Assembly (NCBI GenBank): GCA_002700365.1
Contig: PADB01000010.1
Coordinates: forward strand, 137,277 to 174,080
From: Kordiimonas sp.
GTDB lineage: Bacteria > Pseudomonadota > Alphaproteobacteria > Sphingomonadales > Emcibacteraceae
Direction of reading: 5' to 3'
Length of the DNA: 36,804 nucleotides
Shown: positions 1 to 36,804 of the stretch, one piece after another
Layout: each line of letters begins with the position of its first letter
Numbering within the stretch: position 1 is the first letter of the stretch
Notes under the pieces: generated by a model
Told to the model about the DNA's origin: nothing
Seen by the model: the letters and a program-made list of their open reading frames with translations, nothing else
Databases searched by the model: none
Made by a program: the position numbers and the translations under genes

Positions 1-407
1 CCCGGAACCCCGCGCAAAAATTCGAGCCCCCCAATACCGTGATCCCGACAGACAGCCGCAACGGCCACATCCGTTGCTCCTGCGCCGCAATATATATCCT
101 GCTGATCCACCACAATATCGCCAAACGCCTTACCCAGACGGATCACAACACCGGATACCCCGCCATCCCGCACCAGAAGATTAGATCCCACACCTAATGG
201 CATAACGGAAATATCCATGGGCAACGACGCCAGAAAATGACACAGGTCATCAGCATCCTTTGGCACGAATAAGACCTCTGCCGGTCCACCAACTTTAAAC
301 CATGTATATTTAGCTAATGGTTCCGCCAAAAGGTAACGCCCTTGCACAACAGGCAACCTGTCCATGAATGCAGCGTTATGTGACGTGGCGGCAGTCATTT
401 TGGTCAT
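1..407 (-). CDS. murB: UDP-N-acetylenolpyruvoylglucosamine reductase, N-terminal part
   Basis: This is the N-terminal 135 residues or so of MurB, the FAD enzyme that uses NADPH to reduce UDP-GlcNAc-enolpyruvate to UDP-MurNAc in the cytoplasm. The rest lies beyond position 1. The visible part is the start of the FAD-binding domain: a [14 protein letters not shown] segment, the flavin-binding [12 protein letters not shown] stretch, and [13 protein letters not shown] just before the edge, which matches the family's GLEFLxGIPG motif. The ATG at 405-407 overlaps the murC stop by four bases (ATGA), suggesting translational coupling. A second in-frame ATG lies three codons later. It is the last dcw gene visible; ddl, ftsQ, ftsA and ftsZ often follow but cannot be seen here. 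Confidence 0.95.
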
Positions 408-1846
408 TCCTTCCGCATCAAATCATCAAGGCGTTGTGGCAAAGTCGCAGCCCATTGGGTAATATTTCCCGCCCCCAGGCAGATTACCACGTCACCGGCC
501 CCCACCTCACTTGCCAACAATGCAGGCAGATCATCATCACTCTCCACCGACATCACATGACGGTGCCCATGACGACGCAAACCATCAACCAAGGCTGTTT
601 GGTTATACCCCTCCAAAGGGGCTTCCCCCGCGGCAAAGATTGGCGTCACCACAACACTGTCCGCATCGTTAAAACAGGCACAGAATTCTTCAAATAAACT
701 TTTCAGTCGGCTGTATCGGTGCGGTTGCACCACCGCAAAAATGCGCCCCTGATAGGCAGAACGCGCCGCACTCAACACTGCAGAAATTTCAACAGGGTGA
801 TGGGCATAATCATCAACGACCGTAACCCCTGCCGCAGTCTTATCTATAATTGTAAAACGCCTTTTCACACCTTCAAATTTTGAAAATGCGGTCTTCAATA
901 GTTCATCTGTAATGCCCATTTCCTGACCTACAGCAATCGCTGCCAGAGAATTCAGCACATTATGGCGACCCGGCATAGGCAAACTGATTTGTTTCAGCTC
1001 CCTTGTTGCTGACGCCACACGGTCAGACAACACCACATCAAAACGCGCCACACCATCGCTATACGTCAGGTTTTCCGCACGGACATCTGCCTGCGCACTA
1101 AAGCCATACGTAATAATTTTTCGATCCGTCACTTTGGCAATCAGGGCCTGCACTTCGGGGTGATCAATACACATCACCGCAAACCCATAAAAGGGCAAGT
1201 TCTGAATAAACTGATGAAAAGCGGCCTTTTCTGCCTCAAAATCACCATAGAAATCCAGGTGTTCCGGGTCTATATTTGTGACAACAGCAATGGTTGATGG
1301 AATTTTGACAAAGGTGCCATCTGACTCATCCGCCTCCACAACCATCCAGTCCCCTTCGCCAAGGCGTGCATTCGTACCATATGCATTGATAATCCCACCG
1401 TTAATCACAGTCGGGTCATAGCCCGCATTATCCAAAACGCAAGCCATCAGCGAAGTCGTCGTTGTTTTCCCATGCGTACCCGCAACAGAGACGCACCATT
1501 TCAGCCGCATTAATTCCGCCAACATTTCAGCACGACGTACAACCGGGATCATTTTCTCCCGTGCGGCCACTACTTCCGGGTTATCATCGCGAATTGCGGA
1601 TGAAATCACAACGAAGCGGGCATTGCCGATATTCTCAGCCTTCTGGCCGATAAAGACGTCTATTCCTTTCGCCCGCAACCGCTGTACATTAATATTTTCT
1701 GAGAGGTCACTGCCCTGCACCTGATAGCCAAAGTTATGCATCACTTCGGCAATACCGCTCATACCGATGCCGCCGATACCGACAAAATGCAAAACCCCGA
1801 TATTTAGCGGATCACCAATCTTTAGGGGCTCGTTACTTTGCATCAT
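404..1846 (-). CDS. murC: UDP-N-acetylmuramate--L-alanine ligase
   Basis: MurC is the first ATP-dependent amino acid ligase of peptidoglycan synthesis; it adds L-Ala to UDP-MurNAc in the cytoplasm. The 480-residue length is normal. Residues 20-34 carry the N-terminal UDP-binding motif [15 protein letters not shown]. Residues 122-131 carry the ATP-binding loop [10 protein letters not shown]. The central-domain motif [11 protein letters not shown] and the later [10 protein letters not shown] stretch, with the histidine pair typical of MurC, are both present. The start is the first of two adjacent ATG codons and overlaps the murG stop by four bases; the 3' end overlaps murB by four bases. The identification is secure. 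Confidence 0.97.
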
Positions 1847-3081
1847 ACTGCATCTTTCTTTTCATCATATTTTTCATTTAGAGATGGCGGAGACCGTGTA
1901 TCCACAGAGGCCTCATCCTCTTTTTTGCGAGACTGACCCATGACGTGGTCATGGACAGTAATCCGGTCTTGCGCGCCACAGGCCAGTGCTAATCTTTCTA
2001 TCAGATCAGCCAGGTCCTTCGTTGCATAGGGCTTGCCTTCTTTGCGGGACTGTTCTGCTGCAAACCATATATCACGAGGGTTTTTTGATAATTTCTGTAG
2101 CAATTTGGCCAAACGCCCGGGGGTAAAGTCACGATTATCAAATATCCATGCCCCGCCGACCTCTTCCAAATCACGGGCATTGGCTTTTTGATGCTGGTCT
2201 GTGGCATGCGGGTACGGCACTAAAATCGCGGGTCTGCCCGCTGCAGTAATTTCACTTACTGTCGATGCCCCTGCCCGTCCAATCACCAGATGTGCCCATT
2301 CCAAACATTCCGGAATATTAGGAATAAACGTTGATAATTCCGCCGCAATATTTGTGCGGGCATATGATTCACGGACGGATTCTATATCCTCCGCACGGCA
2401 TTGCTGGGTCACCTGTAATCTGCGCTGCAAGGCTCGCGGCAAGGTCGACAACGCAGCTGGCACCACTTCACTAAAAATACTCGCCCCCTGACTACCACCG
2501 ATTACCAACAGTCGCAGTAACCGGTCTTCTCCAAGCGGCGGAAAAAAACGCTCGCCCATTTCTGCAATTTCAGGCCGTACAGGGGTACCAGTTACACACA
2601 TATATTCGTAACGCGCCGGGTTTATTTTTTCCGTCCTGTCAAACGTCAAAGCAACAGCATTTACCCGTGGTGCTAAAAAGCGGTTCACCCGCCCCAATAC
2701 TGCATTTTGTTCATGCAAAGCCGCAGGAATACCTAATTGCACAGCAGCCCATAATGACGGCAAGGATGGATATCCGCCAAAACCGATCACTGCGCCGGGT
2801 TGTAACTGCTTCAATAATCTGCGCGCCGCCCATATGCCGGATATTACCTTGAACCCAGCCCGTATTTTGCCAAAAACACCGCCCGCTGCAAAGGTTGCGC
2901 TATCAACTACATAAGTCTTACAATTCTTAAACTGACTTTGATAACGCATGCCGCGCCCATCAGTAATCAGCGACACACGATGGCCTCTACGCACCAGTTC
3001 CGCACATAAAACTGCTGCCGGAAACATATGCCCCCCCGTACCGCCTGCCGCAAGAACGATATGACTGGTCCGCCGCCTCAT
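1843..3081 (-). CDS. murG: UDP-GlcNAc:undecaprenyl-PP-MurNAc-pentapeptide GlcNAc transferase, C-terminally extended
   Basis: MurG converts lipid I to lipid II at the inner face of the cytoplasmic membrane. It is a GT-B glycosyltransferase. The N-terminal loop [12 protein letters not shown] lies at residues 11-22, followed by [15 protein letters not shown] and [14 protein letters not shown]. The donor-binding C-terminal domain shows VIGGSQGAS and [24 protein letters not shown] followed by [10 protein letters not shown]. At 412 residues it is longer than most MurG proteins (roughly 355-375). The extra length is a charged C-terminal tail of about 40-45 residues beyond the usual end near [10 protein letters not shown], containing KKEDEAS and [11 protein letters not shown]. 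The 3' end overlaps murC by four bases; 87 bases separate it from ftsW upstream. Confidence 0.96.
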
Positions 3082-3168
3082 TTTAATAGTATCTCACTTC
3101 TATAGTCTTTCGCTGAATGCCCCGCCCCAAACCGTATAACGTGTGGTAACGGCACATAGCCATATTCA

Positions 3169-4338
3169 TCATACTCTGCCATAATGACCACGCACACCAC
3201 GGGAAAGCTGGCCACTCATATCGCCTACCGCACCCTGATAGCGGCGACTTAAGGCCAAGATCATACCCATTCCAATACTTAATGCCAGCATGGAAGAACC
3301 GCCATAACTGATAAAAGGTAGCGTCATACCTTTACTTGGCAACAAAGCCAAATTCACCCCAATGTTAATCACAGCCTGCAATCCTAACTGCATAAGCAAC
3401 CCGGCCGTTGCCAGAAAGATAAACAAATCTGTTTCCCGCAGAAGACTCATCATCCCCCGTACAACGATCACTGCAAAAATCATGATGACAAACAGACAGA
3501 AGAACATACCGAATTCTTCTCCGGCCACGGCAAAAATAAAGTCCGTATGGGCATCCGGCAGCACTTTTTTAACAGCCCCCTCTCCCGGCCCCCGACCAAA
3601 CAGACCACCCGTGCGAAAGGCATTTAATGCCGTATCCACCTGATATGTGTCGCCGCTCGACGGGTCCAGAAAACGGTCAATCCGGCTGGCAAAATGCGGG
3701 AAGGCCGTATAGGCCACAAGCAACCCGCTTAACCCTAGCGCGATTAAAACACCGACCCACAACATAGATAGTCCTGCCATAAAAAACTGCCCGCCCCATA
3801 CCAGTGAAAGCAAAATCGTTTGCCCAAAGTCTGGCTGCGCCACCAGTAGCAAGACCACCAGAACGTATAGACCCATGGCTATTCTGCGTCCCGGAAAGCC
3901 GGGGCTGCGATGCGCTTCCGCAAACATCCAGGCGGAGACCACAATAAAAGCCGGTTTTAAAAATTCTGACGGCTGCAGCGTAAAACTGCCTAATGGCAAC
4001 CACCGCTGCGCTCCTTTAACTTCTGTCCCGATCAGCAAGGTGAGCAACATAAGACCCAGACACCCAACAAACATTATCACGGCAATGCGGCGGACTGTTA
4101 TGGGGCTGGCGAGCGATATACCGAACATTATAATCATGGACATCGCAATGAACACCAATTGCCTATATGTAAAATGGAAAGAAGGCAACCCAAGCTTTTC
4201 CGCAATCGCGGGACTGGCCCCGAAAGTCAAAAACACCCCCACCCCGAGCAACATGCTCACTGCAACCAGCATATACCGGTCAATTGTCCACCACCATGTA
4301 CTCAGAAGGCTTGTATCTGTCCGGGAAAAAACGCTCAT
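3169..4338 (-). CDS. ftsW: Peptidoglycan glycosyltransferase FtsW (SEDS family)
   Basis: FtsW is the polytopic SEDS glycosyltransferase that polymerises lipid II at the division septum with its partner FtsI, also encoded here. The 389-residue protein is mostly hydrophobic, with about ten predicted membrane segments. It carries the family motif GAQRWLPLGSFTLQPSEFLKPA around residues 110-130 and the C-terminal INIGVNLALLPSKGMTLPFISYGGSS region. The short cytoplasmic N-terminus precedes a first helix near residues 22-40. The ATG overlaps the TGA of a possible upstream mini-ORF by four bases. murD, usually found between mraY and ftsW, is missing. Confidence 0.96.
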   Translation of the reverse strand: MSVFSRTDTSLLSTWWWTIDRYMLVAVSMLLGVGVFLTFGASPAIAEKLGLPSFHFTYRQLVFIAMSMIIMFGISLASPITVRRIAVIMFVGCLGLMLLTLLIGTEVKGAQRWLPLGSFTLQPSEFLKPAFIVVSAWMFAEAHRSPGFPGRRIAMGLYVLVVLLLVAQPDFGQTILLSLVWGGQFFMAGLSMLWVGVLIALGLSGLLVAYTAFPHFASRIDRFLDPSSGDTYQVDTALNAFRTGGLFGRGPGEGAVKKVLPDAHTDFIFAVAGEEFGMFFCLFVIMIFAVIVVRGMMSLLRETDLFIFLATAGLLMQLGLQAVINIGVNLALLPSKGMTLPFISYGGSSMLALSIGMGMILALSRRYQGAVGDMSGQLSRGVRGHYGRV

Positions 4339-4439
4339 CGTTCTGCCACCTGCATCTGTTTATTGACGCACAGCAAATCACTGCGAACCGCACCGAATGA
4401 AGCAGCCACCTGATTTATATATCCATCACATTGCAACAC
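4335..4439 (-). CDS. Possible 34-residue mini-ORF coupled to ftsW
   Basis: I do not recognise this product. A GTG at 4437-4439 opens a 34-codon frame (VLQCDGYINQVAASFGAVRS followed by DLLCVNKQMQVAER). The frame ends in a TGA that overlaps the ftsW ATG by four bases, the junction style used throughout this operon. A good ribosome binding site, AAGGGG, lies six bases before the GTG. It occupies the place where murD is normally found, but I see no resemblance to the MurD C-terminus. It could be a translational-coupling leader, an eroded remnant, or chance. Confidence 0.25.
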   Translation of the reverse strand: MLQCDGYINQVAASFGAVRSDLLCVNKQMQVAER

Positions 4440-4476
4440 AGCAGTCCCCTTACTTGCACATCAATTGCCCTCTCAA

Positions 4477-5565
4477 TCAACGCAATTTCAATGTTGCCAG
4501 CCCTACCAACGCCAGCAACACAGCGATGATCCAGAAACGAATGACAATTGTTGGTTCCGCCCACCCTTTCTGTTCGTAATGATGGTGTAACGGAGCCATA
4601 CGAAAAACGCGTTTTCCCGTCATTTTAAAAGAAGCCACCTGCACGACTACTGACACGGTTTCCAATACAAAAAGCCCTCCGACAATAGCCAGGACGATTT
4701 CATGTTTTGTCACAACACTAACCGCCCCCAAAGCACCACCTAGGGCCAATGAACCAGTGTCTCCCATAAAGACCATAGCGGGTGGAGCATTAAACCATAA
4801 AAACCCTAATCCTGCGCCGATAATTGCTGCGCAAAACACGGACAATTCACCGGCTCCACTCACATAAGTCACTTGCAGATAATCAGAGAAAACAACATTA
4901 CCGATAAGATAGGAAATCAATAAAAAAGTACCCGCCGCTATAATCACCGGCATGGTCGCAAGCCCATCCAGACCATCGGTCAAATTTACACTGTTTGACG
5001 CACCGATTATCACAAATACGGCAAAAGGCACCGCCAAATACCCCAAATCCAGCAGCACATCTTTCAAAAACGGCAGGGCTAACTTGCCTGCCAACCCGTC
5101 TCCGGCAATGGTGTTTATCCAAAAAACAGCAATTGTACATATTACAATTTCGGCCAACAGCTTCAGCTTACCCGGCACGCCGCGCGTGTTCGCCTGTGTC
5201 ACTTTCAGATAATCATCAATAAAACCGATAAGCCCGAAACCCGCCGTAATAAACAAACAGGCCCATACATAGCCATTTGTCAGATCAGCCCATAGCAACG
5301 TACCAACCAGCAGACCTAAAAGAATAAGAAAGCCCCCCATGGTCGGCGTTCCTTGTTTCGTTAGAATGTGACTTTCGGGACCATCATCACGTATCGGCTG
5401 CCCTTTTTTCTGTTTCTTCTTCAACCACGCAATTACCGTAGGCCCAAAAACAAACGCGATCAAAAAGGCCGTAATCAATGCCCCGCCTGCGCGGAACGTC
5501 AGGTATTTAAATAAATTAAGGGCGGCAATATCACCGCTTAAAGGGTATAAAAGATTATATAGCAT
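4477..5565 (-). CDS. mraY: Phospho-N-acetylmuramoyl-pentapeptide transferase
   Basis: MraY is the polytopic inner-membrane enzyme that transfers phospho-MurNAc-pentapeptide to undecaprenyl phosphate, making lipid I. The 362-residue length is normal. Diagnostic motifs are all present: GTPTMGG after the first helix, the magnesium-binding DDYLK segment near residues 115-120, [10 protein letters not shown] in the centre, [12 protein letters not shown], and the histidine-rich [11 protein letters not shown] loop near the C-terminus. It starts 22 bases after murF. Downstream there are 138 bases before ftsW, the longest gap inside the cluster. Confidence 0.97.
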
Positions 5566-5587
5566 GGGTCTGCTTTACGTTTTTCAT

Positions 5588-7042
5588 CTATCCGTTCGCG
5601 GCTATGTCCACCGTAGAACGGTCACGGTCTAATAAATAATCTACAATTCGGCTCATTCCGCTGGCATTGGACCCCTTCACCATTACAACGTCACCGTCAC
5701 GCAAATCCTCATGCAACGCAACTTGCAATGCCTCTAAATCTGTAAAATATCCTCCCCGCATCCGTGAAGGTAAGCGTTCAAATAGATATTTCATATCTTT
5801 GCCATAAAGATACACTTGGTCCAAATGTGCATCCCGCAATGGTGCCAATAAATCCGCGTGAAACTGTGGTGCATTCTCGCCCAGTTCCACCATTTGCCCT
5901 AGCACTGCGATCCGCCGCCCGCGACCTTCAATTGGCTGGTGTTGTAACGCACTGATCGCGGCCTTCATAGAAGCCGGATTCGCATTATAGCTTTCATCTA
6001 TCAACAAAATGCTATCCATGCTGCCATCATCCAAATACAAACGATGACGCTGCCCCCGCCCCTTCAACGGACTTAATTCCGCAAGAGCCAGTCCCGCTAG
6101 GCCCAAATCAGCCCCCAGCACCTTCACTGCGGCCAAAACAGCCAAAGAATTTAAAATCCAATGGTGGCCAACCATACCAATCTTATAGGTCAGTTGCACA
6201 TCTTGCACGTCAGCAACAATGCAACTACACGTATCCCCTAACGCCGTCCGCAGAGGCCTAATCTGTGCATCTTGATGTTCACCAAAAGCCACGATCTTTT
6301 CTGCACCGGCAGCAACCGCATGATCCCGCAGCCTTTCGTAATGACGATTATCACGATTCAGAATTGCCACTGCCGGCCCTTCTAGGCCTTCGAAAATTTC
6401 CGCCTTAGCATCTGCAATGTCTTCTTCATGGTCAAAAAATTCACGGTGGGCACTCGCAACCATTGTCACAATAGCTACATGTGGCCGCACAAGTTTTGTC
6501 AACGCCCGCAATTCTCCGGCATGGTTCATGCCCAATTCAAAAATACTAAAATCCACGTTTTCAGGCATACGTGCCAGACTTAACGGAACACCGATATCAT
6601 TATTGTAACTCTTCTTACTGGCATGGGCCCGGCCCTGACGATCCAACACCTCCATAAGGGCCTCTTTGGTCCCCGTCTTTCCTGCACTGCCTGTAATCGC
6701 AATGATTGGGCAATTCACCCGTGCGCGCGCCGCTTTTCCCAAATTCCATAAAGCTTCTTTGACATTATCAACAATGATCTGTTGGCCCGGCGCAATACCA
6801 TCCACCAGATGCTCAACTACGGCTCCCACCGCCCCGGCGGATATCGCAGCGTCTACAAAATCATGGCCGTCATGATGCGGCCCGGACAACGCAAAAAACA
6901 AATCACCAGCCTGACAGCGGCGACTATCAATGGAAATACCATTAACATTCCACTTTCCGGTTATTTTACCGCCTGTGGCTTCAGCAACGGCCTGTGATGT
7001 CCATAATGGCTCGCTCATACGACTTTTCATCCCGTTTTTCAT
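5588..7042 (-). CDS. murF: UDP-MurNAc-tripeptide--D-alanyl-D-alanine ligase
   Basis: MurF adds the D-Ala-D-Ala dipeptide, completing the cytoplasmic UDP-MurNAc-pentapeptide. The protein has the Mur-ligase N-terminal domain with IDSRRCQAGDLFFAL, an ATP-binding loop ITGSAGKTGTKEAL (alanine and glycine where GSVGKTSTKE is commoner), the central FELGMNHAGE motif and the C-terminal DESYNANPASM motif that distinguishes MurF. The frame can open at a GTG two codons earlier (7048). I prefer the ATG at 7040-7042, which has AGGG five bases upstream; further in-frame ATGs lie at 7030 and 7018. It sits between murE (41-base gap) and mraY. Confidence 0.95.
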   Translation of the reverse strand: MKNGMKSRMSEPLWTSQAVAEATGGKITGKWNVNGISIDSRRCQAGDLFFALSGPHHDGHDFVDAAISAGAVGAVVEHLVDGIAPGQQIIVDNVKEALWNLGKAARARVNCPIIAITGSAGKTGTKEALMEVLDRQGRAHASKKSYNNDIGVPLSLARMPENVDFSIFELGMNHAGELRALTKLVRPHVAIVTMVASAHREFFDHEEDIADAKAEIFEGLEGPAVAILNRDNRHYERLRDHAVAAGAEKIVAFGEHQDAQIRPLRTALGDTCSCIVADVQDVQLTYKIGMVGHHWILNSLAVLAAVKVLGADLGLAGLALAELSPLKGRGQRHRLYLDDGSMDSILLIDESYNANPASMKAAISALQHQPIEGRGRRIAVLGQMVELGENAPQFHADLLAPLRDAHLDQVYLYGKDMKYLFERLPSRMRGGYFTDLEALQVALHEDLRDGDVVMVKGSNASGMSRIVDYLLDRDRSTVDIAANG

Positions 7043-7083
7043 CTCCACCCTGAAACTACCTCTTCAAGGCTTGATCCATCATT

Positions 7084-8586
7084 TTATGACGCAGAGCGGT
7101 TTACTTGCCCGCGCCCTACGGCACTCAAGGCATGACGAACGGCGATGACATCATCAAAGTCCCTCACGTCTGCACCGATGATTTGTCCCGTTTCATGTCC
7201 CTTACCTGCTACCACAAGAATATCCTCTGCTGCCAAAGCCGCAACAGCATGGTCAATAGCCTGTTGACGGTCTGCGATATCCTCAGCCGAAGGACAGGCT
7301 GACAAGATAGAGGCGCGTATGGCAGCGGGGTCTTCAGTACGGGGGTTGTCATCCGTGACATAGACTTTATCCGCCAAACGGTGTGCCACGCCCCCCATCA
7401 TAGGCCTTTTTCCCTGATCGCGATCACCCCCACAACCAAAAACCACCGCTAAATTGCCCTGGGTATGCATTTTCAATGACGTCAAGACCGTCTCCAACGC
7501 ATCAGGTGTATGGGCATAATCCACATAAACCCGCGCCCCGTTAGCATGTCGCCCGGCTAATTCCATCCGCCCCCGTACAGGACGCAAAACCCCCAAAGCA
7601 CGAAAAACATCTTCAGCCGATTTACCACACCCCATCACCAGCGCCGCGGCCATCAATGCATTCATGGCTTGGAATTGACCAATTAACGGCAGGGCCACAT
7701 CATACACCTGCCCTTCATAGACAAAGGTAATATCTTGCCCATTTTCCGCCGGGCGTTGCGTTAACAGACGCAAGTCACCCTGATCGCGCCCGACTGTAAT
7801 CATACGATGTCCCCGGGCCCAGCATAAATCTGCCAGGTCCTGCGATATTTCACAGTCAGCATTCAAAACCGCAACACCACCAGGTTTCATGACCTCTCCA
7901 AAAAGGCGTGCCTTGGCATAATAATAATTTTCTTCAGTACCATGATAGTCCAAATGATCACGGCTAAAATTCGTGAAGGCCGCAGCGGAAAGTTGGACGC
8001 CATCAAGGCGATATTGGGCTAACCCATGGCTTGATGCTTCAAATGCTACGTAGTTAACTCCACGCTCACAAAGATCATGCAGGGCTTTGTGCAGATTTAC
8101 AGGATCCGGCGTCGTCAACGTTCCCGGGCATTGATAGTCCGGGGCTTCAATGCCTAGCGTGCCAATGGATGCTGCCTGCTCACCCAAGGTGTGCCAAATT
8201 TGACGAGCAAAATCCGCAACCGACGTCTTACCATTGGTGCCAGTGACGGCTGCCATCGTTTGTGGTTGCGGGGCATAAAAGCGTGCCGCCAATTGTGCAA
8301 AAAGCCGACCGGGTACAGGGTCAGTCAACCACACAACTCCTTCATCACGTCTTTGCTGCTCTTTATCATTGCATTCTTTGCGTGACCGAAGTGCCTCTGG
8401 CGTCAGCAACACACAAACTGCCCCAAGCTGTATCGCATCATCTATAAAATCAGCCCCATCTACCAGCACGCCCGGCAAAGCGGCAAAAAATGCGCCTGCC
8501 ACAGCCTGACGACTATCTGCCGTCAACATGGAAATGTCCACATCACGCGCTAATGTCATATCTGGCAATAGGTCTGATAACTTCAT
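7084..8586 (-). CDS. murE: UDP-MurNAc-L-alanyl-D-glutamate--2,6-diaminopimelate ligase
   Basis: MurE adds the third stem amino acid in the cytoplasm. The motif DDNPRTEDP near residue 415 is the DNPR signature of enzymes specific for meso-diaminopimelate, so the wall is predicted to be the usual Gram-negative A1-gamma type. The ATP loop TGTNGKTS lies at residues 115-122, and FEASSHGLAQYRLDG, FTNFSRDHLDYHG and GKGHETGQII follow in the expected order. The 500-residue length is normal. It begins 15 bases after ftsI. Confidence 0.97.
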   Translation of the reverse strand: MKLSDLLPDMTLARDVDISMLTADSRQAVAGAFFAALPGVLVDGADFIDDAIQLGAVCVLLTPEALRSRKECNDKEQQRRDEGVVWLTDPVPGRLFAQLAARFYAPQPQTMAAVTGTNGKTSVADFARQIWHTLGEQAASIGTLGIEAPDYQCPGTLTTPDPVNLHKALHDLCERGVNYVAFEASSHGLAQYRLDGVQLSAAAFTNFSRDHLDYHGTEENYYYAKARLFGEVMKPGGVAVLNADCEISQDLADLCWARGHRMITVGRDQGDLRLLTQRPAENGQDITFVYEGQVYDVALPLIGQFQAMNALMAAALVMGCGKSAEDVFRALGVLRPVRGRMELAGRHANGARVYVDYAHTPDALETVLTSLKMHTQGNLAVVFGCGGDRDQGKRPMMGGVAHRLADKVYVTDDNPRTEDPAAIRASILSACPSAEDIADRQQAIDHAVAALAAEDILVVAGKGHETGQIIGADVRDFDDVIAVRHALSAVGRGQVNRSAS

Positions 8587-8601
8587 GATTACTGGTGTCT
8601 C

Positions 8602-10341
8602 TTAATCCTCTATCAGCATGGCCTGTCGCAAAGGATTTTCACGCTCCTCTCTTGGCGCAATTCCCAACAAAGGGCCTATTTTACGAACAATTTCCCCAAC
8701 AGTAGGTGCCGCTGTCCAGCCACCGCTTGCATTCCAGAATGTTTCTTCCCGGCCACGCGGCTCATCAAACACCGCCATGACCGCATAACGTGGACGATCC
8801 ACAGGAAACACGCCGACAAATGAAGATAGCAAATCTTTGCGACGATATCCGCCCGCAGATGCCTTTTCCGCCGTTCCGGTCTTTCCGCCTACCCGATAGC
8901 CATCCACATCAGCCATGCTGCCCGTCCCGTGTTGCACCGCCAGCCTTAATAATTGCCGCATGGTTTTACTGGTCTTTTCAGAAATGACCTGCGCAGCCGT
9001 AGAATCCTGTGAAATGGCCAGATAGCGCGTCAATTGCTCGCCAGCGCTGAAACCTCGCGCCTCCCGATCATCCACCCCTTCATCCCGGATTAAGGTGGCC
9101 GAAATATGGCGTCCGCCATTACTTAGTGCAGAAATACCTTCGACCAAGTGCAATGGGCTGACAGCTAATCCATGGCCATACCCTATCGTCATTGTCTCCA
9201 CCTCGCCCCACTGACGCGGCAGAATGGGATGGGCAGCCTCAGGTAGTTCTATGTCACTACGATTAAACAGTCCCATTTTCTGTAAAAAGTCCCGCTGTTT
9301 ATCCCCCCCCACGTCTACAGCCATTTTCGCCGTACCGATATTGGATGAATATGCAAAAATCTCCGGGACAGAGAGCCAACGTTCCTTGGCATGGTCGTCA
9401 TTTATTGTAAACCGCGCCACCTTCAGAGGTTCTGTCGCATCATACCCCCCCTCCAGATCCACAACATCATGTTCCAGTGCCATCGCAACGGTAAACGCCT
9501 TAAAACCCGACCCCAATTCATAAACCCCCTGCACAGCTCGATTGAATTTGGCATCTTTTGTGGCAGTACCGGGTTTTTGCGGATCAAAGCTCGGCAAAGA
9601 GACCAATGACAAAACCTCTCCCGTTTGCACGTCCATCACCAAACCGGCGGCCCCCCGCGCTGAAAAAAGCTGCATTGTCTTTGCCAATTCCATCGCCACA
9701 ATGTTCTGCACCCGCAGATCAATGGTCAGCACAAGCGGATCAGCCATCAACGCCGGATCAGCCAGCCGTTCATCATAATAACGCTCTATACCAGCCAGCC
9801 CTTTGCCATCCACATCCACATATCCCAATACGTGGGCTAACAAATCACCCTGCGGGTAGAACCGTTCTTCTTCGTACTGAAAATGCAAACCCGGCAGCCC
9901 TAAACGATTAACTTTCCATTGCTGCTCAGGTGTCAACTTCCGCTTGATCCAGACAAAATGGCGACCGGATTTCATTTTGCTCAGCAGGTCACGAAACTTT
10001 AATTCCGGGAGCACTGCCTGCAATTTCTGCGCGGCTTCCATCGGGTCCATCACTTGCCGCGGGTTCACATAAAGAGAGGGCGTCGCTAAATTAGTCGCTA
10101 GCACGCGGCCATGACGATCAACGACATCGGCACGCCCTGTAAAGGCATTATGGCGCGCAATGACACGCTGCCGGGGCTCCACAACTTTCTGCAACATCCC
10201 CAAATCAACAACACGCACCCCTAACACACCAAAACCGATCGCAAAAAGTGTCATTGCAATCATCATACGGGTACGCGCCACATCGATCGCTGTTTTTTTC
10301 TCTCCCTCTATCGAGATATGCCCATGCACACGACCGCTCAT
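8602..10341 (-). CDS. ftsI: Septal peptidoglycan transpeptidase FtsI (PBP3)
   Basis: FtsI is the monofunctional class B penicillin-binding protein that crosslinks septal peptidoglycan with FtsW. It has a cytoplasmic N-terminus, one membrane helix near residues 26-50, a PBP dimerisation domain (VDRHGRVLATN, YVDVDGKGLAGIERYYDE) and a transpeptidase domain. The catalytic SxxK box is GSGFKAFTVA with Ser278 and Lys281; the usual sequence here is STFK or STMK. The SxN box is YSSNIG and the KTG box is GGKTGTAEK. The 579-residue length is normal. The start overlaps the ftsL stop by four bases. Confidence 0.97.
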   Translation of the reverse strand: MSGRVHGHISIEGEKKTAIDVARTRMMIAMTLFAIGFGVLGVRVVDLGMLQKVVEPRQRVIARHNAFTGRADVVDRHGRVLATNLATPSLYVNPRQVMDPMEAAQKLQAVLPELKFRDLLSKMKSGRHFVWIKRKLTPEQQWKVNRLGLPGLHFQYEEERFYPQGDLLAHVLGYVDVDGKGLAGIERYYDERLADPALMADPLVLTIDLRVQNIVAMELAKTMQLFSARGAAGLVMDVQTGEVLSLVSLPSFDPQKPGTATKDAKFNRAVQGVYELGSGFKAFTVAMALEHDVVDLEGGYDATEPLKVARFTINDDHAKERWLSVPEIFAYSSNIGTAKMAVDVGGDKQRDFLQKMGLFNRSDIELPEAAHPILPRQWGEVETMTIGYGHGLAVSPLHLVEGISALSNGGRHISATLIRDEGVDDREARGFSAGEQLTRYLAISQDSTAAQVISEKTSKTMRQLLRLAVQHGTGSMADVDGYRVGGKTGTAEKASAGGYRRKDLLSSFVGVFPVDRPRYAVMAVFDEPRGREETFWNASGGWTAAPTVGEIVRKIGPLLGIAPREERENPLRQAMLIED

Positions 10342-10787
10342 TGCATACCCCCCGTCACCTTGATATCAGACATTAACCACGCCTGACGTTCATACGGACC
10401 GATATCTTCATCAGTAAAAGAAGGGGCCGTCTGCACTTTTGTTTTTGGCCGCAATCTTGGCAGTGGGGCCTTAAATTCGTCAACAACGCCACCGCGGGGA
10501 CTGCCCGGCGCGCGCATTCCTAACTCATTAACAGCAGCCACAATTTGCCCCCCCTCCATGGAAGACAACGTCAGAAAACGTGCCGATAACCGCGTCAAAC
10601 GCGCTGGACGTGATAGATACGCCAATTCTGCCTTCAACACTTTTATGGCATTTTGATCGTCAATTATTTGGCGGGCCAATTGCTGATGGCGACGTTCCAG
10701 CAGCTCTGTAGAATTTTTGACCCGATAGACAAAAACCCCCGCAACAATGGCAAACACAACCAGCAAAGACACCATAAATCGCGTCAT
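10338..10787 (-). CDS. ftsL: Cell division protein FtsL-like
   Basis: This is a small bitopic membrane protein of 149 residues. A single N-terminal helix (LLVVFAIVAGVFVY, residues 8-21) is followed by a periplasmic coiled coil (residues 25-60) with ELAYLSRPARLTRLSARFL, the pattern typical of alphaproteobacterial FtsL. The C-terminal 70 residues are proline- and arginine-rich and poorly conserved. FtsL joins FtsB and FtsQ in the divisome and helps activate FtsWI. Its place between rsmH and ftsI, overlapping both by four bases, is the canonical ftsL position and is strong support, since sequence conservation in the family is low. Confidence 0.88.
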   Translation of the reverse strand: MTRFMVSLLVVFAIVAGVFVYRVKNSTELLERRHQQLARQIIDDQNAIKVLKAELAYLSRPARLTRLSARFLTLSSMEGGQIVAAVNELGMRAPGSPRGGVVDEFKAPLPRLRPKTKVQTAPSFTDEDIGPYERQAWLMSDIKVTGGMQ

Positions 10788-11776
10788 TGTCGCCCCCCCG
10801 CCTTTACAACAACAGGAACCGCCGCTGTTCGACGGGCCGCGCGCAACTTTGCTGAACGGGAACGGGGGTTTTCATTAATTTCCTCAGCACTGGCGACTAC
10901 AGCCTTGCGGGTCATGACCTCAAAGGCCGGATCCTGTTCAGCACCATCCGGCATTGGCATATGCCGCGACGTCGTAACCGCACGCCCTGACTGCTCCAAA
11001 AGGAAACGCTTCACAATACGGTCTTCTAATGAATGAAACGTCACAACAACCAGGCGGCCACCGGGCTTCAATAATGTTAATGAAGATGACAATGCATGCC
11101 GCAATTCGCCCAGCTCATCATTGACATATATACGCAAAGCCTGAAACGTCCTGGTCGCGGGATGAATAGTTTTCTTATGGCGCGGGCCTTCTCCAATAGT
11201 ATTGACAATCAATTTTGCCAACTGACCTGTTGTCGTCAACGCGGCTTCATCACGGGCCTTGACAATAGCCTTCGCAATACGCCGGGATTTTTTTTCTTCA
11301 CCATATAAATAAAGGATGTCTGCCAATGCAGCCTCCTCCATATGATTGACAACATCTGCAGCACTTTGCCCCTGAATACTCATGCGCATATCCAGCGGCC
11401 CGTCTTCTTGAAAAGAAAAACCCCGCATACGCTGATCCAGCTGCATAGATGACACACCAATATCCAGCATGATGCCATCCACCTGTGCCACACCACAGCC
11501 AGATAATAAGTCAGCCATTTCAGAAAACCGCCCTTCTAGAAGGCGAAACCTATCACCGTAAGACTGCTTCAATGCCGCAGCATAAGGAGCAACAGTCGGG
11601 TCACGGTCTATCCCATAAACTTGACAGGGCACTGCATCCAGCACCGCACGACTATACCCCCCCGCTCCAAAGGTTCCATCCACATAAACTTCGCCCTCAG
11701 CAGGAGCGAGGGCGTCTAGAACGTCATCCAGCAGGACGGAATAATGCGGCACAGGGGGCAACGTCTCCGCCATCAT
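10784..11776 (-). CDS. rsmH: 16S rRNA (cytosine(1402)-N(4))-methyltransferase
   Basis: RsmH (MraW) is an S-adenosylmethionine methyltransferase that N4-methylates C1402 of 16S rRNA in the decoding centre. The 330-residue protein has the N-terminal HYSVLLDDVLDAL motif, the SAM-binding VDGTFGAGGYSRAVL, LDIGVSSMQLD followed by RGFSFQEDGPLDMRM, and the C-terminal VVVTFHSLEDRIVKRF. The first of two adjacent ATG codons overlaps the mraZ stop by four bases, and the end overlaps ftsL by four bases. Position after mraZ is the standard dcw order. Confidence 0.97.
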   Translation of the reverse strand: MMAETLPPVPHYSVLLDDVLDALAPAEGEVYVDGTFGAGGYSRAVLDAVPCQVYGIDRDPTVAPYAAALKQSYGDRFRLLEGRFSEMADLLSGCGVAQVDGIMLDIGVSSMQLDQRMRGFSFQEDGPLDMRMSIQGQSAADVVNHMEEAALADILYLYGEEKKSRRIAKAIVKARDEAALTTTGQLAKLIVNTIGEGPRHKKTIHPATRTFQALRIYVNDELGELRHALSSSLTLLKPGGRLVVVTFHSLEDRIVKRFLLEQSGRAVTTSRHMPMPDGAEQDPAFEVMTRKAVVASAEEINENPRSRSAKLRAARRTAAVPVVVKAGGRQ

Positions 11777-12255
11777 GACGATCCCCCCTCACCCTCAGGT
11801 CGTTCAGACCGCTTCAGATGTAAGCTATCACGGCGCGTACGCGCCACTTCCCGCACAGAAGAAATGTGGTCCGCAAAAGCTTCTGGCTCCCATATCTGGA
11901 ACGTCTTTCCACGACCTACAAATGTGGCCCGGTCCACAATTCCTGCGTGAGATAACAAGGCATCTGGTATCAATACCCGCCCTTCGGAATCAAAAGAAAG
12001 CTGAACCGATCCCGCAAGTATGGTCGTGGCAAAGGCTTCATGCTCATCGGTGTAGGGGGCAAATTCATCAATACTTTCACTGAGCCGCTCCATATAGCTC
12101 AGATCACAGCCCTCAATAGCGGGATGAACAAAAGAATTATAACACACAATCCCCGGCCAGCCCTGCGACGCCAAAGCCGCACGAAAAGGCGCAGGTACGG
12201 AAACTCGCCCTTTCTTATCGACCTTGTTGGTAAATGTGGACAAAAATAATGGCAT
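11773..12255 (-). CDS. mraZ: Transcriptional regulator MraZ
   Basis: MraZ is an AbrB-fold DNA-binding protein, first gene of the dcw operon, and in E. coli it represses its own operon. The 160-residue protein contains the two expected half-repeats: NKVDKKGRVSVPAPFRAAL near residues 9-27 and LSFDSEGRVLIPDALLSHAG in the second half. Each contributes a swapped-hairpin barrel with a GRV core. Family members form ring-shaped oligomers that bind TGGG-type direct repeats at 10-bp spacing. Exactly such repeats occur upstream of this gene at 12322-12509, so autoregulation is likely. Confidence 0.96.
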   Translation of the reverse strand: MPLFLSTFTNKVDKKGRVSVPAPFRAALASQGWPGIVCYNSFVHPAIEGCDLSYMERLSESIDEFAPYTDEHEAFATTILAGSVQLSFDSEGRVLIPDALLSHAGIVDRATFVGRGKTFQIWEPEAFADHISSVREVARTRRDSLHLKRSERPEGEGGSS

Positions 12256-12321
12256 TCTGCCAGCCCCGCGCTCATTTCCCTGCTATTCGCTTCCCGCACC
12301 CGTCACAGGATCACTTTAATA

Positions 12322-12356
12322 TGGGATATCATGGGATGTTATGGTCGTCAATGGGA
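12322..12356 (+). promoter_or_regulatory. MraZ box cluster 1 (four repeats)
   Basis: TGGGA occurs at 12322-12326, 12332-12336 and 12352-12356, with a degenerate TGGTC at 12342-12346. The four are in exact 10-bp register, each preceded by A and separated by five bases. This is the architecture described for MraZ operators (TGGGN with 5-bp spacers). The cluster lies 67-101 bases upstream of the mraZ ATG, with the repeats reading away from mraZ. A TTGACG at 12347-12352 on the mraZ sense strand falls inside it and could be a -35 element, but its -10 partner is poor. Confidence 0.8.
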
Positions 12357-12376
12357 CCAGATGTTAAAATACGGGG

Positions 12377-12392
12377 GTTAACAAGGTATTAA
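12377..12392 (-). promoter_or_regulatory. Candidate CtrA binding site
   Basis: On the mraZ sense strand the sequence reads TTAATACCTTGTTAAC, which fits the CtrA consensus TTAA-N7-TTAAC exactly. It lies about 120 bases upstream of the mraZ start, between MraZ clusters 1 and 2. A GAATC site (GANTC, the CcrM methylation target) lies at 12423-12427. CtrA control of division genes is known in Caulobacter, and an RcdA homologue is encoded in this window, which makes the match more plausible. Binding is inference. Confidence 0.5.
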
Positions 12393-12453
12393 TAAGGCAC
12401 CTTTTCTACATAAATACCATATGAATCAATATATTATATTATTCACAATGCCA

Positions 12454-12468
12454 TCCCATAGGATCCCA
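12454..12468 (-). promoter_or_regulatory. MraZ box cluster 2 (two repeats, inverted)
   Basis: On the minus strand the sequence is TGGGATCCTATGGGA: two TGGGA units with a 5-bp spacer, in the opposite orientation to clusters 1 and 3. It is 199-213 bases upstream of mraZ and about 207 bases upstream of the divergent amidotransferase start, flanked by an AT-rich stretch at 12405-12447. Confidence 0.65.
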
Positions 12469-12494
12469 TAATTCTCAGATTATTTTTACGAATA

Positions 12495-12509
12495 TGGGAT
12501 TTTATGGGA
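12495..12509 (+). promoter_or_regulatory. MraZ box cluster 3 (two repeats)
   Basis: TGGGATTTTATGGGA on the plus strand gives two TGGGA units at 10-bp spacing. It is closer to the divergent amidotransferase gene (166 bases before its ATG) than to mraZ. A further single TGGGA lies at 12631-12635. The placement suggests the amidotransferase promoter may also be under MraZ control. Confidence 0.6.
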
Positions 12510-12674
12510 GCCGTCCGCCCCCATCACAAGAACATAAACAGAACTTAAGCTATCTCCTCCCCAATCTTTCAGGAGATGCCCCACGGAGTCGCTCACCTCG
12601 TCACAGGATGACTGGATGTGATGAAATATATGGGATATCTTCACCTGCATACCCTCATCAACGCAGGAGCCTCT

Positions 12675-13385
12675 ATGCGCGTACATGCCCTCTATCATGT
12701 CCCATTTGAAGGACTGGCGAATATCAGCAACTGGCTCGACCAACGCGCCGCGGTCTTTACTGAGACATATACCTATGAGGAAGGTGCTTCATTTCCACCT
12801 GCTGAAGATATCGACCTGCTCATCGTTATGGGCGGGCCGATGGGGGTTTATGACCATGACAAACACCCGTGGCTCGTGACAGAGAAATCCTTTATTAAAA
12901 ATGTCATTTCCGCCGGGAAAAAGGTATTGGGAATTTGTCTGGGTGCGCAACTCATCGCAGATGTTCTGGGCGCAGAAGTGCGCCCTCACCCGCAAAAAGA
13001 AATAGGATGGTTTCCAGTGTACAAAACCTCCGATGCGCAACGCAGGGCTCATCATTCGGAACTGGTCTCTATCTTACCTGATGAATTTATGGCTTTTCAC
13101 TGGCATGGCGACCGCTTCGCCATTCCCAAAGGTGCCACACATCTCTTTACCAGCGATATTTGTGCCCCCCAGGGCTTCTTATTTAATGACAACGTATTGG
13201 GCCTACAATTCCATCTAGAAACAACCCCCGACAGCCTTCAGGCGCTCATCGAACACTGTGGGAAGGAATTAACAGATGCCCCCTCTATCCAACTTGCCCC
13301 GGTTATGCTGGATAATATTGCCCTATGCCAACCAGCCAATAGGCTTATGGCAAAAATATTAGATAAACTAATGGGGATAGAGTGA
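12675..13385 (+). CDS. Class I glutamine amidotransferase (GMP synthase-like)
   Basis: This 236-residue stand-alone class I glutamine amidotransferase has Cys88 in the nucleophile elbow GICLGAQL and the His180/Glu182 pair in LQFHLETTPD, completing a Cys-His-Glu triad. The oxyanion strand reads VMGGPMGVYD, and FHWHGDRF is typical of the GMP-synthase-like subgroup. The real acceptor is unknown; related proteins hydrolyse glutamine or gamma-glutamyl compounds. The frame extends upstream to 12618, but I start at the ATG at 12675 because CAGGAG lies six bases before it and the residues added upstream do not look conserved. It is divergent from mraZ and shares its box-rich intergenic region. Confidence 0.88.
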   Translation: MRVHALYHVPFEGLANISNWLDQRAAVFTETYTYEEGASFPPAEDIDLLIVMGGPMGVYDHDKHPWLVTEKSFIKNVISAGKKVLGICLGAQLIADVLGAEVRPHPQKEIGWFPVYKTSDAQRRAHHSELVSILPDEFMAFHWHGDRFAIPKGATHLFTSDICAPQGFLFNDNVLGLQFHLETTPDSLQALIEHCGKELTDAPSIQLAPVMLDNIALCQPANRLMAKILDKLMGIE

Positions 13386-13387
13386 GC

Positions 13388-13444
13388 AGGATGCACTCTG
13401 AAAGCCGCCCGCAACCTACCTGCGGCCAATAGGCATTGCATCCT
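13388..13444 (+). terminator. Long stem-loop after the amidotransferase gene
   Basis: Perfect 8-bp arms AGGATGCA (13388-13395) and TGCATCCT (13437-13444) enclose a second hairpin, CCGCA (13409-13413) with TGCGG (13421-13425). It begins two bases after the stop codon. No U-tract follows, so an intrinsic terminator is uncertain; an mRNA 3' structure is equally possible. Confidence 0.4.
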
Positions 13445-13543
13445 AGACATCAAACTGTTAGTTTGCGCGCAATTTCTTCATAAAAATGTGTCCGATGCTT
13501 AACATCAGCATTTTTCGCGGTTCTTTGATAGTGGAAATATCCT

Positions 13544-14110
13544 ATGAAAATTGATGGCAACTCAATTCGCCCCGGTAACGTAATTGAACATCAAGGCAGC
13601 CTTTGGGTGGCGGTAAAGACCCAGCATACCCAACCGGGCAAAGGTGGTGCCTACCTACAGGTAGAACTAAAAAACCTGACCGATGGCCGTAAACTGAATG
13701 AACGCTTCCGTTCGTCTGAAAAGGTCGAAAAAGTCCGTTTGGAACAGAAAAATCACAGCTTCCTTTTTGAAACGGACGGCATGTATACTTTCATGGATAT
13801 TGAAACCTACGACCAGATTGAAATTTCCGGTGACTTTTTAGGCGAACAGGCCGCTTATCTTCAGGATGGCATGGAAGTTGTTGTCGAATTTCATGATGAA
13901 ACCCCGCTTGGCGTCCAATTACCTCAAACTGTTGAATTAGAGGTTGTGGAGACCGAGCCTGTGGTCAAAGGACAGACAGCAGCATCTTCCAACAAACCTG
14001 CCATTCTGGAAAATAATGTTCGTACGATGGTCCCGCCCTTTATTAATGTCGGCGAGCGTATCGTTGTCTATACCGAAGACGGCAGCTACGCTGAACGCGC
14101 CAAAAGCTAA
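13544..14110 (+). CDS. efp: Elongation factor P
   Basis: EF-P binds between the P and E sites of the ribosome and relieves stalling at polyproline stretches. The 188-residue protein has the three-barrel length and layout. The loop [16 protein letters not shown] places the modifiable lysine at Lys33, equivalent to Lys34 of E. coli. The C-terminal domain has the EF-P signature region [12 protein letters not shown]-like (here [16 protein letters not shown]). No epmA or epmB modification gene is visible nearby. The gene is preceded by 158 bases that contain a small stem-loop with T-run (ATGCT/AGCAT around 13495-13517). Confidence 0.97.
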
Positions 14111-14156
14111 CCATCATATCAACAGCACCGAATGATTTGTAACAAAGGCGTACCTC

Positions 14157-14984
14157 ATGGCCCTTCAAAACGCACTTATTAATGTGATGGAAAAAGCCGC
14201 CCAAAAAGCAGGGCGAAAACTGGCCCGTGACTTTGGTGAGGTTGAACAACTCCAAGTCTCCCGCAAGGGCCCTGCTGATTTCGTTTCCGCCGCAGATACC
14301 GCAGCGGAACGCATTATCCGCAGTGATCTGGAATATGCCCGCCCGGATTTTGGCTTCTTACTGGAAGAAGGCGGTGAAATTAAGGGGACAGACCCGAAAA
14401 ACTCCCGCTGGATTGTAGACCCATTGGATGGCACAACGAATTTTCTGCATGGCATTCCCCATTTTGCGATTTCCATCGCCTTGGAACAACAAGGGGAAAT
14501 CGTTGTGGCCTTGATCTATAATCCCATCACAGACGACACTTACTGGGCGGAGAAAGGCCGGGGGGCCTATTTAAATAGCCGGCGTCTCCGGGTCTCTTCA
14601 CGACGCAGTTTAAAAGACTGCGTTCTGGCCACGGGTATTCCTTTTGCCGGTCGGCCCAATCACAAACCCTTCCTGCACAATCTAGAAAGTTTCATGCCGA
14701 ATGTAGCCGGCGTGCGCCGCTTTGGCGCAGCGTCTTTGGATTTGGCCTATGTCGCCGCAGGCAGGTTTGACGGCTTTTGGGAAAGCGACCTCAGCCCCTG
14801 GGACTTGGCCGCCGGTATTTTGATTGTCCGCGAAGCGGGGGGCAGCGTATCGACCTTTGACGGCCGCGACCGCGCGCTAGAGACCGGCGAAATTCTAGCG
14901 ACGAACAATAGCATTCACGGCCCTATGTTGCGCACATTACAGCAGGCCAGAAAAGACTATCGCGCAACGCTTCCTGCGTCATAA
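14157..14984 (+). CDS. suhB: Inositol-1-monophosphatase family protein
   Basis: This is a Mg2+-dependent, Li+-sensitive phosphatase of the inositol monophosphatase family. Metal ligands are visible as LLEEGGEIKG (Glu70/Glu71) and WIVDPLDGTTNF (Asp88 and Asp91), with the C-terminal motif SPWDLAAGILIVREAGG. The 275 residues are normal. In E. coli SuhB also takes part in rRNA antitermination with NusA; whether this applies here is unknown. An AAAGG ribosome site precedes the ATG. It follows efp by 46 bases and leads a plus-strand run into the envelope module, possibly as one transcript. Confidence 0.93.
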   Translation: MALQNALINVMEKAAQKAGRKLARDFGEVEQLQVSRKGPADFVSAADTAAERIIRSDLEYARPDFGFLLEEGGEIKGTDPKNSRWIVDPLDGTTNFLHGIPHFAISIALEQQGEIVVALIYNPITDDTYWAEKGRGAYLNSRRLRVSSRRSLKDCVLATGIPFAGRPNHKPFLHNLESFMPNVAGVRRFGAASLDLAYVAAGRFDGFWESDLSPWDLAAGILIVREAGGSVSTFDGRDRALETGEILATNNSIHGPMLRTLQQARKDYRATLPAS

Positions 14985-15006
14985 GGGCATATAAACAGGG
15001 TTTTTG

Positions 15007-15654
15007 ATGACAGTACAGCACACAGGTCGTCATTCTGCGAAGGGAACCACACCCAAAACTTTTACCGTGGCATCCGTCTTCACGCGGGCCCGAATAACAC
15101 TACCTGTTACGTCCTTGCATCTATCCGCCTGCAAAGCATTATCCCGTCTGTTGCTGACTTCTCTCTGTATCTTCTTCTCTATGCAATGGGCCGCACAGGC
15201 ACAAAGCCCAACAGTTACAACTGACGAAATACAATCCGACACCACACATCAAGGTGCCATCCAGAAATCCGCCCAACACATGTCTGTTGTAGAGGCAATG
15301 ACCGCCGTTGCAAGTCGCCCGGAATTAACCCTCACGTTTCCGGAAGATTACGTTGCCCTTAATCCCCAACAGATACAGCAAATAGAAGTCTGGGCCACCC
15401 CATTTGTAAAAGCCCCCCTACCGATTACGGTCATCAGTTACGCGGCCCTTCGTCGTGGTTATGGGGATGGCTCAGAACGACTTGCCCGCCACGAAGCCAT
15501 CCGCATTGGATTCAAACGCGCCCTTGCTGTGCAGGAAACCCTTACGCAAATGGGGGTCCCGATAAAAAACGTTTCGCTTCATGCACCGGGGCCCGCCACT
15601 TCGGGCTATGCGGAACGCATTGTCATTTACCCACGCAAAATACCCTTCCAATAA
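15007..15654 (+). CDS. Exported OmpA-like protein of unknown function
   Basis: I do not recognise a named family. The 215-residue protein has a long basic N-region, a hydrophobic segment LLLTSLCIFFSMQWAAQAQS around residues 47-66 ending in a signal-peptidase-like AQAQS, then a periplasmic domain. The C-terminal 90 residues resemble a degenerate OmpA-type fold: PITVISYAALRRGYGDGSER, RHEAIRIGFKRALAVQETL and a final ERIVIYP strand, equivalent to the HxD strand, LSxxRAxAV helix and last strand of OmpA domains, but without the key aspartate. It lies 22 bases after suhB and before a MotA/ExbB plus MotB/OmpA pair, so a role in the cell envelope with them is inferred. Confidence 0.65.
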   Translation: MTVQHTGRHSAKGTTPKTFTVASVFTRARITLPVTSLHLSACKALSRLLLTSLCIFFSMQWAAQAQSPTVTTDEIQSDTTHQGAIQKSAQHMSVVEAMTAVASRPELTLTFPEDYVALNPQQIQQIEVWATPFVKAPLPITVISYAALRRGYGDGSERLARHEAIRIGFKRALAVQETLTQMGVPIKNVSLHAPGPATSGYAERIVIYPRKIPFQ

Positions 15655-15888
15655 TTTCCCCGCCACGACCACATTCCAATAGAGCCATGGCCATAATGTC
15701 GCCCCATATGCTTATAACTATTGGTCGTCGTTCACATTAGCTATGTTGAAACAGCCGCAATAAGACAGTCGTAAGGCAGGCAATTCCCTCTCTTTATTTC
15801 TGTCATTGCACCGACCCTAGCTAATCGTTACCCTTAGCCTAATTTTGCGATATCAATTCATAGAATTTTAAGCCGCCGGAGCCCCTAT

Positions 15889-17148
15889 ATGAACCGCCCA
15901 CAAAGGTATCTGACCCGGATTTTTCTGTTTCTCACTGCTGTCATCATCGTATGCGGGGCACTGTTTTCACCCATCGAAGCAGCCTTTATTGCCAACCCTG
16001 CCTTAAACGGGCTGATTGCGGCAACATTGATCATAGGGGTGTTTATTGTTATCCGGCAAATCATGCAACTTTCTTCCGCCCGGCAATGGCTTGACTGCTT
16101 AAAAGAAGATATTCGTCACAATATCGCAGATGACCAACCCATGGACGCGCCTCCCACGTTACTTTCACCTCTTTCAGCCCTGACCACAGAAAGTGATAAT
16201 GGCCCTTCGCTATCCAAAACATCATTATCCACACTGTCCATGAGAACTATCCTGGACGGCGTAGGCGCCCGACTGGATGAAAGTCGTGAATTAAGCCGCT
16301 ATCTTATTGGGTTACTTATTTTCCTGGGCCTACTGGGTACATTCTGGGGACTATTGGGGACAATCGGCTCCATTAAAGACACTATAGATAGCCTGAATGT
16401 TGGCGGGGCTGACATTACCTTGATGTTTGAAGATTTGAAAGAAGGACTCGCAGCACCACTTGGTGGGATGGGCACGGCTTTTAGCTCCTCCCTATTCGGT
16501 CTTGCCGGATCAGTCATTCTCGGCTTTGTGGACCTTCAGGCGGGGCAAGCACAAAATCGCTTCTATAATGACCTGGAAGACTGGCTATCCTCTGTAACCA
16601 AGTTTTCCGCAGCGTCCATGGCCGTAGAAGGCGGCACAGGATCTACCCCTGCCTTTGTTGGTGCGTTGTTGGAACAGTCCGCCGATAGCATGGACCGCCT
16701 GCAAAGATCGTTCTCCCATGCCGAAGACGGACGTGCAGAAATCACCTCGGCATTGGTCACACTTGCAACTCATTTCGAAGCCGTGGCAGACCAACAGAAA
16801 AACCAAAATGCCTTATTGGAAAAAATCTTAAAATCCCAATTAGACAGCCGCAACTTGCTGCGCGATCAAATAGATTCCCAACAGAACGCTACAAACAGTA
16901 GCGACCGAAATGACGCCAGCCTTACGCACCTGCGTAACATGGATGTACAATTAAAACAGCTCAATGCAGAGATCACCAAATCGCGGCAACAATTAGGTGA
17001 AGAACTACGTAGTGAATTGCGTCTGCTCAGCCGCAGCCTCGGCACAGCTCTGGACCAAATGGCGGAAAAAAAGTCCCAAAGACAAACGACCAACATCAAA
17101 AGCGACCCCACCAGTGAGTTAGTCGCACGAAGAGAAGATAAATCCTGA
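15889..17148 (+). CDS. MotA/TolQ/ExbB proton channel family protein
   Basis: This 419-residue inner-membrane protein has two helices near residues 10-57, a third at about 139-160 (LIGLLIFLGLLGTFWGLLGT) and a fourth at about 193-215 (GMGTAFSSSLFGLAGSVILG). The last two match the pore helices of ExbB, TolQ and MotA, including the small and Thr residues of the GLLGT motif. A long cytoplasmic tail (residues 220-419) is predicted to be helical and coiled-coil. Its neighbour, two bases downstream, is the matching MotB-like protein, so the two probably form an ion-driven complex that pulls on peptidoglycan. No flagellar gene is nearby, so I do not call it motA. GGAG precedes the ATG. Confidence 0.85.
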   Translation: MNRPQRYLTRIFLFLTAVIIVCGALFSPIEAAFIANPALNGLIAATLIIGVFIVIRQIMQLSSARQWLDCLKEDIRHNIADDQPMDAPPTLLSPLSALTTESDNGPSLSKTSLSTLSMRTILDGVGARLDESRELSRYLIGLLIFLGLLGTFWGLLGTIGSIKDTIDSLNVGGADITLMFEDLKEGLAAPLGGMGTAFSSSLFGLAGSVILGFVDLQAGQAQNRFYNDLEDWLSSVTKFSAASMAVEGGTGSTPAFVGALLEQSADSMDRLQRSFSHAEDGRAEITSALVTLATHFEAVADQQKNQNALLEKILKSQLDSRNLLRDQIDSQQNATNSSDRNDASLTHLRNMDVQLKQLNAEITKSRQQLGEELRSELRLLSRSLGTALDQMAEKKSQRQTTNIKSDPTSELVARREDKS

Positions 17149-17150
17149 AA

Positions 17151-18245
17151 ATGATGTTATCTCGCCGCAACCGTCACTCAAACCATACCAATAATACCTG
17201 GCCCGGCTTTGTCGATGCCTTAAGCACATTGTTGCTGGTGATAATTTTTCTCCTTTCTATGTTTGTTTTGGCACAATTCTTTCTTGGCACTGCCTTATCC
17301 GGCCGTGATGAAGCCTTGGTCAAACTGCAAAATCAGGTTTTGGAGCTGGGCGATCTTCTGGCTTTGGAACAACAGGCTAACCGCGATCTGCGGGATAATA
17401 TTTCTCAACTGTCGGCGTCCCTACAATCTGCAAATATGACCCGTGAAGAGCTGGAAAGTCGTATTAATGATTTAGAGGCGGACATTGCCCAGGCCGAAGG
17501 ACGCACTGCACGCATGCAGGAAAGTCGCCAGGAAAATGAAAGTAATTTGCGTGACCTGGAGCAACGTTATGCGGAAGCAAGTCGCGCCTTGGGGGAAGAA
17601 CGTGAACTTAGCCATCGCGCCCGACAACAAGTTGAGCAGCTCAATAGCCAGCTGACGCAACTCCGTCAGCAACTGGCCTCATTACAGTCCGCTTTAGAGG
17701 CATCAGAACTGCGCGATCGCGAACAAAAAGCCACTATTGCTAACCTTAGCCAACGCCTAAATACTGCATTGGCCTCAAAAGTAGCAGAATTACACCAATA
17801 TCGCTCTGAATTCTTTGGCCGCCTCAAAACCGCCCTTGGCAATAATCCTAATATCCGCGTACAAGGTGACCGGTTTATTTTCCAGTCAGAGGTCCTGTTC
17901 GGATCCGGGTCCGCTGACCTTGACCAAAACGGAAAACGGGAAATGGCAAAGCTTGCTCAAACGCTGGTGGAAATTTCCCAACAAATTCCAACCGACATAA
18001 ACTGGATTTTGCGCGTTGACGGGCATACTGACAAATTACCCATCAAGAGCGGACGTTATCCATCCAACTGGGAACTGTCTATCGCCCGGGCTTTATCTGT
18101 TGTCTATTTCCTGAATTCCCGCGGGGTTGACGCCCACCGGCTCGCGGCAACGGGTTTCGGCCCTTATCAACCCTTAGATCCCGCCGACACCCCTGACGCA
18201 TATCAACGCAACCGCCGCATTGAATTACGCCTTACTGCAAAATAA
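17151..18245 (+). CDS. MotB-like membrane protein with coiled coil and OmpA domain
   Basis: This 364-residue protein has a short cytoplasmic N-terminus, one membrane helix (WPGFVDALSTLLLVIIFLLS, residues 17-36), a long coiled coil (about 55-215) and a C-terminal OmpA peptidoglycan-binding domain (about 225-360). Asp22 at the start of the helix corresponds to the proton-carrying aspartate of MotB and of ExbD/TolR. The OmpA domain has RVDGHTDKLPIKSG, NWELSIARALSVVYFL and QRNRRIELRL, with the peptidoglycan-contacting Asp and Arg. The coiled coil is much longer than in MotB. Two ATG codons are adjacent at the start, two bases after the channel gene; the pair is clearly co-translated. Confidence 0.87.
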   Translation: MMLSRRNRHSNHTNNTWPGFVDALSTLLLVIIFLLSMFVLAQFFLGTALSGRDEALVKLQNQVLELGDLLALEQQANRDLRDNISQLSASLQSANMTREELESRINDLEADIAQAEGRTARMQESRQENESNLRDLEQRYAEASRALGEERELSHRARQQVEQLNSQLTQLRQQLASLQSALEASELRDREQKATIANLSQRLNTALASKVAELHQYRSEFFGRLKTALGNNPNIRVQGDRFIFQSEVLFGSGSADLDQNGKREMAKLAQTLVEISQQIPTDINWILRVDGHTDKLPIKSGRYPSNWELSIARALSVVYFLNSRGVDAHRLAATGFGPYQPLDPADTPDAYQRNRRIELRLTAK

Positions 18246-18334
18246 CATTAAGCCCATAGCACAGACGCCCGCATAGTACGCAGTACGCTGTAATACTCTA
18301 TAGAATAACCAACCTTATGATCTATCTTGCCGAT

Positions 18335-20161
18335 TTACGCGACCTTTTCCCCGAATTGTAGTTCCGCCAGGCGGGCATAAAGGCCCCCTTGACTTAACAA
18401 CTCATCATGGTTGCCACTGGCCACCAGTTGCCCCTGTTCCAATACCATAATACGTCCCGCCTGCAAAACTGTTGCCAGCCGGTGCGCAATGACCAATGTC
18501 GTGCGCCCTTCCATTAAATGATCCAGCGCTTTTTGCACTAGCTTTTCACTTTCCGCATCTAAAGCCGATGTGGCCTCGTCCAATAACAGTATGGGCGCAT
18601 CCCGTAAAATCGCCCGCGCAATAGCGATACGTTGTCGTTGGCCACCGGAAAGCCTTGTTCCCCTTTCCCCAAGGTATGTCTGATAACCATCTGGTAAACG
18701 GTCAACAAATTCATCCACAAGAGCAGCCTTCGCCGCTGCACGCACCTCTTCATCGCTGGCATCCAAACGCCCATAACGGATATTTTCTTCAACACTCGCC
18801 GCGAAAATAACAGTTTCCTGGGGCACAATGGCAATGCGTGTCCGCACATGATGAGGAACAGCTTTTTTAATATTAATCCCATCGATTCTGATCTCACCCG
18901 CGTCAGGGTCATAAAACCGCTGCAACAACTGAAACATCGTTGACTTCCCAGCACCTGACGGCCCTACCACTGCCACCGTCTCTCCCGGCTCTATGGTAAG
19001 GCTTAATTTATTCAACGCGGCCTGCGCTGGCCGGGACGGGTAATGAAACACCACCTGATCGAATTCAATACGGCCACGGGGCGGTTCTGGCATCTCTATC
19101 GGTTTTTCCGGGGCTTCAATCTGTGGTGGTGTATTTATTAACTCAATACAACGCGATGCCGCCCCCGCCGCCCGTTGTAATTCACCGTACACCTCCGACA
19201 ATGACCCTACGGTACCGGCTACTAGAACCGCATAGAAAAGAAAGGCTGCTAACTGCCCCCCTGACATCACGCCGTTAATGACATCTGTGGCCCCAACCCA
19301 TAAAACAAAGTCTATCGCCCCGAAAATCAGCAAGATCACAATAGCAGTCAGCCATGCCCGCGCGCGGATACGTTCCACAGCCACAGCAAAACTTTTTTCC
19401 ACAGCCCCGCCAAAGCGGTTCTTCTCATGACTTTCCTGCGTAAAAGATTGTACCGTCTGAACCGCACCGATGACTTCGGTTGCCTGTGCACTGACATCGG
19501 CAATGCGATCCTGCGTTTCTCTGGACAACGCACGCACACGCCGCCCAAAAAAGATGATCGGTACGATAACAATGGGAACACCCAAAAAGACCAGCCCCAT
19601 CAGCTTTGCGCTGGTCACACCCATCATAATAACGGCCCCCACCAGCATAATCAGATTACGCAATGCAACGGAAACTGTTGCGCCTACGACCGATTGTATC
19701 AGGGTCGTATCCGTGGTCAGCCGTGAGACAATATCGCCAGATATATTTTTTTCGAAAAATTCCGGGCTGAGGGACATAATTTTCGTAAAAACCGCAGCCC
19801 GCACTTCGGCTACAACCCGCTCTCCCAGCCATGACACCAGATAATAACGCCCATAAGTGGCCAGGGCCAATACCACCGCCACCCCCATCAAGGCGGCAAA
19901 GTATAAATCAATGCTGCTGTTATTTTCCGCCGAAAACCCCAGATCGATCATAAAACGTAGTGCCTGCCCTATGCCTAAGGTCGCCGCTGCCGCCGTCACA
20001 AGAGAAATGAGGGCGAACGTCATGACAGCTTTATGGCGGGACAGATATGTCCACAAAAGTGTCAGTTCTTTGATGTTTTTTTTCGGAGCTTCATCAGGTA
20101 ATTTTCCCCGCTTTTTTTTATCACGACGGTCGGAATTTTGTGCCATTTTATCCATACCCAT
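18335..20161 (-). CDS. ABC-B type exporter (MsbA-like), fused permease and ATPase
   Basis: This 608-residue half-transporter has an exporter-type membrane domain of six helices (about residues 50-330) and an ATPase domain with Walker [11 protein letters not shown] near 398-407, signature [16 protein letters not shown], Walker [13 protein letters not shown] and the H-loop VIAHRLATV. The basic N-terminus ([10 protein letters not shown]) is cytoplasmic. The substrate cannot be read from sequence; MsbA-like lipid export is one option. The ATG at 20159-20161 has AAGGG nine bases upstream, and that site lies inside a leader hairpin. It is divergent from rpmE; I recall the ABC exporter, rpmE and DUF1465 grouping from other alphaproteobacteria. 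Confidence 0.9.
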
Positions 20162-20167
20162 TAAACG

Positions 20168-20199
20168 ATACCCTTCCGCAGGGTATAGCAGCCCTATAC
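20168..20199 (-). promoter_or_regulatory. Two mutually exclusive leader hairpins upstream of the ABC exporter gene
   Basis: On the minus strand, hairpin A pairs GTATAG with CTATAC (20194-20199 and 20183-20188, loop of five). Hairpin B pairs ATACCC with GGGTAT (20181-20186 and 20168-20173, loop of seven). They share 20183-20186, so only one can form at a time. The 3' arm and loop of hairpin B contain the AAGGG ribosome site (20171-20175) of the exporter gene. Hairpin B would mask it and hairpin A, formed first, would free it. Confidence 0.4.
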
Positions 20200-20249
20200 G
20201 CTGGCGACAACTTTACAATAACCCATACAAAAAAGGCAGAGATTCACGC

Positions 20250-20279
20250 TTGCCAAACAAGAGAAAGCTGTTATATAAG
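20250..20279 (+). promoter_or_regulatory. Predicted sigma-70 type promoter of rpmE
   Basis: A -35 TTGCCA at 20250-20255 and a -10 TATAAG at 20274-20279 are separated by 18 bases, 28 bases before the rpmE ATG. Both differ from consensus at one or two positions. Confidence 0.55.
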
Positions 20280-20307
20280 GCCCCATATTTTTTCCGGAGA
20301 GAGTACA

Positions 20308-20538
20308 ATGAAAGACGGCATTCATCCTGACTACCACAGCATCAACGTCGTGATGACTGATGGGACAAGTTATCAAACCCATTCCACATGGGGCAAGGAA
20401 GGCGATACGCTGACTCTGGAAATCGACCCGAAAGTACATCCGGCATGGACCGGCGGTAACCAACGCATTCTGAATGCGGGCGGTCGTGTTGCCCAGTTTA
20501 ACAAGCGTTTCGGTAACTTCTCACTGACTAAAAAATAA
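20308..20538 (+). CDS. rpmE: 50S ribosomal protein L31 (zinc-free form)
   Basis: L31 is a small protein of the large ribosomal subunit bridging to the 30S head. The 76-residue product has [30 protein letters not shown], the L31 signature HPAWTGG and a C-terminal [12 protein letters not shown]. It contains no cysteine, so it lacks the CxxC zinc site of the C+ form. This length and sequence are typical of alphaproteobacterial L31. GGAGAG lies eight bases before the ATG. A strong terminator follows 38 bases after the stop. Confidence 0.96.
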
Positions 20539-20575
20539 TCTGATTGGGCGATAGCCCTTCATCAGGCACAAAAAC

Positions 20576-20605
20576 AAAAACGCCTCTATAAAGAGGCGTT
20601 TTTTT
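20576..20605 (+). terminator. Rho-independent terminator after rpmE
   Basis: Stem ACGCCTCT (20580-20587) pairs perfectly with AGAGGCGT (20592-20599) around an ATAA loop, followed by seven T. The A-run before the stem makes it usable in both directions, so it may also stop the convergent rcdA transcript. Confidence 0.92.
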
Positions 20606-20669
20606 GTGGCTTCACGCTATGCTATCCTCGAACCCGTAATCCTCACGCATAAGGCCTAGTTTATCTAGA

Positions 20670-21176
20670 TCACAGCCTGTTTCCTAAATGCCGCAGCAAA
20701 TGATGCACCGGGTTTTTCCCTTCTTTGTATCGCATTAATAAATGATCTTCCATGCGGGCAATACGTTCGAATAGATCTCTGACCCGGTATTGATAAACCT
20801 TGAAATGTTCCGGCAGCTGGTCTGCCCCATCGGACGGCGGGGCAAGACATATTTCACGTGCCCCCAACAGTTTATCATCTTCCATAGACTCTTCTGTGCT
20901 GATTTCACCACGATTTTCAGCCAATCGTACCATAAGCCACGATACGACAAGCATCAAAGCAGATGTCATACGCATGCTTTCCACCGAATAGGCCATATTT
21001 ATTTTTTTATCAGTGCTGATTTCCGGTGTTTTTCCGGCATTCTTCAGATATGCCGCGATCTCCACGACTAGGGCCATGGCCTCCTGATAGGTCCGCTCCA
21101 AAAACCGCGGATCACTAATATTTTCACCATCCACCGACACCCGAACATTTTCCTCTAAAGCTACAGTTTGCCTCAT
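20670..21176 (-). CDS. rcdA: RcdA-like protein (DUF1465)
   Basis: This 168-residue helical protein belongs to DUF1465, the family of Caulobacter RcdA, an adaptor that helps ClpXP degrade CtrA and other cell-cycle proteins. Visible features are FLERTYQEAMALVVEIAAYL, a central hydrophobic helix YSVESMRMTSALMLVVSWLM followed by AEN, and a C-terminal DLFERIARMEDHLLMRY stretch. I start at the ATG at 21174-21176; the frame also opens at a TTG four codons earlier. The family call is from memory of the pattern, so family is more certain than RcdA function. It converges with rpmE and is divergent from hsp20. Confidence 0.75.
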   Translation of the reverse strand: MRQTVALEENVRVSVDGENISDPRFLERTYQEAMALVVEIAAYLKNAGKTPEISTDKKINMAYSVESMRMTSALMLVVSWLMVRLAENRGEISTEESMEDDKLLGAREICLAPPSDGADQLPEHFKVYQYRVRDLFERIARMEDHLLMRYKEGKNPVHHLLRHLGNRL

Positions 21177-21230
21177 TTTTACAAACAATTCTTAAGATTT
21201 CTAAAACTGTTTTTTCGTTTCTCTTTTCCC

Positions 21231-21258
21231 CTTGAAACAGCAAAAAACAACGCCATCT
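21231..21258 (+). promoter_or_regulatory. Sigma-32 heat-shock promoter of hsp20
   Basis: CTTGAAA at 21231-21237 is a perfect -35 for RpoH and CGCCATCT at 21251-21258 matches the -10 consensus CCCCATNT with one mismatch. The spacer is 13 bases, within the RpoH range. Transcription would begin near 21265, giving a leader of about 115 nt. Confidence 0.85.
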
Positions 21259-21263
21259 AAAAA

Positions 21264-21379
21264 CTATGGGAGGCCATAATGGCTCCCTGTAATGACAGTC
21301 TGCCCATAGACATTGCCCAATATTACTGTTCTGGCAATGCGGGAGAAACCATATATCGCTTAACGAAAGGATATATCCT
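21264..21379 (+). promoter_or_regulatory. ROSE-type RNA thermometer in the hsp20 leader
   Basis: The leader folds into successive hairpins: GGGA-GCCA/TGGC-TCCC (21268-21287, bulged G at 21272), CATTGCC/GGCAATG (21311-21317 with 21333-21339), and a final hairpin at 21351-21376 just before the ATG. In the last one ATATATC-CTT pairs with AAG-GATATAT, leaving G21358 bulged. The UCGCU (21356-21360) fits the ROSE motif UYGCU opposite the AAGGA ribosome site (21367-21371). ROSE elements block translation of small heat-shock genes at low temperature and open on heating. A competing pair, CTATGGG/CCCATAG (21264-21270 with 21303-21309), also exists. Confidence 0.85.
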
Positions 21380-21844
21380 ATGAGAACACTCGACTTATCA
21401 CCCCTACTTCGCTCTTCTGTAGGCTTCGACCAACTCAACCGATTGTTTGATACCGTCAATGCTAAAGAAGAAGTCGCCTATCCCCCCTATAATATCGAAA
21501 AACTCAGTGAAAACGATTATCGCATCACAATGGCTCTTGCGGGCTTCTCCACTGATGAACTGGATATTTCACTGAATGACGGTGTCCTTATTATTGCCGG
21601 TAAGGCAAAAGAGGATAATGACACTGAAAGCCACTTCATCCACCGTGGCATTGCAAAACGCGCCTTTGAACGCCATTTCAAATTGGCGGAAACCATTCGT
21701 GTACAAGGAGCAAACTTTGAAAATGGCCTCCTGAACATCGAATTGAAGCGGGAAATCCCCGAACATATGAAACCACGGCAAATTGAAATTGATACCGCAG
21801 CAGGCCCGCAAAAAATAACCGATGCAAATGAAAGTGCCGCCTAG
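21380..21844 (+). CDS. Small heat-shock protein, Hsp20/IbpA family
   Basis: This 154-residue ATP-independent holdase chaperone binds unfolding proteins in the cytoplasm. The N-terminal arm has LLRSSVGFDQLNRLFD and PPYNIEKLSENDYRITMALAGF, close to class A IbpA proteins. The alpha-crystallin domain spans about residues 35-130, with ELDISLNDGVLIIAGK, FIHRGIAKRAFERHFKL and the AxxxNGLL-like ANFENGLLNIELKREIPE. The gene is controlled twice for heat: a sigma-32 promoter and a ROSE leader. A strong terminator follows. Confidence 0.95.
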   Translation: MRTLDLSPLLRSSVGFDQLNRLFDTVNAKEEVAYPPYNIEKLSENDYRITMALAGFSTDELDISLNDGVLIIAGKAKEDNDTESHFIHRGIAKRAFERHFKLAETIRVQGANFENGLLNIELKREIPEHMKPRQIEIDTAAGPQKITDANESAA

Positions 21845-21911
21845 AGAGGTATACTAGACAGTATACAGGCATGCGTGATTAAAAAATGACGCAGACGCCA
21901 GGCCAATGAGC

Positions 21912-21948
21912 AAATATGGGTTGCCGAAATGGCAGCCCATATTTTTTT
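21912..21948 (+). terminator. Rho-independent terminator after hsp20
   Basis: A 14-bp stem, AAATATGGGTTGCC (21912-21925) with GGCAGCCCATATTT (21931-21944), has one G-U pair and a GAAAT loop, and runs into a T-tract. Confidence 0.93.
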
Positions 21949-21959
21949 ACAATACTAAC

Positions 21960-22070
21960 CACGTAAATTTTCAGAAGAAGGGCCGCAAAAAGCGGCCCAG
22001 TTTAGGAGACGTCAACATGGTATTCAGATCGAGAAACGACCTGATATCAGTTTACGTGTCCTCCGCTTAA
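21960..22070 (+). other. Structured intergenic element with possible 17-codon ORF
   Basis: Arms CACGTAAA (21960-21967) and TTTACGTG (22051-22058) enclose a perfect 7-bp hairpin, GGGCCGC-AAAAA-GCGGCCC (21980-21998), and a palindrome CTGATATCAG (22041-22050). Between them AGGAG is followed nine bases later by an ATG (22017) opening MVFRSRNDLISVYVSSA and a TAA at 22068-22070. It could be a small RNA, a tiny gene, or on the minus strand the terminator of the DUF1192 gene (the hairpin is followed there by TTCTTCT). I cannot choose between these. Confidence 0.3.
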
Positions 22071-22109
22071 AGAAGCTTTAAAACTAGATAAAATTATTAA
22101 TTACACCAT

Positions 22110-22301
22110 TTAACTCTTAAATAGTGTCTCAGCCGCCGCCCGCACATCGTTCTTGTCTTCAATAGCCTGTTCTGCGCGCGCAATTTCATGACGCAGAATA
22201 GTAATTCTCTCGGCCAGCATTTCCAACGACATAACTTCAAGGTCTTCAGCAACCAACTGCTTTAATACAGACCCCAACGGGGCAACATCTTCTTCATCCA
22301 T
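22110..22301 (-). CDS. DUF1192 family small protein
   Basis: This 63-residue acidic, helical protein fits the short alphaproteobacterial DUF1192 family: an N-terminal MDEEDVAPLG, a central DLEVMSLEMLAERITILRHE and a helical C-terminus. The function is unknown; the helix from about residue 20 to 58 looks like a coiled coil. It is divergent from the quinone oxidoreductase gene, with two inverted repeats between them. Confidence 0.8.
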   Translation of the reverse strand: MDEEDVAPLGSVLKQLVAEDLEVMSLEMLAERITILRHEIARAEQAIEDKNDVRAAAETLFKS

Positions 22302-22324
22302 AGACTGTCTTACTCTCTTTTCAA

Positions 22325-22404
22325 ATCATCTGCATTATGCGCTTTCATCTCGGCATCAGCAGATGATACGCTATGACATTATCTTTATAACATATGTCAT
22401 AGCG
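22325..22404. repeat. Two adjacent inverted repeats in the DUF1192/oxidoreductase intergenic region
   Basis: The first has perfect 9-bp arms ATCATCTGC (22325-22333) and GCAGATGAT (22359-22367). One base later the second has perfect 11-bp arms CGCTATGACAT (22369-22379) and ATGTCATAGCG (22394-22404) with a 14-base spacer. Both lie in the divergent promoter region and could be operators or transcript hairpins. I cannot name a regulator. Confidence 0.6.
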
Positions 22405-22476
22405 CGGCCTGCATCTAGTGGGTATCGCCCCCATTATACAAACGCCGTTTCTGAAAACACATAGAGATCCTTCATT

Positions 22477-23478
22477 ATGTCCTTTGATATTACCCCTTCT
22501 ATGCAGGCTATCGAAATTAAAGAATTCGGCGGCCCGGACGTCCTCACCACTACAACGCGACCAACACCCACCCCCTCTCGCCATGAAGTACTTATTGCCG
22601 TTAAGGCCGCCGGCGTAAACCGTCCTGACTGTGTGCAGCGGCAGGGCCTTTATCCGGCACCTCCCGGTGCGTCGGATATTCCGGGACTGGAAATTGCCGG
22701 ACGCATTGTCGCGGTTGGGAACGCCGTCCAGCACCTAAAACCCGGTGATGACGTCTGCGCGCTTGTAACAGGGGGGGGATATGCAGAATATTGTTTGGCA
22801 GATGCCCGCCTCTGCCTGCCAATCCCGGATGGACTCACCATGGCCGAGGCCGCCGCATTACCAGAAACTTATTTCACGGTATGGAGTAATGTCTTTGACC
22901 GCGGCGGGCTCAAGGCCGGTGAACATTTTCTCGTTCATGGTGGCACCTCCGGCATTGGCACCACCGCCATACAATTAGCCAAACATTTTGGAGCCATAGT
23001 TTACACCACAGCAGGCAATGATGAAAAATGCCAACGATGTCTGGAGTTGGGAGCCGATATGGCCATCAATTATAAGACAGAAAATTTTGTCGATGTGCTG
23101 AAAGAAAAAACCGATAAAAAAGGAATGAATCTAATTCTAGATATGGTTGGTGCAAAATATACCGCCGCCAACCTTAAATCTCTCGGATATGACGGCCGGT
23201 TGGTACAGATAGCGGTTATGACAGGCATTAAAGCTGAAATTGATATTGGGCTCATCATGCGTCGACGCCTCACTTTTACGGGGTCGACTTTGCGGCCACG
23301 GGACATAGACTTCAAAGCAGCCATTGCGGAGAACCTGCGAAAACATGTATGGCCGCTTATCGAACAGGGCCGGGTTGCGCCTGTAATGGACCAGCAATTT
23401 CCCTTAACACGTGCGGGGGACGCTCATGCCCGCATGGAAAGCAGTAAACATATCGGCAAAATCATCCTCACGACCTGA
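22477..23478 (+). CDS. Zinc-free NAD(P)H:quinone oxidoreductase (PIG3-like MDR family)
   Basis: This 333-residue medium-chain reductase has an N-terminal GroES-like domain (KEFGGPDVLTT, VNRPDCVQRQGLYPAPPGAS, the last a hallmark of the PIG3/TP53I3 group) and a Rossmann domain with VHGGTSGIGTTAIQLAKHFG near residues 150-170. The catalytic zinc ligands of alcohol dehydrogenases are missing, as expected. It probably reduces quinones with NADPH in the cytosol. The start at 22477 gives nine residues before the core; an ATG at 22501 (MQAIEIKEFGG) fits the family start and may be the true one, though neither has a strong ribosome site. Confidence 0.9.
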   Translation: MSFDITPSMQAIEIKEFGGPDVLTTTTRPTPTPSRHEVLIAVKAAGVNRPDCVQRQGLYPAPPGASDIPGLEIAGRIVAVGNAVQHLKPGDDVCALVTGGGYAEYCLADARLCLPIPDGLTMAEAAALPETYFTVWSNVFDRGGLKAGEHFLVHGGTSGIGTTAIQLAKHFGAIVYTTAGNDEKCQRCLELGADMAINYKTENFVDVLKEKTDKKGMNLILDMVGAKYTAANLKSLGYDGRLVQIAVMTGIKAEIDIGLIMRRRLTFTGSTLRPRDIDFKAAIAENLRKHVWPLIEQGRVAPVMDQQFPLTRAGDAHARMESSKHIGKIILTT

Positions 23479-23505
23479 CCGCTATACTGGCCTAATAACC
23501 GCATT

Positions 23506-23537
23506 AAAAAAGCAGCGCTTTTAAAGCGCTGCTTTTT
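23506..23537. terminator. Bidirectional terminator
   Basis: A near-perfect palindrome pairs AAAAAGCAGCGC (23507-23518) with GCGCTGCTTTTT (23526-23537), with A- and T-runs at the ends. It lies between the converging oxidoreductase and chemoreceptor genes and can serve both. Confidence 0.92.
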
Positions 23538-23560
23538 CTTAATTATATTACATATGGACT

Positions 23561-25777
23561 TTATGCTGCCCGAATATTTGTCAGGAAGCTTTCCAGTTGC
23601 TCCCGCAGGCTTTGCGATTGCGATGTCAGCATCTGTGCGGATGTCAACACGCTGGTCGCTGCCGTCCCGGTTTCTGTGGCTGCAGTGTTCACAGTAGCGA
23701 TATTTGAATTCACCTCCTGTGTACCGGCAGCTACTTCTGATACATTCCGCGCAATCTCATGCGTAGAGGCATCTTGTTGTTCAACCGCAGAGGCAATAGA
23801 AACAGCCGTTTCATCAATTTGATTAATCACTGTTTCAATACTGGAAATTGCACTCACAGCTTTGGCAGTTGCATCCTGCATACCACCGACTTGTGTTGTA
23901 ATTTCTTCCGTTGCTGTTGCCGTCTGGCTCGCCAGGTTCTTCACTTCGGAGGCGACAACGGCAAAGCCCTTACCCGCCTCCCCGGCACGTGCTGCTTCAA
24001 TAGTAGCATTCAGCGCCAGCAGATTAGTCTGCTCCGCAATATCGTTAATCAAATTAACGACATCACCGATTTTCTGTGCGGCATTTACCAATCCCTTAAT
24101 CTCACCACCGGCGCGTTCCGTTTCCTGTACGGCATTGCGGGCATGATTACTGGACAGGGCCACCTGACCACTGATTTCCTTCACAGAAACAGAAAGTTCT
24201 TCTGCCGCACTTGCAACCATTTGAACATTTGAACTCGCCTGTTCTGAAACTGTCGCCACAACGGCTGACTGACGACTGGTGTCATCAGCAACTGTTGCCA
24301 TGCTGCGTGCGGATGTTTCCATCTCATTTGCCGCAGCGGATACCGCTTCGACAACCTGCATGACGGACGCTTCGAAGTCATTTGCCAAGGCCAGCATTTC
24401 CTGACGGCGCTCCTCACGGGCTTTTTCTTCACGTTCCTGATTACGGAGACGTTGCTCTTCTTCTTCGGCGCGGCGTGCTTCCGCCATTTCTTCATCGCGT
24501 TTGCGTTGTACTTCTTCCGCTTTGCGCTGTTCTTCTTCAAGGCGGATTTTTTCAATCGATGCTTCTTTAAAGACTTGTAAGGCCTTAGCCATTTGGCCGA
24601 TTTCATCTTTGCGGTTTGCGCCCTGAACTTCTACATCCAGGTTCCCGCCAGCAATCACATCCATCGTATCACCCAAATCCTGCAGTGGGCGAACAACACG
24701 GAACGCCACCAACCAGATGGATGCAGCACCGATCACCAATGCCACGACTAAGGTTGCGATCTCAATGATTAGCTGGCTGGTTGCGCTTTCTGCCGCATTC
24801 AGGGCAATTTTGCGTGTTTCTTCACCCGCCGCCTGACTTAACGCCTGCAATGTTTGTGTGGCGGCCGATGCTTGCTTAACCCATTCATCAGCAGACACGC
24901 TATAAGGCTCTTCCGCCTGTGCAGCCGCATAAACATCTTCGCGCAATATCGCATATTCACCGAAGAAATTATCATTTACCGCTTCACTTAACTTCTTCAA
25001 ATGAGCTGGCGTTCCTTCAGCTTCGATCATATTTTTTGCATTTTCCCAGCTGGCTTCAATACGGCCTGCATAGGTAGAAAGCTTCTGCATCATCAAACCA
25101 GATAAATGACGGTCCCGGGCAATGTATTTACCGATTTCTGCCCATTCTTTATCTGCATATTCGCTGACAACCCAGAGATTATGGTTCAAATGCTCATATT
25201 TCGTAATCTGCGCATTAGAAATGTCTGTTTCTAATTCCAGAACCTGTCGCATATCCTGTGTTGCCATGATGAGGTTAGACGCTGCACTGAAGAATTTGCG
25301 ATCAATACGATTGGCGCGCTCCCCGATTGTTGTTTCAATGGCTTCATCAACAGTAGACTGAAGGTTGGTATATTGTTCAAACTTAGCTTTCAGCAATTTG
25401 ACAAACTTTTCTTTACGCTGAAATTCTAACCCATCTAGCTCTGAAAGCGCGATCTTGTAGGCTTTTGTCCCCTGCTCCCGTGCCTCTGCAGCCTTCTTTT
25501 TCATTATGGCATCAGCTGGTGCGTCATTACCTAACGCCGTATTAATAACACCGCGTTCAACAGAAAAATTACGCGCGGCAACCAAAAGGTTCTCCGCGAT
25601 ATCATTCACTAAAACAATCCTGTTTGCCTCAGCCCGTTGGTCGGCGGCATTAAAGGCAGATGTAATACTAAATCCCATCACAGCAAGCACTAACACACCC
25701 ACAATCGCAAAAAGTGAATTACGGATTGTAAATAGTCCTGCTGCTTTCGCGTTTGACTGCATCTTCATATATGACAT
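23561..25777 (-). CDS. Methyl-accepting chemotaxis protein
   Basis: This 738-residue transmembrane chemoreceptor has a first helix near residues 16-38, a periplasmic, mostly helical sensing domain of about 290 residues of unknown ligand, a second helix near 334-355 (LIIEIATLVVALVIGAASIW) and a HAMP domain (PLQDLGDTMDVIAGGNLDVE). A charged coiled coil of about 55 Glu/Arg/Lys-rich residues comes next, then the signalling domain with the tip AEQTNLLALNATIEAARAGE followed by AGKGFAVVASEV, which contacts CheA and CheW. There is no C-terminal NWETF-type CheR tether. I start at the ATG at 25775-25777 with CAGGGG upstream; the frame also opens at a TTG 14 codons earlier. No che genes are nearby. Confidence 0.93.
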   Translation of the reverse strand: MSYMKMQSNAKAAGLFTIRNSLFAIVGVLVLAVMGFSITSAFNAADQRAEANRIVLVNDIAENLLVAARNFSVERGVINTALGNDAPADAIMKKKAAEAREQGTKAYKIALSELDGLEFQRKEKFVKLLKAKFEQYTNLQSTVDEAIETTIGERANRIDRKFFSAASNLIMATQDMRQVLELETDISNAQITKYEHLNHNLWVVSEYADKEWAEIGKYIARDRHLSGLMMQKLSTYAGRIEASWENAKNMIEAEGTPAHLKKLSEAVNDNFFGEYAILREDVYAAAQAEEPYSVSADEWVKQASAATQTLQALSQAAGEETRKIALNAAESATSQLIIEIATLVVALVIGAASIWLVAFRVVRPLQDLGDTMDVIAGGNLDVEVQGANRKDEIGQMAKALQVFKEASIEKIRLEEEQRKAEEVQRKRDEEMAEARRAEEEEQRLRNQEREEKAREERRQEMLALANDFEASVMQVVEAVSAAANEMETSARSMATVADDTSRQSAVVATVSEQASSNVQMVASAAEELSVSVKEISGQVALSSNHARNAVQETERAGGEIKGLVNAAQKIGDVVNLINDIAEQTNLLALNATIEAARAGEAGKGFAVVASEVKNLASQTATATEEITTQVGGMQDATAKAVSAISSIETVINQIDETAVSIASAVEQQDASTHEIARNVSEVAAGTQEVNSNIATVNTAATETGTAATSVLTSAQMLTSQSQSLREQLESFLTNIRAA

Positions 25778-25907
25778 GGGTAGAAGCCCCTGATTTTTAT
25801 TATCAATAATCACGTCCAAATTCCCTATCTATGGCACTACACCATGGTCGGGAAAGCTATTGGGGCCACCTTACATCTATAAAATTGAAAATATCGTTAA
25901 TGGCTTA

Positions 25908-25922
25908 TATGTGTGACACATA
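25908..25922. promoter_or_regulatory. Operator-like inverted repeat upstream of the chemoreceptor gene
   Basis: TATGTGT-G-ACACATA is a perfect 7-bp inverted repeat around one base, about 130 bases upstream of the chemoreceptor start and 39 bases after the end of the HerA-like gene. It looks like a dimeric repressor or activator site, but no regulator can be named. Confidence 0.35.
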
Positions 25923-25961
25923 AAGTTTGTCGTGACGGCATTAAATAGGCGCGGTCGGGGA

Positions 25962-27704
25962 TCAACGGCCTTGGCTTCGCCACCGCGAAATCGAATCAAC
26001 GATAAAGCCTTCATCTTCTACTTCGATCTGCCAGTCACGTGAAAAAGCCGGATTTGTACTGCTGGGACGCAGATGGTCATCCAGACGATCAAACTGGATA
26101 CGCATTGGTGCATTGGCACCTTCTCCAACGACGATACCCTCCCGGTTTTGTAACGCTGACAGGGATGTTAATGCCCCTTGCGCACTTTCCGGCATCACAT
26201 GTTCTACAAAACGCTGATCCCGTTCATTATTCATACGCATGGCTATAATGGTTCCGCATTGGGAAAGTGCTGATTCTGAAACATCTGCAGGTCTTTGTGA
26301 TACCAAGCCTAGAGACACACCATATTTACGGCCTTCTTTCGCAATGCGCTCAATAGATTTTCGCGTAGATTCAAATTTAACCTGTTTGTCATTCGGGACA
26401 TAACGGTGTGCTTCTTCACAGACCAGAAGGATCGGGCGCGCATTTTCACCACGGCTCCATAAAGCAAAGTCAAACACCAGTCGACTAAGAACCGATACCA
26501 CCACATTGACAATCTCTGACGGCACCCCTGATAAATCTATGGTTGATACCGGTTTTCCTTCCACAGGGAAGCGCAGAATTTGCCCGATAATAGAGCGCAA
26601 ATTGTCATGAACCAACAACCCGGAAAACATGAAATTAAAACGATTATCGCGCCGCAATTCTTCAATCTTGGACCGCAGACGTAAAAAAGGAGTCAGGCTT
26701 TCTGCTTTCTCCAATTTACCCATTTCCACTTCCAGATATTCCATCAGAAATGTCAATTTATAAGGGACAGGCGTATCTACGGTGATTTTGTCTTTGCTGA
26801 CACCTTCCGCATTCGCAACACGCGCGTTGTGTATGGCCCGGCGAAGAATATCAACTTCTACCTCACGTTCCGCAGTCATACGACTGCCGATAAACATTTC
26901 CACATGTTCTTCGAAATTCATCAACCAGTAAGGTAATTGCAAATTTGTAATGTCGAAATGCTCACCACAGTCTGAAAACGCTTCTGCATATTCATTATGG
27001 GGATCCAAAATAAGGATATGACCATTGGGAAGCCGTTCTGCGATGCGGTGAATTAACAAGGCCACCGAACATGACTTCCCTGTCCCGGTACTACCCAGAA
27101 CGGCAAAATGTTTGCCCAGCATGCTATCAATTTTCACACTGGCCGGTGTCAAATGATGCGGGTAGATGGTACCGATTTGCATATGGTTACTGTCATTTAT
27201 ACCAAAAATGGCTTCCACATCGCCAACGCTGACTTCATAGACCTTGGCCCCCGGCATAGGAAATGCGGAAATACCGCGATCAAAGATCATCCCGGCAGGA
27301 TGGCGCGGGGCACGAATACCATGCCCCAGAAACTCAACGGTTAGAATGACATCTGCAGTATCACTGCTCGCATCCCCGACCATTTCAACAGTGCAGACTG
27401 TACAAAACACATACCCTTTATCGACCTTGACCTTCACCATCGCCCCGATCTGGCCCGCGGGCAGCATATCGTCGTCACTTTCATCCGTGATAAATCGCTC
27501 CAGCGGACAGCGCAACACAGCACCAGCACCGTTCACACGGGTAATATAGCCAATCGCCACTGGCACATCGACGTGTAACGAAACGTCTTGTGTCTGCTCT
27601 TGCGGCATTGCGCTGCTCTGTTGTTGCTCTAACATTGCTGTTTTATCATCGACCTCTACGTTGGCACGATGATTCCCTTCACGTAAGAAACGATCTTTCC
27701 ACAT
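25962..27704 (-). CDS. HerA-like ATPase (DUF87)
   Basis: This 580-residue HerA/FtsK-superfamily ATPase has an N-terminal HAS-barrel-like domain (IGYITRVNGAGAVLRCPLE), Walker A LGSTGTGKSCSVALLIHRIA near residue 200 and Walker B PILLVCEEAHRYVP near residue 420. These are followed by KSIERIAKEGRKYGVSLGLV and a C-terminal ISQCGT-like SQCGTIIAMRMNNERDQRFV. In archaea HerA acts with the NurA nuclease in end resection; no nurA is seen here, so the role is open. The ATG at 27702-27704 is preceded by an in-frame GTG and by AAGGG. It may share a transcript with the chemoreceptor gene. Confidence 0.85.
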   Translation of the reverse strand: MWKDRFLREGNHRANVEVDDKTAMLEQQQSSAMPQEQTQDVSLHVDVPVAIGYITRVNGAGAVLRCPLERFITDESDDDMLPAGQIGAMVKVKVDKGYVFCTVCTVEMVGDASSDTADVILTVEFLGHGIRAPRHPAGMIFDRGISAFPMPGAKVYEVSVGDVEAIFGINDSNHMQIGTIYPHHLTPASVKIDSMLGKHFAVLGSTGTGKSCSVALLIHRIAERLPNGHILILDPHNEYAEAFSDCGEHFDITNLQLPYWLMNFEEHVEMFIGSRMTAEREVEVDILRRAIHNARVANAEGVSKDKITVDTPVPYKLTFLMEYLEVEMGKLEKAESLTPFLRLRSKIEELRRDNRFNFMFSGLLVHDNLRSIIGQILRFPVEGKPVSTIDLSGVPSEIVNVVVSVLSRLVFDFALWSRGENARPILLVCEEAHRYVPNDKQVKFESTRKSIERIAKEGRKYGVSLGLVSQRPADVSESALSQCGTIIAMRMNNERDQRFVEHVMPESAQGALTSLSALQNREGIVVGEGANAPMRIQFDRLDDHLRPSSTNPAFSRDWQIEVEDEGFIVDSISRWRSQGR

Positions 27705-27832
27705 CACTCGAAACCCTTATATTTTGCAGTTATTTTACCCCGCTGCGGGTTAAGTTTTCCTAAAGTATTGGTTGAATTAAGCCGATCTTGGCAAAAACAG
27801 TCTTAAGTGAAGGAGTTTTCCCGTATCAGATG

Positions 27833-27861
27833 TTGACAAGAGGACACATCATCTCTATTTT
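27833..27861 (+). promoter_or_regulatory. Sigma-70 type promoter of rpmJ
   Basis: A perfect -35 TTGACA at 27833-27838 is followed after 17 bases by TATTTT at 27856-27861. It is 60 bases before the rpmJ start. Confidence 0.7.
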
Positions 27862-27921
27862 CCGCCGCTCATGAGCAAGGCTTAAGGCCTGAGAGAGAAA
27901 AGTAACGAGACGGGTAAACCG

Positions 27922-28047
27922 ATGAAAGTCGTAAATTCACTTAAATCCCTGAAAAAGCGCCATCGTGATTGCCGGGTGATCCGCCGCAAAGGCCGCACCT
28001 ATGTAATCAATAAAACGAACCGTCGGTTCAAAGCTCGTCAGGGTTAA
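27922..28047 (+). CDS. rpmJ: 50S ribosomal protein L36 (zinc-free form)
   Basis: L36 is the smallest protein of the large subunit. The 41-residue product begins [20 protein letters not shown] and ends NRRFKARQG, matching the alphaproteobacterial form with the [11 protein letters not shown] core. Only one of the four zinc-binding residues (a single Cys) is kept, so it belongs to the zinc-free type. It is outside any ribosomal operon, with its own promoter at 27833-27861 and terminator at 28089-28116. Confidence 0.95.
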
Positions 28048-28088
28048 TATATACTTTCGCGCAGATAACTGCTGCCGGATTGATAAAG

Positions 28089-28116
28089 AACGCGCTGTCA
28101 AACGGCGCGTTTTTTT
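28089..28116 (+). terminator. Rho-independent terminator after rpmJ
   Basis: The stem pairs AACGCGCTG with CGGCGCGTT (28089-28097 and 28103-28111, one G-T wobble) around TCAAA, followed by a run of T to 28116. It ends 14 bases before the HAD phosphatase gene. Confidence 0.9.
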
Positions 28117-28129
28117 ATAAACTGACAAT

Positions 28130-28771
28130 ATGACCACACTGAAAGCCAAAGCCGTTCTCTTTGATATTGGTAATGTTCTGGTGGACTGGCATCCCCGGCA
28201 TGCGTACCGCGATTATTTCCATAATAACCCGGAAAGGCTGGACTATTTCCTGACCCACATATGGTCAATGGAGTGGCACAGTCAGTTAGACAAGGGAATA
28301 TCTTTCGCAAAGGGTATCCATAACCTATGCTGGCAGCACCCTGCGTGGCATGACGCTATCACCGCCTATGACCAGCTATGGGATCAGATGTTTTCCCATG
28401 TGATCGACGGTAGTGTCGAACTCCTCGCCGATCTTAGCAAACAGGGCGTCCCCCTTTACGCGCTGACGAATTTCCCCGCTGAAAAATTCCCGGCCTTTGT
28501 CGAAAAATATGCCTTTATGCAATATTTTGAGGACCGCGTTGTAGTATCCGGCCAAGAAGGCCTTATCAAACCGGACCCGGCTCTCTTTCAATGTCTGATG
28601 GACCGATATAACCTAAAAGCTCCCGACCTCATCTTTATTGACGACCGGCTGGATAACGTTCAAGCAGCGCAGAAGTTGGGTATGGATGGCATTCACTTTC
28701 AAAACCCGGATCAAACCAGATCCACTCTCATAGACCGTCAGGTCTTAAGCATAACATCATTGCAAAAATGA
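28130..28771 (+). CDS. HAD-superfamily phosphatase (YihX-like)
   Basis: This 213-residue haloacid dehalogenase-type hydrolase has motif I as FDIGNVLVDWHP, with the nucleophile Asp but Gly-Asn in place of the usual DxD, as in YihX-type sugar phosphatases. Motif II is ALTNF, motif III is GLIKPDPALFQ, and motif IV is FIDDRLDNVQAA with the metal-binding Asp pair. The helical cap lies after motif I, with the LxxWSMEWHSQLDKG pattern. The substrate is unknown; glucose-1-phosphate or another small phosphoester is plausible. It follows the rpmJ terminator closely, so its promoter must be within or near rpmJ, or it depends on read-through. Confidence 0.88.
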   Translation: MTTLKAKAVLFDIGNVLVDWHPRHAYRDYFHNNPERLDYFLTHIWSMEWHSQLDKGISFAKGIHNLCWQHPAWHDAITAYDQLWDQMFSHVIDGSVELLADLSKQGVPLYALTNFPAEKFPAFVEKYAFMQYFEDRVVVSGQEGLIKPDPALFQCLMDRYNLKAPDLIFIDDRLDNVQAAQKLGMDGIHFQNPDQTRSTLIDRQVLSITSLQK

Positions 28772-28833
28772 AGACGCCACACACATAGACCGTACTCGCT
28801 GCGAAACGCTCCCGCTGGTCGTGATTTTGTTCG

Positions 28834-30300
28834 TCAATGATGTTTTTCTATGTGTCCCTGATAATGGGCATGTTCTTCGTTCACACGGGCAATGCGTAAT
28901 ACATTTGTTTTTCCCGGAGTCCCAAAGGGCATGCCAGCAGTAATCACCACCCGGTCGTCCACATCCGCCATTCCATGTACCAAGGCCAGGTGACAGGCAC
29001 GGTCGATCATATCCTGAAAATCCTGCGCATCATCGGTCTTTACACAATACAACCCCCAAACCAGAGACAATCGGCGTGCTGTCTCTTCACGCGGGGTCAA
29101 AACCAGCAATGGCACACTGGGTCTCTCACGCGCTGCCCGCAATGCCGTAGATCCGGAAGACGTATATGTCACAATCACCCGTGCCGATATTGTTTCAGCA
29201 ACACGCCGTGCAGCAAAACTGATGGCGTCCGCCGTGGTAGCCTCCGGTTCCGGCACATGTTCCTGTAACAATCGATGATAGAAAGGATCTTCTTCTACCG
29301 TTGCCGTCACACGGTTCATGACATCCACAGCTTCCACCGGGAAGTCGCCCGCCGCAGACTCACCTGACAACATCACCGCATCTGCCCCATCGTATACGGC
29401 ATTGGCGACATCAGAGACCTCTGCCCGTGTCGGAACAGGACTTGCAATCATCGTTTCCAGCATTTGTGTTGCGACAACCACGGCTTTCCCTGCGGCAATG
29501 GCTGCACTGATAATATGCTTTTGAAGGCCAGGTACTTTTTCCAGTGGCAGCTCAACCCCTAAATCGCCGCGGGCGACCATAATTGCGTCTGCCTGACCAA
29601 TGATCCATTCTAATGACTTGACCGCAGCAGGTTTTTCAATTTTTGCCAATACCCCTGCGCGTCCCGCGACCAGTTCACGCAGCTCTGCAACATCTTCTGC
29701 ACGCTGGACAAAAGACAGGGCGACCCAATCCACCCCTAATTGCAAAACCAGTGCCAGATCACGGCGATCCTTTTCCGTCAGGGCAGCCATTGGCAACACC
29801 ACGTCCGGCACATTAACGCCCTTACGGTCCGACAGCTTCCCCCCTACCGCAACACGCGTTATCAATCTATCGTTATGGACTTCGGTGACTTCCAATTTAA
29901 TTTTACCGTCATCTATCAATAACGTCATGCCGACTTCTGCGGCATCATATATTTCTGGATGTGACAAGGTGACACGATCACGTGTCCCTCTTTCCGGCGA
30001 TTGATCTAACTGAAACACATCACCTTTTGCCAGCATCACCGGCCCGTCATGGAATTCGCCAATACGTAATTTGGGCCCTTGCAAATCCGCTAATATACCA
30101 ATGGGTTGGCCAACTTCCTGCTCTACAGCACGAATAGTTTTATATAAGTGGGTGATTGTCTCTTCTGATCCATGGCTCATGTTCAAACGAAAAACATCTG
30201 CACCCGCCCTGTAGAGAGCCCGAATAGTTTCTATTTGGGTGCTGGCAGGCCCCAGGGTTGCCACTATGCGCGTCTTGCGTTGACGATGCGTTATCTCCAT
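28834..30300 (-). CDS. pyk: Pyruvate kinase
   Basis: Pyruvate kinase makes pyruvate and ATP from phosphoenolpyruvate in glycolysis. The 488-residue protein has TRIVATLGPAST, FRLNMSHGS, ADLQGPKLRIGEF, the catalytic lysine in LAKIEKPAAVK, the metal-binding MVARGDLGVELPLEKVPG, and QMLETMIASPVPTRAEVSDV followed by VMLSGESAAGDFP. The C-terminal allosteric domain follows (FAARRVAETISARVIVTYT, GTPGKTNVLRI). It is convergent with the HAD gene and divergent from the amidohydrolase gene; I see no good promoter. Confidence 0.97.
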   Translation of the reverse strand: MEITHRQRKTRIVATLGPASTQIETIRALYRAGADVFRLNMSHGSEETITHLYKTIRAVEQEVGQPIGILADLQGPKLRIGEFHDGPVMLAKGDVFQLDQSPERGTRDRVTLSHPEIYDAAEVGMTLLIDDGKIKLEVTEVHNDRLITRVAVGGKLSDRKGVNVPDVVLPMAALTEKDRRDLALVLQLGVDWVALSFVQRAEDVAELRELVAGRAGVLAKIEKPAAVKSLEWIIGQADAIMVARGDLGVELPLEKVPGLQKHIISAAIAAGKAVVVATQMLETMIASPVPTRAEVSDVANAVYDGADAVMLSGESAAGDFPVEAVDVMNRVTATVEEDPFYHRLLQEHVPEPEATTADAISFAARRVAETISARVIVTYTSSGSTALRAARERPSVPLLVLTPREETARRLSLVWGLYCVKTDDAQDFQDMIDRACHLALVHGMADVDDRVVITAGMPFGTPGKTNVLRIARVNEEHAHYQGHIEKHH

Positions 30301-30489
30301 GACCCCCCCATTACGATGATCTCACACTCACAAAACGCAATTTGCGCTGCATTCATTGCTGGAAAGAAGATTGTCCGGATCATTGCCACTTGCAACCTCG
30401 ACACCCCTGCTCTATCCCTGTCAAAAAAGAGTATCGGCCTTTCCAACAGTATACAAGGTCATTCATATCGATAAAAAGGTCGTCCATTA

Positions 30490-31275
30490 ATGCAGGGTCA
30501 GGACATGAGCAATCATCCCTTTACAATATTAAATGCCAATGGACAGGGGGACTTGGTATTAATTTGCGATCATGCCAGCAACCACATTCCACCAGAATAT
30601 GATAATCTTGGTCTGGAACAAGAATTGCTCAAACAACATATTGCCTATGATATCGGGGCCGCAGAACTTACCCGCAACCTTTCGCAAATCTTCGATGCCC
30701 CGGCTTTACTCGCTGACTTTTCCCGCTTGCTGGTTGATGTGAACCGCACCCCTGACTCTCCGACCCTATGCCCCCAGGTCAGCGATGGGATCGATATCCC
30801 CGGCAATCAGGACATAAATAACGCAGAACTGCAGACGCGGTTAGATCGTTTTTATCACCCGTATCATGATGCCGCTGGCTTATTGGTCCTCAAGAAAAAA
30901 CAACAGGGGCGTGTCCCTCTGGTACTGGGGATACACAGTTATACCCCTATTATGAACGACACCCCGCGCCCTTGGCATGCAGGTATGCTATGGGATAAAG
31001 ACCCCCGTTTAGCGATGGCACTGATTGAAGCACTGGAAAACCATGGTTATCACGTCGGCGATAATGAACCTTATTCCGGCCGCGAACTCTTTTATACCAT
31101 GGACCGACATGGTGCAGCTCACGGTTTTCCGCAGGTTACTGTCGAAATCCGTCAAGATGAAATAGATCATGCGCAAGGCATTTCAAAATGGACTGCGATT
31201 ATGGCGGATGTCCTCAAAGAAGCCTTAAGACACCCTGAACTGGCCATAGCCCGAAAATATTCGCCTCAGGAATAG
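30490..31275 (+). CDS. N-formylglutamate amidohydrolase family protein
   Basis: This 261-residue protein belongs to the N-formylglutamate amidohydrolase family, which in histidine degradation releases formate and glutamate. Visible motifs are LICDHASNHIPPEYDNLGL, a family hallmark, then DFSRLLVDVNRTPDSPTLCP, GIHSYTPIMN and QVTVEIRQDEI, which match the metal-dependent peptidase-like fold. No hut genes are near, so its actual substrate is uncertain; many alphaproteobacteria carry this orphan form near pyk. The start is the ATG at 30490; an ATG five codons later has AGG closer to it and may be preferred. Confidence 0.88.
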   Translation: MQGQDMSNHPFTILNANGQGDLVLICDHASNHIPPEYDNLGLEQELLKQHIAYDIGAAELTRNLSQIFDAPALLADFSRLLVDVNRTPDSPTLCPQVSDGIDIPGNQDINNAELQTRLDRFYHPYHDAAGLLVLKKKQQGRVPLVLGIHSYTPIMNDTPRPWHAGMLWDKDPRLAMALIEALENHGYHVGDNEPYSGRELFYTMDRHGAAHGFPQVTVEIRQDEIDHAQGISKWTAIMADVLKEALRHPELAIARKYSPQE

Positions 31276-31410
31276 CCTTAAGCATTATTCTGATCTTCAT
31301 CCATATCATTAACTAAAGCTACTTTTCCATCTTGAGATTCATCCTCACCATGGCTATGGTGCGCGCGATTGTAAAATTGACATACTAAAACGCAGATCGG
31401 AGTTTTTTAC

Positions 31411-31662
31411 ATGACTGAAGTAGGTGGTATTGCCGCAGACGCTTTACGTTCATTCATCGAACGTGTTGAACGACTGGAAGAAGACAAAAAGGCTATCGCC
31501 GATGATATCAAGGATGTCTATGCGGAAGCTAAGTCAACCGGTTTTGACCCGAAAATTATGCGTCAAATTGTCCGCCTACGGAAAATGGAATCACAGGACC
31601 GTCAAGAGCAGGAAGCACTGCTCGACCTTTACACGCATGCACTGGGTATGGACAGGGGTTAG
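31411..31662 (+). CDS. gapR: GapR-like nucleoid protein (DUF2312)
   Basis: This 83-residue protein has the DUF2312 pattern: an N-terminal [18 protein letters not shown] coiled coil, [17 protein letters not shown] and [11 protein letters not shown]. In Caulobacter the DUF2312 protein GapR is an essential nucleoid-associated protein that clamps overtwisted, AT-rich DNA ahead of replication and transcription. The family match is strong, and function is taken from the Caulobacter protein. CGGAG lies nine bases before the ATG. TTGACA occurs at 31377-31382 but is too near the start for a -35. Confidence 0.9.
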
Positions 31663-31799
31663 CAGTATTCTGCATACCCCACCTTTTCTACTCTCATAAA
31701 GCTTCCACGGCATATCCTGACCGCGTTGACCACTTTCGTGTCAAAACGCGCATCCCCCGCCCTTATGGCTCTGAAAACAGAAACACTTTATGACGGTCT

Positions 31800-33290
31800 T
31801 TAATCGTCCAAGAGACCAATTTCTTCAATTTTACGATAAAGCGTTGAACGACCGATTCCCAATCGCCGGGCAATTTCAGACATATGCCGGTCATATTTCT
31901 CTAATGCATATTCAATAATATCCGCTTCGACTTCGCTTAATTTACGGATATCACCATCTTCATTAAATAAGCGCACAGGTATATTGACCTCACTATCCGC
32001 ATAGACCGCACCCCTATCATTCTGGTGCCCATTGCCTGATACGCTCTCGACATCCGAAGACAGCATCACTTTGTCAAACGGTGATCGTTCCAGGGGGAGG
32101 AACTGGCGGACAGCCGACTGAATTTGCGGAAAATCATCCGCTCCCATTTCATCGCTTTCCGACAGGATAATCGCGCGGAATATCGCATTTTCTAGTTGGC
32201 GGACATTGCCCGGCCAGTGATAACCTTCTAACAGGGCGACCGCCTCGGCTGTGATTGTCTTGGTCCCACGCCCTTCTGCTAAAGCAATATGGTCAATAAA
32301 ATAATCAATCAACAAGCGAACATCCCCAAGGCGTTCGCGCAGGGGCGGCAACGTTATCGGAAAAACATTGAGACGGTAATATAAATCCTCACGAAAGGCT
32401 CCAACCTCCACTTGCGACAACAAATCGCGATTTGTCGCGGAAATCAGACGCACGTCAACTTTGATCGGATCGCGCCCGCCCACAGGGTCGACTTCGCCTT
32501 CCTGTAGCACCCGCAATAACTTCACCTGCAAATCCAGGGGTAATTCACCGATTTCATCCAGAAACAACGTTCCGCCATCGGCTTCTATAAATTTGCCATC
32601 ATGCTTTTCTGTCGCACCGGTAAACGCGCCCTTTTCGTGTCCGAATAAAATGCTTTCTACGAGATTTTCTGGAATCGCGCCGCAATTCACGACAACAAAC
32701 GGCTGGCCGGCTCGGTCGCTCGCCCCTTGTATCGCTCGTGCAAAGACCTCTTTACCAACACCGCTTTCCCCTTCCAATAGAATGGGTACATGACTGGAGG
32801 CCCCCTTTTGCGCCATACTGATGGCTTTCTTCATCACCTCGCTCTCACCGATTAAATCTGCGAAGCTAAACTGTCCATCCCATTTACGCGTTAGGCGGGA
32901 AACCTCATCACTTAATTCATTTAATTTCAAGGCATTCCGCACCGAAACAATTAAACGATCAGGTGAGACAGGCTTGGTAATAAAGTCGGTGGCTCCGGCA
33001 CGCATGGCCTCCACCGCAATATCGACACTACTGTGCCCGGTCAGTACGATAACAGGTAAATCGGGCTGTAAAGGATGAAGCCGCTGCAAAACCTCAATCC
33101 CCCCCAGACCGTCCATCAGCAAATCCAGTAACACGATATCTACTGCTACACGATTACGACCAGAGAGCAAATCCAATGCTGCCTCCCCATTTTCGGCCGT
33201 CTGGGTATAGTACCCGGCTCGGTCAAAAATGGTTTGCAGCATCTTCCGCTGCATATCGTCATCATCAACTATAAGAATTGATTTGGGCAT
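31800..33290 (-). CDS. Sigma-54-dependent NtrC-family response regulator
   Basis: This 496-residue response regulator has three domains. The receiver has acidic residues in ILIVDDDD and phosphorylation site Asp56 in VLLDLLMD. The AAA+ domain (about 145-375) has Walker A GESGVGKE, the sigma-54-contacting GAFTGA loop, and GGTLFLDEIGELPLDLQVKL. The C-terminal Fis-type helix-turn-helix is HMSEIARRLGIGRSTLYRK. It activates transcription by RNA polymerase with sigma-54 after phosphorylation. The start at 33290 is preferred over an upstream frame extension because it begins exactly at the receiver (MPKSILIVDDD). No histidine kinase gene is adjacent; a 6-bp inverted repeat at 33330-33346 lies upstream. 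Confidence 0.94.
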   Translation of the reverse strand: MPKSILIVDDDDMQRKMLQTIFDRAGYYTQTAENGEAALDLLSGRNRVAVDIVLLDLLMDGLGGIEVLQRLHPLQPDLPVIVLTGHSSVDIAVEAMRAGATDFITKPVSPDRLIVSVRNALKLNELSDEVSRLTRKWDGQFSFADLIGESEVMKKAISMAQKGASSHVPILLEGESGVGKEVFARAIQGASDRAGQPFVVVNCGAIPENLVESILFGHEKGAFTGATEKHDGKFIEADGGTLFLDEIGELPLDLQVKLLRVLQEGEVDPVGGRDPIKVDVRLISATNRDLLSQVEVGAFREDLYYRLNVFPITLPPLRERLGDVRLLIDYFIDHIALAEGRGTKTITAEAVALLEGYHWPGNVRQLENAIFRAIILSESDEMGADDFPQIQSAVRQFLPLERSPFDKVMLSSDVESVSGNGHQNDRGAVYADSEVNIPVRLFNEDGDIRKLSEVEADIIEYALEKYDRHMSEIARRLGIGRSTLYRKIEEIGLLDD

Positions 33291-33329
33291 TCTGCCTGCT
33301 ATCTTTCCGGTGCTATTAAAACCTCTATA

Positions 33330-33346
33330 TGTCCCAATACGGGACA
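33330..33346. promoter_or_regulatory. Inverted repeat upstream of the response regulator gene
   Basis: TGTCCC-AATAC-GGGACA is a perfect 6-bp inverted repeat, 40-56 bases before the regulator start and in the divergent promoter region with pepF. It may be an autoregulatory operator, or a hairpin in the leader. Confidence 0.35.
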
Positions 33347-33359
33347 AAAGTTAAAAAAG

Positions 33360-33389
33360 CTGAAATTCTTGGAGAAACACCTATATAAA
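33360..33389 (+). promoter_or_regulatory. Predicted promoter of the M3 peptidase gene
   Basis: CTGAAA (33360-33365) and TATAAA (33384-33389) are separated by 18 bases, 64 bases before the pepF start. The -35 is a weak match. Confidence 0.4.
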
Positions 33390-33453
33390 GGGGTAATTAA
33401 TCATCAGAAGTTGCATTTTAATGCCAAAATAGTCGCGTCAGGATTTAGAAATC

Positions 33454-35295
33454 ATGCTTCCCATTCCCGTTTGTACTCCAGAGACATCCCCCTCCGACTC
33501 AGGCCAAATTGATCCTGCAAGCCTGCCGCGCTGGGACCTGACAGATTTATATCCGGGCATGGATTCTCCTGTCTTGGAAGCCGATTTCACTCAACTTACA
33601 ACTGAAACGGACATTTTTGTTAAACGCTACCAGGATAAACTCGACGCCCTATCTGCTAACCAGCTACTGGACGCCATAAAGGCATATGAAAACATTGAAG
33701 AGCTAACGGGGAAAATCATGAGCTACGCAGGCTTACTGCATGCGGGCGACATGACCAATCCACAAATTGGCCAGTTTTACCAAACCTGCTATGAACGCAT
33801 TACAGATTTAGGTAGCAAAATTATTTTCTTCACCCTTGAATTAAATAAGCTGGAAGATGATTACTTTAATCACCGCTTTAACGATAACGCTGATTTAGCC
33901 CGTTATAAACCATGGTTCAATCAATTACGCGCACTCCGCCCCTATCAATTAAGTGATGAAGCCGAAAAACTTCTTTTTGAAAAATCCGTCAGTGGCCGCT
34001 CGGCATGGAACAGACTGTTTGACGAAACGCTATCTGGACTGACTTATGATTATAAAGACCCCGCAACAAAAGAAACGCATCAGTTAGGCACTGAAGAGAC
34101 ACTCTCAAAATTAAGCGAAAAAGACTCCCTGGTCCGCCGGGCCGCAGGGGAGGCATTGTCTTCAACTTTCAGCAAAAACATCCGTCTCTTTACGTTAATC
34201 ACCAATACCCTGGCCAAAGATAAAGAAATAGAAGACCGCTGGCGCGGTTATGAAGATGCCACCTTGCCACGCCATTTGTCCAATCAGGTGGAAAAAGAAG
34301 TGGTCGACGCCTTGGTATCGGCGGTGAAAGATTCCTACCCGCGCCTCTCTCACCGTTACTATACGCTCAAGGCCCAATGGATGGGCAAAGACAAATTAGA
34401 TTGGTGGGACAGAAATGCTCCGCTCCCCCAGGATGATGACAGCCTCTATAGCTGGGATAAGGCTAAAGATACTGTTCTTACTGCTTATGGCAGCTTTTCA
34501 CCTGACCTCATGGAATTGGGGCAGAAATTCTTTGACAACCCTTGGATAGACGCCCCTATCAGTCCCGGTAAAACCACAGGCGCTTTTGCCCATCCTACTG
34601 TCCCGTCAGCCCACCCTTATTTGTTGTTAAACTTTATGGGAAAAACACGGGACGTTATGACTTTAGCCCATGAATTAGGGCACGGTGTTCATCAATTATT
34701 AGCCGCCCCACAAGGGACCCTTCTGTCCAGTACGCCCCTAACTCTCGCGGAAACGGCCAGCGTCTTTGGTGAAATGCTAACCTTTCAGTCTTTACTGGCC
34801 AATGCAGATAATCCTGCCCAACGGCGTACCATGATGGCCAGCAAAGTTGAAGACATGCTAAATACTGTTGTCCGTCAGATTGCTTTTTATGATTTTGAAG
34901 TCCGGTTGCATAATGCACGCCGTGATGGAGAATTAGGCACCAATGATATCGACGCCCTATGGATGGACGTGCAGGCGGAAAGTCTTGGGGATGCAATACG
35001 TCTGAACAATGATTACCGCCATTTCTGGTGTTACATACCGCACTTTATCCATTCACCCTTTTATGTCTATGCCTATGCTTTTGGGGATTGTTTGGTCAAT
35101 TCCTTATATGCAAGTTATCAACGTGAACCAGACGGGTTTCAGGAAAAGTATCTGTCAATGCTGAAAGCAGGAGGTACGTTGCACCATAAAGAACTTTTGG
35201 CCCCCTTCGGCTTGGACGCATCCGACCCGGCCTTCTGGAAAATTGGACTGGATATGATATCGGGTTTCATAGACGACCTGTCGGCAATGGATTAG
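33454..35295 (+). CDS. pepF: M3 family oligoendopeptidase (PepF-like)
   Basis: This 613-residue cytoplasmic zinc metallopeptidase cleaves short peptides. The zinc motif is TLAHELGHGVHQ, with His406 and His410 as ligands and Glu407 as catalyst; the third ligand is Glu433 in LAETASVFGE. The N-terminal PRWDLTDLYPGMDSPVLEAD stretch is the usual start of alphaproteobacterial M3B oligoendopeptidases, and the C-terminal YIPHFIHSPFYVYAYAFGDC motif is also typical. There is no signal peptide. The family is certain; the exact peptide specificity is not. Confidence 0.95.
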   Translation: MLPIPVCTPETSPSDSGQIDPASLPRWDLTDLYPGMDSPVLEADFTQLTTETDIFVKRYQDKLDALSANQLLDAIKAYENIEELTGKIMSYAGLLHAGDMTNPQIGQFYQTCYERITDLGSKIIFFTLELNKLEDDYFNHRFNDNADLARYKPWFNQLRALRPYQLSDEAEKLLFEKSVSGRSAWNRLFDETLSGLTYDYKDPATKETHQLGTEETLSKLSEKDSLVRRAAGEALSSTFSKNIRLFTLITNTLAKDKEIEDRWRGYEDATLPRHLSNQVEKEVVDALVSAVKDSYPRLSHRYYTLKAQWMGKDKLDWWDRNAPLPQDDDSLYSWDKAKDTVLTAYGSFSPDLMELGQKFFDNPWIDAPISPGKTTGAFAHPTVPSAHPYLLLNFMGKTRDVMTLAHELGHGVHQLLAAPQGTLLSSTPLTLAETASVFGEMLTFQSLLANADNPAQRRTMMASKVEDMLNTVVRQIAFYDFEVRLHNARRDGELGTNDIDALWMDVQAESLGDAIRLNNDYRHFWCYIPHFIHSPFYVYAYAFGDCLVNSLYASYQREPDGFQEKYLSMLKAGGTLHHKELLAPFGLDASDPAFWKIGLDMISGFIDDLSAMD

Positions 35296-35366
35296 AACGC
35301 CAGCTTTGTTTCTATCGCTTATCCCTTAAACTTATCCTGGCTTTCAGAGGACGACATTCTTGTCTT

Positions 35367-35384
35367 CCCTGCAGCCGTGCAGGG
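35367..35384 (+). terminator. Possible terminator stem-loop after pepF
   Basis: CCCTGCA-GCCG-TGCAGGG is a perfect 7-bp GC-rich hairpin about 70 bases after the stop codon. The following bases (ATTCTTGC) are only partly T-rich, so termination may be weak or factor-dependent. Confidence 0.5.
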
Positions 35385-35770
35385 ATTCTTGCAAAAGTGT
35401 CATTATTTTTGCCAACCGTCCCTTTTGTGCTCAAAAGACCAGTGTTATTTATCACCAAAGTTCAATTTAATCGGGGAAAGATAACTGCGTCCAAGGTCAT
35501 GCTGCGGAAATAATATTATTTTTTGTATTAATCCTGCTGCATTTCTGCATTTTTTTTGGACTATAAAGCAGAGTCGTAATACCGTTACGTGCGATGATGG
35601 TGTTGATGCAGCTGCATACTCCCTCATTATTTTAGAGGGGACCATCTCAACATACGCTTCGGACAATATGTCCGTTTAAAATAAATAAATAAATAACCTG
35701 CTGTCATAAGGCGCAGGCCAATAATAAAAAACGAAATAGTCAGATTTAAAGCATTAGGAAAGTATCAAAT
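35385..35770 (+). other. Palindrome-rich leader or promoter region of pntAA
   Basis: No convincing gene is seen. The stretch contains perfect palindromes AATAATATTATT (35509-35520) and ATGCAGCTGCAT (35606-35617), a CCCTC/GAGGG hairpin (35621-35639), a CGGACA/TGTCCG hairpin with ATA loop (35660-35674) and then a run of four ATAA-type units (35679-35696). Long T-runs occur at 35518-35524 and 35550-35557. This is more secondary structure than the other intergenic stretches here show and may be a structured 5' leader. AGGAAAG just before the pntAA ATG is its ribosome site. Confidence 0.4.
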
Positions 35771-36804
35771 ATGAAAATTGCGATACCCAAAGAGCGGCGA
35801 CCAAATGAAACCCGTGTTGCCGCCACCGCTGACACCGTAAAGAAGCTCACTGGATTAGGCGCCAATGTTCATGTTGAAACAGGCGCAGGAGAAAAAAGTA
35901 ATATTACAGATGTGGCCTACGAAGCCGCAGGTGCCACAATCTGCGCATCATTAGCAGACACCTATAAAGACGCAGACCTCATCTTTAAGGTCCAGCGTCC
36001 TCTGCGCGGTGACGAAGGTGATGAAAATGAAGTGGCATTGATTGGGTCTGGCACCACACTGGCCTGTATTATGTCGCCCTACAACGACCCAGAGACATTA
36101 AAAGCCTGTGCCGAGGCAGGTATTCATGCTTTTGCGATGGAATTCATGCCACGTATTACCCGCGCACAAAGTATGGATGTCCTTTCTTCCCAGTCAAATC
36201 TGGCGGGATATACCGCCGTTATTGATGCCGCCCATGAATTTGGCCGGGCGATGCCAATGATGATGACCGCAGCAGGGACAATTGCCCCGGCGAAAGTCTT
36301 GGTGATGGGCGCAGGTGTCGCAGGCCTTCAGGCTATCGCCACGGCGCGCCGTCTTGGGGCGGTAGTCAGTGCCACCGATGTCAGGCTGGCAGCTAAAGAG
36401 CAAGTCGAAAGTCTTGGTGCAAAATTCGTTATGGTTGATGATGATGAAGCCAAAGATGCAGAAACATCTGGCGGTTATGCCAAGGAAATGAGCGAAGAAT
36501 ACAAACAGAAACAGGCCGCGCTGATTGCCGAAACACTCAAAAAACAAGACATCGTCATTTGTACGGCACTCATCCCTGGCCGCAAGGCTCCCGTCCTGAT
36601 TACTGCCGAAATGGTCAACTCTATGCAGCCAGGATCTGTCATCGTTGATTTGGCCGTTGAACAAGGGGGGAACTGTGAACTGTCCAAGGCGGGCGAAATT
36701 GTCAATATCAATGGCGTCAAAATTATCGGTCACCACAATGTGCCCGGACGCACCGCCACTGACGCCAGCAGCCTTTATGCAAAAAATTTATTGAATTTCA
36801 TCAC
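35771..36804 (+). CDS. pntAA: Proton-translocating NAD(P) transhydrogenase, subunit alpha part 1 (5' part)
   Basis: This is the start of the soluble, NAD(H)-binding subunit of transhydrogenase, which couples proton flow to hydride transfer from NADH to NADP+. About 344 of an expected 370-400 residues are in the window. The N-terminus KIAIPKERRPNETRVAATAD and the central Rossmann loop VLVMGAGVAGLQAIATARRL, near residue 180, are clear. DVRLAAKEQVESLGAKFV and PGSVIVDLAVEQGGNCELS follow in family order. The separate alpha-1 subunit is the alphaproteobacterial three-gene arrangement; pntAB and pntB are expected downstream but are outside the window. A long palindrome-rich region precedes it. Confidence 0.93.
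   Translation, partial: MKIAIPKERRPNETRVAATADTVKKLTGLGANVHVETGAGEKSNITDVAYEAAGATICASLADTYKDADLIFKVQRPLRGDEGDENEVALIGSGTTLACIMSPYNDPETLKACAEAGIHAFAMEFMPRITRAQSMDVLSSQSNLAGYTAVIDAAHEFGRAMPMMMTAAGTIAPAKVLVMGAGVAGLQAIATARRLGAVVSATDVRLAAKEQVESLGAKFVMVDDDEAKDAETSGGYAKEMSEEYKQKQAALIAETLKKQDIVICTALIPGRKAPVLITAEMVNSMQPGSVIVDLAVEQGGNCELSKAGEIVNINGVKIIGHHNVPGRTATDASSLYAKNLLNFI

Follow-up and report, generated by a model that had tools for sequence, protein, structure and literature searches.

A candidate auxiliary MraZ operator at a kept distance from the mraZ promoter in Kordiimonas sp. and its relatives

In Kordiimonas sp., the interval between mraZ and a divergent glutamine amidotransferase gene contains short TGGGA boxes in three clusters. 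One of these lies at the predicted mraZ promoter, which raises the question of what the other two, situated farther toward the neighbouring gene, might be for. We have analysed this locus within a window of 36,804 nucleotides, by which we mean the whole stretch of DNA studied, and compared it with the mraZ upstream regions of related genomes, referred to below by family (f), genus (g) and locus (L) numbers.

The boxes and the predicted mraZ operator

MraZ is a very widespread bacterial regulator that forms rings. The gene considered here (11773-12255, minus strand) encodes a protein of 160 amino acids with the two MraZ (AbrB-like) domains typical of the family, as Pfam PF02381 matches in two stretches, with 58.2 bits where the cut-off is 23. 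It precedes rsmH/mraW (10784-11776, minus strand; Pfam PF01795), which its end overlaps by 4 bp; this order, checked on rsmH, is the one expected at the head of a dcw cluster. Solved structures among the sequence relatives of MraZ include 1n0e and 9qlg.

The seven TGGGA units in three clusters, at exact 10-bp steps, that were listed in a preliminary description of this DNA are all present in the sequence. Cluster 1 has exact units on the plus strand at 12322, 12332 and 12352, with TGGTC at 12342 filling the gap; cluster 2 has two on the minus strand, at 12454 and 12464, and cluster 3 two on the plus strand, at 12495 and 12505. Outside the range of that description, 45 bp before the amidotransferase start codon, lies a lone eighth box (12630-12635, plus strand), which shares the sequence ATGGGA with the other seven and may be a chance occurrence. 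By itself, TGGGA shows no enrichment over the whole window, which has 64 matches with 85.7 expected. What stands out in the interval is the 10-bp pairing of these boxes: the 2.40-Mb genome contains only five TGGGA-N5-TGGGA pairs, three of them in the interval, compared to a single match for the reversed-pattern control. The looser pattern TGGG-N6-TGGG is near background throughout the genome (79 matches, the reversed control giving 53). Of the 79, 30 were inspected, and 25 of these fall inside open reading frames of at least 100 amino acids; a wider MraZ regulon in this genome was therefore rejected, there being no clear second target. A triple TGGG pattern with up to two mismatches occurs in the window no more often than by chance (6 matches, 5.8 expected), and a search of the interval for RNA elements returned no Rfam match up to an E-value of 1. 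Elsewhere in the window, TGGG-like units at 10-bp steps are also seen at 16325-16368, inside an open reading frame (15889-17148) without a Pfam match.

Cluster 1 (12320-12355, minus strand; CCCATTGACG ACCATAACAT CCCATGATAT CCCATA) reads CCCATTGACGACCATAACATCCCATGATATCCCATA on the mraZ strand, from 12355 to 12320, and comprises four boxes, which agree in 15 of 16 box letters with the direct repeats of TGGGN, one every 10 bp, that mark an MraZ operator upstream of mraZ. It is fused with the promoter of the gene, both elements of which we computed to overlap with boxes. The predicted -35 element TTGACG (12346-12351, minus strand), called from sequence, lies inside the first box and is conserved in most regions of the order; 17 bp away, the predicted -10 element TATCCC (12323-12328, minus strand), called from sequence and conservation and directly preceded by TGA, overlaps the fourth. 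A strict sigma-70 scan found no promoter in the interval and missed even that of mraZ itself, and is therefore uninformative. The preliminary description had taken the clusters for MraZ boxes, which is indeed what they look like, and we consider cluster 1 to be a predicted MraZ operator covering the predicted -35 and -10 elements of mraZ. The start site predicted from these elements would lie about 60 nt before the start codon. A leader of this estimated length fits those given in an excerpt of PMC5089854, where up to 70 nt are typical outside the Rhodobacteraceae.

Of 385 genomes from the class, 167 match the cluster 1 pattern with up to three mismatches, and one matches its reversed control; class-wide these are pattern matches, placement before mraZ having been seen within the order. 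In four loci of family f6, genus g29 (L084, L086, L091 and L099), the array before a divergent MraZ mostly consists of CCCT or CCCC units at 10-bp steps, instead of CCCA, and protein and boxes look as if they had changed together.

A distal pair at a kept distance

Cluster 3 (12495-12508, with TGGG on the plus strand; CCCATAAAATCCCA on the mraZ strand) is a predicted distal two-box MraZ site. It has the same orientation as cluster 1 and lies upstream of the -35 box, at a distance of 153 bp. In the sister genus, g5, a distal pair, typically CCCATAAAAACCCA, is found 152-154 bp from the -35 box in all 13 genomes; ten of these pairs are exact, two have one mismatch and one has two, imperfect pairs having been sought at 136-170 bp only. 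With the window added to these genomes of family f1, genus g5, all 14 carry a further site with the motif of the main array at 152-154 bp, and two f5g31 genomes carry the pair at 154 bp. Within the 13 g5 genomes, the spacing between pair and -35 box has a standard deviation of 0.63 bp. Between the stop codon of the upstream gene and the pair there are 81 to 122 bp (standard deviation 14.7), and the leader between array and ATG measures 55 to 82 bp (standard deviation 5.4), most leaders being nearly equal too (69-72 nt in 11 of 13). The sequence that separates pair and array has a mean identity of 0.606 over the 14 genomes, versus 0.577 for shuffled copies, and between the window and g5 the identity is 0.54; their MraZ proteins are 46-51% identical. 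Alignments of the true intervening sequences need 10.6 gap columns and those of shuffled copies 21.2, indicating that some sequence kinship remains. The distance of cluster 3 from the promoter is kept, while the DNA in between has diverged.

Cluster 2 (12455-12468, minus strand; TGGGATCCTATGGG on the mraZ strand), a predicted two-box MraZ site in inverted orientation, is 113 bp away from the -35 box. In the family, no exact counterpart was found at this position. Inverted boxes occur at 134, 124 (TGGT) and 114 bp in L013 (f1g2), and further inverted clusters start at 136 bp in L064 (f5g31) and at 126 bp in L050 (f4g8).

For a count across the order, we took the mraZ upstream regions of all genomes outside f6 in which mraZ was found, 75 with the window, and dropped L016, which has only 15 bp of upstream sequence. 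In each of the remaining 74 regions, TGGG-N6-TGGG was sought in either orientation over 300 bp, starting 25 bp upstream of the main array. Such distal pairs occur in 33 of the 74 regions, representing 11 of 27 genera, compared to 1.17 on average, and never more than 7, in 200 shuffles. When the spacer was varied from 0 to 24, N6 gave these 33 regions, N16 gave 7 and all others 0-4; other parts of the same loci have pairs in 7 of 616 cases. Words with permuted letters, at the N6 spacing, were found in 0-5 of the 74 regions, with the exception of GGGA at 17, a count that we attribute to the TGGGA boxes themselves, read with an offset of one base. By genus or family, exact pairs are present in f1g1 (1/1), f1g5 (10/13), f2g6 (1/1), f4 (4/4), f5g9 (11/17), f5g15 (1/1), f5g24 (2/2), f5g31 (2/2) and f7g17 (1/1). 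None was found in f1g3 (0/14), f1g2 (0/1), f1g4 (0/1) or the other genera outside f6. In f6, where mraZ is divergent and its starts are poorly placed, one of the 16 sampled regions has a pair.

Outside the order, we used 110 of the 166 other genomes of the class that match the cluster 1 pattern (30 returned loci plus 80 picked manually, for the most part a single one from each genus) and dropped L175 and L176, which are short. Eight of the resulting 108 regions have a pair, with 1.4 in shuffles, and two of these eight are almost joined to the main array. The main array is hence found widely across the class, and the distal pair mainly in this order. The preliminary description had set its proposal against the case that relatives keep cluster 1 but not clusters 2 and 3, and here the outcome is divided: cluster 1 is widespread and cluster 3 is kept in g5, but the g2, g3 and g4 genomes of the family (1, 14 and 1) have no exact pair, and cluster 2 is without an exact counterpart.

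Two further observations concern the distribution of pairs. That distal boxes might compensate for weak main arrays was considered and rejected, as no relation was seen over 21 genera (Spearman 0.17, p 0.47) or between 29 regions with a pair and 37 without (p 1.0). In f5g9 and f5g24 loci such as L026, L028, L008 and L070, TGGG pairs in inverted orientation are seen 214-216 bp from the -35 box, a few bases before an apparent terminator of the upstream gene, and may serve a different purpose.

Helical phase, nearby elements and other readings

For sense pairs, taken as one value per genus from eight genera of three families, the distances range from 134 to 177 bp and are concentrated at one helical phase for a repeat of 10.5 bp (R 0.76, p about 0.006), 10.5 also being the best period between 8 and 13. 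Merging related values, or fitting the period freely, raises p to 0.015-0.06. The one-per-genus values omit further pairs at 152 (f5g9), 185 (f5g15) and 195 bp (f5g31), and L016, L039, L041, L044, L046, L061, L062 and L080 were dropped for want of a clear -35 box; two of these, L041 and L044, do have pairs, yet stand outside the phase test for this reason. The phase does not repeat in the four values for sense pairs outside the order. Inverted pairs have no 10.5-bp phase (p 0.6) and give p 0.01 at a period of 10.0.

Between main array and distal pair there is a CtrA-type box, TTAA-N7-TTAA (12378-12392, minus strand), whose start is 37 bp from the -35 box on the upstream side. Of 71 regions from the order, 35 have a box with N7 spacing 20-80 bp before the -35 box, and in 33 of these the distance is again exactly 37 bp; TTAA spacers of 3-6 and 8-12 give 0 to 6 regions. 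The box at 37 bp is present in all 14 f1g3 regions, in 11 of 13 of f1g5, in f1g1, f1g2 and f1g4, and in three of the four f4 regions; elsewhere in the class, beyond the order, 9 of 108 have an N7 box at 20-80 bp. Judged by its sequence, the mraZ promoter thus has the fixed TTAA-N7-TTAA box of a CtrA-regulated promoter. Together with the operator and the gene order, this box points to the Alphaproteobacteria as the class concerned.

A second recurrent element is GANTC, the CcrM methylation site. Often as CCGA(G/T)TC, it is found in 13 of 14 f1g3 and 11 of 13 f1g5 regions at 200-204 bp from the -35 box, some 48 bp upstream of the pair, and may contribute to the fixed length of the mraZ upstream region. 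It is conceivable that mraZ has another promoter farther upstream, possibly controlled by GANTC methylation, with the distal pair as its operator; MraZ bound to the pair would then block this promoter without looping. The placement of GANTC in f1 speaks for such an arrangement. The window and f5g31, however, have no GANTC at this place, yet keep the pair at 153-154 bp; no promoter was recognised at the pair of the window, by a strict scan that also missed mraZ's own; and the fixed distance to the main promoter would be left unexplained. We therefore regard a second promoter as unlikely, although among the alternatives it fares best. The g3 regions also bear on a length set by looping: they have no exact pair, yet GANTC at a fixed place, so something besides MraZ may fix this length.

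The preliminary description had further proposed that MraZ also controls the amidotransferase gene (12675-13385, plus strand; Pfam PF00117; ATG after CAGGAG), for which clusters 2 and 3 would be the operators. Both clusters do lie between the two genes, cluster 3 ending 166 bp before the amidotransferase ATG, and the lone eighth box is closer still, 45 bp from the start. The relatives, however, argue against this proposal. Amidotransferase matches exist in 38 of 60 genomes, the window's own included, leaving 22 without a match, and in the 59 relatives no match is situated close to mraZ; among genomes with mraZ, the best matches (those of f4) are on other contigs, some of these genomes being fragmented drafts. 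In g5, cluster 3 is at the same distance from mraZ with another gene beside it. The upstream gene in g5 and g3 is mostly small and co-oriented, and in those tested, four from the 13 genomes of g5 and two from g3, it encodes a PilZ-domain protein; L034 and L035 have a longer gene at this position, and four f4 and two f5g31 loci have rnpB, the gene for RNase P RNA. Upstream neighbours thus differ while the distance of the pair stays, next to PilZ genes in g5 and to rnpB in f5g31, and the distal pair is therefore independent of the amidotransferase neighbour. Moreover, four of five loci with amidotransferase relatives have no TGGG-N6-TGGG pair, and the fifth, L134, has two GC-rich ones. The divergent amidotransferase gene is probably a chance neighbour; its control by MraZ finds no support, and it is quite improbable that clusters 2 and 3 are its operators.

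Least probable of all is that the distal boxes are functionless relics of an MraZ array that was formerly longer: across genera, the sense boxes do lie roughly on one lattice, and g3 has no exact pair, but exact pairs survive in 10 of 13 g5 genomes amid DNA of nearly shuffled identity, and pairs occur in 11 of 27 genera of the order while being rare outside it.

A possible looping repressor

We consider it probable that clusters 2 and 3 form an auxiliary MraZ operator beside the main operator on the mraZ promoter. MraZ bound to cluster 1 would shut out RNA polymerase and so repress its own dcw operon, and the auxiliary site would be provided by cluster 3 together with its inverted neighbour, cluster 2. 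An octameric toroid is mentioned for MraZ in PMC7761207. Such a ring would have more DNA-binding subunits than one array needs and could therefore hold both sites, closing a loop of about 150 bp around the CtrA-type box; we infer that this loop would tighten autorepression and oppose CtrA. On this model, MraZ would, in one order of the class, be a looping repressor whose ring bridges a four-box operator and a two-box operator some 15 helical turns upstream, with the CtrA site enclosed, and autorepression and CtrA would compete through the shape of the DNA. We advance the full model tentatively, as a serious possibility that falls somewhat short of an even chance. Bending or looping of this region by MraZ had been suggested in the preliminary description, and the idea now gains backing from the distance constraint across species and, more weakly, from the helical phase.

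The lac and gal repressors, which loop DNA, combine a main operator on the promoter with a helically phased distant operator. The layout found here is alike, whereas the protein and its box arrays are unrelated, and looping by MraZ is our inference. Among MraZ systems, that of E. coli represses itself through boxes upstream of mraZ, according to Eraso et al. 2014 as cited in PMC8475190 and PMC7761207. In the E. coli K-12 sequence, TGGG units at 10-bp steps are found on the sense strand next to the mraZ start codon, and an excerpt of PMC7761207 places them downstream of the -10 element. The 10-bp steps are common to both organisms; in Kordiimonas sp., however, the boxes are inverted, overlap the predicted -35 and -10 elements and have distant partners. 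In B. cenocepacia, according to PMC7761207, MraZ binds in gel shifts to a fragment with four repeats at 10-bp steps, as they are seen here, and a fragment from -250 to -1 is bound while one from -386 to -136 is not, so that there is no distal site in that species. The Mollicute MraZ has AAAGTG direct repeats in the mraZ promoter as its main target (excerpt of PMC8475190); direct repeats in the promoter are thus shared, but the boxes differ in sequence, and the excerpt describes no distal cluster. A literature search, with most subscription papers outside its coverage, returned no report of MraZ looping or of distal MraZ sites.

A natural two-site operator at a kept distance offers a direct test of looping, and if MraZ does loop DNA, its ring has a use. 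The start of the cell-division operon would then be tied to CtrA within a few hundred base pairs.
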